Source: Kordia sp. TARA_039_SRF
Lineage (GTDB): Bacteria > Bacteroidota > Bacteroidia > Flavobacteriales > Flavobacteriaceae
DNA length: 64,000 nucleotides
Assembly: GCA_006383075.2 (NCBI GenBank)
Contig: SMNH02000003.1
Span: forward strand, 550,496-614,495
Direction of reading: 5' to 3'
Shown here: in pieces, positions 1 to 64,000 of the stretch
Layout: every line of letters starts with the position of its first letter
Position numbering within the stretch: the stretch's first letter is position 1
Made by a program: the position numbers and the translations under genes
Notes under the pieces: generated by a model
What the model saw: only the letters and a program-made list of their open reading frames with translations
Told to the model about the DNA's origin: nothing
Database searches by the model: none

Positions 1-531
1 GAAGTATATGGATTGGAATTAGAATTTAGAAAAAACCTTTTAAAAGATGCTGACGATAATAACTTATTAGGCTTTGGAATCAACACAACATTAATGCACA
101 CAGAGCAAGATTTATACGATGTTATTCAAGGAACGTATAGTGTAAGTTTTAACGAAAGTACAGAGCAATTACAAGGAGCATCGCCATTCATCATCAATGC
201 AGATGTAAGCTACTCACCTACCTTTGGAAACTACAAGCCAACTGGAAACTTAGTATTCTCATACTTCGCAGACCGTATTGACGCTTTAGGTTCTGGACAG
301 TTAGGAAACATCGTAGAAAAATCAGTACCAACGTTAGATTTCATCCTAAAAAACAACATCACAGAAAACTTTGAAATCAATCTTAGCGTACGAAACATAT
401 TAAATCCAGATGTCAAATTCATTCGTGAAACCTCAGGTGGAGATGTACTTGTTACTTCAACCAACGGAAAAGGAGTTTCAGGTTACGATAGAGGGCGAAA
501 TATTGGATTACAACTCAAATACAAATTTTAA
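1..531 (+). CDS. TonB-dependent receptor, C-terminal part (partial gene)
   Basis: The reading frame is open from the first base of the window to the stop at 529-531, so the gene begins upstream and only its last 176 residues are seen. The fragment alternates hydrophobic and polar residues as in beta-strands, carries the typical end-of-receptor segment 'NLSVRNILNP', and ends in phenylalanine ('LKYKF'), as outer-membrane barrels do. This fits the barrel end of a TonB-dependent receptor, which imports substrates across the outer membrane using ExbB/ExbD energy. The substrate cannot be told because the plug domain lies outside the window. A lipoprotein gene follows after 41 bases on the same strand, so the two are probably co-transcribed. 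The internal ATG at 13 is not the real start. Confidence 0.85.
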   Translation, partial: EVYGLELEFRKNLLKDADDNNLLGFGINTTLMHTEQDLYDVIQGTYSVSFNESTEQLQGASPFIINADVSYSPTFGNYKPTGNLVFSYFADRIDALGSGQLGNIVEKSVPTLDFILKNNITENFEINLSVRNILNPDVKFIRETSGGDVLVTSTNGKGVSGYDRGRNIGLQLKYKF

Positions 532-572
532 CAAAAACAACTTTAAAGATTACTATTAAAAACACAAACACA

Positions 573-1778
573 ATGAAAAATCGTATATTATTTGGATTTG
601 CACTTTTAGGAGCTTTAGCTATGACTTCATGTGCATCAGACGACACTGCTGATATCAACATTACTGATAACAGTGTAGTGAACAACACAACAACAAACCC
701 AGGTGGCGGAAACACAGGTGGACAAACTATCTTCTTATCAGGAACATACACAGAAGATTTAGAATTAGACGCTAACAATACATACAAAGTAAACGGATCA
801 TTAATCATGGCTGCTGGAACTACATTACGTGTACCTGCAGGTATGACTGTAGAAGCTTTAGCTGCTGGATCTGACGTATATATTGCTATTTCTGTTGGAG
901 CTCAAATTGAAGCTATCGGTACTGCAGACAACCCAATTATCTTTACTTCTGATGCTTCTGCACCAGCTGCTGGAGACTGGGGAGGATTAATCTTATTAGG
1001 AGATGCACCTATCAACTCTGTATCGGGTACTGCAACTTCTACGTCTGAAATCGCTAGTTTACCTTACGGTGGAACTGATACTGCGGACAACTCTGGAACA
1101 TTACGTTATGTACGTGTACAGTACTCTGGTGGTTCTGCTGACGGACAATCTGAAAACAACGGTATCTCTTTCTACGGTGTAGGAAACGGAACTATTGTTG
1201 AGTACGTTCAAGTATTTGAAGGGAAAGATGACGGAATTGAGTTCTTTGGTGGAACTGTAGATGTTGATTTTGCTGCAGTAGTTGGCGCTCAAGATGATTC
1301 TATCGACTGGACAGAAGGATATACAGGAACAATTACAAACGCTTACGTACAACACGGAACAGATCACGATAAAGGAATCGAAGCTGACGGTTTCAACACT
1401 GATATCGGAAACAACTCAAACCCTATCTTCTTCTCTGCTCCAACAATCAACAACTTAACAATTATTGGTTTAGGTTCTGGAACTAGTAGTGAAGCTATTC
1501 GTTTAAGAGCTGGAACTAGAGCAACATTCAACAACGTTGTATTAGAAGGATACGGTGAAGGATTTGACTTAGATGGAAATGACACTGATAGCCCAACTGG
1601 AGCTGGTGTAACTAGCGGTGAAACTACTGTAACAGACATTACATTCAACGACATTACGTTAAAAGTTAAAAACGATACGGGAGTAATGTTTACAGAAGCT
1701 GACTTAATTTCTGGTGACGGAAACGGTACAGGAACTGACTTCGCTTCTTGGGGAGCTGGTTGGACTGTAGGAAACTAA
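573..1778 (+). CDS. surface-type lipoprotein with beta-helix-like repeats
   Basis: 401 residues. A lipoprotein signal ends in the lipobox 'MTSC' (Cys20). It is followed at once by 'ASDD', an acidic stretch like the Bacteroidota lipoprotein export signal that sends lipoproteins to the cell surface. The body is rich in Gly, Thr, Asn and Asp, with short repeated strand-turn units ('GDWGGLILLGDAP', 'DGIEFFGGTVDVD', 'DDSIDWTEGYTG') that suggest a right-handed parallel beta-helix of the pectate-lyase type. I see no catalytic signature. It lies 41 bases downstream of the TonB receptor, so I infer that it works with it, perhaps as a surface substrate-binding partner. The substrate is unknown. A hairpin terminator follows at 1805. 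Confidence 0.8.
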   Translation: MKNRILFGFALLGALAMTSCASDDTADINITDNSVVNNTTTNPGGGNTGGQTIFLSGTYTEDLELDANNTYKVNGSLIMAAGTTLRVPAGMTVEALAAGSDVYIAISVGAQIEAIGTADNPIIFTSDASAPAAGDWGGLILLGDAPINSVSGTATSTSEIASLPYGGTDTADNSGTLRYVRVQYSGGSADGQSENNGISFYGVGNGTIVEYVQVFEGKDDGIEFFGGTVDVDFAAVVGAQDDSIDWTEGYTGTITNAYVQHGTDHDKGIEADGFNTDIGNNSNPIFFSAPTINNLTIIGLGSGTSSEAIRLRAGTRATFNNVVLEGYGEGFDLDGNDTDSPTGAGVTSGETTVTDITFNDITLKVKNDTGVMFTEADLISGDGNGTGTDFASWGAGWTVGN

Positions 1779-1804
1779 TCGTACAACAATATCATAACAA
1801 TACA

Positions 1805-1836
1805 GAAAAACGTCTTCTCAATGAAGGCGTTTTTTT
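1805..1836 (+). terminator. Rho-independent terminator after the TonB receptor/lipoprotein pair
   Basis: The arms AACGTCTTC and GAAGGCGTT pair over nine positions (one G-T) around a five-base loop and are followed by seven T. It lies 27 bases after the lipoprotein stop and separates this pair from the next gene. Confidence 0.85.
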
Positions 1837-1926
1837 GTTTACACTAGAATAATAATACTTTTGTTATCAAATGGTTAAAACAGCGTACAAATACGTAAGC
1901 TTGCTTCCATAGTTCGTCTTCTTTTG

Positions 1927-1934
1927 TATATTTG
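1927..1934 (+). promoter_or_regulatory. -7 box of a Bacteroidota promoter (TATATTTG)
   Basis: Exact match to TAnnTTTG, 38 bases upstream of the ATG at 1973. No TTG lies at the ideal 17-20 base spacing (the nearest is 23 bases away), so only the -7 box is called. Confidence 0.5.
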
Positions 1935-1972
1935 TATCACATTATAATTATAAAAAGTTAAAACATTAACGT

Positions 1973-3595
1973 ATGAACAAAAATTACTTATTACTTATTG
2001 CGCTATTCATTTCATCTTTGTCTTTTGGACAAATTGTGACGAATGGAGGTTTTGAAAGTTGGACAGGAGGCGTAGTAGACTCTTGGACAAGTGAAGCTGG
2101 AACAACTGTAGAAGAAGAGACTACAATTGTCAATGGAGGAGCAAGTTCTGCAAAATTTACAGTAACAACACAAACACAAGGAAATACTGATTTCAGACAA
2201 ACAATAAATGTGGAAGCTGGAAAAATATATGATGTTAGTGTTTGGGTTTACCAAGCTGACAATGCAGCTAGAGCACGTGTCTTTTTTGATGGATACCAAG
2301 GATATTCTGATCCTGATGTATTGAACACATGGCAAGAAATTACGTATGAGTATACCGCTATGGCAACCGGACCAATTGATATCGGACTTCGTTTTTACGA
2401 TATTTCTAGTAACTGGGCAGGAAATGGAAGTATGTCTGTAATTTACATTGACGACTATACAGTAACAGAGCAAGTAACGACCACTCCTTCACTTACTATT
2501 ACTGCTCCAACAGCTAGTTCATTTGCACCAGGAACTTCAAGTGTAGATGTTGAGTACGTAACACAAAATGTAGACTTAATGCAAGCTGGTAACTATGTAA
2601 ACGTGACTGTAAACATGGATCCAACTGATGTTGATGTTACAAGTCCTTACACAGTAACTACTATGAATGGTGGCATGTATGATGTAACAGTGGAATTGTA
2701 CGAAAACAACATGGTAGTTGATACACAAATGGTTTCTTTCTCAGTTGGAAATGAAACACAAGTAGCAACAATTTCTGAACTACGTAACGGAACTATTGGT
2801 GAATTCTATGAGTTAACAGGTCAAGCCGTAATCTCATACATTGTTACAGAAGGAACTAGAAATCAAAAATATATTCAAGATGCTGGCGCTGGAATCTTAA
2901 TTGATGATGTTGCTGGAACTTTAAGCACACCTTTAAACATTGGTGATGGAATTGTTGGACTTAGAGGTCAATTAACTCAATTTAGTGGAGTATTACAATT
3001 TGTTCCATCTGAAAACTTACCTGGCGCAGCTACAACAGGAAACTCATTAACGCCACTTTATGTAACAGCAAACGAACTAGCTACAAACGGTGAAGTATAC
3101 GAAAGTAGATTAATCCGATTGTTAAATGTAACGTTTTCAGACATGGGAACATTTGCAGACAATACAAACTACACAGTAACTACTGATGGTGGAACAGACT
3201 CAACTGTATGTAGAGTATCTTTTGGTGACGAAGACATAATCGGAACAACGATTCCTTCTGTACCTGTTGACATTATCGGTTTAGGTAGTGAATTCAACGG
3301 AACATACCAAATTTTCCCTCGTTATGCGAGTGATGTTGACACTACATTAAGCAACGACGAATTTGATACAACTTCATTTAGCATGTATCCAAATCCAGCT
3401 AACGGAGCTACAGTAACCATTACTTCTGCTTCTAACAGCACGAAAGAAGTACAAGTATATAGCATCTTAGGAAAGCAAGTAATCAACACAACGATTACAA
3501 ACACACTTAATGTTGCTGAATTACAAACAGGAATCTATGTAGTAAAAATCACAGAAAATGGTAAATCTGCGACTAAGAAATTAGTTATCAAATAA
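1973..3595 (+). CDS. secreted multidomain protein with T9SS type A sorting domain
   Basis: 540 residues with a signal peptide ending near 'SLSFGQ'. Residues about 20-170 resemble a jelly-roll carbohydrate-binding fold of the CBM4/9 type ('NGGFESWTGG'). An Ig-like segment follows ('LTITAPTASSFAPGTS'). Residues about 265-455 resemble the OB-like DUF5689 region ('ISELRNGTIGEFYELTGQ'), which is known from secreted flavobacterial proteins, often together with nucleases. The last ~75 residues are a classical type A sorting domain ('MYPNPANG', ending 'KKLVIK'), so the protein is exported by the type IX machinery and attached or released at the surface. No catalytic domain is visible, so a binding or accessory role is inferred. 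It has its own -7 box and terminator. Confidence 0.85.
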   Translation: MNKNYLLLIALFISSLSFGQIVTNGGFESWTGGVVDSWTSEAGTTVEEETTIVNGGASSAKFTVTTQTQGNTDFRQTINVEAGKIYDVSVWVYQADNAARARVFFDGYQGYSDPDVLNTWQEITYEYTAMATGPIDIGLRFYDISSNWAGNGSMSVIYIDDYTVTEQVTTTPSLTITAPTASSFAPGTSSVDVEYVTQNVDLMQAGNYVNVTVNMDPTDVDVTSPYTVTTMNGGMYDVTVELYENNMVVDTQMVSFSVGNETQVATISELRNGTIGEFYELTGQAVISYIVTEGTRNQKYIQDAGAGILIDDVAGTLSTPLNIGDGIVGLRGQLTQFSGVLQFVPSENLPGAATTGNSLTPLYVTANELATNGEVYESRLIRLLNVTFSDMGTFADNTNYTVTTDGGTDSTVCRVSFGDEDIIGTTIPSVPVDIIGLGSEFNGTYQIFPRYASDVDTTLSNDEFDTTSFSMYPNPANGATVTITSASNSTKEVQVYSILGKQVINTTITNTLNVAELQTGIYVVKITENGKSATKKLVIK

Positions 3596-3620
3596 GTTAC
3601 CTTTTTACAACATACCAAAA

Positions 3621-3650
3621 AGCATCTTGAGTTTTCAAGATGCTTTTTTT
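3621..3650 (+). terminator. Rho-independent terminator after the T9SS-sorted protein
   Basis: A perfect ten-base stem, AGCATCTTGA / TCAAGATGCT, around a four-base loop (GTTT... the first T of the run overlaps the stem end), followed by a T run. It sits 25 bases after the stop and directly upstream of the next gene's promoter. Confidence 0.9.
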
Positions 3651-3651
3651 A

Positions 3652-3681
3652 TTGACGAAAAGATGTTTTTAAGTACTTTTG
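3652..3681 (+). promoter_or_regulatory. Bacteroidota-type promoter, TTG-N19-TACTTTTG
   Basis: TTG at 3652-3654, a 19-base spacer, then TACTTTTG at 3674-3681. This matches the Bacteroidota housekeeping promoter (TTG, 17-20 bases, TAnnTTTG). It overlaps the TTG codon at 3679 proposed by the ORF track, so translation must start later, at the ATG at 3703. Confidence 0.75.
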
Positions 3682-3702
3682 CTACAGAATTTGCAAACAC
3701 AA

Positions 3703-4680
3703 ATGGATACCCAAACAATTTTCAACATACAAGATGAAGCTTCTTTTAAAACCTTAGCGTTTCAAACGTTTCAGTATCAATTTGAAAACAATGCTGTCTA
3801 CCGTTCTTTTTGTGATTTACTATACGTACATCCAAGTGATGTGCAAAAAATAGAAGACATTCCATTCTTGCCTATTCAATTCTTTAAATCGCGCGAAATA
3901 GTGTCCAATCGCAATGCTACGCAAGAAATATTTACGAGTTCGGGCACTACAGGAAGTACGCCGAGCAAGCATCACGTCACTGATATTTCCATCTATGAAA
4001 AAAGTTACCGCAACGGATTTGCACATTTCTACGGAAACATTGAAGAATACGTCGTATTAGCGTTGTTACCGAATTATTTAGAGCGAAAAGGCTCTTCGTT
4101 AGTCTACATGGTAAACGACTTGATACAACGCAGCAAACAACCTGAAAGTGGTTTTTATTTGCACGATTTAAAAGCTTTGACCGAACAACTCATCCAACTT
4201 GACAGCTCTGGAAAAAAAGTGTTACTCATCGGAGTTTCGTTTGCTTTATTAGATTTGATTGAAACAACACAATTTCAACTCAAAAATACCATTGTCATGG
4301 AAACTGGTGGTATGAAAGGTCGCCGTAAAGAAATGATTCGAGAAGAATTGCATCAACAACTCTGTAAAGGGTTTGGTGTTTCAAAAATTCACTCAGAATA
4401 CGGAATGACCGAACTGCTCTCGCAAGGTTATTCCAAAGGAAATGGTATCTTTCAAACACCACCATGGATGAAGATTCTAACTCGCGATCCTGAAGATGCG
4501 CTCACCATTCAACCTAACGGGAAATCGGGTGGCATCAACGTTATTGATTTGGCGAATATCAACTCTTGCGCGTTCATTGCTACGCAAGATTTAGGCAAAG
4601 TACATACAGACAATACATTTGAAATCATCGGACGATTTGACCATTCTGACATCAGAGGTTGCAATTTGATGGTATTTTAA
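3703..4680 (+). CDS. LuxE-like acyl-protein synthetase / acyl-activating enzyme
   Basis: 325 residues. The ATG at 3703 was chosen because the upstream TTG start lies inside the promoter. The protein belongs to the ANL adenylate-forming superfamily. It has the nucleotide-binding loop 'TSSGTTGSTPSKH' near residue 80, 'METGGMKGRRKEM' in the middle and the A5-type motif 'YGMTEL' near residue 230. Its length matches the LuxE family of acyl-protein synthetases, which is shorter than CoA ligases. LuxE activates a fatty acid as acyl-AMP and passes it to a cysteine. No luxCDAB genes lie nearby, so bioluminescence is not implied. In flavobacteria such proteins are usually stand-alone, and the true acyl acceptor is unknown. 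A monocistronic unit is likely, with terminators on both sides. Confidence 0.8.
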   Translation: MDTQTIFNIQDEASFKTLAFQTFQYQFENNAVYRSFCDLLYVHPSDVQKIEDIPFLPIQFFKSREIVSNRNATQEIFTSSGTTGSTPSKHHVTDISIYEKSYRNGFAHFYGNIEEYVVLALLPNYLERKGSSLVYMVNDLIQRSKQPESGFYLHDLKALTEQLIQLDSSGKKVLLIGVSFALLDLIETTQFQLKNTIVMETGGMKGRRKEMIREELHQQLCKGFGVSKIHSEYGMTELLSQGYSKGNGIFQTPPWMKILTRDPEDALTIQPNGKSGGINVIDLANINSCAFIATQDLGKVHTDNTFEIIGRFDHSDIRGCNLMVF

Positions 4681-4762
4681 CACTTCCATCTGAAAGGTTT
4701 TCTAAAAAAATTCGAACTAACACTCAGTTTAATATCTTATTAGTTTAGTTTTTAATACATCC

Positions 4763-4806
4763 ACTCCAAATAGGTCGCTACTCACGTATTTGGAGTTTTA
4801 TTTTTT
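4763..4806 (+). terminator. Rho-independent terminator after the LuxE-like gene
   Basis: Ten-base stem ACTCCAAATA / TATTTGGAGT with a 14-base loop, followed by TTTATTTTTT. Confidence 0.8.
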
Positions 4807-4821
4807 CCCTCAAAAAATCCG

Positions 4822-4829
4822 TATCTTTA
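4822..4829 (+). promoter_or_regulatory. near-consensus -7 box (TATCTTTA) of the MFS gene
   Basis: TATCTTTA differs from TAnnTTTG only in the last base and sits 21 bases before the ATG at 4851. Confidence 0.4.
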
Positions 4830-4850
4830 TAGCAAAAGCCGCCAAACTAC

Positions 4851-6155
4851 ATGTTTGAAAAACTATATCGATACGTTAACAACGAAAAAGAAGAACGTGT
4901 CTGCACCGACATCACAGAAGACGCTTGCGAGCATGCTCCTAAAAATTACTTTTTAATCCTTATCAGCAACGTACTCACCAAACTAGGTGATACCATGAGT
5001 AATCCAAAAACCGTATTAACGTGGCTGATGAGTTATGTAAATTCGCCAGTATATCTTATCAGCATGATTGTTCCGATACGTGAATCGGGCTCCATGATTC
5101 CACAAATTGCGCTGGCTTCGTATGTCAACACCAAAGCCATCCGAAAGTGGATTTGGATTATAGGCGCAATTTTTCAATCTGTAGCCATTGCTTCTATCGG
5201 TTTTATTGCGCTATATTTTGAAGGTGCAACTGCAGGTTGGCTCATCATTATCGCCGTGATTATTTTTAGTATTTCCCGAAGTTTATCATCATTATCGTCT
5301 AAAGACATTACTGGAAAAGCCATTCCAAAAACACGTCGCGGACGCTTAAAAGGCTATACAACTTCCGTTTCTGGCATCTTGGTTTTAGCAGTTGGAATTT
5401 ACATTTTATACACTTCTAAAGAAGATGCAGACATTACGTTTTACAGCTATTTAATCTTTTTTGCGGCAGCGATGTGGTTGGTTGCCTCATTAGCCTATTC
5501 AAGAATCAAAGAATTTCCTGGTGAAACTACTAGCAAAAAAGAAGCTTCCAAAGAAAATGGTATCATCTCCAAGTTTAGCTTGCTCAAAACAGACACACAA
5601 TTTCGAAATTTTGTCATTGCACGTTCGTTGTTGCTTTGTTCCGCTTTAACAGCGCCGTATTATGTATTACTAGCGCAAAAATATGTCGGCAAAGAAAGTT
5701 ATCTCTTAGGATTGTTCATCATTGCAAAAGGAATTGCCTCCATTATAAGTTCACCCATTTGGGGAAAACTTGCCGATAAATCGAGTAAAAATGTCATGGC
5801 AATTGCGGTTTTGATTGCTTCCGGATTGGGAATTTTGATTTTTTGTATCATCACTTTCGTGGAAACGTTCCGCGATGTCAATTGGCTCTACCCGATTGCC
5901 TTTTTTATCTTAGGAATTGCGCATGAAGGTGTCCGCATGGGACGCAAAACCTACGTAGTAGACATGGCAACTGGAAACGATAGAACCAACTATGTATCGG
6001 TCAGCAACACCATTATCGGAATCATCTTAATCATCACAGGCGGATTGAGCGCGTTGGTTTCCCTAATTTCGATAGAAGGCATTATTTTAGTACTATCACT
6101 CTTCGGGCTATACGGCGCGTACAGAAGCTACCAACTTCCGAATGTAGAAAAATAG
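4851..6155 (+). CDS. MFS transporter
   Basis: 434 residues and very hydrophobic, with about 12 membrane segments in two halves separated by a charged central loop ('TSKKEASKENG'). The family-typical loop 'GKLADKSSK' follows the helix about two thirds along, and basic patches such as 'KTRRGRLKG' mark cytoplasmic loops. This is a major-facilitator permease of the inner membrane. The substrate cannot be deduced. The N-terminus is unusual: about 30 soluble residues with two cysteines ('VCTDITEDACEHA') precede the first helix. The gene stands alone, with a terminator and a near-consensus -7 box upstream and a repeat-rich gap downstream. Confidence 0.85.
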   Translation: MFEKLYRYVNNEKEERVCTDITEDACEHAPKNYFLILISNVLTKLGDTMSNPKTVLTWLMSYVNSPVYLISMIVPIRESGSMIPQIALASYVNTKAIRKWIWIIGAIFQSVAIASIGFIALYFEGATAGWLIIIAVIIFSISRSLSSLSSKDITGKAIPKTRRGRLKGYTTSVSGILVLAVGIYILYTSKEDADITFYSYLIFFAAAMWLVASLAYSRIKEFPGETTSKKEASKENGIISKFSLLKTDTQFRNFVIARSLLLCSALTAPYYVLLAQKYVGKESYLLGLFIIAKGIASIISSPIWGKLADKSSKNVMAIAVLIASGLGILIFCIITFVETFRDVNWLYPIAFFILGIAHEGVRMGRKTYVVDMATGNDRTNYVSVSNTIIGIILIITGGLSALVSLISIEGIILVLSLFGLYGAYRSYQLPNVEK

Positions 6156-6556
6156 GTTTTTTAATGTGTCAATGTGATAATTTGAAAATGCACCAATGAC
6201 TTTTGAATCTCTTATAAAATATCGTCATTGTCAGATTGAGTGATTTTTCAAAGAAAAATTGTATCGAAATCTGCTAGGAAGCACTAATTTTTCAAAGCAC
6301 TTCTCGATACAGTTTTTCTCCGCTCCGCTAAAAAAAGCACTCGAAATGACGGCTATTTTAATGTGTAAATTTGAAAATGTACCAATGATTTTTATTTAAG
6401 ATTGAAAATGCACTTCGTCAAGCTGAACTTGATTCAGCTTCTCACAAATAGCTAAAATTCTAACAGCAAAGCAATCTAACCATCTAAGTGCAAAGCACCT
6501 CTAGAATCTAGCAGCAAAGCGGTCTAGCTTCTAACAGCGAAGCGAATCTAAAAAAC
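6156..6556. repeat. repeat-rich intergenic region (copy 1 of a three-module set)
   Basis: No credible gene. It holds, in order: (i) two copies of a string close to AATGTGTCAATTTGAAAATG ending in CCAATGA (near 6164 and 6359; the first carries a six-base insertion); (ii) a 129-bp imperfect inverted repeat containing TCTCGATACA and CACTCGAAATGAC; (iii) the words AAAGCGGTCTA (6516-6526) and AGCGAAGCGAATCTA (6536-6550). The same three modules, in the same order, fill the gap at 43819-44099. Confidence 0.75.
6223..6351. repeat. 129-bp imperfect palindrome (REP/MITE-like)
   Basis: The ends are CGTCATT and AATGACG. Inside, GAGTGATTTTTC and AAAAATTGTATCGA on the left are matched in inverted form by TCTCGATACAGTTTTTCT and AAAAAAAGCACTC on the right. 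The whole element could fold into one long imperfect hairpin. No transposase is present. A related single arm occurs at 43905-43944. Confidence 0.7.
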
Positions 6557-7855
6557 CTAACGCACTATCAACAAAAATTGCTTCTTTTTACCACGCTGAA
6601 TTGTCACAAACTTATCGCTAATCAAGTCGTTTGTGGTAATGGTATAATCTTCTTTGACTTTGGTTTTATTCACCGAAACTGAATTTTCCTTTAATGCTCT
6701 TCGTGCTTCTCCGTTAGAGGCTAAAAAGTTTGTTTTTGCTGCCAATGCGGCAATCATATCCAAGCCTTCTTCAATATCAGCACGGTCAATTTCTGCCTGT
6801 GGCACACCTTCAAACACATCCAATAATGTTTGTTCGTCCAATGCTTTCAAATCGTCCGCAGTCGATTTTCCGAATAAAATTTGCGTCGCTTTCAATGCAT
6901 TTTGCAACGCATCTTCGCCATGCACTAAAATGGTCACTTCTTCTGCCAAACGCTTCTGTAATGTACGTGTATGTGGTGCTTCCTTATGCTCAGTAATTAA
7001 TCCATCAATCGTTTCCTTATCTAAAAACGTAAAGATTTTGATGTATTTTTCAGCATCTTCATCCGTAGTATTCATCCAAAATTGGTAAAACTTATATACC
7101 GATGTTTTATCCGCATCCAACCACACGTTTCCGCCAGCCGTTTTTCCAAATTTAGAACCGTCTGCTTTGGTGATTAACGGACACGTCATTGCGTATGCTT
7201 TGGTAGCTTCATCGTTCATTCTACGGACCAATTCGGTTCCTGTAGTAATATTTCCCCATTGGTCAGAACCGCCCATTTGCAACAAACAGTTGTATTCTTT
7301 GTGTAAATGGTAAAAATCGTATCCTTGAATGAGTTGGTAGGTGAATTCTGTAAACGACATTCCTGCGCCATCGCCAGCCACACGTTTCTTTACAGAATCT
7401 TTCGCCATCATGTAATTTACCGTAATTCGTTTTCCAACATCACGAGCAAAATCGATAAACGAAAAGTTTTTCATCCAATCGTAATTGTTCACTAAAATTG
7501 GTGCATTTTCTGCTTTCGAATCAAAATCTAAAAAGCGAGACAATACACGCTTGATTCCCGCTACGTTTTTGTTTAACACTTCTTCCGTTAACAAATTACG
7601 CTCGTCTGACTTCCCAGAAGGATCTCCAATCATTCCCGTAGCACCACCAATCAAAGCAATTGGTTTGTGTCCAGACTTATACAAATGCATCAACAAAATA
7701 ATAGGCACCAAACTTCCAATATGCAAGGAATCGGATGTTGGGTCAAACCCGATATACGCCGTCGTCATTTCTTTGGTCAATTGTTTTTCTGTTCCAGGCA
7801 TGATATCGTGTATCATTCCTCTCCAACGTAATTCTTCTACTAAATTGCTATTCAT
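6557..7855 (-). CDS. tyrS: tyrosyl-tRNA synthetase
   Basis: 432 residues from the ATG at 7853-7855. The longer ORF begins with a TTG that overlaps the -7 box and is rejected. It is a class I aminoacyl-tRNA synthetase charging tRNA-Tyr in the cytosol. The HIGH motif appears as 'HIGS' (residues 45-48) after '[11 protein letters not shown]'. The tyrosine-binding stretch 'QGYDFYHL' and 'GGSDQWGNI' follow, and 'KFGKTAGG' stands for the KMSKS loop. The C-terminus is an S4 RNA-binding domain ('[16 protein letters not shown]'). Length and motif order match bacterial TyrRS, so the gene is intact. It diverges from the epimerase gene, with 66 bases between the two start codons. Confidence 0.97.
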
Positions 7856-7879
7856 TTGTATATTCTTTTTAAAGCTTCG

Positions 7880-7887
7880 CAAAGATA
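7880..7887 (-). promoter_or_regulatory. -7 box of tyrS (TATCTTTG)
   Basis: Exact TAnnTTTG match on the minus strand, 24 bases before the tyrS ATG. It rules out the TTG start used by the ORF track. No -33 TTG at the usual spacing was found. Confidence 0.55.
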
Positions 7888-7921
7888 TAAAAGTGAAAAG
7901 AAAAAAGTTTATTTTAGTAGC

Positions 7922-8935
7922 ATGATATTAGTCACAGGAGGAACAGGTTTGGTGGGCGCACATTTATTGGCGCATTTGGCACAAACAGAAACACGAATTC
8001 GAGCCATATATAGAACGAAAGAAAAGCTGGAAGTCGTAAAAAATGTGTTTGGCTATTATTTTGATGATGTCTCTCATTTTTTTGATAAGATTGAATGGCA
8101 CAAAGCCGATGTCACCGATGTGCCGTCGTTGGAAGAGTCGTTTCCCGATGTTACGCATGTGTATCATGTAGCGGCTTTGGTTACGTTTGATCCGCAATTG
8201 TTTGAAAAACTCCGCAAAGTAAATATTGAAGGAACTGCTAACATTGTGAATTTATGCGTGGCGTACGGCGTACAAAAACTCTGTTTTGTCAGCTCCATTG
8301 CAGCAATTGGCGAAACAGAAAATCCAAACATTCCTATTACGGAAGAAACACATTGGAATGCAGAAGCTGACAATAATGTGTATGCGATTTCAAAATACGG
8401 TTCGGAAATGGAAGTTTGGCGCGGTTCGCAAGAAGGTTTGGACATTGTAATTGTGAATCCTGGAATTATTTTGGGCGCAGGATTTTGGCGCGGCGGCGGA
8501 AGTGGTTCGCTGTTTCGAAAAATTGACAAAGGATTAAAATATTATACCAAAGGAATTTTAGCCTACGTTGATGTGAAAGATGTCGTTTCCGTGATGATTC
8601 AACTGATGAATAGTACTATTAAAAGTGAGCGTTTTATTTTGGTAGCTGAGAATTGGACTGTAGAAAAATTCTCCAAAACCACCGCAAAAGCACTGAATGT
8701 ATTACCACCGCAAAAAGAAGCCAGTGCATTTTTATTAGGAATTGCATGGCGATTGGATTGGTGGCGACAATTATTTACAGGAAAACGCCGTCGCTTGACA
8801 CGCTTGACCGCAAAATCGATTCAGTCGCAAATGGTATATGATAGTAGTAAAGTCAAAACACAACTCAATTTTGAATTTACACCGTTAGAAGAAACTATAG
8901 TGCGCGTGAGTGAGCGCTATAAAAAGGAATCGTAG
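7922..8935 (+). CDS. NAD-dependent epimerase/dehydratase (extended SDR family)
   Basis: 337 residues from the ATG at 7922, which opens directly into the Rossmann fold. The longer track ORF would overlap tyrS and its promoter. The dinucleotide motif '[12 protein letters not shown]' is at residues 5-16, '[12 protein letters not shown]' marks the acidic turn, 'VSSIAAIG' carries the catalytic Ser, and 'YAISKYGSE' gives the YxxxK pair. The family oxidises, reduces or epimerises nucleotide sugars and related alcohols. The C-terminal half has a basic segment ('[15 protein letters not shown]'), as in SDRs acting on lipid or flavonoid-like substrates. The exact substrate is unknown. It ends 7 bases before the convergent DUF4296 gene. 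Confidence 0.88.
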
Positions 8936-8942
8936 AATTTGC

Positions 8943-9407
8943 TTACTTATCATCGCGAACTCTAATTAACTTAGGCTTTTTCTTTATTAAAGAGTCTTTA
9001 TTTTTATTGGAACGCTGTATTTTTTTGGAATCTTGAATAGAATCGCGTCGTTTTTGTTCTGCTTCGAGTGCTTCTCCTACTCTTTTTCGTTCTTTGGAAA
9101 GTTTAGCTTGTACAATGCTGTAAATCTCAAAATATTCTGTTGGATTTGCCGCATAATAATTGTTGCTTCTCTTAAATTGTAAACTGTCTATTTCATGCTT
9201 TGCATACAAATACGTGTCTAAATGTAAATAGCCATCTTCTAGTTTTTGCTTGTTCACTCCTTTGATGGAGTTTACCAATGTTACATCGTATAAAATAGCT
9301 GCCATTCGCTCTTTAGAGAGTAAATCGTCTGGTTTTGGCACGGCTTCTTCTCTACAAGAAACGACCAAAATTAGGAGAACTACTATGCTGAGAATGTATT
9401 TTTTCAT
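8943..9407 (-). CDS. DUF4296 domain-containing lipoprotein
   Basis: 154 residues. The lipobox 'VVSC' (Cys18) follows a hydrophobic signal, so a periplasmic or outer-membrane lipoprotein is expected. The core ('ERMAAILYDVTLVNSI', then a Tyr- and Asn-rich segment 'KRSNNYYAANPTEYFEIY') is the DUF4296 family of Bacteroidota, whose function is unknown. The C-terminal third is highly charged and probably helical. The start codon overlaps the stop of dihydroorotase by four bases (ATGA), so it is the last gene of a three-gene operon. Confidence 0.88.
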   Translation of the reverse strand: MKKYILSIVVLLILVVSCREEAVPKPDDLLSKERMAAILYDVTLVNSIKGVNKQKLEDGYLHLDTYLYAKHEIDSLQFKRSNNYYAANPTEYFEIYSIVQAKLSKERKRVGEALEAEQKRRDSIQDSKKIQRSNKNKDSLIKKKPKLIRVRDDK

Positions 9408-10738
9408 CTGTTGAATTCTAATTGTTTTACGTGGCGTTTTTCAGAGAATTTCCCTTCGTGATACGCCAAATTTCCATTGATAAATGTATGCGTTACGACA
9501 GAATCTAACGTCGTTCCTTCAAACGGTGACCAACCGCATTTGTACAATACGTTTTCTTTTGAAACTGTATAGGATTCTTCCAAATCAACTACAACCAAAT
9601 CGGCGTAAAAACCTTCTTTGATAAAACCTCTGTCTTTTACTTGAAACAATCGCGCCGGATTGTGACACATTTTTTGCACCATCTTTTCTAAGGAAATTTT
9701 TCCTTGCTTGTGCGCTTGAATCATCGCGTTTAACGCATGTTGCACCAACGGTCCGCCAGAAGGTGCACTTGTGTATGGATTTGCTTTTTCTTCTAAGGTA
9801 TGTGGCGCATGGTCAGTTGCTATTACGTCAATTCGGTCATCGAGTAATGCTTTCCACAATTCTGCTCGGTCAGATGCTTTTTTCACCGCAGGATTCCACT
9901 TGATATGTGTGCCTTTTTCTTTGTAATCTTCATCCGAAAACCATAAATGATGAATACAAACTTCCGAAGTAATTTTCTTTTCTTCTAACGGAATGGAATT
10001 GTCAAACAAATGCGTTTCTTTTCCTGTAGATAAGTGAAATACATGCAAACGTGCACCTGTTTTCTTCGCCAACGCAATTGCGGTAGAAGACGATAAAAAA
10101 CACGCTTCTTCACTTCTGATAATTGGATGATATTCAATTGGAATATCGTCGCCATATTTCTCTTTGTATTCCGCTAAATTTCTTCGAATCGTGTCTTCAT
10201 CTTCACAGTGTACTGAAATGACCATATCCGTGCTTGAAAATATTTTTTCCAACACTGATTCGTCATCCACCAACATATTTCCTGTAGAAGAACCCAAGAA
10301 CAGTTTTAAACCAGCAACTTGCGTCGTGTCTACTTTTAAAATTTCGTCTAAATTATCATTCGTTCCACCAAACATAAACGAATAATTTGCAAACGAGGTG
10401 TTTTTTGCAATATCCAACTTCTCTTGAAGCTTTTCAATTGTCGTCGTTTGCGGATTCGTATTTGGCATTTCCACAAAAGAAGTAATTCCACCAGCAATAG
10501 CCGCACGCGATTCCGTTGCAATATTCGCTTTGTACGTTAATCCAGGTTCTCTAAAATGCACTTGGTCGTCAATCACGCCAGGAAACACGTGTTTTCCAGC
10601 AACATCAATTACTTCAGCACTTTCGTCAGAAAGATTGGTGCCGATTTTGGCAATGCGTTCGCCTTCTATGAGAATATCTGCCGTTTTTATTTCAGTTTCG
10701 CTGACTATTTGTGCGTTTTTGAGTAGTATTTTATGCAT
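9404..10738 (-). CDS. dihydroorotase-type amidohydrolase
   Basis: 444 residues. Amidohydrolase superfamily, closest in motif layout to dihydroorotase, which closes carbamoyl-aspartate to dihydroorotate in pyrimidine synthesis. Visible are the N-terminal small beta domain with 'HVFPGVIDDQVHFREPG', 'MPNTNPQTT', 'GLKLFLGSSTGNM' with the lysine expected to be carboxylated, 'HCEDE' and 'ATDHAPHTLEEK' with the catalytic Asp. The first metal ligand of the usual HxH is Gln here (QVH). From memory this is seen in other Bacteroidota dihydroorotases, so it need not mean loss of activity, but a non-catalytic homologue cannot be excluded. It overlaps the upstream mannosyltransferase by eight bases and the downstream DUF4296 gene by four. 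Confidence 0.85.
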   Translation of the reverse strand: MHKILLKNAQIVSETEIKTADILIEGERIAKIGTNLSDESAEVIDVAGKHVFPGVIDDQVHFREPGLTYKANIATESRAAIAGGITSFVEMPNTNPQTTTIEKLQEKLDIAKNTSFANYSFMFGGTNDNLDEILKVDTTQVAGLKLFLGSSTGNMLVDDESVLEKIFSSTDMVISVHCEDEDTIRRNLAEYKEKYGDDIPIEYHPIIRSEEACFLSSSTAIALAKKTGARLHVFHLSTGKETHLFDNSIPLEEKKITSEVCIHHLWFSDEDYKEKGTHIKWNPAVKKASDRAELWKALLDDRIDVIATDHAPHTLEEKANPYTSAPSGGPLVQHALNAMIQAHKQGKISLEKMVQKMCHNPARLFQVKDRGFIKEGFYADLVVVDLEESYTVSKENVLYKCGWSPFEGTTLDSVVTHTFINGNLAYHEGKFSEKRHVKQLEFNR

Positions 10739-11468
10739 GACGTTTGGTTTTGGTAAACATACTTCTGATTTTCATTTTGATGATTCCGAAAAAAGCTTCC
10801 GAAAATATCGAACTGTCCATTTTAGAAACTCCTTTAGTTCTATCGGTAAAAATAACGGAAACTTCTTTGATGTTGAAACCGAGTTTCCACGCTTTGAATT
10901 TTAATTCTATTTGAAACGCATATCCTACAAAGCGAATGTTATCCAATCCTATAGTTTCCAGTACTTTTCGACGATAACAAACAAATCCTGCCGTAGTATC
11001 GTGAATTGGAATTCGGGTAATGAAACGCACATATTTTGACGCAAAATACGACATCAACACGCGATTCATTGGCCAATTGACCACATTCACACCTTTTACA
11101 TAACGCGAACCAATTGCAACATCAGCGCCTTCATTTTCGCAAGCCGCAAGCAGTTTTTTCAAATCTTCAGGATTGTGTGAAAAGTCAGCATCCATTTCAA
11201 AAATATATTCATAATCGCGCGCCAATGCCCAGCGAAAACCGTGAATATACGCTGTTCCCAATCCTGTTTTGGCGTTTCGAACTTCTAAAAATAACCGCGA
11301 TGGATATTTTTGTTGCAGTTCCTGCACTTTTGTATGCGTTCCGTCAGGAGAATTGTCGTCCACAACCAAAATATCAAATGCCTTTTCTTGCGCAAAAACA
11401 GCTTCTATAATGGCTTCAATATTTTCAATTTCGTTATACGTGGGTATGACTACAATTGCGTCGGACAT
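10731..11468 (-). CDS. polyprenol monophosphomannose synthase (GT2)
   Basis: 245 residues. A GT-A fold family 2 glycosyltransferase resembling dolichol/polyprenol-phosphate mannose synthases, which move mannose from GDP-mannose to a lipid phosphate on the inner face of the membrane. Key signatures are 'VVIPTYNEIENIE' at the N-terminus, 'VVDDNSPDGT', the metal-binding 'MDADFSHNP', 'IGSRYVKGV', and 'DTTAGFVCYRR' with 'RTKGVSKM' near the end. There is no C-terminal membrane domain, so this is the short soluble form. It is the first gene of the operon with dihydroorotase and DUF4296. I know of no metabolic reason for this grouping. Confidence 0.9.
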   Translation of the reverse strand: MSDAIVVIPTYNEIENIEAIIEAVFAQEKAFDILVVDDNSPDGTHTKVQELQQKYPSRLFLEVRNAKTGLGTAYIHGFRWALARDYEYIFEMDADFSHNPEDLKKLLAACENEGADVAIGSRYVKGVNVVNWPMNRVLMSYFASKYVRFITRIPIHDTTAGFVCYRRKVLETIGLDNIRFVGYAFQIELKFKAWKLGFNIKEVSVIFTDRTKGVSKMDSSIFSEAFFGIIKMKIRSMFTKTKRHA

Positions 11469-11742
11469 TTTCTAAAATTAAGCTTAATACCAAATAAACT
11501 TTAAAATAACTGATTAAATCTGTTTCTATTTCCTTTATATTTCAATATAAAAAATAAGCGTAACTACTGCTATGCTTATGTTTTCTATTTCATCTAAAGA
11601 AACTACAATTCAAATTTTGCATCAATCATTTTAAAGCTTATTTGATATAACAAAAGTACACAAATTATAGGTTTTGCCATTGTGTTCGGTATTTTGTGCT
11701 GAATTTTTATGTATTATTTAACATACTTGCTAATTTTACCAA

Positions 11743-12402
11743 ATGTTTACTGTTGTAGAACGTACCGTCATCTCTAACGATTGGCTTACATTGTTGTTCG
11801 TCACAACCTTGTGTTTGCTTGTAGTGACGCGTTTACTGTTTCGAAAAAAATTTACGCTTTTTTTGGGATTTCTTTTTTCGAATGAATATCAAAATCAAGC
11901 AATCGCAAAACAGGAAAAAACCATCAATATATTTACCTCATTATTGTTTTTGGTACAGGTAATTTCTTTTTCGATTTTTGGGTATGTAGCAGTTACTTTT
12001 TTCCGTCCGTATTTGGTCGACGCGCCGTTTTTGTTTGTGAAGATTAGTTCGTTCATCTTGTTTTTTGTGATAATTAGATATATTTTAGAGAAAATTATGG
12101 CGGTTATTTTGGAAATCGAACCGTATATTGACGCTTATAATTTCCACAAGATCAATGCTCGAAATCTATTTGGCTTAGTATTGATTCCTGTTAACTTAGT
12201 GCTAGTTTACTACGGTTATCAACATAAGATTGTATTTTTCTCAGTAATTATCTTTTTTCTATTCTATAATCTCATCGTATTATTTCTTCTATTAAAGAAT
12301 TATCAAAAATTGATAATCAGTAAGTTGTTTTATTTTATTTTGTATCTTTGCGCACTTGAAATTGCCCCTTATTTAGTTATCTATAAATTACTAATTGAAT
12401 AA
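11743..12402 (+). CDS. DUF4271 family membrane protein
   Basis: 219 residues with about five or six hydrophobic helices and short basic loops ('RKKFTLFLGFLFS', 'NEYQNQAIAKQ'). Size, layout and the position directly before hemD match the DUF4271 inner-membrane family of Bacteroidota. Its biochemical role is not known. I infer co-transcription with hemD from the 22-base gap, although a -7 box inside the end of this gene may also drive hemD separately. Confidence 0.8.
   Translation: MFTVVERTVISNDWLTLLFVTTLCLLVVTRLLFRKKFTLFLGFLFSNEYQNQAIAKQEKTINIFTSLLFLVQVISFSIFGYVAVTFFRPYLVDAPFLFVKISSFILFFVIIRYILEKIMAVILEIEPYIDAYNFHKINARNLFGLVLIPVNLVLVYYGYQHKIVFFSVIIFFLFYNLIVLFLLLKNYQKLIISKLFYFILYLCALEIAPYLVIYKLLIE
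12343..12350 (+). promoter_or_regulatory. internal -7 box (TATCTTTG) before hemD
   Basis: Exact TAnnTTTG inside the DUF4271 gene, 74 bases before the hemD ATG. A TTG lies 15 bases upstream, slightly short of the usual spacing. It may allow hemD expression apart from DUF4271. Confidence 0.4.
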
Positions 12403-12424
12403 CGCGACAAATAAAATAAAGGTT

Positions 12425-13171
12425 ATGAAAGTCAAAACCATTTTAGTTTCTCAACCGGAACCAAAAATTGAAAACTCACCTTACTCAAGGCTTATTGATA
12501 AGCAGAAAGTAAAGATTGATTTTAGACCATTCATACATGTTGAAGGTGTAAGTGCAAGAGAAGTACGTCACCAAAAGATAGACTTGTCGAAATTTACAGC
12601 TATCATTTTAACAAGTAGAAATGCGGTAGATCACTTTTTTAGAGTAGCTGAGGAAATGCGCTTTAAGGTGCCTGATACTATGAAGTATTTTTGCCAGTCG
12701 GAAGCTGTGGCTTATTATTTGCAAAAATACGTGGTATACAGAAAACGTAAGATTTATGTTGGAAAACGTACATTTCAAGAATTGTCTCCGTTAATTAAAA
12801 AATACAAAGACGAAACGTATTTGTTGCCGTCATCAGATGCATTGAAACCTGCTGTTCCTGAAACATTGAATTCTCTAAATATCACTTGGGAACGTGGAGT
12901 TTTTTACAAAACTGTGGTAAGTGACTTGTCAGATTTACGCGATGTGTATTATGACATTTTAGTGTTTTTTAGTCCTTCAGGAATCAAGTCATTATTGGCA
13001 AACTTCCCTGATTTTGAGCAAAACGACACACGCATAGCCGTATTTGGAAACTCTACCATCAAAGCAACTACCGAAGCCGGATTGCGCGTAGATATTAAAG
13101 CACCAACGCCTGAAACACCATCGATGACGATGGCTTTAGCAAAATATATTGATGAAGTAAACAAAAAATAA
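12425..13171 (+). CDS. hemD: uroporphyrinogen-III synthase
   Basis: 248 residues from the ATG at 12425. The track start at 12395 is a TTG inside the end of the previous gene. The protein has the two-lobed HemD layout: 'ILTSRNAVDHFF' in the first half, 'FFSPSGIKSLL' and 'AVFGNSTIKATTEAG' in the second. The enzyme closes hydroxymethylbilane, inverting ring D, to uroporphyrinogen III for heme synthesis in the cytosol. HemD is poorly conserved, but these Ser/Gly motifs and the length fit the bacterial family. It is followed by a strong terminator at 13194. Confidence 0.85.
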   Translation: MKVKTILVSQPEPKIENSPYSRLIDKQKVKIDFRPFIHVEGVSAREVRHQKIDLSKFTAIILTSRNAVDHFFRVAEEMRFKVPDTMKYFCQSEAVAYYLQKYVVYRKRKIYVGKRTFQELSPLIKKYKDETYLLPSSDALKPAVPETLNSLNITWERGVFYKTVVSDLSDLRDVYYDILVFFSPSGIKSLLANFPDFEQNDTRIAVFGNSTIKATTEAGLRVDIKAPTPETPSMTMALAKYIDEVNKK

Positions 13172-13193
13172 GTACTTCAGAATTTTCTTTACC

Positions 13194-13227
13194 AAGCAGT
13201 CATTTCGTTGAAATGACTGCTTTTTTT
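13194..13227 (+). terminator. Rho-independent terminator after hemD
   Basis: Perfect 13-base stem AAGCAGTCATTTC / GAAATGACTGCTT with a three-base loop, then a run of T. Confidence 0.95.
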
Positions 13228-13321
13228 ATTTCGTTAAGAAAAACATGTAAAGTCCTTTTCTAAAGACAGGAATTCTCTAGCTAATTTTTTACACACAACA
13301 CGGTTTACCATCGAAGTTTGT

Positions 13322-13329
13322 TATATTTG
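13322..13329 (+). promoter_or_regulatory. -7 box (TATATTTG) of the DUF6263 lipoprotein gene
   Basis: Exact TAnnTTTG, 21 bases before the ATG at 13351. It excludes the upstream start at 13318 offered by the ORF track. Confidence 0.55.
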
Positions 13330-13350
13330 TGTAACACTTACACACAATTC

Positions 13351-14136
13351 ATGAGAAAAAGTTTATACAGTATCTTAACAATGGTATTATTTTTGGTGAG
13401 CTGTTCCCAGAAAAGTACTGATAAAGTCAATCCAGCTATCAATTTCGAAGAAGGTTTTTCGCAAACCTTAGTCTTTGGCACCAAAACCAGCGCTAATAAA
13501 ATGGGCTTTTTTGAAGATAAAAACTTTATTCATTTTCAATTGGATGAAATTACAAGTGATAGTTCCTTTGTATTTACAGGAAAAGTAACGCGCATGCTGT
13601 ATACTTCTGATATGTTTGGTGAAAAAGAAAGTTTAGATACCGAAGTGATAAAATCGTTAAACAACACCAAAAGATTGAGCGCTATGGAATTGGAAATGTA
13701 CAACGATGTTAAACAGTACTTAGATAAAGAGTTTACGTTTACGCTTGATAAATACGGAAACATTATTCAATCAGCGCAATACAAAGATGCGGGCAGTTAT
13801 TTAGACACGTCGCTTATAGACCAATATTCTCCTGTTCCGATGGTGTTTCCAGCAGAAAAATTAGCCGTTGGCACTACTTGGAATTTTGAAACAAACAATC
13901 CGTTGATTGCATCGCAAAAAATAAAATACACCTATACGGTTGATGACATTACAGATGATAAAATTTTTGTCGCCGTTGAAATGACTATTGATGGATTAGG
14001 CGGATTATTAGATAAAAATACCGCTAAAGGGATTTATGAAATTGACCGAAAAACCAAACGATTTATCAAAGGTGAACGAACAATGAAAGTGCAAACTGGC
14101 GGTGGAAAAGCGACGTATGAAATTTATGAACTATAG
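13351..14136 (+). CDS. DUF6263-like lipoprotein
   Basis: 261 residues from the ATG at 13351, which opens directly into a lipoprotein signal (lipobox 'LVSC', Cys18). The mature protein is a mostly beta domain of about 240 residues. The segments 'FPAEKLAVGTTWNFE' and 'GKATYEIYEL' at the end resemble the DUF6263 family of secreted Bacteroidota proteins, which has no known function. It sits between the hemD terminator and rpoN, with its own -7 box. No partner is evident, and the family assignment is by general resemblance. Confidence 0.7.
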   Translation: MRKSLYSILTMVLFLVSCSQKSTDKVNPAINFEEGFSQTLVFGTKTSANKMGFFEDKNFIHFQLDEITSDSSFVFTGKVTRMLYTSDMFGEKESLDTEVIKSLNNTKRLSAMELEMYNDVKQYLDKEFTFTLDKYGNIIQSAQYKDAGSYLDTSLIDQYSPVPMVFPAEKLAVGTTWNFETNNPLIASQKIKYTYTVDDITDDKIFVAVEMTIDGLGGLLDKNTAKGIYEIDRKTKRFIKGERTMKVQTGGGKATYEIYEL

Positions 14137-14186
14137 CTAAGACTGAAAAACTAATCAACAAAAACCACGTGTTTTAACAGAATACC

Positions 14187-15644
14187 ATGCTTAAACAACA
14201 ACTGAATTTTAAACTATCTCAAAAACTATCTCCTCAACAAATTCAATTAATGAAGTTGATTCAATTGCCTACGCAAGCTTTTGAGCAACGATTGAAACAA
14301 GAACTAGAGGAAAACCCTGCATTGGATAGCGGAAAAGAGCAAACAGACGATTATGACGATGATTTTTCAAATGATTATGAAGATGATTTCGGAAACGAGT
14401 CAATTGCTGCAGAAGACATCAATGTAGACGAATATTTGAGTGATGATGAAATTCCAAGTTATCGTTTGCAAGCCAATAATTATAGCGCTGATGATGATGA
14501 AAAAAGTGTTCCGTATGCGTCGGGAACGTCTTTTAATCAGCATTTAAAGAATCAATTGAATACGTTTCGCCTTTCGGAAGAAGACCGTGAAGTTGCAGAA
14601 TTTTTGATTGGTAGTGTAGATGAAAGCGGTTATATCCGCAGGCCTTTGGAAGATATTGTGGACGATTTAGCCTTCACGCAAAATATTTTTACCTCTGTAG
14701 AACATATTGAAAAGATTTTAAATATTGTTCATGAACTTGATCCGGCTGGCGTTGGCGCACGAAATTTACAAGAATGCTTATTGATTCAATTACACAGAAA
14801 AGAGCCAACCGCTTCTATCGAAATGGCGATTGAAATTTTGGAAAAGTCGTTTGAGCATTTTACCAAAAAACATTATAAAAAACTTTTACAGAAGTTTGAT
14901 ATTACCGAAGTAGAACTGCGCGATGCTATTTTAGAAATTGAGCGTTTAAATCCAAAACCTGGCGGCTCATATGCAGGAAATACCAAAATCATAGAACATA
15001 TTGTTCCCGATTTTACCATTCGCATCGTAGATGGTGTGTTAGAATTGACCTTAAACGGACGAAATGCTCCCGAATTGCATGTTTCCAAAGAATATAACAA
15101 CATGCTCAAAGGCTACAAAGACGCGCGTCAGAAAACGAAATCGCAAAAAGATGCCGTATTGTTTATCAAGCAAAAGTTAGATGCTGCCAAATGGTTTATA
15201 GAAGCCATAAAGCAACGTCAGCAGACACTTTTAGTGACGATGAACGCCATTATGCATTATCAAGAAGAATACTTTCTTACAGGCGACGAGCGCAAGCTAA
15301 AACCTATGATTTTGAAAGATATTGCCGATATGATTCATATGGATGTTTCTACGGTTTCGCGTGTGGCAAATAGCAAATACGTGGATACGCCGTATGGAAC
15401 AAAGTTGATTAAGGAGTTTTTCTCGGAATCAATGAAAAATGAGCAAGGAGAAGACGTTTCTACGCGAGAAATTAAGAAGATTTTGGAAACTGTCATTGAA
15501 GAAGAAAACAAGAAAAAACCGTTGACCGATGAAAAGTTAGCCAAAATTTTAAAAGAAAAAGGCTATCCAATTGCCCGTAGAACTGTAGCAAAATATAGAG
15601 AACAGCTCGATATTCCTGTAGCTCGCTTACGAAAGAAAATCTAA
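14187..15644 (+). CDS. rpoN: RNA polymerase sigma-54 factor
   Basis: 485 residues. The N-terminal activator-interacting region is clear ('QQLNFKLSQKLSPQQIQL', then 'EENPAL'), followed by a very acidic linker (residues about 50-110). The core-binding domain includes 'ESGYIRRPLEDI' and 'ELDPAGVGARNLQECL'. The DNA-binding domain has the helix-turn-helix 'MDVSTVSRVANSKYVDTP' and ends with the diagnostic RpoN box 'ARRTVAKYRE'. The protein directs RNA polymerase to -24/-12 promoters that need AAA+ activators. No such activator is encoded in this window. A short dyad (AAAACCACGTGTTTT, 14161-14175) lies just upstream of the start. The next gene begins right at the stop codon. Confidence 0.96.
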   Translation: MLKQQLNFKLSQKLSPQQIQLMKLIQLPTQAFEQRLKQELEENPALDSGKEQTDDYDDDFSNDYEDDFGNESIAAEDINVDEYLSDDEIPSYRLQANNYSADDDEKSVPYASGTSFNQHLKNQLNTFRLSEEDREVAEFLIGSVDESGYIRRPLEDIVDDLAFTQNIFTSVEHIEKILNIVHELDPAGVGARNLQECLLIQLHRKEPTASIEMAIEILEKSFEHFTKKHYKKLLQKFDITEVELRDAILEIERLNPKPGGSYAGNTKIIEHIVPDFTIRIVDGVLELTLNGRNAPELHVSKEYNNMLKGYKDARQKTKSQKDAVLFIKQKLDAAKWFIEAIKQRQQTLLVTMNAIMHYQEEYFLTGDERKLKPMILKDIADMIHMDVSTVSRVANSKYVDTPYGTKLIKEFFSESMKNEQGEDVSTREIKKILETVIEEENKKKPLTDEKLAKILKEKGYPIARRTVAKYREQLDIPVARLRKKI

Positions 15645-16250
15645 ATGCGCACTTTTCTCAACGTTATATCGTACGTGTTTCATCCTATTTTTATTCCTTC
15701 AATGGCAACTGTTGGGTACTTTTTAGTAACGCCACGCATGTACGAATTCAACTTTAAAGTAGATGTCTCCATCACCATTGCGATTTTTACTGTATTCATT
15801 CCTATCTTGACATTTATTTTGTTGCGACGACTACGAATGATTGATACCGTTTTTGTAAAAGATGTACGGCAGCGGAAAATCCCGTTATACTTATACGTTT
15901 TATTACTGTTTTTAATCGTTACCAAAATCATTTCGAAATCTATTTTTGCAGAATTGTATGATTTTTTTGTCGCGACCTTGATTTCGGCTATACTGTGTTT
16001 GTTTTTTGTATTGATTCGCATCAAAGCAAGCATGCACATGATGGGAATTGCTGGCTTGGTGATGTTTTTGATAGTGTTGAGCATTAGCTATCAACTCAAC
16101 ATTACTTTTGCGTTAAGCATCTTGATTTTAATGATTGGAATTGTGGGAAGTTCGCGCTTGTACTTAAAAGCGCATACGATTAGCGAACTGATTCTTGGGT
16201 TAGCCATTGGCGTCATTCCTCAATTATTGGTGATGTACGATTGGTTATAA
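15645..16250 (+). CDS. PAP2-like integral membrane protein
   Basis: 201 residues with six hydrophobic helices and little outside the membrane. The C-terminal motif 'SSRLYLKAHTISELILG' resembles the last conserved block of PAP2 (type 2 phosphatidate phosphatase) proteins ('SR.YL..H...D...G'). The canonical first block KxxxxxxRP is not clear, so catalytic activity is doubtful. The ATG follows the rpoN stop with no gap, so the two genes are translationally coupled. Its end overlaps the end of the convergent PorT-like gene by six bases. Function is unknown beyond this resemblance. Confidence 0.7.
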   Translation: MRTFLNVISYVFHPIFIPSMATVGYFLVTPRMYEFNFKVDVSITIAIFTVFIPILTFILLRRLRMIDTVFVKDVRQRKIPLYLYVLLLFLIVTKIISKSIFAELYDFFVATLISAILCLFFVLIRIKASMHMMGIAGLVMFLIVLSISYQLNITFALSILILMIGIVGSSRLYLKAHTISELILGLAIGVIPQLLVMYDWL

Positions 16251-16940
16251 GATGTAAAACATCAAACCTACTTTAATGGTATTTATTTGAAATTGCTCGC
16301 CGTTTGTGGTAAAGGTATCGTCTTTAAAAAGTTTGTTCAATCCGTAATAGAGATGAAAATTCCACGTGTTGTATCCCGCACTCAGCGTCAATCCGTATTG
16401 AAAGCGTTTCAAGTCGTCGTTTTGAAATTTCAGCTTTTCCGCATCACTGATAAATTTAGAAATTCCTGAAAAAATATATCCTACTTTAAATCCTCCGTAA
16501 ATACGCCAAAATTTATATGTTTCTGCTGTAGACGTTCGCCAACGAAACTCGATAGGCAGTTCTAGTTCGTGTGTTCGGTATTTATTTCGCTTAAAACTCA
16601 CATCACTTCCAATAGCTTCGTAAGCAATTCCATTACCCGTTTCTACCGCTTTTAGGTTGTGAAAGTATGAATTATAAGAATAGCCTAAGCCAATTCCAAT
16701 AGCCTTGTTGCGTTTTTTATTGATGGGAAAATCGCGAATAACACCAATATGCAATCCGTTTGACAAATTATTTTGAGAAATGCCGCTAGGACGATTTTGA
16801 AGTATGTTATAGGTGAATCCGATATAAAACTGGTCTTCACGGTATTTATCATCAAGAATTGTGTCTTGAGCGACTTCTTCTTGCGCAAAACCTGTTTGCA
16901 TTCCTAGCAAAATTAAAATTCCAATAACAATATGCTTCAT
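16245..16940 (-). CDS. porT: PorT family outer-membrane beta-barrel protein
   Basis: 231 residues from the ATG at 16938-16940, giving a clean signal peptide (ending 'QTGFAQ'). The longer ORF runs through a terminator and is rejected. The mature protein shows alternating strand pattern and aromatic girdles ('YIGFTYNILQNRPSG', 'ELPIEFRWRTS', 'IYGGFKVGYIFSG', 'KVGLMFYIL'), as in PorT/SprT, a barrel protein needed for type IX secretion. Size and position beside an ExbB/ExbD operon fit what I recall of porT in flavobacteria. Generic outer-membrane proteins of the same Pfam look similar, so the symbol is given with caution. If it is correct, it ties to the T9SS cargo protein at 1973. Confidence 0.7.
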   Translation of the reverse strand: MKHIVIGILILLGMQTGFAQEEVAQDTILDDKYREDQFYIGFTYNILQNRPSGISQNNLSNGLHIGVIRDFPINKKRNKAIGIGLGYSYNSYFHNLKAVETGNGIAYEAIGSDVSFKRNKYRTHELELPIEFRWRTSTAETYKFWRIYGGFKVGYIFSGISKFISDAEKLKFQNDDLKRFQYGLTLSAGYNTWNFHLYYGLNKLFKDDTFTTNGEQFQINTIKVGLMFYIL

Positions 16941-16992
16941 TTGCGATGTATTTAAAAACGATTGTTTTGTGGATTCTATGACAAGATAGCAT

Positions 16993-17021
16993 AAAAAAAG
17001 CACTCTGAGTAGAGTGCTTTT
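16993..17021 (-). terminator. Rho-independent terminator of the exbB-exbD operon
   Basis: Stem AAAAGCACTCT / AGAGTGCTTTT with a four-base loop. Read on the minus strand it is followed by a run of T, and it lies 21 bases after the last exbD stop. It separates that operon from the PorT-like gene, and on the plus strand it also ends in four T. Confidence 0.88.
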
Positions 17022-17041
17022 CTATAAAAATTTAAGATTTT

Positions 17042-17527
17042 CTATTTGTAATTTTGACCAGCTTCACCTTTTCTAGTGGTGTAGTTAATCTTTAATGCGT
17101 TGATTTCACGAAGCTGTTGTTTGATATCTGCTACCAATCCCATATTTGTTTCTCCATCAACTTTTAAAGCCGTAATGGCTACATATCTGAACTCTTGACC
17201 AACATCATTGTTCAGCGTGTTGAACCAATAATCTTTGATTTCGTCAACACTTGCAAATTTATCATTTAACTGAATTTTTGCTTGTGTCCCTACATCACTT
17301 TGATATCGTTCGTGCGGCTTTCCTGCATAAATATAAATGATTGGATCATTTTTATCTAGTTTCTGCACTTGATCTGCATACGGAAAGTCCTGCGCTACTT
17401 TGTAATCATCTTTCTTAAACGTTGTTACCGTCATAAAGAAAAATAATAACATGAATACAATATCTGGTAATGCTGCTGTAGAAACAGGTGGCAATTCACC
17501 ACTTTTTTTCTTTTTAAATTTAGACAT
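17042..17527 (-). CDS. ExbD/TolR family protein (second copy)
   Basis: 161 residues. A short cytoplasmic basic N-terminus ('MSKFKKKKSGE') is followed by one membrane helix carrying the proton-accepting aspartate ('LPDIVFMLLFFFMTVTTF'). A periplasmic domain ends with a segment typical of the family ('VADIKQQLREINALKINY'). ExbD works with ExbB to turn the proton gradient into force on TonB or TonB-like partners. Thirteen bases separate it from the other exbD gene upstream, and it ends the operon. Two different ExbD proteins beside one ExbB is the usual arrangement in Bacteroidota. Confidence 0.92.
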   Translation of the reverse strand: MSKFKKKKSGELPPVSTAALPDIVFMLLFFFMTVTTFKKDDYKVAQDFPYADQVQKLDKNDPIIYIYAGKPHERYQSDVGTQAKIQLNDKFASVDEIKDYWFNTLNNDVGQEFRYVAITALKVDGETNMGLVADIKQQLREINALKINYTTRKGEAGQNYK

Positions 17528-17540
17528 AGTAACTACGTTT

Positions 17541-18158
17541 TTAATTATTAGTTTCTGCTTCAGATATTTTTAAAGGAAATAAATCTTTAATTACTTCCAT
17601 TTTCTCTTTTAAGTCGTCTTTAACTGATTCATCGACTTGAGGATCAGCCACGACGCTTTCCATTTCTGTATAATCTCTTTGATACAAACGTTGTGCTTCA
17701 CGGTTTCTCAACTCGTTATACGCACCTACAAGTTCATTTTGTACAGACATGAACGTTTTATAGTTTGTTTCTCTATCGTTTCGTACAGAAATAATCGCTT
17801 TGTTGGGATGATCTGAAGATTCTGGATCTTTCTTACCTTTACAATATGTACAAGGCTCACCTTTTTCGTTAGTCCCGCCACCGTTATCAAGAAATTCTCT
17901 TGCTGCTTTGCGCAAGTCTTTGATATCCATAATTTCTTCCTCAACCAAAAGTTCATTGTTTTTATTTACCAATACCGTAAATAAGTTCTTCTGCTTGATG
18001 ATTGGTGGTGTTACTCCAGGAGGCGGCATCGGAGGCAACTTACGGTTGATTCCTGTATCCTCTTGGAATGTGGTTGTTACTAAGAAAAAGATAAGAAGTA
18101 AGAATGCAATATCGGCCATCGAACCTGCGTTCACTTCTGGTATGTTTCTTCTTCCCAT
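17541..18158 (-). CDS. ExbD/TolR family protein (first copy)
   Basis: 205 residues. 'EVNAGSMADIAFLLLIFFLV' is the single N-terminal helix with the conserved aspartate. The periplasmic part is longer than in the second copy and contains a Cys-Gly rich insert ('EPCTYCKGKKDPESSDHP') not seen in standard ExbD, possibly a disulfide or metal-binding loop. The C-terminal part ('VQNELVGAYNELRNREAQRL') matches ExbD proteins of Bacteroidota. It is the third gene of the operon, two bases after the 4-TM protein gene. Confidence 0.92.
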   Translation of the reverse strand: MGRRNIPEVNAGSMADIAFLLLIFFLVTTTFQEDTGINRKLPPMPPPGVTPPIIKQKNLFTVLVNKNNELLVEEEIMDIKDLRKAAREFLDNGGGTNEKGEPCTYCKGKKDPESSDHPNKAIISVRNDRETNYKTFMSVQNELVGAYNELRNREAQRLYQRDYTEMESVVADPQVDESVKDDLKEKMEVIKDLFPLKISEAETNN

Positions 18159-18160
18159 AA

Positions 18161-18577
18161 TTATTTGTTAAGTGTTTTCTTGATTCCAAATCCAATCATA
18201 GACAAAATTGCTATGGCTGCTAAAAAGTAGAACATGTAAATACCTGTTCCAACATATTTAGATTCTGTCGCGGTTACTTGTATATCGTCTCCAAGATTTT
18301 TCGGAATTGCATCACTTGCAGCTACGTAAGACAGAATAGCGATAATCGCGAATACTGCCAAAGAAATCAAGGTTTTCTTTAACGCTTGAGGATTTGTAGC
18401 CAAGTTTTTAATTCCAAAGAACAATGCAATTGCCGAAGTAACAATAACCAATACTTCTCCAGCAATAATCATTCCATTTCCTGTTGAATTGTCCGTAAGT
18501 ATCATAATATAGAGAATTAACCCTATCAATGCTATTACGGCAATCAAAATAGTTAGTATTAATTTTAAAGTTTTCAT
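18161..18577 (-). CDS. small four-helix membrane protein of the exb operon
   Basis: 138 residues made almost wholly of four hydrophobic helices ('LILTILIAVIALIGLILYI', 'GEVLVIVTSAIALFFGI', 'TLISLAVFAIIAILSYV', 'MFYFLAAIAILSMIGFGI'), with short loops and no known domain. It lies between exbB (30 bases) and exbD (2 bases), so it is surely co-transcribed with them. I infer an accessory subunit of this energy-transducing complex. Comparable small membrane genes occur at this place in other flavobacteria. Confidence 0.8.
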   Translation of the reverse strand: MKTLKLILTILIAVIALIGLILYIMILTDNSTGNGMIIAGEVLVIVTSAIALFFGIKNLATNPQALKKTLISLAVFAIIAILSYVAASDAIPKNLGDDIQVTATESKYVGTGIYMFYFLAAIAILSMIGFGIKKTLNK

Positions 18578-18607
18578 ATTATATTGTATTGTATAAAGTT
18601 GATAGTA

Positions 18608-19339
18608 TTATCTTTTGTAACGAACTAATAAATCTATTAAAGAAATAGATGAATCTTCCATGTCGTTCACGATACTATCAATTTTAGCAATAATATAGTT
18701 GTAGAAAATTTGAAGAATAATACCTACAATCAAACCGAATACAGTTGTCAATAAGGCTACCTGAATAGAACTCGCAATTAACGAAGCATCTAACGAACCT
18801 ACTGCTGCAATTTTATCGAAGGCTTGAATCATACCAATTACCGTTCCCATGAATCCTAACATCGGTGCAATGGCAATAAATAAAGAAATCCAAGATACGT
18901 TTCTTTCTAATTGTCCCATTTGAACTCCACCATAAGCAACTACTGCCTTTTCAGCGTTTTCAACACCTTCATCCATACGGTCTAATCCTTGATAAAAGAT
19001 AGATGCCACAGGACCTTTTGTGTTTCTAGCTACTTCTTTCGCTGCTTCTACTCCACCACTCGCTAAAGCATTTTCAACATTTGCTAATAACTTCTTATTA
19101 TTAGTAGACGCCATATTAAGGTAGATGATTCTTTCAATACAAATTGCCAATCCTAAGATAAGACATAATAGTACAATTCCCATGAACCCAGGTCCACCTT
19201 TAATAAAGTAATCTTTTAATATTTGGTGAATCCCTTGCTCAGCACCGGCTGTTGCTTCAGCTGCATCTTGTGCTGTTGCTACACCTACATTTAAAATCGT
19301 TAACATGGCCATAGCCATAATAGAAAATCCTTTTTTCAT
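18608..19339 (-). CDS. MotA/TolQ/ExbB proton channel family protein
   Basis: 243 residues. A cleavable-looking N-terminal hydrophobic segment ends near 'GVATAQDA'. Three membrane helices typical of ExbB follow: the first near 'FMGIVLLCLILGLAICIER', and the two channel helices with 'SWISLFIAIAPMLGFMGTV' and 'VALLTTVFGLIVGIILQIF'. The conserved 'GLMGTV'-like and Thr-rich channel residues are present. It forms the pentameric proton channel that, with ExbD dimers, powers TonB-dependent transport or, in some Bacteroidota systems, other envelope machines. It is the first gene of the operon, with a near-consensus -7 box upstream. Confidence 0.94.
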   Translation of the reverse strand: MKKGFSIMAMAMLTILNVGVATAQDAAEATAGAEQGIHQILKDYFIKGGPGFMGIVLLCLILGLAICIERIIYLNMASTNNKKLLANVENALASGGVEAAKEVARNTKGPVASIFYQGLDRMDEGVENAEKAVVAYGGVQMGQLERNVSWISLFIAIAPMLGFMGTVIGMIQAFDKIAAVGSLDASLIASSIQVALLTTVFGLIVGIILQIFYNYIIAKIDSIVNDMEDSSISLIDLLVRYKR

Positions 19340-19374
19340 TTCTTTTGAACTTAAATTTTGTTAGTTAATCGGGT

Positions 19375-19382
19375 TAAAGATA
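19375..19382 (-). promoter_or_regulatory. near-consensus -7 box (TATCTTTA) of the exbB operon
   Basis: One mismatch to TAnnTTTG, 35 bases before the exbB ATG on the minus strand. It lies between tRNA-Ser and exbB, so the operon can be transcribed on its own. Confidence 0.4.
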
Positions 19383-19417
19383 TAAAAATTTTAATAATAA
19401 TATACGATATTTTTATG

Positions 19418-19505
19418 CAGAGAGGAAGGGATTCGAACCCTCGATACGGTTGTGCCGTATACACACTTTCCAGGCGTGCGCCTTCGACCACTCGGCCACC
19501 TCTCT
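19418..19505 (-). tRNA. tRNA-Ser (anticodon GGA)
   Basis: 88 bases with a full cloverleaf on the minus strand: acceptor arms AGAGAGG / CCTCTCT, a D-loop of the serine type (TGGCCGAGTGGTCGAAGGC), an anticodon arm reading CTGGAAA (anticodon GGA), a long variable arm, and the T arm GGGTTCGAATCCC. The long variable arm and GGA anticodon identify tRNA-Ser reading UCC/UCU. The discriminator base is G, as expected for serine. The CCA end is not encoded. It lies between ansA and the exbB operon. Confidence 0.97.
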
Positions 19506-19563
19506 AAAATGGACGGGCAAATAACAAAAAATATTTTAGTTTTTGAAATATATCTAGTTATTT

Positions 19564-20592
19564 TTAAGACATTTCACCCCTAATTTGTGTTTCAAAGACC
19601 GTTTTGAAGGTTGACACGTCCATTTTTCTACCAAGAAGATACATGAGCTTGGCGATAGCTGCTTCTGTAGTAATGTCTTTTCCACTAACAATTTCAAGCT
19701 TTTTTAAGGCAACACTGGTTTCGTATTGTCCCATAATGACGTTTCCACCTGAACATTGTGTTACGTTGATTAGCAAGATACCTTTTTGTTTTATTTCTGA
19801 TAAAAATTCTAAAAACCAAGACGTTGTAGGCGCATTTCCAGCTCCGTAAGTCTCTAAAATAATGGCTTTAATAGTGTTTGACGCTAAAAAACCTTCCAAA
19901 CTTGCCTTGGTAATACCTGGAAATAGTTTGATTAAGGCAATATTGTTATCTACTTGCTTGTGCACTTTGAAAGTTTTCCCTGGAATTGGACGCCACAAGT
20001 TTTCTTTAAATATTTTTAAATGCACACCCGATTCTGCCAATGGCGGATAGTTGAGCGATGCAAAGGCTTCAAAATGTTCCGCGTTTATTTTGGTGGTTCT
20101 ATTGGCTCTGTAGAGTTTGTATTCAAAGTACAGTCCGACTTCTTGTATTGCTGGATTTCCGTCAGCATCACGCAAGGAAGCTATTTGAATAGACGTAATG
20201 AGGTTTTCTTTGGCATCCGTACGTAAATCTCCAATAGGCAATTGCGAACCTGTGAAAATGACAGGTTTTGCCAAGTTTTCCAGCATAAAACTCAACGCCG
20301 AACCAGAATAACTCATTGTATCACTTCCATGCAACACCACAAAACCATCAAATATTGCATAGTTTTCCTCTATAATCTCCGCTATTTTAATCCAATTTTC
20401 CGGATTCATATCTGAAGAATCAATCGGCGTATCAAAGGCAACCGTTTCTATAAAACAATCCAAATGAATAAGCTCTGGAATGCGCTCTAGCAATTTACTA
20501 AAGTTAAAAGCACGCAGCGCTCCCGTTTCATAATCTTTAATCATTCCAATGGTTCCACCTGTGTATATGAGTAGTATTCTGGGTTGAGTCAT
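19564..20592 (-). CDS. ansA: type I (cytoplasmic) asparaginase
   Basis: 342 residues without a signal peptide. 'LLIYTGGTIGMIKD' at the N-terminus holds the first catalytic Thr. 'VLHGSDTMSYSGSALSF' holds the second Thr-Asp pair, followed by 'RTDAKENL' with the conserved Lys. The C-terminal domain contains 'ILETYGAGNAP' and 'TQCSGGNV'. The protein hydrolyses L-asparagine to aspartate and ammonia. Length and cytosolic location fit the type I family. The region just before the start codon is odd: a strong G-quadruplex-type motif begins only eight bases upstream, so the 5' leader, if any, is C-rich. Confidence 0.93.
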   Translation of the reverse strand: MTQPRILLIYTGGTIGMIKDYETGALRAFNFSKLLERIPELIHLDCFIETVAFDTPIDSSDMNPENWIKIAEIIEENYAIFDGFVVLHGSDTMSYSGSALSFMLENLAKPVIFTGSQLPIGDLRTDAKENLITSIQIASLRDADGNPAIQEVGLYFEYKLYRANRTTKINAEHFEAFASLNYPPLAESGVHLKIFKENLWRPIPGKTFKVHKQVDNNIALIKLFPGITKASLEGFLASNTIKAIILETYGAGNAPTTSWFLEFLSEIKQKGILLINVTQCSGGNVIMGQYETSVALKKLEIVSGKDITTEAAIAKLMYLLGRKMDVSTFKTVFETQIRGEMS

Positions 20593-20599
20593 TTTTTTT

Positions 20600-20630
20600 G
20601 GGTGTTGGGTTTGGGGTTTGGGGTTTTGGG
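20600..20630 (+). other. G-quadruplex-forming motif
   Basis: Five G-runs of 3-4 on the plus strand, separated by loops of three or four bases (TGTT, TTT, TTT, TTTT), meet the usual G4 rule. It lies immediately upstream of ansA; the G-rich strand is the template for that gene. Confidence 0.7.
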
Positions 20631-20646
20631 TTTTAGGTCGCTTTGC

Positions 20647-20704
20647 TTTTTTTGTTATTCGTTTTTTGTTATTTGTTTTTTGTTATTTGTTTTTTGTCGA
20701 TTCG
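20647..20704 (+). repeat. 14-bp T-rich tandem repeat
   Basis: About four copies of a unit close to TTTTTTGTTATTTG, the last degenerating to TTTTTTGTCGATTCG. No coding potential. It fills the ansA-tatD gap together with the G-rich motif. Confidence 0.65.
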
Positions 20705-20817
20705 TTTTTACTCATGACTTTTCACTTATAACTTGTTTTTTTAGTTTTTTGTCGATTTGTTGTTTGCTGTCTTAGTTAGATATTGATTGTTTCGTTAGAA
20801 TTGTTCTTCGAAATATA

Positions 20818-20835
20818 CCAAAACCTAACACCTAA
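20818..20835 (-). repeat. TTAGGTGTTAGGTTTTGG string (copy 1)
   Basis: An 18-base string on the minus strand, identical to 44023-44040 on the plus strand. Both copies lie in intergenic DNA. The G-rich tract at 20611-20637 is a related, inverted version in the same gap. Confidence 0.6.
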
Positions 20836-20856
20836 AACCAAAAAGCATACATAAAA

Positions 20857-21624
20857 TTATATTCCGAAAACAGCTTTTGAGTTTTCTGTGGTGATTTGTG
20901 CCACTTTTTCTGTGTCTAATTGATATATTTCTGCTACTTTTTCCAATACGTTGGTGACATAACTACTTTCGTTTCGCTTTCCTCTATATGGTGTTGGCGC
21001 TAAATACGGCGCGTCCGTTTCTAAAACAATATTTTCTAACGGTATTTCATGAAGAAATTTATCAATCTTACCATTTTTAAAGGTTACGACGCCACCAATA
21101 CCGAGTTTCATATGATAACTAATTGCTTTTTCAGCTTGTTCTTTCGTACCCGTAAAACAGTGAAAAATCCCGAAAAGAGCATCATCCTTTTCTTTTTCCA
21201 ACACTTCAAACACTTCGTCAAATGCGTCGCGACAGTGAATGACGATGGGAAGTTCATACTTTTTTGCTAGTTGAATTTGATACTGAAATGCTTCTTGTTG
21301 TTGACTTAAAAATGTGGTATCCCAATACAAATCAATGCCAATTTCACCTACTGCATAAAATTTTCGTTCGGCTAGTAATGCTTCTACATGCGCAATTTCT
21401 TCTTTGTAATTTTCTTTTACATGCGTTGGATGCAATCCCGACATTAAAAAAACTTCATTAGGATAATTTTTTTCGAGCTGAAACATACGTTCTGTATAGG
21501 TAGAATCGATTGCAGGCACAAAAAAACGCTGTACACCTTGTTGCATGGCGCGCTGCATCATTTCATCTCTATCATCGTCAAAAGCTTCGCTGTATAAATG
21601 TGTGTGAGTGTCTGTAAGTATCAT
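20857..21624 (-). CDS. tatD: TatD family metal-dependent hydrolase
   Basis: 255 residues with the full metal-site series: 'TDTHTHLY' (HxH), 'VGEIGIDLYW' (Glu), 'PIVIHCRDAF' (His), 'GIFHCFTGT' (His) and 'VLETDAPYLAP' (Asp). TatD proteins are TIM-barrel 3'-5' DNA/RNA exonucleases or related phosphoesterases in the cytosol. YcfH/YjjV-type paralogues cannot be told apart by eye, so the symbol denotes the family. The start ATG lies only four bases downstream of a TATTTTTG -7-like box (21629-21636), which would give an almost leaderless mRNA. Confidence 0.92.
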   Translation of the reverse strand: MILTDTHTHLYSEAFDDDRDEMMQRAMQQGVQRFFVPAIDSTYTERMFQLEKNYPNEVFLMSGLHPTHVKENYKEEIAHVEALLAERKFYAVGEIGIDLYWDTTFLSQQQEAFQYQIQLAKKYELPIVIHCRDAFDEVFEVLEKEKDDALFGIFHCFTGTKEQAEKAISYHMKLGIGGVVTFKNGKIDKFLHEIPLENIVLETDAPYLAPTPYRGKRNESSYVTNVLEKVAEIYQLDTEKVAQITTENSKAVFGI

Positions 21625-21716
21625 GCCGCAAAAATAGTGTTTTCCGCAAAATTTATACGATACTTCTTTTTAAAAGGTTTTCGCTTTTTTTATAGCGTAT
21701 CTTTTGTTTTGATTTG

Positions 21717-21724
21717 TATTTTTG
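21717..21724 (+). promoter_or_regulatory. -7 box (TATTTTTG) of the retropepsin-like gene
   Basis: Exact TAnnTTTG, 28 bases before the ATG at 21753. Confidence 0.5.
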
Positions 21725-21752
21725 TGAAGAATCGAATTAGACATTTTTACAG

Positions 21753-22193
21753 ATGAGAAAGAGTTTGCGAAAGTTTTTGCTCGACAAAGGATATACACGT
21801 GTGAAGTTGAATCGAATTAACACGAATCATTACGAAGTAAAGGCAAAGATTAATGGTGTAGAAGGAAGTTTTATTTTAGACACAGGTGCTTCTACTTCGT
21901 GCGTCGGTTTTGAAGCTGTAAAGATTTTTAAGCTGAAAGCGAAAGATTCTACGATTAAAGCTGCGGGTGCTGGCGCTGTAAATATGGAAACCCAAATCGC
22001 GAAAAGCAATAAAATCCGCATTGGAAAGTGGAAAAAACAACGCGTTGCTTTGGTGCTTTTTAATTTAGACCACGTAAACACTGCGCTAACACAGCATGAA
22101 GCCGAACCTGTACACGGAATTATTGGCGCGGATATTTTACGCAAGGGAAAAGCCGTGATTGATTACGATAAGAATTGTTTGTATTTGAAGTAA
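21753..22193 (+). CDS. retropepsin-like aspartic protease family protein
   Basis: 146 residues with no signal peptide. The active-site motif 'FILDTGASTSCVG' sits near residue 50, and 'HGIIGADILRKGKAVIDY' near the end is the hydrophobic-Gly block of single-domain retropepsins. Such proteins act as dimers with one catalytic Asp from each chain. The basic N-terminus ('MRKSLRKFLLDKGYTRVKL') may bind nucleic acid or membrane surface. Substrate and role are unknown; proteins of this size are common in Bacteroidota. It is a single gene with its own -7 box. Confidence 0.85.
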   Translation: MRKSLRKFLLDKGYTRVKLNRINTNHYEVKAKINGVEGSFILDTGASTSCVGFEAVKIFKLKAKDSTIKAAGAGAVNMETQIAKSNKIRIGKWKKQRVALVLFNLDHVNTALTQHEAEPVHGIIGADILRKGKAVIDYDKNCLYLK

Positions 22194-22329
22194 GCATTAT
22201 TTCGCACTACATAAAAATTTACGAAATACCTAAAAACCAATACTTGACAAAAAATCAGGTAATTTTACGTATTGTTTGAAGTTCTTTTTTTGGGGACATT
22301 TACACCATTATTCATCAAAGCTATTGATC

Positions 22330-22434
22330 ATGACGTCCCTAACGCATAACAATAAACGATTTACCATACTTTTTACCATACAAGTTATTTTGTTGATTGC
22401 CGCTTTTTGCATTAATATTTATGAGTTGTTGTAA
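22330..22434 (+). CDS. possible 34-residue membrane peptide
   Basis: ATG to TAA, 34 codons, too short for the ORF track. The predicted peptide has a polar, basic N-terminus ('MTSLTHNNKRF') followed by one strongly hydrophobic stretch ('TILFTIQVILLIAAFCINIY') and a short tail. This is the shape of small single-pass membrane proteins, N-in by the positive-inside rule. No exact -7 box or Shine-Dalgarno site is evident upstream. It stands alone in a 465-base gap, so it could be chance. Conservation would decide. Confidence 0.35.
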   Translation: MTSLTHNNKRFTILFTIQVILLIAAFCINIYELL

Positions 22435-22603
22435 GGATTTCCTCTTTGTTATATTTAAGAATAACTCCTGATTGAAATTTAGATTTATGTAGATAAATTT
22501 GGTTTCTCACGTTTATTTTCCGCGCTCGCTCGTTGAATACTCCATAAATCGTATACAAATAAAGAGATCAACCAACATTTAGATGCTTACAAAATAACTC
22601 CAT

Positions 22604-22637
22604 AAAAAAAAGTCATTGCGTTTCCACAATGACTTTT
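22604..22637 (-). terminator. Rho-independent terminator after sucB
   Basis: Eleven-base stem AAAAGTCATTG / CAATGACTTTT with an eight-base loop, followed on the minus strand by further T. It lies 21 bases after the sucB stop. Confidence 0.88.
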
Positions 22638-22658
22638 ATGACATATTACGTCGGTTTT

Positions 22659-23927
22659 TTATAATTCTAATGCTTTTTTCACATTGTTGTCCATCAATAA
22701 TTCTTCAGGATTTTCCAACGCTTCTTTTACGGCTACTAAGAATCCAACAGATTCTTTTCCGTCAATGATTCTGTGATCATACGACAACGCTACATACATG
22801 ATTGGACGAATAACCACTTGTCCATCAACAGCAACTGGTCGTTCCACAATATTGTGCATTCCTAAAATTCCAGATTGCGGCGGATTGATAATTGGCGTGG
22901 ATAACATACTTCCAAACACACCTCCGTTAGAAATGGTGAATGTTCCTCCTGTCATTTCATCTACGGTAATTTGTCCGTCTCTCGCACGCAAAGCCAATCG
23001 TTTTACTTCTGCTTCAACACCTCTAAATGATAAGTTTTCTGCATTTCTAATTACAGGAACCATCAATCCTTTTGGTCCAGAAACTGCAATACTGATGTCA
23101 CAGAAATCATAGCTTATCATTTCTTTTCCATCAATCATAGAGTTTACGGCTGGATATAATTTTAACGCACGAACCACTGCCAATGTGAAGAACGACATAA
23201 ATCCTAAACTTACACCGTGCTTCGCTTTGAAGATTTCTTTGTATTCTTTACGTAAGGCGAAAATTGGCGACATGTCTACTTCGTTAAACGTTGTTAACAT
23301 TGCCGTTTCGTTTTTAGCAGATACCAAACGCTCAGCTACTTTTCTACGCAACATTGAGAGTTTTTTACGCTCTGTACCGCGCGAGCCACCTGTTGGTGTT
23401 CCCATGCTTGGTTGTGCTTTTACAGCGTCATCTTTAGTAACACGACCATCTTTTCCGGTTCCTTGTACTTCGTTAGCACTCATTCCTTTTTCAGCCAATA
23501 CTTTTTTAGCTGCTGGAGAAGCCGTTCCTGTAGCATACGTTTTTTTTGTATTCTCACCTGTTACATTAAGACCTGCATCTACAAGTTGTTTAGCTTCTGG
23601 AGAAAGCTCTTTAGGATTAGGAACAAAATTGAATCCATCTTTCTTTTCTTCTTTTTCCTTTTTTGGAGCATCACCACCACTTGGCGCTTCCGCACTTGTA
23701 TCAATTAAACAAACTACTTGTCCAACTTCTACCGCATCGCCTTCTTCTGCTTTTAAGGTGATTGTTCCACTAGCTTCCGCTGGCAACTCTAAGGTTGCTT
23801 TATCAGAATCAACCTCAGCAATTGCTTGGTCTTTTTCTACATAATCGCCGTCTTGTACTAACCATTCTGCAATTTCTACTTCAGTGATGGATTCTCCTGG
23901 CGAAGGAACTTTCATTTCTAAAATCAT
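22659..23927 (-). CDS. sucB: 2-oxoglutarate dehydrogenase E2 (dihydrolipoyl succinyltransferase)
   Basis: 422 residues. The N-terminal lipoyl domain carries Lys43 in '[13 protein letters not shown]'. A Lys/Glu-rich linker is followed by the E3-binding domain ('[14 protein letters not shown]' to '[14 protein letters not shown]'). The catalytic domain includes '[16 protein letters not shown]' and the active-site '[12 protein letters not shown]'. It transfers the succinyl group from lipoamide to CoA in the TCA cycle. The sucA gene lies 132 bases upstream on the same strand, so the pair is probably one transcript ending at the hairpin at 22604. The E3 gene is not in this window. Confidence 0.96.
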
Positions 23928-24059
23928 CGTGTTCTATATTTTAGTTTTTATTTTGTTTGTTTTGGGCGTTCACCTCAGTTCATTTTGACTAAGCTCAATG
24001 ACCTCGTTGACCGCTGTTATAGTTTTGAATTATATTTTGAACGAGTCAAAATACAATTC

Positions 24060-26834
24060 TTAACGCATGTTATTTTTTGTTTTATCAAAAACATACGCAA
24101 TGACTTCTTCGTGGCGACGTTTAGAACGAACGGCACTTCCTGCAGCTGGCGCTCCATAAAATCTTCTTGAAGCTACTCTGAAGTTTCGAACTTCTTCCAT
24201 GTGCATGAGTAAATGACCATACGCCCCCATGTTTCGAGGCTCTTCTTGTGCCCAAACTACATCGTCTGCGTTTTTATATTTTGCTAATATGTCTTTAATT
24301 TTTGTTTTTGGTAATGGGAACAATTGCTCCAATCGTACCAAAGCTACATCTGCTTCTCTACCTTGCTTTTCGCGCTCTTCTAGTAAGTCGTAATAGAATT
24401 TACCCGTACAAAATACTAAGGTTTTTACTTTTTTAGCATCTGCATTGACATCATCAATGAGTGTTTGGAAGCTTCCTGTAGCGAATTCTTCACGAGTAGA
24501 TACTGCTTTTGGATGACGCAATAAACTTTTTGGCGTAAATACAATCAATGGCTTTCTAAAACCTGCTTTCATCTGACGACGCAATAAGTGATAAAAGTTT
24601 GCTGGCGTTGTACAATCGGCAACAAACATATTGTCTTTTGCACATAATTGTAAATAACGTTCCATACGCGCTGAAGAGTGCTCTGCTCCTTGTCCTTCAT
24701 ATCCGTGTGGCAACAACATTACCAAGCCATTTTGCGTTTTCCATTTGTCTTCTGCGGAAGAAATGTATTGGTCAATCATGATTTGCGCTCCGTTACTAAA
24801 GTCTCCAAATTGCGCTTCCCAAATGGTTAAGGTATTTGGACTCGCCATCGCGTAGCCATAATCAAATCCTACAACTCCATATTCTGATAATAATGAATTA
24901 TAAATGTAGAAGTTTCCTTGATTTTCCGCTACATGGTTTAGCAACTTGATTTCTTCTTCCGATTCTTCTACCTTTACAACTGCGTGACGATGCGAAAACG
25001 TTCCTCGTTCTACATCTTGTCCTGTGATGCGAACGTCAAATCCTTCTTGCAATAACGAACCGTACGCAAGTGTTTCTCCCATTCCCCAATCGATTTCATT
25101 CTTTTCAAAGAACATTTTGTGACGATCAGAAACGATACGGTTTATTTTTCGTAAGAATTTTTTATCTGACGGAAGTTTTGACACCACTTCAGCAATTTGT
25201 GCCAGTTTATCTTCTGGATACGTTGTGTCAATATCTTTTTCCATCACACCTTCGTCTACACGCTCCAAACCTAAGTCTTTCCAAGCGTCTTGCATGAATG
25301 GTGTAATGACTGTTTTTTCTTCTTTACGAGAATCTTCTAGATTTTCTTCTAACGATTCTTTGTATTTTTTCTCCAATTCTCGCACATAGTTATCATCAAT
25401 CACACCTTGCTTCAATAATTTTTCCGCGTAAATGTCTCTTGGATTGCTATGTTTTGAAATGGCTTTGTATAATTTTGGCTGTGTAAAACGTGGTTCGTCA
25501 CCTTCGTTGTGTCCGTATTTACGATATCCTAACAAGTCGATAAATACATCGCGTTGGAATGTCATACGGTATTCTAAAGCGAATAGTGTTGCGTGTACTA
25601 CCGCTTCAGCAGCATCTGCATTTACGTGTAATACAGGCGATAAGGTTACTTTTCCAACATCGGTACAATAGGTAGATGAACGTGCATCTAAATAATTTGT
25701 TGTAAATCCAACCTGATTGTTAATGACAATATGAATGGTTCCGCCAGTTTTGTAACCGTCAAGTTGTGACATTTGAACGATTTCATATACCAAACCTTGT
25801 CCCGCAATTGCCGCATCACCGTGAATAACGATTGGCAATACTTCTGAGAAGTTGTCTGCGTGATTTCTATCTTGTTTTGCTCTGGCAATTCCTTCCACAA
25901 CAGCTCCAACCGTTTCTAAGTGTGACGGATTTGGCGCAATGTTCATGCTGATTTTTTTACCAGAATCTGTTTCTCTATCAGAGGTTAATCCCAAGTGATA
26001 TTTTACATCACCATCAAAAATAGCTTCGGCATAGTCTTTTCCATCAAATTCACTAAAGATATTTTTAGGCGATTTCCCAAAGATATTTGTCAATACATTT
26101 AAACGACCTCTGTGTGCCATTCCCAAGACAAATTCTTTGACACCAGCATCTGCGGCAGCTTCTACCAACGCATCTAACGCAGGAATAAGTGATTCTCCAC
26201 CTTCAAGCGAGAAACGTTTTTGTCCGACATATTTGGTATGTAAAAAGTTTTCAAAGGAAACTGCTTCGTTTAGTTTTTTAAGAATTTGTTTCTTTTGATC
26301 CGGAGAAAACTTTGGGTGATTGTCGTTGACATTCAATTTTTCCTGAATCCACTTTATTTGTTCAGGCTTTCTGATGTACATATATTCTACACCAATTGAT
26401 TCGCAATAAATGCGTTCTAGGTGTTCCACAATTTTACGAAGTGTGGTTTTACCAATCCCTAAAATTTCACCTGCTTCAAAGGTTTTGTCTAAGTCATTTT
26501 CGCTTAAACCGAAATTTTCCAACGCTAATGTTGGCGCGTATTTTCTACGTTCGCGCACTGGATTGGTACGTGTAAATAAATGTCCGCGTGTGCGATATCC
26601 ATTGATGAGTTTTACCACATCAAATTCTTTTTTAACATTTTCAGGAATAACTTCTTTCGTGATGACTTGCGTTGTTTCTGAAATTTCTTCGCCATTGCTT
26701 TCCATTCCGAAGTCGAAGCCTTGAAAAAAGGCGCGCCAACTCGGCTCTATGCTATCGGGATTTTGTAAATATTGGTCATATAATTCAGCAAAGTATGCTG
26801 TATGTGCTGCATTTAAAAAGGAAAATCTATCCAT
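24060..26834 (-). CDS. sucA: 2-oxoglutarate dehydrogenase E1 component
   Basis: 924 residues, the normal length for bacterial E1o. The N-terminal E2-binding segment is seen in 'FAELYDQYLQNPDSIEPSW'. The thiamine-diphosphate domain has 'VLGMAHRGRLNVL', 'PNPSHLE', 'HGDAAIAGQGLVYE' and 'GHNEGDEP'. The C-terminal transketolase-like domain has 'FSHRHAVV', 'EYGVVGFDYGYA' and 'RMERYLQLCA'. The enzyme decarboxylates 2-oxoglutarate and passes the succinyl group to the lipoyl arm of SucB. It starts the sucAB unit, with a TATTTTTG -7 box 37 bases before the ATG. Confidence 0.97.
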   Translation of the reverse strand: MDRFSFLNAAHTAYFAELYDQYLQNPDSIEPSWRAFFQGFDFGMESNGEEISETTQVITKEVIPENVKKEFDVVKLINGYRTRGHLFTRTNPVRERRKYAPTLALENFGLSENDLDKTFEAGEILGIGKTTLRKIVEHLERIYCESIGVEYMYIRKPEQIKWIQEKLNVNDNHPKFSPDQKKQILKKLNEAVSFENFLHTKYVGQKRFSLEGGESLIPALDALVEAAADAGVKEFVLGMAHRGRLNVLTNIFGKSPKNIFSEFDGKDYAEAIFDGDVKYHLGLTSDRETDSGKKISMNIAPNPSHLETVGAVVEGIARAKQDRNHADNFSEVLPIVIHGDAAIAGQGLVYEIVQMSQLDGYKTGGTIHIVINNQVGFTTNYLDARSSTYCTDVGKVTLSPVLHVNADAAEAVVHATLFALEYRMTFQRDVFIDLLGYRKYGHNEGDEPRFTQPKLYKAISKHSNPRDIYAEKLLKQGVIDDNYVRELEKKYKESLEENLEDSRKEEKTVITPFMQDAWKDLGLERVDEGVMEKDIDTTYPEDKLAQIAEVVSKLPSDKKFLRKINRIVSDRHKMFFEKNEIDWGMGETLAYGSLLQEGFDVRITGQDVERGTFSHRHAVVKVEESEEEIKLLNHVAENQGNFYIYNSLLSEYGVVGFDYGYAMASPNTLTIWEAQFGDFSNGAQIMIDQYISSAEDKWKTQNGLVMLLPHGYEGQGAEHSSARMERYLQLCAKDNMFVADCTTPANFYHLLRRQMKAGFRKPLIVFTPKSLLRHPKAVSTREEFATGSFQTLIDDVNADAKKVKTLVFCTGKFYYDLLEEREKQGREADVALVRLEQLFPLPKTKIKDILAKYKNADDVVWAQEEPRNMGAYGHLLMHMEEVRNFRVASRRFYGAPAAGSAVRSKRRHEEVIAYVFDKTKNNMR

Positions 26835-26871
26835 GTGTTTTCTTTCTCGTCTTGTTTCGACAAAATTTTAT

Positions 26872-26879
26872 CAAAAATA
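26872..26879 (-). promoter_or_regulatory. -7 box (TATTTTTG) of sucA
   Basis: Exact TAnnTTTG on the minus strand. The nearest well-placed TTG is 23 bases upstream, a little beyond the usual spacing. Confidence 0.5.
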
Positions 26880-26950
26880 CAACTTTTGGTAGAAACACAT
26901 CACAAGTTTTGTATATATTTATAGGAATAATCCATAAGCTTTTCCCAGAA

Positions 26951-27493
26951 ATGAAAAAATTTGTTTTTTACTACTTCAAAACTCCTTTTTTACTCTTTTT
27001 TATGTTGTTATTTTCCGTTTCAGCACTTTCGCAAAATAATACTTCCAATTCGCAAGGAAGTGATTTTTGGAAACGTGTTCGGTATGGTGGCGGATTGGGT
27101 TTGAGTTTTGGAAATGGTATTTTTAGTGCTACGGTAGCACCAAGTGCAATTTACGATTTTAACACACAGTTTTCGGCGGGTATCGCGTTGAATTACACCT
27201 ATTTTAACGATGATGATTTTTTTAAATCTACGATTGTAGGTGGAAGTCTTATTGGATTGTACAGTCCGTTGCGTGAAATTCAATTGTCTACTGAATTTGA
27301 GTATATGAACGTGAACCGCGATTTTGACGATCCTATTTTTGAGGATGATAATTACTGGCAACCTGCCGTATTTTTCGGAATTGGCTACACGTCAAATAAT
27401 TTTACCGTTGGCGTTCGCTATAATGTGCTACACGATGATGAAAAAAGCATTTATGCAGATGCCTTAGTGCCTTTTGTTAGAGTTTATTTTTAA
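26951..27493 (+). CDS. outer-membrane beta-barrel protein
   Basis: 180 residues from the ATG at 26951. The longer track ORF starts inside sucA on the other strand and is rejected. A basic N-terminus and signal peptide end near 'SVSALSQ'. The rest shows amphipathic strands with tyrosines and glycines ('RYGGGLGLSFGNGIFS', 'FSAGIALNYTYF', 'FFGIGYTSNNFTVGVRY') and ends in Phe ('FVRVYF'), the outer-membrane insertion signal. It is a small eight-to-ten-strand barrel of unknown function. Its 3' end overlaps the end of the convergent gene by 17 bases. Confidence 0.8.
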   Translation: MKKFVFYYFKTPFLLFFMLLFSVSALSQNNTSNSQGSDFWKRVRYGGGLGLSFGNGIFSATVAPSAIYDFNTQFSAGIALNYTYFNDDDFFKSTIVGGSLIGLYSPLREIQLSTEFEYMNVNRDFDDPIFEDDNYWQPAVFFGIGYTSNNFTVGVRYNVLHDDEKSIYADALVPFVRVYF

Positions 27494-27827
27494 ACCACAC
27501 TTTTTGCCACTCACGTTTGAGGATTAGAAACGCTACTTGTTCGGAAAGCTGTACCATGTCTGAACCATCAAGTGCCTTTATTTTAGCTTCTGAAACATCG
27601 ATGATGTAAAGCAAATTCAAGTATTCTGAAAATTTTTCTTGGATGAGTTGAAAAACAATTCCGTGTAATTCTCTTTTCAAGGATTCGGGAGAAATGCTGG
27701 CAGCAAACGTTTCTTCAATATTTGCTAAGGCAAAGTCTTTGTTAAGTTGCGCTATCAGTTTTTCGTATAATGCTTCTTTTTGGGCATCATTTAAGAGTTC
27801 TTGGATTTTATGGTATTTTGGAAGCAT
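27477..27827 (-). CDS. conserved-looking hypothetical protein, cytosolic
   Basis: 116 residues from the ATG at 27825-27827; the track's extra two codons start with TTG. It is all helical in appearance, with no signal peptide or membrane segment ('YHKIQELLNDAQKEALYEKL', 'HGIVFQLIQEKFSEYLN'). I do not recognise a family. A TAAATTTG -7-like box (27831-27838) lies just three bases before the ATG, which would make the mRNA leaderless or nearly so. The end overlaps the barrel gene by 17 bases. Amino-acid use looks like a real protein. Confidence 0.65.
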   Translation of the reverse strand: MLPKYHKIQELLNDAQKEALYEKLIAQLNKDFALANIEETFAASISPESLKRELHGIVFQLIQEKFSEYLNLLYIIDVSEAKIKALDGSDMVQLSEQVAFLILKREWQKVWFKNKL

Positions 27828-27911
27828 GTGCAAATTTACATATTCTTTTTACAGTTTTTTATGAAAAATTGTATCTTGACGCTAAATCATATAACCAAAA
27901 TATTACCTTAC

Positions 27912-28901
27912 ATGCGTATCATCTATACTCTTCTTTTAGTTGTTTTGTTGACTTCCTGTAGTCAAACCACAGAATTTAGCTCTTTAGTGCAAAGAAATGG
28001 TAAGTTTTATCAGGTAAATTCTCAAACACCCTATTCTGGAACTTTTGTTAAATCGTCACCAAATAAAAAAGCCACTACTGTTTTAATGGAAGGCGCTATA
28101 AAAGATGGCTATTTTGATGGTGAAATTAAGGAGTATTATCCTAATGGTCAATTGAAAAAAAGTACAACGTATAAAAATCAAAAGCTTCACGGAAAAAATT
28201 CAAAATACTACTCCAACGGACAATTGGAATTGGTAGAACATTACAATGCCAATGTATTGAATGGTGAACGAAAATCATTCAAAAATAATGGAACGCCTGT
28301 CGTAGACGAATATTATGAAAATGGTGTTCGAGACAGAGGTTTTGTGAAGTATGACGCTTACGGGAAGGTCATTGAACTTGGTAACTACACAAAAGGTATC
28401 AAAGTTGGAAGTTGGAGTTATGTGAAAAACAATCAAAAAATAACGGAAACTTATGATGAAAAGGGGCAATTACATGGAGCATTTTCACAAACATATAAAA
28501 GTGCAGCTCTTCCAGCGTGGATTGACGGACAACAAAGAACGAAAGCCTATGTTATGAAAGGAAATTATGCAAAAGGAAATAAAGATGGAGTTTGGGAGAT
28601 TTCTGAAAAAGGTGGTCGTGTAGTACAACAACTCACCTATAAAAATGGAAAACCTATGTTTTTTGAAGGTGAATGGTTTGTACACGACACAAAAAATAAT
28701 TCAAAATATTTTTTAAAATATGATAATGGAAACTTGTATAGCAAAACCAATAAAACAGATGCTTATAAAATGATAGGCAACTATAAGATAGATGACGGAA
28801 GAAATTATTTAACTATTGGGCGTATTAGTTACCGTTATGGACTTTTGAAGAAAGATGAATATCGGGTGTCGAGTAATCGATATATTGCCAAAAAAATTTA
28901 A
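27912..28901 (+). CDS. lipoprotein with MORN-like (YwqK-type) repeats
   Basis: 329 residues from the ATG at 27912, giving a lipoprotein signal with lipobox 'LTSC' (Cys16). The body is a chain of MORN-like repeats of about 20-24 residues with the core G-x-x-x-x-Y-x-x-(N/G)-G ('GEIKEYYPNGQLKKS', 'GKNSKYYSNGQLELV', 'GERKSFKNNGTPVVD', 'GFVKYDAYGKVIEL'). This resembles the YwqK family, sometimes labelled an antitoxin, but that label is not supported here because no toxin gene is adjacent. The protein is probably an envelope lipoprotein. The last ~70 residues form a separate domain without repeats. Confidence 0.82.
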   Translation: MRIIYTLLLVVLLTSCSQTTEFSSLVQRNGKFYQVNSQTPYSGTFVKSSPNKKATTVLMEGAIKDGYFDGEIKEYYPNGQLKKSTTYKNQKLHGKNSKYYSNGQLELVEHYNANVLNGERKSFKNNGTPVVDEYYENGVRDRGFVKYDAYGKVIELGNYTKGIKVGSWSYVKNNQKITETYDEKGQLHGAFSQTYKSAALPAWIDGQQRTKAYVMKGNYAKGNKDGVWEISEKGGRVVQQLTYKNGKPMFFEGEWFVHDTKNNSKYFLKYDNGNLYSKTNKTDAYKMIGNYKIDDGRNYLTIGRISYRYGLLKKDEYRVSSNRYIAKKI

Positions 28902-28954
28902 TCACTTTTTAGAATTACACAACTTATCTTTACTGTTAATACAAGAAACCAATA

Positions 28955-30268
28955 ATGCTAAACCTAATTTATCTTTTTAAAAAAGCACGCGACAGTTTTT
29001 GGTTTGTCCCAACGCTTATTATTGTGTGTAGCATTGTTTCTGCGATTGTTTTGCTATATATAGACCGTACTTTTCCCTTTGAACCCGAAGGTGTTTTGCG
29101 ATTGATTTTCTCCGAAAACTCCGATTCTGGAAGAAATGTGCTTACCGTAATTGCAGGTTCTATGGTTGGTATTGCTGGAACTGTATTTTCGATTACGATT
29201 GTAGTGTTACAATTGGCGTCTTCGCAATTAGGACCGAGATTGCTGCGAAATTTTATGTACAAACGACTCAATCAAGTGGTGTTGGGACAGTATGTTGGTG
29301 TGTTTTTGTATTCCATCATTGTTATCAATGCGATAAAAGACAATAGTGAATATGCTTTTATTCCGAATATTTCTATCCTTTTTGCCATTTTTCTCGCGAT
29401 TTTTAATGTGTTTTTACTGGTGATTTTTATTCACAGTATCAGCATGAGCATTCAGCCAAGCAAGATAATCAACGAACTTCGTGTCAGAATTGAGAAAAAC
29501 ATTCAAGATTTGTATCCTGAACAAGTGGAAAAAGAAGTAACGTTGATTCCGAAAGATGATATTAATAATCAACTCGAAAGTATTAAAAAGTTTGAAGCAA
29601 CAGCAAGTGGTTATATTCAATATTTTGATTTGGATGCGTTGGTAAATATTGCAAGAAAACGTGAAATTATCATCAAAATACTGCACAGACCTGGAAGTTA
29701 TATTGTAAAAGGACAAGAAGTTTTTGAGCTTTTTAAAAATAATTCGGAAGCTGAATTTTCAGAAGAAGATTCTCTATCGCTCGAAAAATCGTATAAAGTT
29801 GCCACAAAAAAGAGCTTTTTTCAAGATGTTGAATTTGGAATTCATCAAATAGCAGAAATTGCTTCCAAAGCGTTGTCACCTGGCATCAACAATCCGTATA
29901 CGGCGGCAATTTGTATTGACAATTTGACTTCTGTGTTGTGTAAATTGGTCGTAGCAAAAATTCCCGATGCTGCCATAAAAGATGATACCGATGTGCTCCG
30001 ATTGATTGTGATGCAAAATTCCTTTGAAAGCTATTTAGATACGGCTTTCAACCTAATTCGCCAATACGGAAAAACGAGTCCATTTATCATAATCGCGTTG
30101 ATGGAAGCGTTAAAAACTATTCTTGACGCGGATAGAAATAACACACATACCGAAACACTTTCAAACTATGCAGCAATTGTGATGGAAACTGGAAAAAAAT
30201 CATTTCAATTACAAACTGATATAGACGATTTGGAACATCGATATACACTTTTTAAGACAACTATATAA
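28955..30268 (+). CDS. DUF2254 family membrane protein
   Basis: 437 residues. Four membrane helices lie in the N-terminal ~165 residues ('FWFVPTLIIVCSIVSAIVLL', 'GSMVGIAGTVFSITIVVLQL', 'YVGVFLYSIIVINAI', 'IFLAIFNVFLLVIFIHSI'). A large soluble C-terminal domain follows with 'ALSPGINNPYTAAICID', a hallmark of DUF2254 ('alSpGinDp.TA'). The loop 'LASSQLGPRLLRNFM' between the helices is also typical. Function is unknown. The gene is 53 bases downstream of the MORN lipoprotein, so co-transcription is possible. Confidence 0.88.
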   Translation: MLNLIYLFKKARDSFWFVPTLIIVCSIVSAIVLLYIDRTFPFEPEGVLRLIFSENSDSGRNVLTVIAGSMVGIAGTVFSITIVVLQLASSQLGPRLLRNFMYKRLNQVVLGQYVGVFLYSIIVINAIKDNSEYAFIPNISILFAIFLAIFNVFLLVIFIHSISMSIQPSKIINELRVRIEKNIQDLYPEQVEKEVTLIPKDDINNQLESIKKFEATASGYIQYFDLDALVNIARKREIIIKILHRPGSYIVKGQEVFELFKNNSEAEFSEEDSLSLEKSYKVATKKSFFQDVEFGIHQIAEIASKALSPGINNPYTAAICIDNLTSVLCKLVVAKIPDAAIKDDTDVLRLIVMQNSFESYLDTAFNLIRQYGKTSPFIIIALMEALKTILDADRNNTHTETLSNYAAIVMETGKKSFQLQTDIDDLEHRYTLFKTTI

Positions 30269-30409
30269 TCCTAAAAGGTATATTATAAAGCACACAAAAA
30301 CCCTTAAATCAGCAACCACGACCAGATCAACGCATAAAAAATGAAAGATTGCCAATAGCATTTCGACTACTTCAAAATAATTGACAAAAGTTATAAAAAA
30401 CCAAACCCT

Positions 30410-30417
30410 TACATTTG
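30410..30417 (+). promoter_or_regulatory. -7 box (TACATTTG) of the glycosyltransferase operon
   Basis: Exact TAnnTTTG, 30 bases before the ATG at 30448. A TTGAC lies 26 bases upstream, which is too far for the standard -33. Confidence 0.45.
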
Positions 30418-30447
30418 CAAATTCTTAAAACGAACTAAAAGAGATTT

Positions 30448-31134
30448 ATGATTATAAAAGTCATCATTCCTGCCTATAATGAAGAAGATTCTATTGCGAA
30501 TGTCATTCAGGAAATCCCCGAGATGGTTACGGAAGTGATTGTGGTGAGCAATAATTCCACTGATGCTACCGAAAAAAATGCTGCTGCTGCTGGCGCAACA
30601 GTTTTAAAAGAACCACAAAAAGGCTACGGGTATGCGTGTTTAAAAGGAATGGACTACATTGCACAACAAGAGGTAAAACCTGATATTTTGGTGTTTTTGG
30701 ATGGCGATTATTCGGATTATCCTGAAGAATTGACTAAAATTGTGGCACCAATTATAGAGCAAGATATTGATTTTGTGGTTGGTGCGCGTGTAAAATCGCT
30801 TCGTGAAGATGGCTCTATGACGCCGCAACAAGTATTTGGAAATTGGCTTGCTACGTTTTTAATGAAGTTGTTTTTTGGTGCAAAATTTACAGATTTAGGC
30901 CCTTTTAGAGCGATTAAATACGAAAAGTTATTACAATTAAATATGGAAGATAAAACCTATGGATGGACGGTTGAAATGCAGCTCAAAGCATTGAAACGGA
31001 AACTTTCATACGTAGAAATTCCTGTACGATATAAAAAGAGAATTGGTGTCTCAAAAGTTTCAGGAACCGTAAAAGGTACTATATTTGCGGGCGTGAAAAT
31101 TTTAGGTTGGATTTTTAAATATAGTTTTAAATAG
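30448..31134 (+). CDS. glycosyltransferase family 2 (DPM-like)
   Basis: 228 residues. A GT-A fold enzyme: 'VIIPAYNEEDSIANVI' opens the nucleotide-sugar site, 'VVSNNSTDATE' follows, 'FLDGDYSDYPEEL' holds the metal-binding DxD, and 'GARVKSLREDGSM' and 'FTDLGPFRAIKYE' line the acceptor side. No membrane domain is present. It resembles polyprenol-phosphate sugar transferases and enzymes of glycolipid assembly. The next gene begins right after the stop codon, so it heads a tight three-gene operon with a processive GT2 and a GT87-like membrane enzyme. Confidence 0.88.
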   Translation: MIIKVIIPAYNEEDSIANVIQEIPEMVTEVIVVSNNSTDATEKNAAAAGATVLKEPQKGYGYACLKGMDYIAQQEVKPDILVFLDGDYSDYPEELTKIVAPIIEQDIDFVVGARVKSLREDGSMTPQQVFGNWLATFLMKLFFGAKFTDLGPFRAIKYEKLLQLNMEDKTYGWTVEMQLKALKRKLSYVEIPVRYKKRIGVSKVSGTVKGTIFAGVKILGWIFKYSFK

Positions 31135-32640
31135 ATGGGATTTGATGCAGAATTTTTCAAACTGGCACTGTCGTTTGTCGTCATGGCGATTTACGGAATT
31201 GCGCTGATTTTGATTTTAATGTATAGCTTGGCACAGTTAAACTTGTTGATTAATTATCTACGAGCAAAAAAAGAAGAAGACAACGCGCCACGCTTCAATT
31301 TGAACAATCCCGATGAGGTTCCGTATGTGACCATTCAGCTTCCTGTGTACAATGAATTGTATGTAATGGAGCGCTTGTTGGACAATATTGCACTACTAGA
31401 ATACCCGAAAGATAAACTTGAAATTCAGGTGTTAGACGATTCTACGGATGAATCTGTCATTTCTACCGCCGAAAAAATTAAAGAACTTCAACAACTTGGC
31501 TTGGATATTTCACACATTCGCCGCAAAAATCGTGTAGGTTTTAAAGCTGGTGCACTCAAAGAAGGCTTAGAAGACGCCAAAGGTGAATTTATCGCAATTT
31601 TTGATGCCGATTTTCTACCGAAAAAAGACTGGCTTCAACAAACAATCCCATTTTTTAAAGATGAAAAAATTGGCGTCGTACAAACACGTTGGGGACATTT
31701 GAACCGCGATTATTCTTTACTTACCAAAATTCAAGCATTCGCGCTCGACGCACATTTTACGTTGGAACAAGTGGGTCGAAATTCCAAAGGGCATTTTATC
31801 AACTTTAACGGAACCGCTGGAGTTTGGCGAAAAACCTGCATTATTGATGCTGGAAATTGGGAAGGCGACACACTCACTGAAGATTTGGATTTGAGCTATC
31901 GCGCACAGTTGAAAAACTGGAAATTCAAATATTTGGAAGATGTAGAAACACCTGCCGAATTGCCTGTGGTGATTAGTGCTGCACGCTCACAACAATTCCG
32001 CTGGAATAAAGGCGGCGCAGAGAATTTCCGCAAAATGGTCAAACGTGTCATTCGCTCTAAAAATATATCGTTCAAAACCAAAGTGCATGGTATTTTGCAC
32101 TTACTAAACAGTACCATGTTTTTAAACGTATTAATCGTGGGAATTTTGAGTATTCCAATGTTATACATTAAAAATACCTACGGACATTTAGAAATTTATT
32201 TCACCGTTTCAAGCTTTTTTATCATCAGTACAATTATCTTTTTTATCTGCTTTTGGTTTCCATTTAAACGCGTGCAAGGTGGCGGATTTTTAAAATTTGT
32301 CGAATACATTCAGATGTTTTTCACCTTCTTTTCCGTCGCGATGGGATTTTCGGTACACAACTCAGTCGCTGTGTTGGAAGGTCACATGGGTAAACGCAGT
32401 GAATTTGTCCGTACGCCAAAATTCAACATTAAAAGTTTGAAGGATTCGTGGAAAAACAACAAATATATTCGCAAAAAAATATCAGCAAATACCGTTATTG
32501 AAGCCTTGTTAATGGTGTATTTTTTGTTTGGAATGTATAGCGCATATCCATTAAATGACTTCGGATTGTTTCCGTTTCACTTAATGTTATTCTTAGGTTT
32601 TGCCTTTGTCTTTTTTAATTCCATTCGCTCCAAAGTGTGA
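31135..32640 (+). CDS. cellulose-synthase-like glycosyltransferase family 2
   Basis: 501 residues. One N-terminal membrane helix is followed by a catalytic domain with 'TIQLPVYNELYVMERLLD', 'VLDDSTDES', 'AIFDADFLP', 'NFNGTAGVWR' and 'TEDLDLSYRAQ'. The QxxRW signature of processive or membrane-bound GT2 enzymes appears as 'QQFRWNKG'. Several helices follow in the C-terminal third. Related flavobacterial proteins resemble CslA-type or ceramide glucosyltransferase-like enzymes, so the product could be a polysaccharide or a glycolipid; the sequence does not decide. No PilZ domain or bcs-type partners are present. Its stop overlaps the next start by one base (TGATG). Confidence 0.88.
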   Translation: MGFDAEFFKLALSFVVMAIYGIALILILMYSLAQLNLLINYLRAKKEEDNAPRFNLNNPDEVPYVTIQLPVYNELYVMERLLDNIALLEYPKDKLEIQVLDDSTDESVISTAEKIKELQQLGLDISHIRRKNRVGFKAGALKEGLEDAKGEFIAIFDADFLPKKDWLQQTIPFFKDEKIGVVQTRWGHLNRDYSLLTKIQAFALDAHFTLEQVGRNSKGHFINFNGTAGVWRKTCIIDAGNWEGDTLTEDLDLSYRAQLKNWKFKYLEDVETPAELPVVISAARSQQFRWNKGGAENFRKMVKRVIRSKNISFKTKVHGILHLLNSTMFLNVLIVGILSIPMLYIKNTYGHLEIYFTVSSFFIISTIIFFICFWFPFKRVQGGGFLKFVEYIQMFFTFFSVAMGFSVHNSVAVLEGHMGKRSEFVRTPKFNIKSLKDSWKNNKYIRKKISANTVIEALLMVYFLFGMYSAYPLNDFGLFPFHLMLFLGFAFVFFNSIRSKV

Positions 32641-34040
32641 TGCCAGCTGCCGCGAAATATCGTAGCGTTTCCATCGTATTGGTGCTGTTGAGCACTTTTG
32701 TCTATTATTATGTTGGCTATCCGCTCGTACGTACGGAAGTTACCTTGTTGATTTCCTTGCACGCGCTCGGTTTTGCGTGTTTTTTAGGATTGATCAAACT
32801 TGAGAAAAATAATTTCTTTTTCCTTGCGGGAATTGCCATTGTATTTCGATTGGTTTTTGTGGGAAGCATTCCGAATTTGTCGCAAGATTTTTACCGTTTT
32901 ATTTGGGACGGACGCATGTTGCTAGAAGGCTGGAATCCGTATTTGTACTTACCCAATAATTTGATGACTTCGGGAACTGCGCCAATCGCTGAAGCACAGG
33001 AATTGTGGCACGGTATGGGCGATTTGAGTGCGTCACATTACACTAACTATCCGCCAATCAATCAGTTGTGTTTTGCTATTGCAGGATTGCTCGCAGGCAA
33101 AAGTATCTTGGGTTCTGTAATTGTGTTGCGCTTGTTGATTATTCTCGCGGATATTGGCACGCTGTATTTTGGAAAAAAATTGTTGGCGCGACTCGGTTTG
33201 CCAGTGCATCATATTTGGTTGTACATGCTCAATCCGTTTATTATTATTGAGCTTACAGGAAATTTACATTTTGAAGGCGTGATGATTTTCTTCCTTGTTT
33301 GGAGTTTCTATTTGCTACACAAAGGTTCGTGGAAATTAGCGGCGATTGTCTTCGCGTTGTCCGTTTCTGTAAAGTTGATTCCGTTGATTTTTCTTCCGAT
33401 TTTGTTTCAATGGTTTACCAAGCACAAAGCTTCTGAAGTATCTAAAAAGACATTTACTACTATGCGGAAAGGCATCTTAAAACTTTTGGCTTTTTACGGA
33501 ATTGTCATTGCGACTATTGTATTGCTCTTTTTACCATTCGTATCGAAAGATTTTATAGCAAACTACCAAGAAACGGTCGGATTGTGGTTTCAAAATTTTG
33601 AGTTCAATGCTAGTTTTTACTACATCGCACGCTGGATTGGCTATGAAACCGTTGGCTGGAATTTGATTAAAGAAATTGGAAGTATCACACCAATTATCGT
33701 ATTTATTTTTGTGGCGTCAATTAGTCTTTTCAGAAATAATAACAACTTCCAAAAAACCATCACGGCGTGTTTGTTTGGGTTGTCTTTTTACTTTTTTACA
33801 ACCACGACCATGCATCCTTGGTATTTGGCTACGTTGTTGCTGCTAAGCATTTTTACACGCTACAGATTTCCTGTTGTTTGGTCTTTTGTAATTATGTTTA
33901 GTTATTCTGCGTATCAAAATGAAGGATATGTAGAAAATTTGGCTTTTGTTACGTTGGAGTATATACTCGTGTATTGGTTTTTAGCGTATGAATTGTTTTT
34001 CTATCCCACAGAAAAAAAGAAAATTCAAGTAACTTCGTAA
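32640..34040 (+). CDS. GT87-like polytopic membrane glycosyltransferase
   Basis: 466 residues from the ATG at 32640, which overlaps the preceding TGA. The GTG one codon upstream is an alternative. About ten to twelve membrane helices are present. The first periplasmic loop carries 'SQDFYRFIWDGRMLLEGWNP', the acidic region typical of GT-C enzymes (GT87/ArnT-like) that use lipid-linked sugars. 'HYTNYPPINQLCFA' and 'MHPWYLATLLLL' are also characteristic. It probably uses the polyprenol-phosphate sugar made by a DPM-like enzyme such as the one encoded two genes upstream, adding the sugar on the outer face of the inner membrane. The final acceptor is unknown. Confidence 0.82.
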   Translation: MPAAAKYRSVSIVLVLLSTFVYYYVGYPLVRTEVTLLISLHALGFACFLGLIKLEKNNFFFLAGIAIVFRLVFVGSIPNLSQDFYRFIWDGRMLLEGWNPYLYLPNNLMTSGTAPIAEAQELWHGMGDLSASHYTNYPPINQLCFAIAGLLAGKSILGSVIVLRLLIILADIGTLYFGKKLLARLGLPVHHIWLYMLNPFIIIELTGNLHFEGVMIFFLVWSFYLLHKGSWKLAAIVFALSVSVKLIPLIFLPILFQWFTKHKASEVSKKTFTTMRKGILKLLAFYGIVIATIVLLFLPFVSKDFIANYQETVGLWFQNFEFNASFYYIARWIGYETVGWNLIKEIGSITPIIVFIFVASISLFRNNNNFQKTITACLFGLSFYFFTTTTMHPWYLATLLLLSIFTRYRFPVVWSFVIMFSYSAYQNEGYVENLAFVTLEYILVYWFLAYELFFYPTEKKKIQVTS

Positions 34041-34129
34041 TTCACACAAAATAGATTCCTTACCAAAGAAGGCTTTCTTTTCCACATTTTTCCGTATTTT
34101 TAAAGATATAACCCATGTATTTACTGATT

Positions 34130-34867
34130 ATGAAAACGTTACGCCTATTACCCATTGCCTTTTTATTCCTTTTTAGCAGTTCCTTATTAGCGCAAGTTAG
34201 TGGTTCGCCAAGAGAGTTTGAAACGACTACTGAAATGTACAATCAGATACGTAGAATGTTAAATACTAAAGAAAAAGTTCCATATGAAATTGATTGGGAT
34301 AATGTAAAAGGAAGTCCGTATTTGAATGAAAAATATAAATTGGCAAAGTTTTATATTGGAGACAAATCGTACGGAAATATTATGATGCGATTTAACACCT
34401 ATACAAGTGAAATTGAATTGCTACCAGAAGAAGGAGAAGAAATTGGCGCGTTGATGAAACTTGACGGTTCTAGAATTCTATTTGAAAATAAAACGCTAGC
34501 ATTATTCAATTACACCAATGAAGATGGCGAAGCTACAAAGGGATACTTTTTGGTGCTTAACAAGGCAGATAATATCAAGTTATTGCTCAGAAAAAAGTGT
34601 GTGTTTTCTCCAAATGAAAAAGCTTTAACGGCTAATCAGGCAGATAGAGCCGCTAAGTTTACGCAATACGATTATTTTTATATTGTAAAAGACGGTGAAT
34701 TTTTTGAGGTAAATCCTAAAAAGAAAGATGTTATGAAGGTCTTTCCTGATAAGAAAAACGAAATTAAAGCGTATATCAAGTCTGAAAGATTAAAACTTAA
34801 AAATCAACAAGATTTTGCCAAACTAGTAGATTATATTGCGAGTATTTCTACTGAGGAATCCAACTAA
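34130..34867 (+). CDS. secreted hypothetical protein
   Basis: 245 residues from the ATG at 34130; the upstream ATG at 34115 adds five residues and is possible. The signal peptide ends near 'SSSLLAQ'. The mature protein begins with a helical part ('REFETTTEMYNQIRRMLNTK'), then a beta-rich middle ('YGNIMMRFNTYTSEIELLPE') and a Lys-rich helical C-terminus. I recognise no family. A TATTTTTA box (one mismatch to the -7 consensus) lies upstream. It ends 13 bases before the convergent response regulator. Confidence 0.75.
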   Translation: MKTLRLLPIAFLFLFSSSLLAQVSGSPREFETTTEMYNQIRRMLNTKEKVPYEIDWDNVKGSPYLNEKYKLAKFYIGDKSYGNIMMRFNTYTSEIELLPEEGEEIGALMKLDGSRILFENKTLALFNYTNEDGEATKGYFLVLNKADNIKLLLRKKCVFSPNEKALTANQADRAAKFTQYDYFYIVKDGEFFEVNPKKKDVMKVFPDKKNEIKAYIKSERLKLKNQQDFAKLVDYIASISTEESN

Positions 34868-34880
34868 TAGTCTGTTTTTT

Positions 34881-35546
34881 TTAAATTAATCCTAAATCTT
34901 TTGCGTTGGCAATAAGATGAATGGCATTATTCGCTTTGAAGTAAATTTTAAGCTTGCTCAATCGTTTTTCAATGGAACTCAAACTGTTGGGAGAAACACT
35001 TCGCGCTTTTAAGTCTTTCGCAATTTCATCTTGACTCAATCCTTTCGACAATAACTTCAACAATCCGATGTCATAATCGTCAATTTCCATATCATTTTTG
35101 GGACTCAACGCATTATTCACTTTTTGCGATAAGTGTTGTTCTCCATTGTATACTTTTTTGATGGCAGTAGTCAATTCTTGCAGACTTTTTCTGCCTTTGC
35201 ATACATACGCATCAATTCCGTGCTCGTTGACTAATCTGCGAACGCGTTGCAATTTATCTTCTACAGAATACACAATCACTTTTAAGTTGGGCTGTCTTGA
35301 TTTTAACTTTACAATCAATTCTTCCCCCGAGCTTAATTTTTGTTCTCTGTGGTCTTTCACAAAAGACAAATCGGTAATCAACAAATCGTATGGTTTTTGA
35401 TCTTTGAGTGCTTTTTTCGCTTTTAAATCTGCATCATCACAATATTGCGCGTGATGTATGGTGTCTATTTCCAATGTGGAAAGTACAGTTAGGACGCCTG
35501 TGTTGATATCGTCCATATCTTCGGCAATTAAAACTTTCGTAAACAT
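34881..35546 (-). CDS. response regulator transcription factor (NarL/LuxR-like)
   Basis: 221 residues. The receiver domain (residues 1-~125) has the acidic pocket 'IAEDMDD', the phospho-acceptor Asp in 'LLITDLSFVKD' and the Lys in 'AYVCKGRKSLQEL'. The C-terminal helix-turn-helix is divergent: 'LLKLLSKGLSQDEIAKDL' starts like a LuxR-type output domain, but the recognition helix ('SPNSLSSIEKRLSKLKIY') is unusual. The histidine kinase gene ends 11 bases upstream, so the two form a pair. Targets are unknown. Confidence 0.88.
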   Translation of the reverse strand: MFTKVLIAEDMDDINTGVLTVLSTLEIDTIHHAQYCDDADLKAKKALKDQKPYDLLITDLSFVKDHREQKLSSGEELIVKLKSRQPNLKVIVYSVEDKLQRVRRLVNEHGIDAYVCKGRKSLQELTTAIKKVYNGEQHLSQKVNNALSPKNDMEIDDYDIGLLKLLSKGLSQDEIAKDLKARSVSPNSLSSIEKRLSKLKIYFKANNAIHLIANAKDLGLI

Positions 35547-35557
35547 AAGCTATTCTA

Positions 35558-37576
35558 TCATACTGGTACATTAATACTAAACTTACAACCCTTGTCAAGT
35601 TCTGTATCAAAAGTAAGTTTTCCTTTAATGGCACGAATACGGTTTTCCGCATTTAGCAAACCATTTTTGGAAGTTTTGGTTGTAAAGCCTTTCCCATTAT
35701 CAATATATTGAATGAACAATTGCTTGTTTTGTTTTTCGATAGAAACCACTACTAGCGCGGCATTGCTGTGTTTTTTCATATTGGTTAAAAATTCCTGCAA
35801 CACACGATACACGGTGACTTTGATGTGAGATGAAATTCCTTTCCAGATATCAGTATCGTAACGTTTCAGCAACACGTTTACCTCATCAGATTGGTAACTT
35901 CGGAATAAATTATTGAGTTCTTCTGGAAATCTATGATCTGTTTCAACAGTTTGAATTTGTTTGGAAATATCGCGTGCCTGATTGTAAATGGTATCCAGTT
36001 TATCCAACACCGTTTCTTTTTCTGGATTGGCAGTTTCCAATTGCGTCATCAGTTCGTACAAATCGTTTGCCAATTCGTCGTGTACTTTAGAAGAAATCCG
36101 CGCTTCCGTAACATGTACTGTTTTTACTTTTTCTATTTTGTGACGTCGTTTGATGCGTTGGTAGATGAGGAAGGTGAGGACGATTAAAAGTATTAAAAAA
36201 AGCGATAATGATAAAAGTTGTGTCGTTCTTTCAGAAGTTTTTTTATCCGCTAAAAATCTAGCATTTTCTGCTTTTATTTTTTGTTGTTCTTCATCTTCGT
36301 AATTGAATCTATTATGAATATAAAAGTAGTCTAAATCTTCTTTTTTACTTTTTAATTTATCATCTAACACTAAAAATCTATTTAATTCTTCTGTATTCGT
36401 TGACACTGTTATTTTTAATCGCAGTACTTCGTGTATTGCTTTTTCCCTTTTACGTTTTTCTGCTGATTGTAATGCTTTATTGATATAAGCTAATGTTCTT
36501 TCTTCATCAACATCTTTATATAACACAGCTAATTTCAATAATGTAGAAAAAATTTCTTGATTTTTATCTTCTTGAACATAAAATTCGTACGAATCATTCA
36601 ATAAAGAATCTGACTGACTTGTGTAACCATTTTTAAGAAAAAGTGTATGTGCTAAATTAAATTGTGTTCGCTTGGCTTCCAGCAAATTATTAGTATAATA
36701 TTCAGTAGCTAGTTTGTAATAAGCAATTGCTTTTTCATACTTTTTTAAATCTCTTAATACATTTGCTTTCCCATTAAGTAGCATTCCTACGACATTTCTA
36801 TGAACTTTTTTGACAACTGTTGTATCGATTGACTCTTTGATATTTGCAGCATTATAAAAATTTTCACCTTGATTTTGTTGACTTTTACGAGAATTAATTA
36901 AAATATCAATCCCTTTATTTGCATAGTCATTAGCGGCTTTAATACGATTTAGTTCTCTTGAATCTGTAATTAATACTAAATATAGTCCGACAATAGATTT
37001 TAATTCTTTAGAATCTTCTAAATATTTGAGTCCTTTCGTTGCTGCTAATTCAGAAGCTCCAAAGTTTTCTGATTTTTTTAATACGTTGGCAATTTCTAAT
37101 AAGCTTTTTCCTGCTTGAATAGTATCACCAATTTTTAAATTAAGTTCATTAACTTCTGTGAAGTTTTTTACGGAGAGTTTTGTGCTATCCATTTGCTTAT
37201 ACAAGAATCCGAAAGATTTCCTAGCCTCAATTATTTTCAAAGTATCATTGATTCTTTCAGCCAATCCAAGAAACTTATCATTATAATATTTAGCTGAATC
37301 ATAACTAAGATTCTTTCTATGATATAGTCCAAGCCTGTAATAAGAAGCTATTTTACCATATTCAGATTTCTCTTCAATAGCTTGCTTCAGCATTTTTTGT
37401 GAAAAGAAAATAGCACTATCATATTGCTGCTTTTTCCATTTTTCAAATGCTAAAAGTTCATATTCATATACTTTCTTGGGTATTTTTCTCTTTTGCTCTT
37501 CTTTGGTTTTACAGCCAAAAAAAAGAAATAATAGAATCACAAATAAAAAGGAGGATGTAGCTGGTAGTAGTTTCAT
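35558..37576 (-). CDS. TPR-containing sensor histidine kinase (HisKA_3 type)
   Basis: 672 residues. The signal peptide or lipobox region 'LFLFFGCKTKEEQ' suggests membrane or lipoprotein anchoring of the periplasmic part. Residues about 30-440 are helical TPR-like repeats ('YRLGLYHRKNLSYDSAKYYN', 'IAYYKLATEYYTNNLLEAKR'). A single membrane helix ('LLSLSLFLILLIVLTFLIY') leads to the kinase core: 'SSKVHDELANDLYEL' with the phospho-His, then an ATP-binding domain with 'FLTNMKKHS' and 'YIDNGKGF'. It should phosphorylate the response regulator encoded 11 bases downstream. The signal sensed by the TPR domain is unknown. A 56-residue lipoprotein gene lies 35 bases upstream. Confidence 0.9.
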   Translation of the reverse strand: MKLLPATSSFLFVILLFLFFGCKTKEEQKRKIPKKVYEYELLAFEKWKKQQYDSAIFFSQKMLKQAIEEKSEYGKIASYYRLGLYHRKNLSYDSAKYYNDKFLGLAERINDTLKIIEARKSFGFLYKQMDSTKLSVKNFTEVNELNLKIGDTIQAGKSLLEIANVLKKSENFGASELAATKGLKYLEDSKELKSIVGLYLVLITDSRELNRIKAANDYANKGIDILINSRKSQQNQGENFYNAANIKESIDTTVVKKVHRNVVGMLLNGKANVLRDLKKYEKAIAYYKLATEYYTNNLLEAKRTQFNLAHTLFLKNGYTSQSDSLLNDSYEFYVQEDKNQEIFSTLLKLAVLYKDVDEERTLAYINKALQSAEKRKREKAIHEVLRLKITVSTNTEELNRFLVLDDKLKSKKEDLDYFYIHNRFNYEDEEQQKIKAENARFLADKKTSERTTQLLSLSLFLILLIVLTFLIYQRIKRRHKIEKVKTVHVTEARISSKVHDELANDLYELMTQLETANPEKETVLDKLDTIYNQARDISKQIQTVETDHRFPEELNNLFRSYQSDEVNVLLKRYDTDIWKGISSHIKVTVYRVLQEFLTNMKKHSNAALVVVSIEKQNKQLFIQYIDNGKGFTTKTSKNGLLNAENRIRAIKGKLTFDTELDKGCKFSINVPV

Positions 37577-37611
37577 CCTCCTAAAATAGTAAAAATATGA
37601 TTATAGGAATA

Positions 37612-37782
37612 CTAATTTCCTGTCGGTTTTTCATTTGACCCGTCATCGGATACTTCTCCCTCATCACCTTCCGTAGCTAGTTGTTCAAATTGTACTTCTT
37701 CTTCGGCAATTGAGGTTGGCGTACAAGAAAATAATGCGCAATTGAGGAAAACCGTAAGTATTATTAAGCTGAATTTTTTCAT
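37612..37782 (-). CDS. small lipoprotein upstream of the TPR kinase
   Basis: 56 residues from the ATG at 37780-37782. The track ORF extends 55 codons upstream, but the internal Met opens a clear lipoprotein signal ('MKKFSLIILTVFL', lipobox 'LFSC', Cys20), so the shorter start is preferred. The mature peptide is only about 37 residues and strongly acidic ('EEEVQFEQLATEGDEGEVSD'), with no structure evident. It is the first gene of a likely operon with the TPR kinase (35-base gap with a possible AGGAGGATG-like site) and the regulator. It may be a ligand or accessory of the kinase; this is inference from position only. Confidence 0.65.
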   Translation of the reverse strand: MKKFSLIILTVFLNCALFSCTPTSIAEEEVQFEQLATEGDEGEVSDDGSNEKPTGN

Positions 37783-38171
37783 TTTGTTAGTGTTTAAAAA
37801 TTGGACATAGGTGTTGCCGTCCGAGGAGTACTCAGCGTAGTCATTGTTCAGCAACACAGCGAAATAGAAATGGCGCCGATTTCTTGTGTTTTTGGGAAGT
37901 GAAGAGACAATCACATGCAGTTTGGCTACTTCCGGGAGCCAACCCAAATGCTTCTTATCTCAAAAATGAACCGAGCTACATGCAGGAGATCAAATTGCTA
38001 TATCTCAGTGTTTAGAAATAATTTCTGTAACAAATAAACTGAGGTTTTGAATGAAAAAATGGAAAGTTTGGGGAAGTGTTTTGGAAAGTTTAGAGAAACT
38101 TTTTTCTCAGATTTCTACTACAATTTTTAAACGCTTTTAACAACGATAAAAGAAACCTAAAACGAGAAGTA
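37783..38171. other. intergenic region with G+C-rich, hairpin-rich segment (possible ncRNA or leader)
   Basis: 389 bases between divergent genes. The first ~180 bases (37801-37980) are about 46% G+C by hand count, well above the surrounding DNA. They contain GTGTTGC (37811-37817) pairing with GCAACAC (37851-37857) around a loop with the palindrome GAGTACTC. GGAAGT (37895-37900) pairs with ACTTCC (37928-37933), and TTGGCT (37922-37927) with AGCCAA (37937-37942). The last two stems interlock and so form a possible pseudoknot or alternative fold. ACATGCAG occurs twice (37913-37920 and 37978-37985). No TAnnTTTG box was seen. The rest is ordinary A+T-rich sequence. Confidence 0.5.
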
Positions 38172-38723
38172 ATGCATAGAGAGTTAGTGTTAAGTGCTTT
38201 TAAGAAAGCTAGAAAAGAAGTAAAAGAAGCCACAGGTGTCACGATGTCCACTACCGGACTTTCAAAGAAAATTTCCGATTACCTAATGGACCGATTCCAC
38301 TTCCAATACCATGAAAAAAGTCTGCGGAATAAGTACAATATGGCAGTAAAAGAAGAAACGGTAGAACTGAAAAGTTCTGTAGCAAATTATTTATGTCGCT
38401 ATCTTGGCTATGAAAATTATGCCAATTTTATTTTGGAAAAAGATAAAGAAGCAAATCCGATTGAAACTGCCAATGCCGAAGTAGTAGAAACAGGAAACAT
38501 AAAGAAAGAACCCACAATGGGAGAAAAACTGAAAATTATCATTCAGAAAAATAAAGTCACACTGATTTTCAGCGGATTGACCTTCATGATTTTTTTCGGA
38601 TTGTACGCTATGAATAAACAGCTGTTTTTAGAGTGTGAAGAGGTATATTGTGCAACAGAGCAGTTAGAAGCGAAGAAAAAATCTTTGAGAAGAATTCAGC
38701 AGACTAAGAAGTTATACGCATAG
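38172..38723 (+). CDS. single-pass membrane protein with soluble N-terminal domain
   Basis: 183 residues. The N-terminal ~90 residues form a compact, basic, helical domain ('LVLSAFKKARKEVKEATG', 'GLSKKISDYLMDRFHFQYH', 'VANYLCRYLGYENYANF') that looks like a small DNA- or protein-binding module. An acidic linker is followed by one membrane helix ('VTLIFSGLTFMIFFGLYAM', residues 129-147) and a short extracytoplasmic tail with a CxxxxxC pair ('LECEEVYCATEQ'). I do not recognise a named family, although similar N-termini occur in other flavobacteria. It diverges from the TPR kinase locus, so a role in the same signalling is possible but unproven. Confidence 0.75.
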   Translation: MHRELVLSAFKKARKEVKEATGVTMSTTGLSKKISDYLMDRFHFQYHEKSLRNKYNMAVKEETVELKSSVANYLCRYLGYENYANFILEKDKEANPIETANAEVVETGNIKKEPTMGEKLKIIIQKNKVTLIFSGLTFMIFFGLYAMNKQLFLECEEVYCATEQLEAKKKSLRRIQQTKKLYA

Positions 38724-38742
38724 TTTCGAAATTCCCCAAAAC

Positions 38743-38769
38743 AAAAAAACCTCCCAAAATGAGAGGTTT
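38743..38769 (-). terminator. terminator of the pseudouridine synthase gene
   Basis: Stem AAACCTC / GAGGTTT with a nine-base loop. On the minus strand it is followed by a T run. It lies in the gap between two convergent genes and may serve both. Confidence 0.75.
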
Positions 38770-38793
38770 CGTATGCGATATGTTTTTGTAACG

Positions 38794-39654
38794 TTATAAA
38801 TGCTTCAAGTTAATTACTTCTTGAGCTGTGAGTTCTCGCCAGTGACTTCTTGGTAAGTCTTTTTTCGTCAATCCTGCGAAAACTACTCTGTCCAAACGTG
38901 AAACGGTATACGATAAATGCTCAAAAATAGCTTTCACCATTCCATTGCTTCCTGTACTTACTTTAATGCCTACTTCGCGTTTTGTAGCTCCGTGAATCCA
39001 CGAAATTTCATCAACTTCATGCTTTGTACCACGAATATTAATACCGTCTTTGATTTTGTTAAAGTCTGCCTGATTCAGATTTCTGTCTAGCTCTACATGA
39101 TAGATTTTACGAACTTTTTGATTCGGATCTGTTAATTTTCGCGCCAACTGTCCATCATTAGTAAACAATAACAATCCAGTTGTTTGTCGCTCCAAGCGTC
39201 CTACCGGAACTACTCTCGCTTTGGTTGCGCTAGCCACTAAATCCATCACTGTTTTTCTACCTTTTTCATCTTTAGTCGTTACCAAAAATCCTTTCGGTTT
39301 GTTCAACAAAATATACGTTGGTTTTTCAGGATTGATAATACGACCATCAAAACGAACTTCATCTGTTAATTGTACTTTATAACCCATTTCGGTCACAACC
39401 TTACCATTCACCGTCACACTTCCGATAGAAATATGCATGTCAGCTTCACGTCGTGAACAAATGCCTGAGTTCGAAATATATTTATTTAAGCGAATTTCGT
39501 TTGAATTGCTTTTAGAAGTCTGTTTTGGCGTTGTTTTTTTCTTGTAATTCGGCTTTTTTCCTTCAAAAGATTTCTTTCCTTGATACGGTTTTTTTCCTCC
39601 TTTATCATTTCCTTTTGACGAAACTTTACTTTTGCCTTGTCGTTCTTTTGCCAT
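38794..39654 (-). CDS. rRNA pseudouridine synthase (RsuA/RluB family)
   Basis: 286 residues. A long Lys/Gly-rich, low-complexity N-terminal tail (residues 1-~55, 'KSKVSSKGNDKGGKKPYQG') is followed by an S4 RNA-binding domain ('RLNKYISNSGICSRREAD'). The catalytic domain has 'PVGRLERQTTGLLLFTNDG', where GRLE takes the place of the GRLD motif. GRLE/GRLD is the usual alternation, but in the synthases the Asp is catalytic, so this residue is worth a check. 'DRNLNQADFNKIKDGI' and 'YTVSRLDRVVFAGL' complete the family pattern. It isomerises uridine in large-subunit rRNA, most likely as RluB. The basic tail is common in Bacteroidota members. Confidence 0.87.
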   Translation of the reverse strand: MAKERQGKSKVSSKGNDKGGKKPYQGKKSFEGKKPNYKKKTTPKQTSKSNSNEIRLNKYISNSGICSRREADMHISIGSVTVNGKVVTEMGYKVQLTDEVRFDGRIINPEKPTYILLNKPKGFLVTTKDEKGRKTVMDLVASATKARVVPVGRLERQTTGLLLFTNDGQLARKLTDPNQKVRKIYHVELDRNLNQADFNKIKDGINIRGTKHEVDEISWIHGATKREVGIKVSTGSNGMVKAIFEHLSYTVSRLDRVVFAGLTKKDLPRSHWRELTAQEVINLKHL

Positions 39655-39676
39655 TATATATGCTCTAAATTTTTTG

Positions 39677-39684
39677 CAAAGATA
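39677..39684 (-). promoter_or_regulatory. -7 box (TATCTTTG) of the pseudouridine synthase gene
   Basis: Exact TAnnTTTG, 22 bases before the ATG. A TTG lies 15 bases upstream, slightly short. Confidence 0.55.
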
Positions 39685-39765
39685 CTCTTTAATTATTCAC
39701 AAACGAATATCCGCTTGATTATTCGTTTATTGTTGTTGAAATTGATAATGCGCTCAAAATCAATT

Positions 39766-40728
39766 TTATAAATCATCGTTTATTTTAATCGTACTCTGAC
39801 GCTCTCTATTAACCGTTAGTTGTGTAACATCGGGACGCGAATAATGCCCAACTGCATCAAAGTTTTGACGCTCTTCCAACACACGATTGAAATCGAGTGT
39901 AGCAATAATTAATCCTTCTTTTTGTAAGACTGGTGGAATTAACCACTCACCATCCGGACTCGCCACACACGAGCCGCCATTTGCCAATTCATCTGGAACG
40001 TTTGCTAAAATTTCGTCTACATGTGGAATGTTTGTGGGAATGTCTGACTTCCGCATCAAACTAGACACTGAAATCACATACGAACGTGATTCGCGTGCAA
40101 TGAAACGGGTAATATCTTTCGTATTTACTTCACTTCCTGGCCAAACTGCAATGTGGACATTTTCGCCCATTCCGTACAAAGCTGCTCTTGGTAACGGCAT
40201 CCAGTTTTCCCAACAATTCAATCCACCAAGTGTAAAATCTTTTAATGGATGTACTTTCAAACCATTTCCATCACCACTCGCCCACGTTAATCGTTCTTCA
40301 TAGGTTGGCATGAGTTTTCGGTGCATGGATTTAATACTTCCTTCTTCATTTATATATGCCAACGAACAGTAAATACTATGTCCGCCACGGTCACTTGCAC
40401 GCTCTATCAAACCTAAATAGATGGCGATTTGATTTTCTTTTGCCAACGCACAAATTTCATCCAAATCTCTTTTTTCTACTTGCACGGCATTTTGCACATA
40501 ATGTCTATGAATTTCTTTTTGAAGTGTCGAATTAAACTCTGCACCATTCGTATTGGCAACCCAAAACGGATAACCTGGCAACAATGCTTCGCCAAAAACA
40601 ATCAGTTCACAGTTTTGCTGTGCAGCTTCTAAGATTTGTTGCTTTATTTTTTGAAGTGTTTTCCATTTGTCCAACCAAACTGGCGCTATTTGCGCGAGTG
40701 CAACTTTTAATTCGTGAGAAGAAGACAT
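39766..40728 (-). CDS. nitrilase-family carbon-nitrogen hydrolase
   Basis: 320 residues with the Glu-Lys-Cys triad: Glu47 in 'VFGEALLPGYPFW', Lys in 'MHRKLMPTYEERLTW' and Cys in 'GGLNCWENWMPLPR'. The 'CWEN' context and the 'RKLMPTYEER' block are those of true nitrilases (branch 1) rather than amidases, so the likely reaction is hydrolysis of a nitrile to acid and ammonia in the cytosol. The natural substrate is unknown. It stands alone; neither aldoxime dehydratase nor nitrile-related genes are near. The DNA looks no different from neighbouring genes. Confidence 0.88.
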   Translation of the reverse strand: MSSSHELKVALAQIAPVWLDKWKTLQKIKQQILEAAQQNCELIVFGEALLPGYPFWVANTNGAEFNSTLQKEIHRHYVQNAVQVEKRDLDEICALAKENQIAIYLGLIERASDRGGHSIYCSLAYINEEGSIKSMHRKLMPTYEERLTWASGDGNGLKVHPLKDFTLGGLNCWENWMPLPRAALYGMGENVHIAVWPGSEVNTKDITRFIARESRSYVISVSSLMRKSDIPTNIPHVDEILANVPDELANGGSCVASPDGEWLIPPVLQKEGLIIATLDFNRVLEERQNFDAVGHYSRPDVTQLTVNRERQSTIKINDDL

Positions 40729-40811
40729 AGTTTTTTGTTTAATCGTTTATATGTTTCTGTCGAATAAAAATACGGAAACTTAAAGTGTGTTTGAAGTTTG
40801 ACATCTTCAAA

Positions 40812-41726
40812 TCACAAAACCCTAGTGATTTTATCCAAAATTGCTTCAATATTTAGTAAAGGAATGCTAAAAACGCCCGAAACAATGATGAATTTTAAAA
40901 TGTTGTGAAGTAGTAAATATTGCGATTTTGTTTTAGAGCGATATAAAATTAATACGGAAATTAGCAAAAGCGCCATGCTTCCATAAAAATAATAACGCAT
41001 ATAACCTGTATCGTAATGTGAGAGAAGAAAAATAGTAACCGATATGGCAATGATTGTCGCCAATGTAATGAGTGCTTTGGATTTTTGTTCACCATACATG
41101 ACTGGAATGGTTTGGTAATTTTGCGCCAAATCTCCTTTGATATTTTCCAAATCTTTGATGAATTCACGAATGAGAATTAAAAGAAATAAAAATGTAGCAT
41201 GTACAAAAATGACGCTGTTTAAGTTGCCATAATAAATAAACACCGCAAAAAAAGGCGTAATGGCTAACATCGCAGAGGTCAAATTTCCCAAAAAAGGAAT
41301 CTTCTTCATTTTGTGTGAGTAGAACCAAATTCCGAAAATGTAAGCGGAGAAGAAAAGAAATGCGTTAAACGATACCAAACTCGCAATCCCGACAGAAATA
41401 AAATTTAAGATAAAATAGGTTGTCAATTTTGTGCGTTGACTTACCAAACGATCTAACATCGATTTTTTTGGTCGGTTGATTAAGTCTTTTTCCGCATCGT
41501 AGAAGTTGTTGATGATATATCCTGCCGCAATAGCAACTGCAGAAGCTAAGATTAACGCATGCAAATGTCCGTCTAGCAAAATTTCCATAAACCCTTCATT
41601 TGGCGCCAAAATAAATTTTGCTGCCAAATATTGTGCAATGACGATAATGAGAATATTATAGCCTCTTACGACAGAAAATAAGCTGAAGAGTTTATAATAA
41701 AATAGCTTTCGTTTTCTGGATAACAT
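40812..41726 (-). CDS. UbiA-family prenyltransferase (geranylgeranylglycerol-phosphate type)
   Basis: 304 residues and about eight or nine membrane helices. The first Asp-rich motif is 'NNFYDAEKDLINRP' (N-x-x-x-D-x-x-x-D), and the second is 'REFIKDLENIKGDLAQNYQT' (D-x-x-x-D). Both bind the Mg-diphosphate of the prenyl donor. The sequence pattern is like archaeal digeranylgeranylglyceryl-phosphate synthase and bacterial relatives, so an ether-lipid or quinone-like prenylation is possible. It is 14 bases downstream of mevalonate kinase, in an isoprenoid operon, which fits use of a locally made prenyl donor. The acceptor is not determined. Confidence 0.85.
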   Translation of the reverse strand: MLSRKRKLFYYKLFSLFSVVRGYNILIIVIAQYLAAKFILAPNEGFMEILLDGHLHALILASAVAIAAGYIINNFYDAEKDLINRPKKSMLDRLVSQRTKLTTYFILNFISVGIASLVSFNAFLFFSAYIFGIWFYSHKMKKIPFLGNLTSAMLAITPFFAVFIYYGNLNSVIFVHATFLFLLILIREFIKDLENIKGDLAQNYQTIPVMYGEQKSKALITLATIIAISVTIFLLSHYDTGYMRYYFYGSMALLLISVLILYRSKTKSQYLLLHNILKFIIVSGVFSIPLLNIEAILDKITRVL

Positions 41727-41740
41727 GCGTGACCAAACTT

Positions 41741-42670
41741 TTAGAAGTTATATACTACTTCAAGCTTGTAGTCTTTCAGAGTTTCTTTTGTTTTTTCAAT
41801 ATTTTGAGTAAATCCAAGAATGTATCCGCCACCACCAGATCCACAAAGTTTTAAGTAGTAATCGTTGGTTTCAATTCCTTGCTTCCACAGTGAGTGAAAT
41901 TGCTTCGGAATCATAGGTTTGAAGTTGTTAAACACAACTTTTGAAAGTGATTTTAAGTTTCCAAACAAGGATTTTATGTCTCCTTTTAAGAAATCTTCTA
42001 CGCAAGAATCGGTGTGTTTTATAAATTGGTCTTTAAGCATTTTACGGAAACCTTCTTGCTTCATGTTTTCCATAAAAATATTCACCATCGGTGCCGTTTC
42101 ACCCATAATTCCACTATCTAATAAAAATACTGCACCAGTTCCAACTTCGTTTTGAGAAGGAATTCCTGTAGGTTCAATATTATCTTTAGAGTTGATTAAA
42201 ATTGGAATGCTCAAATAGCTATTCAACGGATCGAGACCAGAACTTTTTCCGTGAAAGAATGATTCCATCACGCCGAAAATATCTTTAAGTTTTAAGAGTT
42301 TATCTCTGGTTAAATTTTCTAAAACCGTGATTTTGTTGTGTGCGTATTTATCATAAATAGAAGCCACTAACGCACCTGAACTTCCGACACCATAGCCTTG
42401 CGGAATAGATGAATCAAAATACATTCCTTTGTCCAAATCACTTTTTAAAGCTTCAATATCAAACGTAACTAAATTCGCATCTAATGCTTCCAGATAGTCT
42501 GCAAAACCTTTGAGACTGTTGTTGGATTTTATAGCTTCTTCAGATGGATTTTCGTCAATTTTTAACGCGCCTTTGTAAAAATTATACGGAATCGATAATC
42601 CTTTTGAATCTTTAATGATTCCGTATTCTCCGAAGAGTAATATTTTTGAATAAAACAGCGGACCTTTCAT
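41741..42670 (-). CDS. mevalonate kinase (GHMP kinase family)
   Basis: 309 residues. GHMP kinase motifs: 'KILLFGEYGIIKDSKGL' (motif 1), 'IPQGYGVGSSGALVASIYD' (motif 2, phosphate loop) and 'LKLCGSGGGGYILGF' (motif 3). 'ESFFHGKSSGLDPLNSYL' carries the catalytic Asp region seen in mevalonate kinases. It phosphorylates mevalonate to 5-phosphomevalonate in the cytosol. It lies 36 bases after the decarboxylase gene and 14 before the UbiA gene. Phosphomevalonate kinase, the intermediate step, is not encoded in this window. Confidence 0.88.
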   Translation of the reverse strand: MKGPLFYSKILLFGEYGIIKDSKGLSIPYNFYKGALKIDENPSEEAIKSNNSLKGFADYLEALDANLVTFDIEALKSDLDKGMYFDSSIPQGYGVGSSGALVASIYDKYAHNKITVLENLTRDKLLKLKDIFGVMESFFHGKSSGLDPLNSYLSIPILINSKDNIEPTGIPSQNEVGTGAVFLLDSGIMGETAPMVNIFMENMKQEGFRKMLKDQFIKHTDSCVEDFLKGDIKSLFGNLKSLSKVVFNNFKPMIPKQFHSLWKQGIETNDYYLKLCGSGGGGYILGFTQNIEKTKETLKDYKLEVVYNF

Positions 42671-42706
42671 AATTGCTTTTTAAATGGGGCTTTTGATAGT
42701 GTAAAA

Positions 42707-43789
42707 TTACAACTTTTTTGCTCCAAAACCTATTCTGTCGCAAATGTGATGCTCATTTTGACAAAATTTTAGTAATTCTTTTTGAATAAATGGATACACG
42801 GTATCTTTTTCATTTTCAGGATACAACACATGTACATTTGCACCAGCATCTAAGGTGAAACAAACATGCGTTCCCGAAGTTTCTCTAAATTTCCAAATTC
42901 GATGTATGATTTCTAGCGTGTTTGGTTTCATCAAAATGAAATACGGCATGGAAGTCATCATCATAGCATGCAAAGTGAGTGCTTCACTTTCTACAATGGC
43001 GATGAATTCTTCTAAATTTCCTTCGTCTAAGACCGATTGTATGTTGGTTAAATTTTCATGAGCCTGCAAAAAACGTTGTTGTGCAAACGGATGATTGTGC
43101 ATTAAATCGTGTCCAACAGTACTGCTGACTTGCTTTTCGCCTTTGTCTACCAACAAAATGGTATCATGATAATTTTTAAACACTTCGTGAACGCCGTACG
43201 GATATTTGATTCCGAACAAATCCGAGCTTCCAATAGTGTCTTTGTGATGTCCCCAAACTATCAAATCGCCTTCAATACTTCTGCTAGCACTTCCAGAGCC
43301 TAAACGCGCTAAAAAGGAAGCTTTACAGTTAAATTTTTCATCTGAAAGTGACGGATTGAGTTCTTTTTCCAAACTCATCAAACACAACGCCAACGCGCTC
43401 ATTCCCGAAGCTGAAGAAGCAATTCCGCTACTGTGCGGAAAGGAATTGGACGTTTCTATCGTAAAATGATAGTCTTTTAAAAATGGCAGGTATTTCTCAA
43501 CACGCTCAAAAAAGGTGATGATTTTTGGTTTAAAATCGTCTTTCTGTTTTCTTTCAAAAAATAAATCAAAAGAAAAATCTTCGCCTTTCTGTTCAAGCTT
43601 TTCGTAAGACAACGTTGTCGTGGTAGCGCAGGCTTCCAATGTAAAGCTGATAGAAGGGTTTTGCGGAATTTGATCTTCTTTTTTTCCCCAATATTTAATC
43701 AGTGCAATATTACTCGGCGATTTCCAAGTAACGCTTCCTGATGCAACATTTTCAGTATATTTTTCGGGTAGAAAGTCAGCTATTTTCAT
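42707..43789 (-). CDS. mvaD: diphosphomevalonate decarboxylase
   Basis: 360 residues from the ATG at 43787-43789; the 21 residues added by the track ORF lie upstream of the promoter-proximal start. Recognisable blocks are 'SNIALIKYWGKKED', 'NPSISFTLEAC', 'SGIASSASGMSALALCL' (phosphate loop), 'ARLGSGSASRS' and 'TLDAGANVHVLY' with the catalytic Asp. The enzyme turns 5-diphosphomevalonate into isopentenyl diphosphate with ATP, the last step of the mevalonate pathway. It is the first gene of the operon, behind a good promoter at 43809-43836. Confidence 0.94.
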   Translation of the reverse strand: MKIADFLPEKYTENVASGSVTWKSPSNIALIKYWGKKEDQIPQNPSISFTLEACATTTTLSYEKLEQKGEDFSFDLFFERKQKDDFKPKIITFFERVEKYLPFLKDYHFTIETSNSFPHSSGIASSASGMSALALCLMSLEKELNPSLSDEKFNCKASFLARLGSGSASRSIEGDLIVWGHHKDTIGSSDLFGIKYPYGVHEVFKNYHDTILLVDKGEKQVSSTVGHDLMHNHPFAQQRFLQAHENLTNIQSVLDEGNLEEFIAIVESEALTLHAMMMTSMPYFILMKPNTLEIIHRIWKFRETSGTHVCFTLDAGANVHVLYPENEKDTVYPFIQKELLKFCQNEHHICDRIGFGAKKL

Positions 43790-43808
43790 AGACAATTGTA
43801 AATTTTTG

Positions 43809-43836
43809 CAAAGATACGTTTTTTTTAATGTGTCAA
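43809..43836 (-). promoter_or_regulatory. Bacteroidota promoter of the isoprenoid operon, TTG-N17-TATCTTTG
   Basis: On the minus strand, TTG at 43836-43834, a 17-base spacer and TATCTTTG at 43816-43809, 19 bases before the ATG. The -33 TTG lies within the first intergenic repeat module, so the repeat supplies part of the promoter. Confidence 0.75.
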
Positions 43837-44099
43837 TTTGAAAATGTACCAATGAAGCAATGGCTTCTTTTTTTTAGAAACTACAATTAGTTTATCAAAG
43901 TATATCTCGATACAATTTTTCTCTGAAAAATCACTCGATATGACATTTTGGTTAGACATCTTAGATTTTTAGACTGACTTAGATTTTCTTCTAATAAGTC
44001 TAAAAGCCAAAGCGGTCTAAAATTAGGTGTTAGGTTTTGGGAATTAGGCATTAGTCAAGTTCAAAAAACTTAATTTTTAAATTGAGCGAAGCGAATCTA
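43819..44099. repeat. repeat-rich intergenic region (copy 2 of the three-module set)
   Basis: It holds the same modules in the same order as 6156-6556: AATGTGTCAATTTGAAAATG ending CCAATGA (near 43829), TCTCGATACAATTTTTCTC followed by CACTCGATATGAC (43905-43944), then AAAGCGGTCTA (44009-44019) and AGCGAAGCGAATCTA (44085-44099, 15 of 15 identical). It also contains TTAGGTGTTAGGTTTTGG (44023-44040). No gene is visible in the 322-base gap 43790-44111. Confidence 0.75.
44023..44040 (+). repeat. TTAGGTGTTAGGTTTTGG string (copy 2)
   Basis: 18 of 18 bases identical to the minus-strand copy at 20818-20835. Both copies are intergenic. Confidence 0.6.
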
Positions 44100-44111
44100 C
44101 TATCTCAATAC

Positions 44112-45323
44112 TCACATCTCAATACTATTAGCAATCACAAAACTTCCCGTCCATGCATTTTGAAAGTTAAATCCGCCCGTAATGGCGTCAATATTTAGAA
44201 TTTCGCCTGCAAAATAGAGGTTTTTATGTTTTTTACTTTCGAAAGTTTTAAAATTGACTTCTTTCAAATCGATTCCGCCAGCCGTTACAAATTCTTCTTT
44301 GAAGGTACTTTTGCCTTTTACTTGAAAAATAGCTGTTGTAAGTTGATTGGCTAATGCTTCTGTTTGTTGTTTGTTTACATCTGCCCAACGTGTAGTTTCA
44401 TCAATATTTGCAGCTTGTACAATGCGTTGCCACAAACGTTTTGGCAATTCGAACGGATTGTTTTTTTGAACTGTTTTTTTAGCCAATTGTAATTTATAAT
44501 CTTTCAAAAGTTCTATGCATTCTTGTCGTGAAACGTGGTCTAACCAATTGACTTCTATTTGAAAATCGTAATTTTTATCCGCTAAAATTCGTGCGCCCCA
44601 CGCGGAAAGTTTTAAAATACCTGGTCCGCTCATTCCCCAATGTGTGATGAGCAACGGACCGTTGGATTCCAATTTTGTATCAACCACTTTTACAGAGGCT
44701 GGTGTGGCAATTCCGAGTAAATCTTTGATACGTGCATCTTTGATATTGAACGTAAACAACGATGGAACCGCAGGAACAATGGTATGTCCGAGCGTTTCTA
44801 GTAGTTTCCACATTTTAGGATTACTGCCTGTCGCAAGTACTATTTTATTCGTTTTCAACATTCCTTGACTCGTCTCTACATGCCAAATATCATTTTCTTT
44901 CGAAATATGTTTGACTGCATGATTTTTTCTGAAATCGACTTGATATTTTTTTGCTTCACGCAGAAAACAATCAATAATCGTTTGCGAAGAATCGGAAACT
45001 GGAAAAATTCTGCCATCGTCTTCAATTTTCAATGGTACGTCGCGTTCTTCAAACCAGCCCATTGTATCGCCACAACAAAACTGATGAAAAGGACCGAGCA
45101 GTTCTTTTTCGCCACGCGGATAATGCTGAACCAATTCTTTCGGGTCAAAACAAGCATGCGTTACATTGCAACGTCCGCCGCCAGAAATTCTGACTTTCGT
45201 CAAAAATTCTTTTCCGCGCTCCACAACCACCACAGAGGCTGAAGGATGCTTTTCCGCAATGTTTATCGCTGTGAAAAATCCAGCTGCGCCGCCGCCAATT
45301 ATGAGAACGTCTATGGGTTGCAT
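44112..45323 (-). CDS. BaiN/HI0933-family NAD(P)/FAD-dependent oxidoreductase
   Basis: 403 residues. The FAD-binding fold starts at 'VLIIGGGAAGFFTAINIAE' (GxGxxG). It is followed by 'KVRISGGGRCNVTHA', the family's second flavin contact, and ends with 'GGFNFQNAWTGSFVIA'. 'THWGMSGPGILKLSAW' in the middle is also conserved in this group. The family includes BaiN-type flavoproteins and RdsA-like reductases; the physiological substrate here is unknown. It is a single gene, transcribed towards the repeat-rich gap. Confidence 0.9.
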   Translation of the reverse strand: MQPIDVLIIGGGAAGFFTAINIAEKHPSASVVVVERGKEFLTKVRISGGGRCNVTHACFDPKELVQHYPRGEKELLGPFHQFCCGDTMGWFEERDVPLKIEDDGRIFPVSDSSQTIIDCFLREAKKYQVDFRKNHAVKHISKENDIWHVETSQGMLKTNKIVLATGSNPKMWKLLETLGHTIVPAVPSLFTFNIKDARIKDLLGIATPASVKVVDTKLESNGPLLITHWGMSGPGILKLSAWGARILADKNYDFQIEVNWLDHVSRQECIELLKDYKLQLAKKTVQKNNPFELPKRLWQRIVQAANIDETTRWADVNKQQTEALANQLTTAIFQVKGKSTFKEEFVTAGGIDLKEVNFKTFESKKHKNLYFAGEILNIDAITGGFNFQNAWTGSFVIANSIEM

Positions 45324-45428
45324 TGTTTTTTATTGAAAGATTAAATGATTGAACAATTGAAAAATACTATAATTCAAAACTTTGGCAAACTTATTAACTT
45401 TTGTGATGACTGACAACCATTGCTGGTC

Positions 45429-45485
45429 TCAGTTTTCAGTCGCCAGTTTTCAGTTAACAGAAGAAGTTACTGAAAACTGAAAACC
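45429..45485. repeat. CAGTTTTCAGT inverted/tandem repeat cluster
   Basis: CAGTTTTCAGT occurs at 45430-45440 and 45444-45454. Its reverse complement ACTGAAAACTG is at 45469-45479 and continues as a second partial copy. The second and third copies form an 11-base stem with a 14-base loop. It lies between the flavoprotein and secreted-protein genes. Confidence 0.65.
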
Positions 45486-45547
45486 GAAGAATTTCCTAAA
45501 CTTATCATAATTGAACTTTGAAATTTTCACTTCCCTCAAGAAAGCCG

Positions 45548-45555
45548 TATTTTTG
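45548..45555 (+). promoter_or_regulatory. -7 box (TATTTTTG) of the secreted-protein gene
   Basis: Exact TAnnTTTG, 15 bases before the ATG at 45571. It excludes the TTG start at 45511. Confidence 0.5.
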
Positions 45556-45570
45556 AGAAAAAGCCCTTTT

Positions 45571-46428
45571 ATGAAGAATTTTCCCTTAAAATATATCTTT
45601 TTGTTAGTATTATGCACCAATTGCAACGTAAATTACGGACAGTTGAAATATGCTGGAAAGATTTCTGACGACTTGGAAGAAGTCTCTGGTATGGAATCGA
45701 TTCCTAATTTTAAAGGTTTTTGGATGATTAATGATGGTGGAAATGATGCCGAAGTGTATGAAGTAAATACCGAAGGAAAGATTTTCAGAACTTTGTATAT
45801 TGACGGGAAAAACCGCGATTGGGAAGATTTGACAAAGGATGCTAAAGGCAATTTATATATCGGCGATTTTGGTAACAATTCCAACGACCGAAAGAACTTG
45901 AAAGTATATAAATTGGACGCCAAAGACATGGCAGAAAAGAAAAGTATTGATCCTGAAAAGATTAAGTTTTCATTTCCAAATCAGAAGAAATTTCCACCGA
46001 AAAAGAAAGAACGCCATTTTGATGTAGAATCGTTTTTTTATCATAACGGACATTTGTATTTGTTTACCAAAAGCCGCACAAAAAAAGATTTTGGACGCAC
46101 TGATTTGTATAAAATTCCTGCCAAAGAAGGCGAATACGAGGCTGAATTTTTAGGCACATTCCACACATGCAGCGACGAACATTGCTGGGTTACCTCAGCA
46201 GCGATTAGTCCTGATGGAAAGAAAGTGGTTTTGTTGTCGCACAATGCGGTTTGGCAATTTACTGATTTTAAAGGTGATGATTTCCTTAACGGAACCGTAA
46301 AGAAATACGATTTGGGACATACTTCACAGAAAGAAAGTATCTGTTTTACAGACAATTCGACGGTATATATTTCGGACGAAGAATCGGGCAATAGTGGACG
46401 AAATTTGTATCAGTTTACGCTTGATTGA
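45571..46428 (+). CDS. secreted beta-propeller-like hypothetical protein
   Basis: 285 residues from the ATG at 45571, with a signal peptide ending near 'CNVNYGQ'. The mature protein has repeated strand patterns with Asp/Gly turns ('FWMINDGGNDAEVYEVNTEG', 'DWEDLTKDAKGNLYIGDFG', 'WVTSAAISPDGKKVVLLSHN', 'STVYISDEESG'), as in SdiA-regulated or six-bladed beta-propeller proteins. Three extra Cys/His residues ('HTCSDEHCW') could form a metal or disulfide site. The function is unknown, and the propeller call rests on the repeat rhythm only. Confidence 0.75.
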   Translation: MKNFPLKYIFLLVLCTNCNVNYGQLKYAGKISDDLEEVSGMESIPNFKGFWMINDGGNDAEVYEVNTEGKIFRTLYIDGKNRDWEDLTKDAKGNLYIGDFGNNSNDRKNLKVYKLDAKDMAEKKSIDPEKIKFSFPNQKKFPPKKKERHFDVESFFYHNGHLYLFTKSRTKKDFGRTDLYKIPAKEGEYEAEFLGTFHTCSDEHCWVTSAAISPDGKKVVLLSHNAVWQFTDFKGDDFLNGTVKKYDLGHTSQKESICFTDNSTVYISDEESGNSGRNLYQFTLD

Positions 46429-46462
46429 AAATTTTTCAGCCTATTCAAATAAAAAATTACCA

Positions 46463-46470
46463 TAACTTTG
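46463..46470 (+). promoter_or_regulatory. -7 box (TAACTTTG) of the RluF-like gene
   Basis: Exact TAnnTTTG, 30 bases before the ATG at 46501. Confidence 0.55.
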
Positions 46471-46500
46471 CACTTTGAATAAATTTCGAATACCATTTGC

Positions 46501-47235
46501 ATGAGCAATCCACAATTGACACGAATTAATAAGTTTTTGAGCGAAGCAGGTTATTGTTCGCGTAGAGCGGCAGATAAATTGATTGAGCAACGACGTGTAA
46601 CTATCAACGGGAAAGTGCCAGAAATGGGCACTAAAATTGCACCTGGCGATGAAGTTCGTGTGGATGGTGAATTGATTTCAAATTCAGAAGAGAAACCTGT
46701 GTATTTGGCGTTTAATAAACCTATCGGCATTGTGTGTACGACAGATACACGCGTGGAAAAGGATAATATTATTGATTATATCAATTATCCGACGCGAATT
46801 TTCCCAATTGGACGTTTGGATAAACCCAGCGAAGGCTTGATTTTCCTGACAAGTGATGGCGATATTGTGAACAAAATTTTACGCGCTCGCAACAATCATG
46901 AGAAGGAATATGAGGTAACGGTGAATCGTCCGATTACAAATGATTTTATCCAAAAAATGAGCAACGGTATTCCGATTTTAGGAACCGTGACGCGCAAGTG
47001 CAAGGTGGAACAATTGACAAAATACACCTTCAAAATTATTTTGACACAAGGATTGAATCGACAAATTCGTAGAATGTGCGAGTATTTGGATTATAACGTT
47101 GTAAAACTGAAACGCACACGCATCATGAATGTTTCGTTAGATGTTCCCGTGGGGAAATGGCGTCATTTGACAGAAAAAGAACTGCAAGGAATTCACAATT
47201 TAACAAGCGCTTCTTCCAAAACACATCGGAGCTAA
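46501..47235 (+). CDS. rluF: 23S rRNA pseudouridine synthase, RluF type
   Basis: 244 residues. The N-terminal S4 domain ('RINKFLSEAGYCSRRAADKL') starts without the long basic tail seen in the other synthase at 38794. The catalytic block is 'GRLDKPSEGLIFLTSDGDIV' with the active Asp, followed by 'LTQGLNRQIRRMCEYLDYNV', both close to RluF, which modifies a uridine of 23S rRNA. It has its own -7 box. The stop overlaps the end of the convergent LytTR regulator by four bases. Confidence 0.9.
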   Translation: MSNPQLTRINKFLSEAGYCSRRAADKLIEQRRVTINGKVPEMGTKIAPGDEVRVDGELISNSEEKPVYLAFNKPIGIVCTTDTRVEKDNIIDYINYPTRIFPIGRLDKPSEGLIFLTSDGDIVNKILRARNNHEKEYEVTVNRPITNDFIQKMSNGIPILGTVTRKCKVEQLTKYTFKIILTQGLNRQIRRMCEYLDYNVVKLKRTRIMNVSLDVPVGKWRHLTEKELQGIHNLTSASSKTHRS

Positions 47236-47954
47236 AACCCTAATACTTCTTTAAATTTATATGATTGTCGGCGCGAAACTTCTATTTCTTGCTTCGAATT
47301 TTTCATCGTTATTTTCAACTTTCCATTAAACCACGGCACGACTTTATCCACATGATTGAGATTGATGATTTGCTGTCGGTTAGCTCTAAAAAAAGTTTCT
47401 TCGGGTAATTTTGCCTCTATTTGGTTGAGCGATTTGTAAATTAATGGTTTGTGTTCGTCAAAATATACACGTGTGTAATTTCCAACGATTTCGAAAATCG
47501 CAATTTCTGAAATTCGGATGAGCCAACAGTTTTCACCTTCTTTGATGAATATTTGACGATGCAGCTCAAACGGTGTATTTTCAGAAGCTTCTTTTTCAAT
47601 CGCTGTGATGACTTTTTCTATGGTTTTGGAAAATCGTTCTTGACTTATGGGTTTTAGCAAGTAATCGAACGCATTGTATTCAAAGGATTTTATCGCGTAT
47701 TCGTCGTAAGCAGTCGTGAAAATGGTCATCGGAACATTTTCTAGCATTTCCAGCAATTCAAAACCATTTTTTTCAGGCATGTTGATGTCCAAAAATAAGA
47801 TTCGCGGTTGTTTTTGATTGATGAGTTCGTACGCCTTATCTACATTTTCAGCTTCAGCTACTAACTCAATCTGCGGATGCTTTTTAAGAAGTTCCTTGAG
47901 TTCATTTCGCGCTAAGCGAGAGTCTTCGACGATTATAGCTGTGATGTTTTCCAT
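47232..47954 (-). CDS. LytTR family response regulator
   Basis: 240 residues. The receiver domain has 'IIVEDSRLARNEL' (acidic pair), the phospho-Asp in 'RILFLDINMPEKNGFELL' and 'DYLLKPISQERFSKTI' with the conserved Lys. The C-terminal LytTR domain is clear: 'SEIAIFEIVGNYTRVYF' and 'LPEETFFRANRQQIINLNHV', then 'VSRRQSYKFKEVLGF'. LytTR proteins bind pairs of direct repeats about 21 bases apart. The partner kinase gene lies 330 bases upstream on the same strand. A matching repeat pair occurs upstream of the hydrolase gene at 50884-50911, a likely target. Confidence 0.93.
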   Translation of the reverse strand: MENITAIIVEDSRLARNELKELLKKHPQIELVAEAENVDKAYELINQKQPRILFLDINMPEKNGFELLEMLENVPMTIFTTAYDEYAIKSFEYNAFDYLLKPISQERFSKTIEKVITAIEKEASENTPFELHRQIFIKEGENCWLIRISEIAIFEIVGNYTRVYFDEHKPLIYKSLNQIEAKLPEETFFRANRQQIINLNHVDKVVPWFNGKLKITMKNSKQEIEVSRRQSYKFKEVLGF

Positions 47955-48284
47955 AAAAATTCTTTCTATTCAAAATTCATTCAAATATCAATTTCTTTAG
48001 TATTCAGCCTTGTGAGTTTCTCACAAAAATATTGTGTTACTTTCGTTTTCTTTGTTTGCCCAAAGAAAAGAAACAAAAGAAAGGGCACTTTTCTAGAGGT
48101 GTTTTTAATTTTTCTTTTAAGGAAAAACTAAAACCGCAATAATTTTTTGATATTTCAATTCATCATGCTCTATTTTTTTGTTAAAAGAAAAAAGGCAATC
48201 CTTATTGAAAGTTCGAATACATTTTAACAAAAAATTACTGCTACACTGCAGAAAAGAAAAACTTACGCAAACTTAACTAGTATA
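47955..48284. other. 330-base gap between the LytS-type kinase and the LytTR regulator
   Basis: No gene is visible. It contains a short perfect dyad TTGTGAG-TTT-CTCACAA (48010-48026) about 55 bases before the regulator start and a hairpin of the widespread CTTTG-TTTGCC-CAAAG type (48036-48090). No TAnnTTTG box was found by eye. The dyad could be an operator or attenuator that lets the regulator be expressed at a different level from its kinase. Confidence 0.55.
48036..48090. repeat. GTTTTCTTTG / CAAAGAAAAG imperfect inverted repeat
   Basis: Stem 48045-48054 / 48061-48070 with nine of ten bases paired around TTTGCC, followed by AAACAAAAGAAAGGGCAC. From memory, similar strings (CTTTGCTTGCCCAAAGAAAAG...) occur between genes in many unrelated bacteria. 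The role is unclear. Confidence 0.5.
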
Positions 48285-49346
48285 TTAACTAACAGGTATT
48301 TTGATAACTGCTTGTACTTCGTTTGCTGCTTCCTTGAGTGTAAAAGTAGCATTTTCTCCGTATAATAATTCCAAACGCTTTGAAATATTGTCAACACCTA
48401 TTTTGGTGGAATCGGTGGTTGATTTTAAACTTCCTGTGTTGTTGACTTGCAATATAATTTCTTGATTATTTGTAGAAACCATCAACTTAATTTTTCCACC
48501 TTTTTTCTGTTCAGAAATGCCGTGTTTGATAGCATTTTCAACCAACATTTGTAAAATCATTGGTGGAATTTTGACTTGCAATAACGATTCGTCTACTTCT
48601 TTTTCATAGGACAAACGATCTTCCAATTGTATTTTGGAAAGCGCAATGTAGTTTTCAACCGTTTCTAATTCTTGCGCAATTTGGATAGCGTCTACTTTGT
48701 TCATGTTGAGCGAATATCGCAGCATTTCCGACAATCGTGTTAGCATTTCTCTCGATTTATCCACATCTTCTAGCATCAATCCACGAATATTATTAAGACT
48801 GTTGAACATAAAGTGCGGATTGAGTTGTCCTTTTAGTGTATTGAGTTGTGATTCTTTAAGAGAAGTTTCTAATCGTAAGCGATCCATCTTATTGCGTTGC
48901 ATACGTGCAATAGATTTTATCGCCACATAAGAAACAATCCAGAAAAAGACATAAACACCGATATTTATTGAGGTCACCACAATCATATTGCCGTAGATTG
49001 GAAGCCTTTTTTCATGAATCGCCACAAATAACAGCGCACTAAAGCTAATGAGAATTACAACGAACAAAAACACAATAAGAATGTACAACCCAAAAACTTT
49101 TAAGTAATTTTTTCGATTTTGATTTTCGATAAAATTGATACGTTTTAGGTATAAACGCAACCACGTAGTTAAACTAATACCGAGAATTACAAATACAATT
49201 CCTTCAAGGATAAAATAAGCTGGCTGAATTTCTGTTTTGGAGCCCATAAAAATTTGTATCGCAACATTAATACTAATGAGCAATCCCCAACTTACAAATT
49301 GCAGTAGCCAGAAAAGGTATGTATTTGTTTTATTTAAAACTTTCAT
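48285..49346 (-). CDS. LytS/YehU-type sensor histidine kinase
   Basis: 353 residues. Four membrane helices fill the first ~160 residues ('YLFWLLQFVSWGLLISINVA', 'FILEGIVFVILGISLTTWL', 'VFGLYILIVFLFVVILISF', 'INIGVYVFFWIVSYVAI'). A short coiled linker leads to the His_kinase domain with the phospho-His in 'LNPHFMFNSLNNIRGL' and the ATP site in 'MLVENAIKHGISEQKKGG'. There is no separate sensor domain, so the signal is probably membrane-associated. It forms a pair with the LytTR regulator downstream. Confidence 0.92.
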   Translation of the reverse strand: MKVLNKTNTYLFWLLQFVSWGLLISINVAIQIFMGSKTEIQPAYFILEGIVFVILGISLTTWLRLYLKRINFIENQNRKNYLKVFGLYILIVFLFVVILISFSALLFVAIHEKRLPIYGNMIVVTSINIGVYVFFWIVSYVAIKSIARMQRNKMDRLRLETSLKESQLNTLKGQLNPHFMFNSLNNIRGLMLEDVDKSREMLTRLSEMLRYSLNMNKVDAIQIAQELETVENYIALSKIQLEDRLSYEKEVDESLLQVKIPPMILQMLVENAIKHGISEQKKGGKIKLMVSTNNQEIILQVNNTGSLKSTTDSTKIGVDNISKRLELLYGENATFTLKEAANEVQAVIKIPVS

Positions 49347-49371
49347 GTGTTCAAATGATGTCTAAAGTAAG

Positions 49372-49407
49372 AAAAATGCACTTCTTTGATGGTAAAAAAA
49401 GTGCATT
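49372..49407 (-). terminator. Rho-independent terminator after the alpha/beta hydrolase
   Basis: Stem AATGCACTT / AAGTGCATT with a 15-base loop, then T on the minus strand. It lies 18 bases after the hydrolase stop and separates that gene from the kinase gene. Confidence 0.8.
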
Positions 49408-49425
49408 GTAAATTTGATTGATGAT

Positions 49426-50817
49426 TTAGAATCGTGCGTTTATCCAGTCAGAAACAAAGTTTAACGCAACAGGCGCAAATGTTTCTTCAATGTTTGCATA
49501 TTCACTAAATGCGCCTGTTTCTGAGGTTTGAAATAGGTGGTTTAGGTTCTTAAATTCTTTGATGGTTACGTCTTTATTGTGTTGCAAGCCTTTTTTGATA
49601 CCTTCTAAGTTCATTTTAGGCAATACTTGAAAATCTTTTTCTCCATTCACAGCCAATACCGGACAGTTTACTTTTTGTAATGACACTTTCGGATCGTAGC
49701 TCATAAAAGTACGCATCCATGGTGATGTAAAGGCTTCTACTTGCTGATTGATAACATCATCTGTGAGTTCTGCTTTTCCTTTTTCGGAAGTAATTTTTGT
49801 TTTTAAATCATGCAAGATGGCTTTCATTTCTTTTTTGGAAGTTTCTCCTTTGTAGTTGGCACTGATTGTATATAATTTGGCAGATGCTTCTTGCGATGCT
49901 GCTATGTCTTGTGCAGGATAGCCTTCCAATTCGGCAGCACGCTTTCCTTGCGTAAGCAATACTGTTTTTCCATCAACACCTGGTCCCGCTAGTAAAACAC
50001 AATATGCTACGTTGTTGTTTCTAGCTGCTACAATTGGTGCGATGAGTCCGCCTTCGCTATGACCAATCAATCCAATTTTATTTATATCTACAACATCGCT
50101 TCGTGTTTGTAAATACGCCATCGCAGCTTCTACATCGGTAGCAAAATCAAACGAAGTTGCTGATGAAAAGTCACCTTCTGACTTTGCAGTTCCTCTATCA
50201 TCATAACGCAAAACTGCAATTCCCTGACGCGTTAGATGATCTGCTAATACTAAAAATGGTTTGTGCCCTAATAATTCTTCATTCCTATCTTGCGGTCCAG
50301 AACCTGAAATTAATATTGCTACGGGCGGATTTTTAACGTCTTTTGGTAACGTTAACGTTCCTGCCAATTTGATATTTTCTGCTTTCGCATTTTCAAAAGT
50401 CACTTCTTCGGCAATGTATGGATATGGCTTTTTAGGTTCTTGTGGGCGAAGTTTTTCCTTTTTTTCGCCTTTGGTCATGTTTAAAGGAAAGGTTTGCCCT
50501 GATTGTTTGAACGTTCCTTGAAGCTTACCATTAGCAAATATAGCCGTGTATTCCATTCCTATTTGTGCATACGTAATGGTTAGTGTGCTTCCGTCTAATA
50601 CTGTTTTGTCGGTAGGCAAATCGTACGCACCTTGCTTTGGACTGTCTAAAGTAGTTGTGTATCCGTCATCACTTTGCGAAATGTTGAATACTATAGGAAG
50701 TTCCATTCCTTGCACACTCAAATTTCCTTTCCAAGTTCCAGAGATATCTTGTGCCGATGCGAACATCGCTCCTAAGAGAAAAGCTAGCTTAAAAATGAGT
50801 TTGATAAATGATTGCAT
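49426..50817 (-). CDS. secreted alpha/beta hydrolase (dienelactone hydrolase-like)
   Basis: 463 residues. A signal peptide ends near 'AMFASAQ'. Residues about 22-130 form a beta-rich N-terminal domain ('ISGTWKGNLSVQGMELPIVF') often found in secreted esterases of Bacteroidota. The hydrolase core has 'LISGSGPQDRNEELLGHKPF' (oxyanion region), the nucleophile in 'IGLIGHSEGGLIAPI', the Asp in 'LAVNGEKDFQVLP' and the His in 'KNLNHLFQTS'. The substrate is unknown; esterase or peptidase activity in the periplasm is likely. The upstream region contains a large inverted repeat and a candidate LytTR site, so it is probably controlled by the adjacent LytS/LytTR pair. Confidence 0.88.
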   Translation of the reverse strand: MQSFIKLIFKLAFLLGAMFASAQDISGTWKGNLSVQGMELPIVFNISQSDDGYTTTLDSPKQGAYDLPTDKTVLDGSTLTITYAQIGMEYTAIFANGKLQGTFKQSGQTFPLNMTKGEKKEKLRPQEPKKPYPYIAEEVTFENAKAENIKLAGTLTLPKDVKNPPVAILISGSGPQDRNEELLGHKPFLVLADHLTRQGIAVLRYDDRGTAKSEGDFSSATSFDFATDVEAAMAYLQTRSDVVDINKIGLIGHSEGGLIAPIVAARNNNVAYCVLLAGPGVDGKTVLLTQGKRAAELEGYPAQDIAASQEASAKLYTISANYKGETSKKEMKAILHDLKTKITSEKGKAELTDDVINQQVEAFTSPWMRTFMSYDPKVSLQKVNCPVLAVNGEKDFQVLPKMNLEGIKKGLQHNKDVTIKEFKNLNHLFQTSETGAFSEYANIEETFAPVALNFVSDWINARF

Positions 50818-50827
50818 GTCTGTCGTT

Positions 50828-50877
50828 TTTTGATTACGATGTAAAAGTAAGACACTTTTGTGCTGCTGTAATCAAAA
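50828..50877 (-). promoter_or_regulatory. inverted repeat in the hydrolase promoter
   Basis: Perfect ten-base arms TTTTGATTAC / GTAATCAAAA with a 30-base interval that itself contains AAAAGT / ACTTTT arms. The interval holds a TACTTTTA -7-like box (50842-50849, minus strand), so folding or protein binding here would affect initiation. It starts 11 bases upstream of the ATG. Confidence 0.55.
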
Positions 50878-50883
50878 TTATGA

Positions 50884-50911
50884 CGAACGGAAAATAGATT
50901 GTGGCGAACGG
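50884..50911 (-). promoter_or_regulatory. candidate LytTR-regulator site (21-bp-spaced direct repeats)
   Basis: On the minus strand the words CCGTTCGCC and CCGTTCGTC lie 21 bases apart, start to start, on the same face of the helix. CCGTTCGTC is the known core of AlgR sites, and AlgR is a LytTR regulator. The site lies about 35-60 bases upstream of the -7-like box, a typical activator position, next to a LytTR system. Confidence 0.55.
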
Positions 50912-50957
50912 TTTTATCTTGTTTGTTCTTTGTTTTCTGTTGTTTGTTTTTCGTTTA

Positions 50958-50976
50958 CACTGAGCTTGTCGAAGTG
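50958..50976. repeat. CACTGAGCTTGTCGAAGTG intergenic repeat
   Basis: A partly palindromic 19-base string (ends CACT / AGTG). From memory it is very common between genes in many bacteria. A degenerate relative lies near 6415-6440 (TTCGTCAAGCTGAACTTGAT). Confidence 0.5.
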
Positions 50977-50991
50977 TTTTTGTATACACTA

Positions 50992-51717
50992 TCAATCCCC
51001 TTTTTCGGCAATTCGCTTTTCTATTTCTTTCATAATTTTTTCCGCTCTTGTTTTGAAGAGTTTTAATTCAGGAAGAAAAACTTGATATGCCATGAAATGT
51101 GTCGTGGCTATTCTATTTTTGTAATCAGGATTGTTGAGTGCGTAGTCGATGAATTCTTTGGTAGGACGAAAATTGATAACACTTGACCACCATTCGTAGT
51201 TCTTCTTAAAATGCGAGTAGTTTTCTTTGATATCTTCCGAACGCATGTCGTCGTCTATTTTAATTTCTCGCAGTCGTTCTGTATAAAATTCTATAATTTG
51301 TGTTGGCAAACTGTCTTTAAACTTATCTGTATTGAAAGCTTCTAGCTGATTGTATCCGCGCTTATTAAAGGTAATTTCTGGAAAACCAATCATAATCGCA
51401 ATGTATTGCGGATTGAAAGCATAATCGACAGCTTTGATGGAATCTTTTAATATTTTATTGAACAAGGGTTCCGCAAGGTCATAATACGAAAACATTTTGT
51501 CAATTTCTTTGACATCATTTTTTAAATCATCTTTAACTATGGAATAAATATTTAATAATTTTGCTTTTTCTTTACGACGTTCATTCCAATTGTTTAGAGA
51601 AACTGCAATTAAGATTCCTATCACTACTAAAATGATTTCTCCAATCGCATACGCAATGTAACTTCCTATTTCTTTCTTTTTCAAAAGTTTGCTTCTTTTA
51701 TTTCTAAATAGTTTCAT
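50992..51717 (-). CDS. DUF6090 family membrane protein
   Basis: 241 residues. A basic N-terminus ('KLFRNKRSKLLKKKEIGSY') and one membrane helix ('AIGEIILVVIGILIAVSLNNW') are followed by a helical extracytoplasmic domain ('RRKEKAKLLNIYSIVKDDLK'). This layout and the 'IGEIxLVVxGILIAlxxNxW' helix are those of the DUF6090 family, which is abundant in flavobacteria and has no known function. It follows the metallophosphoesterase-barrel gene after 12 bases, so the two are co-transcribed. Confidence 0.88.
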   Translation of the reverse strand: MKLFRNKRSKLLKKKEIGSYIAYAIGEIILVVIGILIAVSLNNWNERRKEKAKLLNIYSIVKDDLKNDVKEIDKMFSYYDLAEPLFNKILKDSIKAVDYAFNPQYIAIMIGFPEITFNKRGYNQLEAFNTDKFKDSLPTQIIEFYTERLREIKIDDDMRSEDIKENYSHFKKNYEWWSSVINFRPTKEFIDYALNNPDYKNRIATTHFMAYQVFLPELKLFKTRAEKIMKEIEKRIAEKGD

Positions 51718-51729
51718 AGTCCACTTTCA

Positions 51730-54700
51730 TTAAAACCCAAAACCAAAACCGAATGCAAAACGCAGTCCGTCATCAGAATTAAATAATGAAATGTTCGCGG
51801 AAATCATATCAGCACCGTTGAGCCAAATTCCGCCTCCAAGCGATGTGTTCCATTTTTCAGAAGTATCGCCGCTAATCCAAATTCTACCATAGTCAAATCC
51901 TCCAAAGACACCAATATTTAACGGCAATATTCCTGTTTTTACTTTTCTTAGGTTTACACGTAAATCAGTTGTTTGTACAAAGGCACGCTTTCCAGTAAAA
52001 CGCTCATGGCGGAATCCACGCAAACCTGTTCTGGCACCCAAACTTGCTCCTTGATAAAATTCAAATCCATCACCAAAGTTAATATGTCCACGAAATTTTG
52101 TTGCCAATACCAATTGTCCGCTCGAAATGAGTCGATGATTGATGGCAAGTTCAGGAATCAAGTAGGCAAAACCTCTTGTGGTACTTACATTGTTTTTGTA
52201 TCCTGATTCTACACTGATTTCCATTCCCATCGTTGGAAACGCCTCATTGTCTACATTTTTGTAATGGTATTTTGCACGGACTCCAAAGAAATCTTGCTTG
52301 TCAAATAGTCGTGAATCTGCTGGAAAGTTTTGTTCTAAGAAACGTCCTGGTGTACGTTCTATTTCGTTGCTTTCATAGGACAATCCTGCTTGGAAATTTC
52401 CGCCTAATTGACCTCGCCAAATGAGTGATGGTGTAAATCGAAATGTTCGTATTTTGACACGATTGTAATCCAAATCTACATCCAATCCATCATTTTCATC
52501 AGCTTCAGGATTTGGTGTATTGTTTCCAAAACCAAAAAAGTTGATGGCGTAATTTGGACTGTTAAAATCGACTCCGAGTAATAAATTCCAACGTCCGATG
52601 ATATTGCTAAATTCTCCCAAATACCCAAGATCAAAACCATTGGTTGCGAAGAAATATTCTGCTCTAATCGTGTGACGAGACGTAAACGGATTTCGCTCAA
52701 AACCAAAGTCGGTAATCGTTGTTGAAACGCCTATTTTTATACCATCATCTGGATTGAATCCTGCTGTTGGAAGTAATTGTGATGTTCCGTTTTTTAACTT
52801 TTTGTAATCGTATACATTTGTTTCGTAATTGTCCGTCAACACTCTGTTTCCTTTGTTGCTTAAAAAGGTATTTTTCTTGGATTTATAATCGTAATAGACA
52901 ATTTTTTTACCGTTTTTGATGTCGTATACATCGTTGTTTTGTCCACCAACCAAACGCACTTTTATATAATCATCGCCAGTTCCGTACACGTGAAACACAT
53001 CGTCATCGTCTAACGCATAAATCCAAATTTCTTTGGTATCATCTTCATCATACGTTCGCTCATGGAAAATATCTTTTTTCTCACCACCTTTGATGCGATA
53101 CGCAGTCACTTTGGTTTTTCCATTTGGCAAACGTTCAATATCAAACCAATCATCTTTATTGGTTCCTTTGATAACCGCAAGTTTATTGATGAGTTCGTAA
53201 TAACGGTCAGAAATGGCTTGTAAGTTTTCGCGTCTTCCTTTTAAGTTTTTCTTGATTTCAACAAGTGTTTCATCGCGGACTTCTTCTGGAAATTCCAAAA
53301 ATGCTTCCTCAATTACTTCATCCGTTACACCTTCTTGAATAATTTTCACTTGCGCATCCCAAACATCTTTGCCCGATTGCTGAATGATTTCCATATCTAA
53401 CGGATACGGTTCTACATTCACACCTTTTACATCTTCTAAATCTTCTTCATATTTACGCAATAATCGTGCTGACGGAATGATTTTTACCGCAGTTCCTAAC
53501 AAGAAACCGTCTGACATTTTAGAAAATGCTTGGTCGCGGTCACGTGGCAACGGACGAAATACGCGTTGTCCATTTTCTCTAAATTCAATCCAACGCCATT
53601 GGTCTTGATGTCTGTCCCAATCGCCAATAAGCATGTCAAACAAACGCGCACGAATGTAGGAAGCTTCATCGATGATGATGTCTTCGTCTTTGTGCAATTT
53701 TTTCATAAAATCGTCCGTACTTTCCAAATCATCTTGATACCCAAAACTTGCTTTATCGCTGTGACCTTCGGATGTGTGTTCTTCAATCATGTACAATTCA
53801 TCTCCAAAATCGACATTGTATTTGCCCAATGCTTTTTGTTTTGGGACGTAAAACAGAATCGGATTCGTGTGATATACTTGCGCTCCATCTGCCAGTTTTC
53901 CCACGGCAAATGGCGCGTACGGATGTGCTCCTGTAAAAATATCTAAGATTAAATCCTGTGTTGAGGTATCTTCAAATTGATTTTTTACATATTGATCTTT
54001 GAATAAAACGGCTTGTAAGTATTGTAGCGCTTGTTTTCGCAACGCACGCATTACGTATTCCGCACCATTTTTGTCTCTTAATCGTAAGGATTTTGATTGG
54101 TTTCCACCACCTTTTCGAACAGGTTCCAATCCGCCATACAACGTATCTAAATCTACTGTTGGTGCTTTTACAGGCGTGCTGAAAAGTTTACGGTAGCGAT
54201 TGCCCCATAAAAATTTATGAAAGCCTGATTTTTCTGTTTCTTCTTTGGTATACACAGACGCATACACGTGTTTTGGAAATGTTTCTGGATAAATAGTTTT
54301 TAATTCAGGCGCGTCTTCGCGAATGACCTCAGTTTCAAATACTAATTCGTTATCTTCTGCAGAATAGAATCGCACAAAAGAAGAACCATCTGTAAAAACA
54401 TCCAAGCGGGCAAAACCGTGTGTTCCATACGAGAATTTTCCGCCACCAACGTTGCGTGTACCAGATTTTTTGGCACCCGAGCCACTTACTATCTGACGTA
54501 AATTATCTTCTGTAATATATTGTAAGCTGTGCTCGTGACCAGACACAAAGATGACTTTATCGTTTTCTTGCGAAAGTGTGATGATTCGTTTTCTTAATTC
54601 GTTATAACGCTTATGCGATTGGTCTACATTCGCCGTTCCACTTGTAGAACGAAGTAAGTTTTTTAAGCTTCCTAAAATTGGAATAGGCGTCATGTGAGTT

Positions 54701-55419
54701 TTGAATGTGTATTGCGCATTGTGCGGTCCGTTGGTATACATCGGGTGATGCAATGCTACAATTGTTGTTTTTCCACGCGCTTTTTTGATGAGACTACTGT
54801 ATTCTTCTAAAAACTTGGTGCGTGTTTTAATTTCACATTCGTCGTTCATGGTAGGATGTCTGTCCCAGTTGGTGATATACCATTGCGTATCAACCATAAT
54901 GAGTTCAATATCTTCACTGACGTGGATTTTTTCAATCGGACAGCCGTCTTCAGGTAGAAACGTATTTTTTCCAACAATATCTTCTATATATTTTTCTTGT
55001 CGTTTTAAACCTTCCAGACCATCGCTATACCAATCATGATTTCCAGGAATAAAGATGGTGCGTCCTTTAAAATCTTTTACAATACTTGTTTGTGCATCTA
55101 ATTGGTGTGCGGCATATTCTCTCAGAATACTTGATTTTTTTGGCAATCCCGCAGGATAAATATTGTCTCCTAAAAAAATAGCCGTACTATTTTTAGAAGC
55201 TTTCTGCAGTTCTTTTTCCATCATTTGCAAGGCAACTGCTTTATCTCCCAACGGAGAATTTCCTGCGTCACCAATTAAATAGAAGGTATGTTTTATCGTT
55301 TTTTCTGCTGGAAATGGATGTACACTTTTTTTGCCCGCGTACTGTGCTTTGTAGGTTGCGCAAGCATTTAAAAAAAGTAATAGTACCAAGATTCCGGTAA
55401 AACGTAGCAATGTTGTCAT
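51730..55419 (-). CDS. metallophosphoesterase fused to an outer-membrane barrel (surface antigen type)
   Basis: 1229 residues. A lipoprotein signal (lipobox 'LNAC', Cys20) is followed by a calcineurin-like phosphoesterase domain (residues ~45-350): 'LIGDAGNSPLG', 'FLGDNIYPAGLP', 'IPGNHDWYSDGL', 'VALHHPMYTNG' and 'VSGHEHSLQYI', all five metal-site blocks. A middle domain (~400-800) has kinase-like blocks 'DMLIGDWDRHQDQWRW' and 'RPLPRDRDQAFSKM', similar to CotH/FAM20-type proteins. The last ~400 residues resemble a BamA/Omp85-type barrel ('TGLRGFRHERFTGKRAF' is the L6-like 'RGF' region; the C-terminus is 'FGFGFGF'). It is thus a multi-enzyme surface protein that may act on phosphate esters outside the cell. 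It is co-transcribed with DUF6090. Confidence 0.88.
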   Translation of the reverse strand: MTTLLRFTGILVLLLFLNACATYKAQYAGKKSVHPFPAEKTIKHTFYLIGDAGNSPLGDKAVALQMMEKELQKASKNSTAIFLGDNIYPAGLPKKSSILREYAAHQLDAQTSIVKDFKGRTIFIPGNHDWYSDGLEGLKRQEKYIEDIVGKNTFLPEDGCPIEKIHVSEDIELIMVDTQWYITNWDRHPTMNDECEIKTRTKFLEEYSSLIKKARGKTTIVALHHPMYTNGPHNAQYTFKTHMTPIPILGSLKNLLRSTSGTANVDQSHKRYNELRKRIITLSQENDKVIFVSGHEHSLQYITEDNLRQIVSGSGAKKSGTRNVGGGKFSYGTHGFARLDVFTDGSSFVRFYSAEDNELVFETEVIREDAPELKTIYPETFPKHVYASVYTKEETEKSGFHKFLWGNRYRKLFSTPVKAPTVDLDTLYGGLEPVRKGGGNQSKSLRLRDKNGAEYVMRALRKQALQYLQAVLFKDQYVKNQFEDTSTQDLILDIFTGAHPYAPFAVGKLADGAQVYHTNPILFYVPKQKALGKYNVDFGDELYMIEEHTSEGHSDKASFGYQDDLESTDDFMKKLHKDEDIIIDEASYIRARLFDMLIGDWDRHQDQWRWIEFRENGQRVFRPLPRDRDQAFSKMSDGFLLGTAVKIIPSARLLRKYEEDLEDVKGVNVEPYPLDMEIIQQSGKDVWDAQVKIIQEGVTDEVIEEAFLEFPEEVRDETLVEIKKNLKGRRENLQAISDRYYELINKLAVIKGTNKDDWFDIERLPNGKTKVTAYRIKGGEKKDIFHERTYDEDDTKEIWIYALDDDDVFHVYGTGDDYIKVRLVGGQNNDVYDIKNGKKIVYYDYKSKKNTFLSNKGNRVLTDNYETNVYDYKKLKNGTSQLLPTAGFNPDDGIKIGVSTTITDFGFERNPFTSRHTIRAEYFFATNGFDLGYLGEFSNIIGRWNLLLGVDFNSPNYAINFFGFGNNTPNPEADENDGLDVDLDYNRVKIRTFRFTPSLIWRGQLGGNFQAGLSYESNEIERTPGRFLEQNFPADSRLFDKQDFFGVRAKYHYKNVDNEAFPTMGMEISVESGYKNNVSTTRGFAYLIPELAINHRLISSGQLVLATKFRGHINFGDGFEFYQGASLGARTGLRGFRHERFTGKRAFVQTTDLRVNLRKVKTGILPLNIGVFGGFDYGRIWISGDTSEKWNTSLGGGIWLNGADMISANISLFNSDDGLRFAFGFGFGF

Positions 55420-55464
55420 GGGTGTTTTTTTGTCTGTTTAAAGATAATCATTCATTCGCAAATG

Positions 55465-55719
55465 TTAACATATAAGTTCGTAGTTTTCTAAAAAGTGAAT
55501 AACCTTAGCCTCAGGCATTTCACAAGGCTTTAAAATTTCGCGTTGACGCGTGCAATAATAATTAAGACTGATAAAATCCTTTCCGCCCAATTTTGAAGCA
55601 AAGACTTTGAAGCTTTTTCCATTATTGAACACACTTTTGGTAACACCATATTTTGTATCATTATAGCATACTTCGGAATAACCGTTGGGAAGTTTTTGAA
55701 TGTGTTGTAGTAGTTTCAT
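55465..55719 (-). CDS. small conserved-looking hypothetical protein
   Basis: 84 residues, soluble, mixed alpha/beta, with no signal peptide. The core 'NGYSEVCYNDTKYGVTKSVF' to 'GGKDFISLNYYCTRQREILKPCEMP' is recognisable as a small flavobacterial protein family without assigned function. Four cysteines are present, but the spacing is not that of a zinc finger. It lies 45 bases upstream of the metallophosphoesterase gene on the same strand, so it could be in the same transcript. Confidence 0.7.
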   Translation of the reverse strand: MKLLQHIQKLPNGYSEVCYNDTKYGVTKSVFNNGKSFKVFASKLGGKDFISLNYYCTRQREILKPCEMPEAKVIHFLENYELIC

Positions 55720-55961
55720 TTCACTTTAAAATTACTAAAAGAATAGATTACGTAAGTTTCAGAGGTTGTTTTGATAAAATATATATGGAACTCAAACGTT
55801 TTACACATCATTACGAAACATTGCTTAAAGTTTAGTATTTTTACTCGATAATCGAAATTTAAAATGCTTCGTGACTTGCTCTGAAGTAATTGACTAGATA
55901 TTCGAAATCTTGACGCTTTGGGTTTTTCTTGAAGTCGTTGACCTAATTTAAAAAAACCTTT

Positions 55962-57206
55962 ATGGAGACGCTTATTGTTGAAGTTGAAAAGTATGTAATT
56001 GACTTTCTGAATAAAAATGTTGACAAGTCGTATGTGTATCATAATTTAACACATACAAAAGCAGTTGTTGACAGCACGAAGGAGATTATTGAAGGTATGG
56101 AGATTGAGGAAAAACCTGCACAGCAACTTATTATTGCAGCGTGGTTTCACGATACAGGATATGCAAAAGGCGTAGAAAATCACGAAGAAGAAAGTGTCCG
56201 AATTGCTACCGAATTTTTAACACAATACAACATTTCTGAAGAAGATGTGAAGGTAATTACTGAGCTTATTTTGGCAACGAAAATGGGCAACAAGCCTAGT
56301 AATTTACTAGAGGAAGTTATTTGTGATGCCGATTGTGGACATATTGGAAGCAAGAATTTTCAAGCGTTAACAGAATTGCTCCGCAAAGAGATTGAATTGA
56401 CACAAGGCGAATCTATTTCAGAAGGCGAATGGTTGAAAGAGAATATCAACTTTTTATCAAAACAACATAAGTTTTACACAACGTACGCAGCAAAGAATTG
56501 GCAAAAACGCAAAGGAAAAAATCTTTCTAAATTACTAAAAACGCAGAATAAAGTTTCGCGTACCGTTACGAAATTAAAGCAGAAAAAAGCCGAGTTAAAG
56601 TTTAAAAAGCGTAAAATTGATTTGCCAGAACGCGGAATCGAAACTATGTTTCGCGTGGCACTTCGAAATCATATTACGTTGAGTGATATTGCCGATACAA
56701 AAGCCAATATTTTACTATCAGTAAATGCAATTATCATTTCCATGGTTTTGTCCAATTTGGTTTCTAAGCTCGATAATCCTTCCAATGATTATTTAATTTA
56801 TCCAACGATTATTTTTACGATTTTTACGGTAACATCGATGGTACTTTCTATTTTGGCGACACGTCCAAATGTAACTTCTGGAAAGTTTACGAAAGAAGAT
56901 GTAGCAAATAGAAAAGTGAATTTGTTATTCTTTGGAAATTTCCACAAAATGAAATTGGACGAATTTGAGTGGGCAATGGGCGAAATGATGCAAGACCGCG
57001 ATTATTTATACGGTTCACTCACTAAAGATTTGTACTTTTTAGGACTCGTTTTAAACCGAAAATATAGTTTATTGCGAACTACCTATACCGTTTTTATGAT
57101 TGGAATTGTAGTTAGCGTGTTGTCGTTCATCGTTGCGTTTTACACACGCGATCCTGAAGCTGGTAGAAGAGCGCATGAAGCAACAACCGCGTTGCTGCTT
57201 CAATAA
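55962..57206 (+). CDS. HD-domain phosphohydrolase fused to a Pycsar-effector-like (PycTM) membrane domain
   Basis: 414 residues. Residues 1-~150 are an HD domain with His31 ('NLTHTK'), the HD pair His63-Asp64 ('WFHDTGYA') and Asp124 ('ICDADCG'), the set needed for a metal-dependent phosphohydrolase on nucleotides or second messengers. A basic linker (~165-220) leads to a membrane domain with 'DIADTKANILLSVNAIIIS' (TM1, ~249-266), TM2 (~276-296) and TM3 (~375-397), the pattern of the DUF5706/PycTM family. PycTM proteins are effectors of Pycsar anti-phage systems that respond to cCMP/cUMP. No uridylate/cytidylate cyclase gene is adjacent, so a defence role is not shown. The GAF protein gene ends 5 bases away, convergently. 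Confidence 0.85.
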   Translation: METLIVEVEKYVIDFLNKNVDKSYVYHNLTHTKAVVDSTKEIIEGMEIEEKPAQQLIIAAWFHDTGYAKGVENHEEESVRIATEFLTQYNISEEDVKVITELILATKMGNKPSNLLEEVICDADCGHIGSKNFQALTELLRKEIELTQGESISEGEWLKENINFLSKQHKFYTTYAAKNWQKRKGKNLSKLLKTQNKVSRTVTKLKQKKAELKFKKRKIDLPERGIETMFRVALRNHITLSDIADTKANILLSVNAIIISMVLSNLVSKLDNPSNDYLIYPTIIFTIFTVTSMVLSILATRPNVTSGKFTKEDVANRKVNLLFFGNFHKMKLDEFEWAMGEMMQDRDYLYGSLTKDLYFLGLVLNRKYSLLRTTYTVFMIGIVVSVLSFIVAFYTRDPEAGRRAHEATTALLLQ

Positions 57207-57211
57207 ATCGC

Positions 57212-59584
57212 TTATTTCAATTCTTCCATCAATTGATCAATAGTCAATGCGGATTTTTCGTTAAAATCTTCTCTGTAAAGTACTTCTACTCGCAATGCTC
57301 TCAATCCAGAAACACCTTGCAAGTCTTCCAATTCAAGCTTTTCGAGTTTTCCAAAACAGTTTTTCGACTGCATGAATTTGATATACTTCATATATTCCAA
57401 TGCATCTTTGTCTTGCGAATATACAATGGCAATTTTTCCAGGAACCGTTAAACGTTCAGTCGTGTTTTTGATGTTGACTTTATCAATACGTTTTTTAATG
57501 ATTTCGTAACGAATATTGTACGCGCCATCCACGTCAAATTGCTTTTCATCCATGCGGAATTTAATTGCTAATGAACTGTTATGCACCAAAATAAGCGAAG
57601 CTACACGCAAGTCATGATCCATTTCTTTACGCGCATTATACGCTACTTGCTCCATTTCGTAGGTGTTTTGCAATTGCCACAAGCGCAAATTGTGCAAATA
57701 GAGTTTATGGAAGGCTCTATCACGCACTAACGATTGTCCGATATACATGTTGTATTCGACACCATCAGTTTTGTAACGCTCAAAATAATGCGGAAACATT
57801 TCTTGTGCTTCCTCTTGCTTTTTGTCTATATACTTTGCCAGCTTTACATTTAAAATATTCACGCTGTCTTCGTACGCTTTTCGCTTGTCGTACACCACTT
57901 TTAGATTTTTATCCAAACTGTTGATATATTCAGTTACCAACAACGCCAACGCTGGATTGGTTTCTTTTAAGTGATTGAAAACTGGATAAATATCTTTCTT
58001 TAAAAACTGTAAAATTCCGAGTTCGTCACCTGCTTTTAAACCTTCTTCTGTATCGTTTAAATAGGTTTCTACTCTAAAAATAAGCTCTTCGTAAATAGGC
58101 AAGTTTTCTTGATTGCTCGCTGCTTCCAAAACTTTAATTGCCAAATCCAATTGTGTAGTTAAATCTTCTTGAATGGCTTCATTTCGAGCAATGGATGAAC
58201 CTTTGATATCGCTTTGTCCGTACAACGGATACACATCGTCAAACACAATATTTTCAATTTCAGGATTTTCAACCTGATCTGCAATCTGCTTTTGATAATT
58301 TTCAGCTGCATCGTAAAAACGCCACTTTACCGATGGATGAATAGAAGTATATTGTTCTTGAATGGTAGCTTCTAAAGTATTTTGAAAATCTTCGGAAGCA
58401 CGTGAAACCGCTGCTTGAAACACAGGAATAATATCTTGAAGCTTTTGCTGATTTACAGAATTAAGCTCGTATGCGCGCGGAGACGCAATTTCCAATACTG
58501 CCAAATCTCGTCCTTGAGAAGCCACAATCGGAATCAAAATAATACTATTGATACCTTGTGATTTCAATCGCTTGTAAAAACTATTTTCACCAGAATGTTC
58601 TCGGTAACGTTCCAAATCTGAAATAGCAATTTCTTCTCTATTTATAAAGATTTTATCAATAATACCTCGACAGAAAAACTCATTACAAGACACAACATCT
58701 TCATCGTAAAATATCAAACTTTCCGAGCGTTTTATATGACTTTTGCAAGTTTTTTTATCCAAACCACCAAAGACAGAAAAACCAAGTTTTAAATCTTTGA
58801 TATTAAAAAATTCACTCAAGTTTTTACGTAAAGAAGCGACCATATTATCATCACTACGCAATAAATTTTCACGAATAGATGACAAGGTTTCATCAAAGGT
58901 AACATCGAATAAATTCATGATACCAAAGCCTTTGAAAATATAGCTTTCTAATGGAAATTTTTGCTTCCAAACTTCAATATTATCGTAATTATCCAATAAT
59001 AAGTGTACGTCTTCTTGGGTTATTTTCGGCGCATCTTCCGTTGGAATAACTTGGCAGAAATCACCATTAAACGCTACACGATAATGCTTGGTAATGCCTA
59101 AATTCTTGTCAGGGATGTCAAAATAAAATGGGCGTTTTAAATCAATCGTATATCCGTAACACACATTCAAAATCAACACACAAGCGTGCATGTATAACTC
59201 TCTTTCTGGAAGATTTCGCGCTGTAAAGCTATAATCGTCTCCCGCGTTTTTAAGAATATTTTGAAGTCGATTCGAATATTTGAACGATTGAAATGTAAAA
59301 GGAATGGTTGCTACCTTAATTTCATTATTTGTTAAAATTTCAGGGAACAATCCTTCCAATACTAAATCGATTTGTTCTTTGTACTCTTCTAATTTTGAAA
59401 AATCGGAAAACCCTTCTCGCAACTCTGGATAATTATCTAAATACTCCATAATTTCCACAGCCGACTTATGATACGGGTGATTTGTATCTTCTATATATTT
59501 ATCATAAAAAGAGATAACCTGGTCAAAACTTACAATAAGTTGCAACGGCAAATTAATTTCTTTATTTATATTTCTCTCTTTCAT
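57212..59584 (-). CDS. large GAF-domain protein
   Basis: 790 residues, soluble, no signal peptide. Residues about 265-395 look like a GAF domain ('ESLIFYDEDVVSCNEFFCRG', 'IILIPIVASQGRDLAVLEIA'). A second helical/coiled part follows ('TTQLDLAIKVLEAASNQENL', 'RVETYLNDTEEGLKAGDELG'), and a C-terminal mixed domain ends 'LRVEVLYREDFNEKSALTID'. No kinase, cyclase, EAL or DNA-binding motif is seen, so output is unknown. GAF domains often bind small ligands such as cyclic nucleotides. It is convergent with the HD-PycTM gene (5-base gap) and has a TATCTTTG -7 box. Confidence 0.8.
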   Translation of the reverse strand: MKERNINKEINLPLQLIVSFDQVISFYDKYIEDTNHPYHKSAVEIMEYLDNYPELREGFSDFSKLEEYKEQIDLVLEGLFPEILTNNEIKVATIPFTFQSFKYSNRLQNILKNAGDDYSFTARNLPERELYMHACVLILNVCYGYTIDLKRPFYFDIPDKNLGITKHYRVAFNGDFCQVIPTEDAPKITQEDVHLLLDNYDNIEVWKQKFPLESYIFKGFGIMNLFDVTFDETLSSIRENLLRSDDNMVASLRKNLSEFFNIKDLKLGFSVFGGLDKKTCKSHIKRSESLIFYDEDVVSCNEFFCRGIIDKIFINREEIAISDLERYREHSGENSFYKRLKSQGINSIILIPIVASQGRDLAVLEIASPRAYELNSVNQQKLQDIIPVFQAAVSRASEDFQNTLEATIQEQYTSIHPSVKWRFYDAAENYQKQIADQVENPEIENIVFDDVYPLYGQSDIKGSSIARNEAIQEDLTTQLDLAIKVLEAASNQENLPIYEELIFRVETYLNDTEEGLKAGDELGILQFLKKDIYPVFNHLKETNPALALLVTEYINSLDKNLKVVYDKRKAYEDSVNILNVKLAKYIDKKQEEAQEMFPHYFERYKTDGVEYNMYIGQSLVRDRAFHKLYLHNLRLWQLQNTYEMEQVAYNARKEMDHDLRVASLILVHNSSLAIKFRMDEKQFDVDGAYNIRYEIIKKRIDKVNIKNTTERLTVPGKIAIVYSQDKDALEYMKYIKFMQSKNCFGKLEKLELEDLQGVSGLRALRVEVLYREDFNEKSALTIDQLMEELK

Positions 59585-59602
59585 GGTTTTCGGTTTAATT
59601 TA

Positions 59603-59610
59603 CAAAGATA
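59603..59610 (-). promoter_or_regulatory. -7 box (TATCTTTG) of the GAF protein gene
   Basis: Exact TAnnTTTG, 18 bases before the ATG on the minus strand. Confidence 0.55.
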
Positions 59611-59832
59611 CGAAATCCTTGCTTAGCTGTGATTTTTAGACGTTTGTTTTTGGGTTTCATTACAAATCACTAAATAATTGAGTATTAGTTAAGTTACGTT
59701 AATATTTTGAATAAAAAAAACTGAGCCGATAAACTTCAAAGTTTTTACATTTTTTATGTATTATTTGTGCTTACTTCTGCAAGTTTCTCTATCCTTTCGA
59801 CTAAAAAGCTTCTTTTCCTGCAAAAATTAAAA

Positions 59833-59840
59833 TATTTTTG
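59833..59840 (+). promoter_or_regulatory. -7 box (TATTTTTG) of the large outer-membrane protein gene
   Basis: Exact TAnnTTTG, 22 bases before the ATG at 59863. Confidence 0.5.
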
Positions 59841-59862
59841 ATTGGAATTAGTTTAGTTGTAG

Positions 59863-62800
59863 ATGAAGTCACGCTTTCTATTTTTTTGTATCGGATTGTT
59901 TTTCACTGTGCACATGCAGGGACAAACAAAGAATCGTCATACAAAAAAAGTGGCTGTTAAAGATTCTATCGTGCTCGATTCCGTCAGCATCAACCCTTTT
60001 AAATTTACACTTACCGATAAACGCAACAAAAAAATTGACTCAACGGCTTACCGAGTAGATTTTACAAAAGCTATTTTATATCTCGATGTCTCAAAAATTA
60101 CAACGGATTCCATCAATGTGAATTATACGAAATACCCAAAATTTCTCACCAAAAAATACAAAGGTTTTAATAAAGATTTGATTGTAGAAAACCCGATTGA
60201 TATTGATAAAATTGTCGCGCTTAGCACGAATAAAGAACCAAGCAACACGCGACTTTTTGATGGTTTGAATACCTCTGGAAGCATTTCTCGTGGCGTTACG
60301 ATTGGAAACAATCAAAATTCGGTACTGAATTCCGAACTAGATTTACAAATTTCAGGGAAAATTTCCCAAAATATCACGCTTCGCGCTTCTATTCAAGATG
60401 CTAACATTCCGATTCAGGAAAGTGGCTATTCGCAACGGTTGGACGAATTTGACCAAGTATTTATTGAACTGGAAAGCAAACGCTGGAAAATTCGTGCGGG
60501 TGATGTGAATTTGGAAAATACAACAACCGATTTTATGCGCTTTCAGAAAAAAGTACAAGGTGTTGGCATTACGGCAAATTTACCTGGCGAAAATAGCAAT
60601 ACGACCTTATTTGCTTCCGGAGCTTTGGTGCGCGGACGCTATACACAAAGCCGTTTTCAAGGACAAGAAGGAAATCAAGGACCGTACAAATTGACTGGAC
60701 CTAATGAAGAGTTATTTATTTTGATTATTTCTGGAAGTGAAACAGTTTATGTAAACGGCTTGCCTGTTGAACGCGGCGAAAATAACGATTATGTGATTGA
60801 TTACAATGCAGGAGAAATTACGTTTACGTCTCGTTTTCCAATTACTTCCGAAATGCGAATTACGGTGGAATATCAGTTTACAGACAATAATTACACGCGA
60901 TTTGTAGCTTACGGCGGCGCGCAATACGAACGAGAAAAGTTTAAAATTGCTGGCTATATTTATTCAGAAAATGATTCTAAAAATCAGCCGATTCAGCAAA
61001 ATTTATCAGAAGAGCAAGTGCAAATTTTACGTGATGCGGGTGATAATCAACAATTGATGAATGCGCCTTCTGCTGTGGAGCAGCCGTTTTCGGAAAATCG
61101 TATTTTGTATCGCAAAGAAATCATTGATGGTATGGAAGTGTTTGTGTTTTCCAACAATCCTGATGACACGTTGTTTGATGTGCGTTTTTCGCTCGTGGGC
61201 GACAATCAAGGGAATTATGTACTGTCCAACACAGCTTCCAATGGACGTATTTACGAATATATTTCACCGATTGCAGGCGTTCCGCAAGGAAATTATGAAC
61301 CAATTATTCAACTGGTGGCACCTACGAAAATTCAGGTTGCTGTTGTGAATGGCGCGTATACGCCAAGTGAAAAAACGGACGTGCAATTTGAAGTCGGTTT
61401 TAGCAGTAATGACCAGAATTTATTTTCGTCTTTGGACGATGATGACAATCAAGGATTGGCAGCTAAAATCAGCGTGCAACAGCAATTACTCGATAAAAAA
61501 TGGAAGATTCGCAGTTTTGCCAATTTTAATCATATTGATGAGAAGTTTCAAACTATTGAGCGATTGTATTCTATTGAATTTAGTCGCGATTGGAATTTGG
61601 AAAATAATTTCAGCGCGGGAAATCAGCAGTTTTTGTCTACTGGATTGAATTTTTCCAACGAAAAAAACGGCACAGCGCAATATCGTTTTGAATATTTAGA
61701 TTTTGACAATAATGCTACAGGAAATCGTCACGTATTACAATCTGATTTGAAGTTTGGCAAACTGCAATTGCAATCTAGCGGAAGCTTTTTAACAAACGAA
61801 ACCGTGACTACAACTTCTGACTTTTTACGTTTGTTTGCACGTGCGGCGTATAGTTTTGATAAAAGTTGGATTGGTGCACGCGTTGATTTGGAAAGTAACG
61901 AACAACAAGAAATCGCCACCCAAAATTTTACGCCATTGAGTCAACGATTTAAAGCATATACAGGTTTTATCGGTGTCGGTGATAGTTTAAAAATTCATGC
62001 GGAAGTTGGCTATACCTATCGTGTAAATGATAGTTTGCGGAACAATTTGTTGCAACGTGTAAATACCTCAAACACCTACTTTTTAAAGTCGCGCTTGATT
62101 CAAAATAAAAACACACAGTTGTCACTGTTTGTAAATTACAGAACGTTAGACCAAGAAGATGAAACGATTGAAGACGAAACTTCATTGAACTCGCGTTTGG
62201 TGTATCAGCAGCGATTGTTTGATAATATTGTGACCTTGAATACAGTGTACGAAACCAATTCGGGAACGTTGCCACAACAGGAATTTACCTATGTCCAAGT
62301 CGATCCTGGACAAGGTGTGTACACATGGAATGATTATAACGATAATGGCATACAAGAATTGAACGAATTTGAGTTGGCACAGTTTCCCGATGAAGCCATT
62401 TATGTACGTGTGTTGTTGCCAAATCAGGTGTTTATCAAAACGCATCAAAACAAATTTAGTCAAGTAGTGACGCTCAATCCGTCGCGGTGGAATACGAGTA
62501 ATACCAAAGGTGTAAAGAAGTTTTTATCGCATTTTTACAATCAAGCATCATTTTTAATAGATAGAAAGATTCGTCGCGAAAATGATAATTTCAGTTTTAA
62601 TCCGTTTGACGATTCCGAAGATGAGAATGTTTTGGGATTGAATCAAACCTTACGAAATGCCCTATTTTTTAATCGCGGAAAGCAAAAATACACCACTTCG
62701 TACACGTATTTGAATGCCAAATCGAAAAACTTATTGTCTATCGGTTCGCAGGAAAATATCAATACGTCTCATCAACTGCAATTTACACATAAAATTGGCA

Positions 62801-63282
62801 AATTTTGGCTCACCGATTTGATTAGTAGCACTGGGAAAACCGAGAGTATTTCTGAGAACTTTATCAATAAAAACTTTGAGATTAATTTATTTAAAGTAGA
62901 ACCTACTTTGTCGTATTTATTTAGTAGAAACAGTCGTTTTAGCGTATTTTACAAGTATGAAAACAAGGAAAATCTCGCTGGCGATTTGGAACAACTGACA
63001 CAACAAAAATTCGGTGTTTCCTTTGCGTATAACAATCAGCAGAAAATTGCCTTAAATGGAGAGTTCAATTATTTTCAAAATGATTTTTCTGGAAATGCAT
63101 TTTCGCCAGTAGGCTATCAAATGTTGGAAGGTTTGCAGCCTGGCACCAATTTTACATGGAATATTTTAATTCAGAAAAAATTGACTAAGTTTTTAGATTT
63201 GAATCTTTCCTATTTTGGCAGAAAAAGTGAGGCTTCACAAACCATTCATACAGGAAATGTGCAGTTGAGAGCCTTCTTCTAA
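59863..63282 (+). CDS. large outer-membrane beta-barrel protein (1139 residues)
   Basis: 1139 residues with a signal peptide ending near 'TVHMQGQ'. An N-terminal periplasmic-like domain (~20-140) is followed by many amphipathic strands. The segment 'ISGKISQNITLRASIQDANI' with 'RWKIRAGDVNLENTTTDFMR' and 'VNGLPVERGENNDYVIDYN' resembles parts of the giant SprA-type barrel and other very large Bacteroidota barrels, but the protein is far shorter than SprA (about 2,400 residues). The chain ends in 'LRAFF', as expected for BAM-dependent insertion. Its cargo or role is unknown; the resemblance to SprA strands is by eye only. It follows the -7 box at 59833. Confidence 0.8.
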   Translation: MKSRFLFFCIGLFFTVHMQGQTKNRHTKKVAVKDSIVLDSVSINPFKFTLTDKRNKKIDSTAYRVDFTKAILYLDVSKITTDSINVNYTKYPKFLTKKYKGFNKDLIVENPIDIDKIVALSTNKEPSNTRLFDGLNTSGSISRGVTIGNNQNSVLNSELDLQISGKISQNITLRASIQDANIPIQESGYSQRLDEFDQVFIELESKRWKIRAGDVNLENTTTDFMRFQKKVQGVGITANLPGENSNTTLFASGALVRGRYTQSRFQGQEGNQGPYKLTGPNEELFILIISGSETVYVNGLPVERGENNDYVIDYNAGEITFTSRFPITSEMRITVEYQFTDNNYTRFVAYGGAQYEREKFKIAGYIYSENDSKNQPIQQNLSEEQVQILRDAGDNQQLMNAPSAVEQPFSENRILYRKEIIDGMEVFVFSNNPDDTLFDVRFSLVGDNQGNYVLSNTASNGRIYEYISPIAGVPQGNYEPIIQLVAPTKIQVAVVNGAYTPSEKTDVQFEVGFSSNDQNLFSSLDDDDNQGLAAKISVQQQLLDKKWKIRSFANFNHIDEKFQTIERLYSIEFSRDWNLENNFSAGNQQFLSTGLNFSNEKNGTAQYRFEYLDFDNNATGNRHVLQSDLKFGKLQLQSSGSFLTNETVTTTSDFLRLFARAAYSFDKSWIGARVDLESNEQQEIATQNFTPLSQRFKAYTGFIGVGDSLKIHAEVGYTYRVNDSLRNNLLQRVNTSNTYFLKSRLIQNKNTQLSLFVNYRTLDQEDETIEDETSLNSRLVYQQRLFDNIVTLNTVYETNSGTLPQQEFTYVQVDPGQGVYTWNDYNDNGIQELNEFELAQFPDEAIYVRVLLPNQVFIKTHQNKFSQVVTLNPSRWNTSNTKGVKKFLSHFYNQASFLIDRKIRRENDNFSFNPFDDSEDENVLGLNQTLRNALFFNRGKQKYTTSYTYLNAKSKNLLSIGSQENINTSHQLQFTHKIGKFWLTDLISSTGKTESISENFINKNFEINLFKVEPTLSYLFSRNSRFSVFYKYENKENLAGDLEQLTQQKFGVSFAYNNQQKIALNGEFNYFQNDFSGNAFSPVGYQMLEGLQPGTNFTWNILIQKKLTKFLDLNLSYFGRKSEASQTIHTGNVQLRAFF

Positions 63283-63429
63283 ACCACAACCTTTTTTTAA
63301 ACATTTCCACCAATACGCAACCATTTTTACATTTCCACATCTATTAGTGGTGTAACACCAATTCAACTATAAATTGGTATACTTCTTGTTAAGACAAAAC
63401 GACATATAACAACAAAACCGTAAATTATT

Positions 63430-63984
63430 ATGAAAAACAATTTTTCTACAACAGTATTTGCATTATTTCTTTTTTTAGGATTTGCTGTACAAGCGCAAGA
63501 CGACACTAGCTCCACGACAGATCCTTATGGCGTAGGCAATCGTGCCAATGAAATTCGTTTAGACGTTTTTGACGCTGCTTTTTTCTCCGCCCTTGATGTT
63601 AGTTACGAGCGTGTGAACGATTCAGCTATCGGATATGGAGTTTCTGTTTTTGCAAATTTGAGAGATACTGAAGATAATGTGGCATACTACGAAAAATTTG
63701 CTGTTACACCATTTTTTAGATTTTACTTCTTCAACAAGCAAGATTTTGGAGCCAAAGGATTGTACGCGGAAGTATTTTCAAAATTTGCTTCAGGAGACAA
63801 TCCTGATAACTTAAATGAAGATTATTTTGACGCGGCTTTAGGATTGTCTATCGGACAAAAGTGGGTAAACAAAAGAGGTTTTATGTTAGAAATTTCTTTT
63901 GGTGGTGGACGAAACATCGGATTGGATGACAATTCACCTGACTTAACTTTTAGAGGCGGAATTTCCTTAGGGTATCGATTTTAA
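63430..63984 (+). CDS. small outer-membrane beta-barrel protein
   Basis: 184 residues. The signal peptide ends near 'GFAVQAQ'. The mature part has about eight to ten amphipathic strands with aromatic residues ('EIRLDVFDAAFFSALDVSYE', 'YGVSVFANLRDTED', 'FAVTPFFRFYFFNKQDFG', 'GLSIGQKWVNKRGFMLEISF') and ends in Phe ('LGYRF'). The function is unknown. The stretch 63283-63429 upstream holds no clear -7 box, so it may be read from the upstream gene's transcript or from an unrecognised promoter. Confidence 0.8.
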   Translation: MKNNFSTTVFALFLFLGFAVQAQDDTSSTTDPYGVGNRANEIRLDVFDAAFFSALDVSYERVNDSAIGYGVSVFANLRDTEDNVAYYEKFAVTPFFRFYFFNKQDFGAKGLYAEVFSKFASGDNPDNLNEDYFDAALGLSIGQKWVNKRGFMLEISFGGGRNIGLDDNSPDLTFRGGISLGYRF

Positions 63985-64000
63985 AATACATTAACATTAT

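Follow-up and report, generated by a model that had tools for sequence, protein, structure and literature searches.

The window, i.e. the whole stretch of DNA that was analysed (64,000 nucleotides from Kordia sp. TARA_039_SRF), contains two gaps between genes, one bordering the TyrRS gene (site A, 6156-6556) and the other lying ahead of the mevalonate operon (site B, 43819-44099), in which three intergenic repeat modules, hereafter modules i, ii and iii, are found (Table 1). When one gap was compared with the window by BLAST, module i matched between the two sites over 33 nt (97% identity, E 9e-11) and module ii over 39 nt in inverted orientation (92% identity, E 1.4e-9) and also over 19 nt (95% identity), while AGCGAAGCGAATCTA was identical at 15 of 15 positions and AAAGCGGTCTA at 11 of 11. 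The words which the initial annotation reported as shared by the two gaps are indeed present at both, and above chance, but the forms listed there need correction. An exact AATGTGTCAATTTGAAAATG occurs only at 43827, site A having instead two variants, one lengthened by an 8-nt unit (6163) and one with a single mismatch (6360), and the single module ii copy given for site A is one half of an inverted pair. The true order is i, ii(-), ii(+), i, the CGTCAAGCTGAACTTGATTCAGCTT word and the iii array at site A, and i, ii(+), iii at site B; the common order i-ii-iii thus emerges only when site A is stripped of its second i and its first ii. No Rfam family match was obtained at site A, at site B or at two other loci.

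Table 1. Repeat features of sites A and B (positions in the window; CM R1, covariance model R1 of module ii).
Feature	Position	Strand	Details
Site A, first module i	6163..6199	+	array of ~8-nt units AATGTGTC AATGTGAT AATTTGAA AATGCACC AATGA
Site A, module ii copy 1	6222..6281	-	inverted half of tags-outside pair; arms CAGA/TCTG; CM R1 52.4 bits, E 4e-9
Site A, direct repeat ATTTTTCAAAG	6243..6253		partner at 6287-6297; intervening 44 bp absent in sister species G002
Site A, module ii copy 2	6290..6358	+	arms CACT/AATG; enlarged inner hairpin; 3' end GACG (CGTC tag on the minus strand); CM R1 57.7 bits, E 1.7e-10
Site A, second module i	6360..6388	+	at fixed spacing behind ii (AATGTGTAAATTTGAAAATGTACCAATGA)
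Site A, dispersed word CGTCAAGCTGAACTTGATTCAGCTT	6416..6440	+	often comes after module i
Site A, module iii	6458..6550	+	array of ~24-bp period, TCTAACAGCAAAGC...; last word AGCGAAGCGAATCTA directly before the TyrRS stop codon
Site B, module i	43827..43855	+	minus-strand TTG at 43836-43834, 17 nt from TATCTTTG (43816-43809), both preceding the downstream operon
Site B, module ii (single copy)	43893..43952	+	arms TATA/TATG; stem ATTTTTC TCT GAAAAAT; CM R1 76.7 bits, E 1.7e-15; at this spot common to G002 alone among the congeners compared
Site B, module iii word AAAGCGGTCTA	44009..44019	+	of the congeners compared, only G002 has a near-identical word
Site B, module iii word AGCGAAGCGAATCTA	44085..44099	+	directly before the stop codon of 44112-45323

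The nearest named relatives of the TyrRS belong to the Flavobacteriaceae. Pattern and profile searches of the genome that holds the window (G000; 4.59 Mb in 27 contigs) do not single out these two distant sites: module i gave 81 pattern matches versus 1 for a reversed-pattern control (60 loci after merging), module iii gave 31 versus 1 (29 loci), and for module ii the covariance model R1 gave at least 150 copies, each at E <=6e-4. According to the initial annotation, the three modules are remnants of one composite element, mobile or amplified and now decayed. All three are indeed found within 600 bp of one another, but at only six sites of the genome, among which both order and orientation differ (the orders include iii(-) ii i ii(-), i iii ii i iii, and iii ii i). 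Only ii and i are constant partners, 25 of the 60 module i loci lying directly behind a ii copy at a set distance, whereas module iii has a ii copy within 500 bp at only 12 of its 29 loci; genome-wide, copies of the modules are mostly separate. Orthologous gaps of congeners tell the same way. At site A, G010 and G008 carry module i alone, right behind the stop codon, and G004 carries a ii pair of a different subtype, with neither i nor iii. At site B, module i is in place in G003 without ii or iii, and i, ii and part of iii are common to G000 and G002. Gaps that lack ii do exist in relatives, and within the genus the modules come and go separately.

On the strength of these gaps and of the genome-wide co-occurrence counts, we rejected a fixed i-ii-iii composite, and common descent of the modules from a single element is very improbable; what stands of that proposal is the ii-i pair with its fixed spacing and the high-copy, REP-like character of ii. 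Each of the two gaps is a mosaic of its own, put together from dispersed intergenic repeats, in which modules i (an array of 8-nt units) and iii (an array of ~24-nt units) would arise, spread and decay separately, module i often riding right behind ii. The intergenic DNA of this genome contains further dispersed words, with CGTCAAGCTGAACTTGATTCAGCTT, CATTCAGCATTCAACATTTAAAA, TCAATACTCACTACTCATATCTC and GCAGGAATC present in many gaps (loci L185-L250) and CATTTCGACAAGCTCAATG nested within long ii loops.

The proposal that module i provides the -33 TTG of the mevalonate operon promoter at site B is consistent with the position of the minus-strand TTG relative to TATCTTTG (Table 1), both being read against the general promoter consensus of Bacteroidota. 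As an independent repeat, module i probably supplies this predicted -33 element in some species only, because the congeners that were compared all have the -7 box, whereas module i with the TTG was seen in G000, G002 and G003 only.

Module ii has the frame xyzTCTCGATAC-(inner hairpin)-CACTCGAz'y'x'GACG. Its anatomy and covariation were studied in 22 copies, picked by their flanking words alone and aligned without gaps. The outer arms, in which columns 9-12 pair with columns 47-50, are followed by a two-nucleotide bulge and an invariant TCGA/TCGA helix, the outer stem consisting of 3-4 bp, the 2-nt bulge and 4 bp, with a second pair that is mostly C-G or G-C. Beyond an invariant internal loop (TACA / CAC), the 16-43 nt between TCTCGATAC and ACTCGA are folded as a second hairpin, with an inner stem of 7 bp and mostly a TNC triloop. 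Of 150 copies, 91% have GACG at the 3' end, which on the minus strand is a CGTC tag, and 8% have GACA (TGTC); the plus strand has TTTCAAAG at the untagged end. Searches of the open-access literature brought up no description of such a repeat.

In the 22 copies, paired cells amount to 96.4%, the covariation score is 0.572 (shuffles, 0.159; slid versions, no more than 0.166), and all seven inner pairs vary on both sides. Among 149 parsed copies, 114 inner sequences are distinct, yet they are nearly always self-complementary: their inner stems comprise 1007 Watson-Crick, 5 GT and 8 mismatched pairs, a count in which the choice of the best register somewhat favours pairing. In a fixed register, 94% of pairs are formed in the 59 distinct inner sequences of 19 nt, versus 51% when arms are shuffled. 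G-U pairs are nearly absent (2 GT among the 602 inner-stem pairs of this 19-nt class), and non-Watson-Crick inner pairs point to no single strand. Arm types and stem types combine almost freely (MI 0.148 vs 0.082 +/- 0.031, p 0.03). Folding of single sequences was mostly uninformative, since AT-rich shuffles fold about equally well.

Copies of module ii are found at gene 3' ends, either alone or in tags-outside inverted pairs. Counting long open frames, rather than curated annotation, as genes, 98 clusters have genes on both sides, 39 of them in convergent, 57 in tandem and 2 in divergent gaps (about 21 divergent expected). In a control of 400 kb, convergent and divergent gaps account for 13.5% and 21% of intergenic bases (P = 1e-10 and 2.5e-8, respectively). 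Of 45 pairs of close neighbours, 25 are arranged '-+' (tags outside), the distances between them clustering near -1 and 7 bp, and 16 are arranged '+-'. In tandem gaps, the transcribed strand is not favoured (32 same vs 47 opposite; for singletons 16 vs 28, p 0.10), and a strand-specific terminator was rejected on this lack of orientation bias.

Matches to the module ii model were obtained throughout the genus, where each of the 11 genomes has between 4 and at least 91 copies, in 13 of 26 other sampled genera of the family, and in four genomes from three other families of the order. Copies in other genera keep TCTCGATAC...CACTCGA and covarying arms around an inner part that is self-complementary but different in sequence, although the model itself favours matches of this kind. 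Copy number differs strongly within the genus, G008 (4.0 Mb) having only 4 copies versus at least 91 in several congeners. A RAYT or another transposase had been put forward as a candidate mover. The only Y1 transposase gene of G000 (C5:264452-264997, or L072:1447-1992) is flanked by a palindrome of its own, GGAGCGAGTTTGCAACTCGTTCC, which is unlike ii and occurs in two copies genome-wide. This gene is RAYT-like, with NHLH, WQ and YIHNNP motifs, and resembles subclass 2.6; it is a REPtron without dispersed REPs. At E<=1e-3, Y1_Tnp had no match in G002 and G004 (at least 91 ii copies each), G010 (73) and G009 (31), and ii copy number in these genomes does not track transposase presence. A Y1 transposase is not needed for ii, because none is detectable in G002 and G004 despite their high copy numbers. 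The RAYT was thus rejected as the mover of ii, in view of its own two-copy palindrome and of the ii-rich genomes without Y1_Tnp, and no dedicated transposase for module ii was found.

Comparison with a sister species (1.6 Mb of G002, with flanks about 90% identical to those of G000) provides evidence on how individual copies change. As the 400-kb C3/C1 stretches were syntenic over ~100 kb only, copies were mapped flank by flank, and 28 of 102 clusters could be anchored on both sides (24 in an earlier pass). Both genomes are drafts, orthologous copies are few (about 20), and stems were assigned as kept or replaced by eye from the alignments. The stem type is kept in 12 orthologous copies (C2:223786, C2:382523, the first of C3:101875, C3:193104, both of C3:238607, site B, the plus copy of site A, both of C10:67794, C16:15660, and the plus copy of C16:17735), while an unrelated stem is found in about 8 (C3:15205, the second of C3:101875, C3:102927, C3:131622, C5:162716, C5:194908, the plus copy of C5:232499, and the minus copy of C10:65551). 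The inner hairpin alone differs at C3:102927, C3:131622 and C5:162716, where the arms and the flanks are kept on both sides, one example being AAATTTGCTTCATTTCGACAAGCTCAATGAGCAGCAAATTC versus ATTTTTCTTTCAGAAAAAC; several of the other replaced stems have one flank kept. Replaced copies retain their orientation, and several replacement stems are identical to, or closely resemble, stems found elsewhere in G000. In the inverted pair C5:314581-314831, the two stems are in swapped places relative to G002, as expected from an inversion between the arms. Genus-wide, the C3:131622 gap contains ii only in G000, G002, G004 and G006. Assembly error is an unlikely cause of stem replacement because the element (60-80 bp) is shorter than usual reads.

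In the 24 orthologous gaps of the earlier pass, ii is kept in 16 and absent from 8 in G002. The surroundings of the absences are ragged, usually with other changes, and no duplication was recognised; a clean ii insertion into an otherwise identical empty site, with target duplication as in a MITE, was not seen in any of the orthologous gaps. At site A, a deletion between the 11-bp direct repeats ATTTTTCAAAG (6243-6297) has left G002 (orthologue L299) with only one half of the inverted pair. A second difference from site A, of 31 bp, lies between GAAAATG repeats.

Perfect stems with compensatory changes are commonly taken as proof of a selected RNA structure. For module ii, this would be an element acting in mRNA 3'-end protection, processing or termination, with an invariant loop that is recognised and a stem under purifying selection and compensation. 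The location at gene 3' ends is consistent with such a role, as are the invariant TCTCGATAC / CACTCGA, which stand beside covarying helices across genera and families. However, neither the tandem gaps nor the non-Watson-Crick pairs favour a strand, G-U intermediates are nearly absent, ii is missing from about a third of orthologous gaps in the sister species, and wholesale replacement is not stepwise compensation, all of which makes an RNA element rather unlikely. Alternatively, ii may be a classical RAYT-mobilised REPIN; stems that differ at one site would then go back either to separate insertions at a hot spot or to an ancestral pair of which different members survived. Module ii does resemble REPINs in its tags-outside inverted pairs, its high copy number and its intergenic position at 3' ends, REPIN stems also show compensatory changes (PMC3116915), and a RAYT-like gene is present in G000. 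As this gene is flanked by an unrelated palindrome of its own, as the four congeners without Y1_Tnp have from 31 to at least 91 ii copies, and as replaced copies keep their orientation (and both flanks in three cases), we consider mobilisation by a RAYT improbable.

On balance, we think it probable that the gaps are mosaics of independent repeats and that ii is a CGTC-tagged, REP-like palindrome, presumably devoid of a cellular function, whose inner hairpin is replaced or rewritten through its conserved arms. A DNA-level process acting via these arms would best account for the wholesale replacement at fixed positions, the scarcity of G-U intermediates and the free combination of arms and stems. 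The exchange may occur by short-homology template switching or by ectopic conversion at a stalled hairpin, after which orthologous copies would keep their flanks and arms and gain a different stem. Against such an exchange, arm homology (~20-25 nt per side) is short for RecA-type conversion, no precise insertion into an empty site was seen, and selection for an RNA- or protein-binding hairpin would also yield perfect stems. More tentatively, ii could be a two-storey REP with an exchangeable cassette as its inner hairpin; self-complementary stems would then be swapped among hundreds of dispersed frames, by a process that is either dedicated or coupled to replication, while frame and position remain fixed. 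If true, this would represent a class of within-genome palindrome reassortment that is not described for REPs in the open-access literature.

CGTC REPs, which are known from five phyla including Bacteroidetes (G. forsetii being among the CGTC-positive species), have stems of 8-9 bp with A-T pairs at the first two positions, loops of 4-5 nt, a CCA-like tail, a 3'-end location, tags-outside dimers, TT dimers being rare, and no dedicated transposase (Di Nocera et al. 2013, PMC3733652). Similarly, ii has a CGTC/TGTC tag at one end and a palindromic stem, is intergenic at gene 3' ends in convergent or unidirectional gaps, and has no dedicated transposase among our findings. Tags-outside (HH) dimers, which predominate in CGTC REPs, account for the 25 '-+' pairs of ii, but the 16 '+-' pairs show that tags-inside arrangements are not rare here. 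In addition, ii differs from CGTC REPs in having an invariant internal loop and a second, variable hairpin in place of the 4-5 nt loop, and an outer stem that is shorter and interrupted, with a second position that is usually not A-T, and no CCA tail. We therefore call ii a new variant of CGTC REPs, set apart from the four described families by its second hairpin, its interrupted outer stem and the lack of a CCA tail. With REPINs or BIMEs and their RAYTs (PMC3116915, PMC6006769), ii shares inverted doublets with a near-fixed spacer, extragenic location, high copy number and compensatory stem changes. Unlike them, it has no GTAG tag at the hairpin foot and no RAYT flanked by ii (in the L072 flanks that were read), the RAYT-like gene of G000 having its own palindrome.

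Template switching is reported to create and maintain perfect hairpins (PMC8794818). As in such hairpins and in quasipalindrome mutagenesis (PMC7202029), stem changes in ii are concerted on both sides, with no unpaired intermediates. However, in those events one arm of a hairpin is copied onto its partner arm, whereas in ii whole stems of another type appear in a conserved frame, for which the possible donors number at least 150. A REP-like family of Flavobacteriales whose nearly perfect stems are replaced wholesale without a change of place points to a mutational or recombinational process able to mimic the signature of RNA selection, and ii offers a natural test bed for the change and spread of CGTC-tagged REPs, which are without a known transposase. 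Module ii may also be likened to the double-hairpin elements of organelle (mitochondrial) genomes, which are mobile, nested or double hairpins with compensatory stem changes. Finally, tandem or near-regular arrays of ii are found in congeners (G003:C1:5466616-5467014, G001:C22:61618-62281 and G003:C1:129402-130623), one congener array having a 113-bp period, and suggest local tandem amplification.
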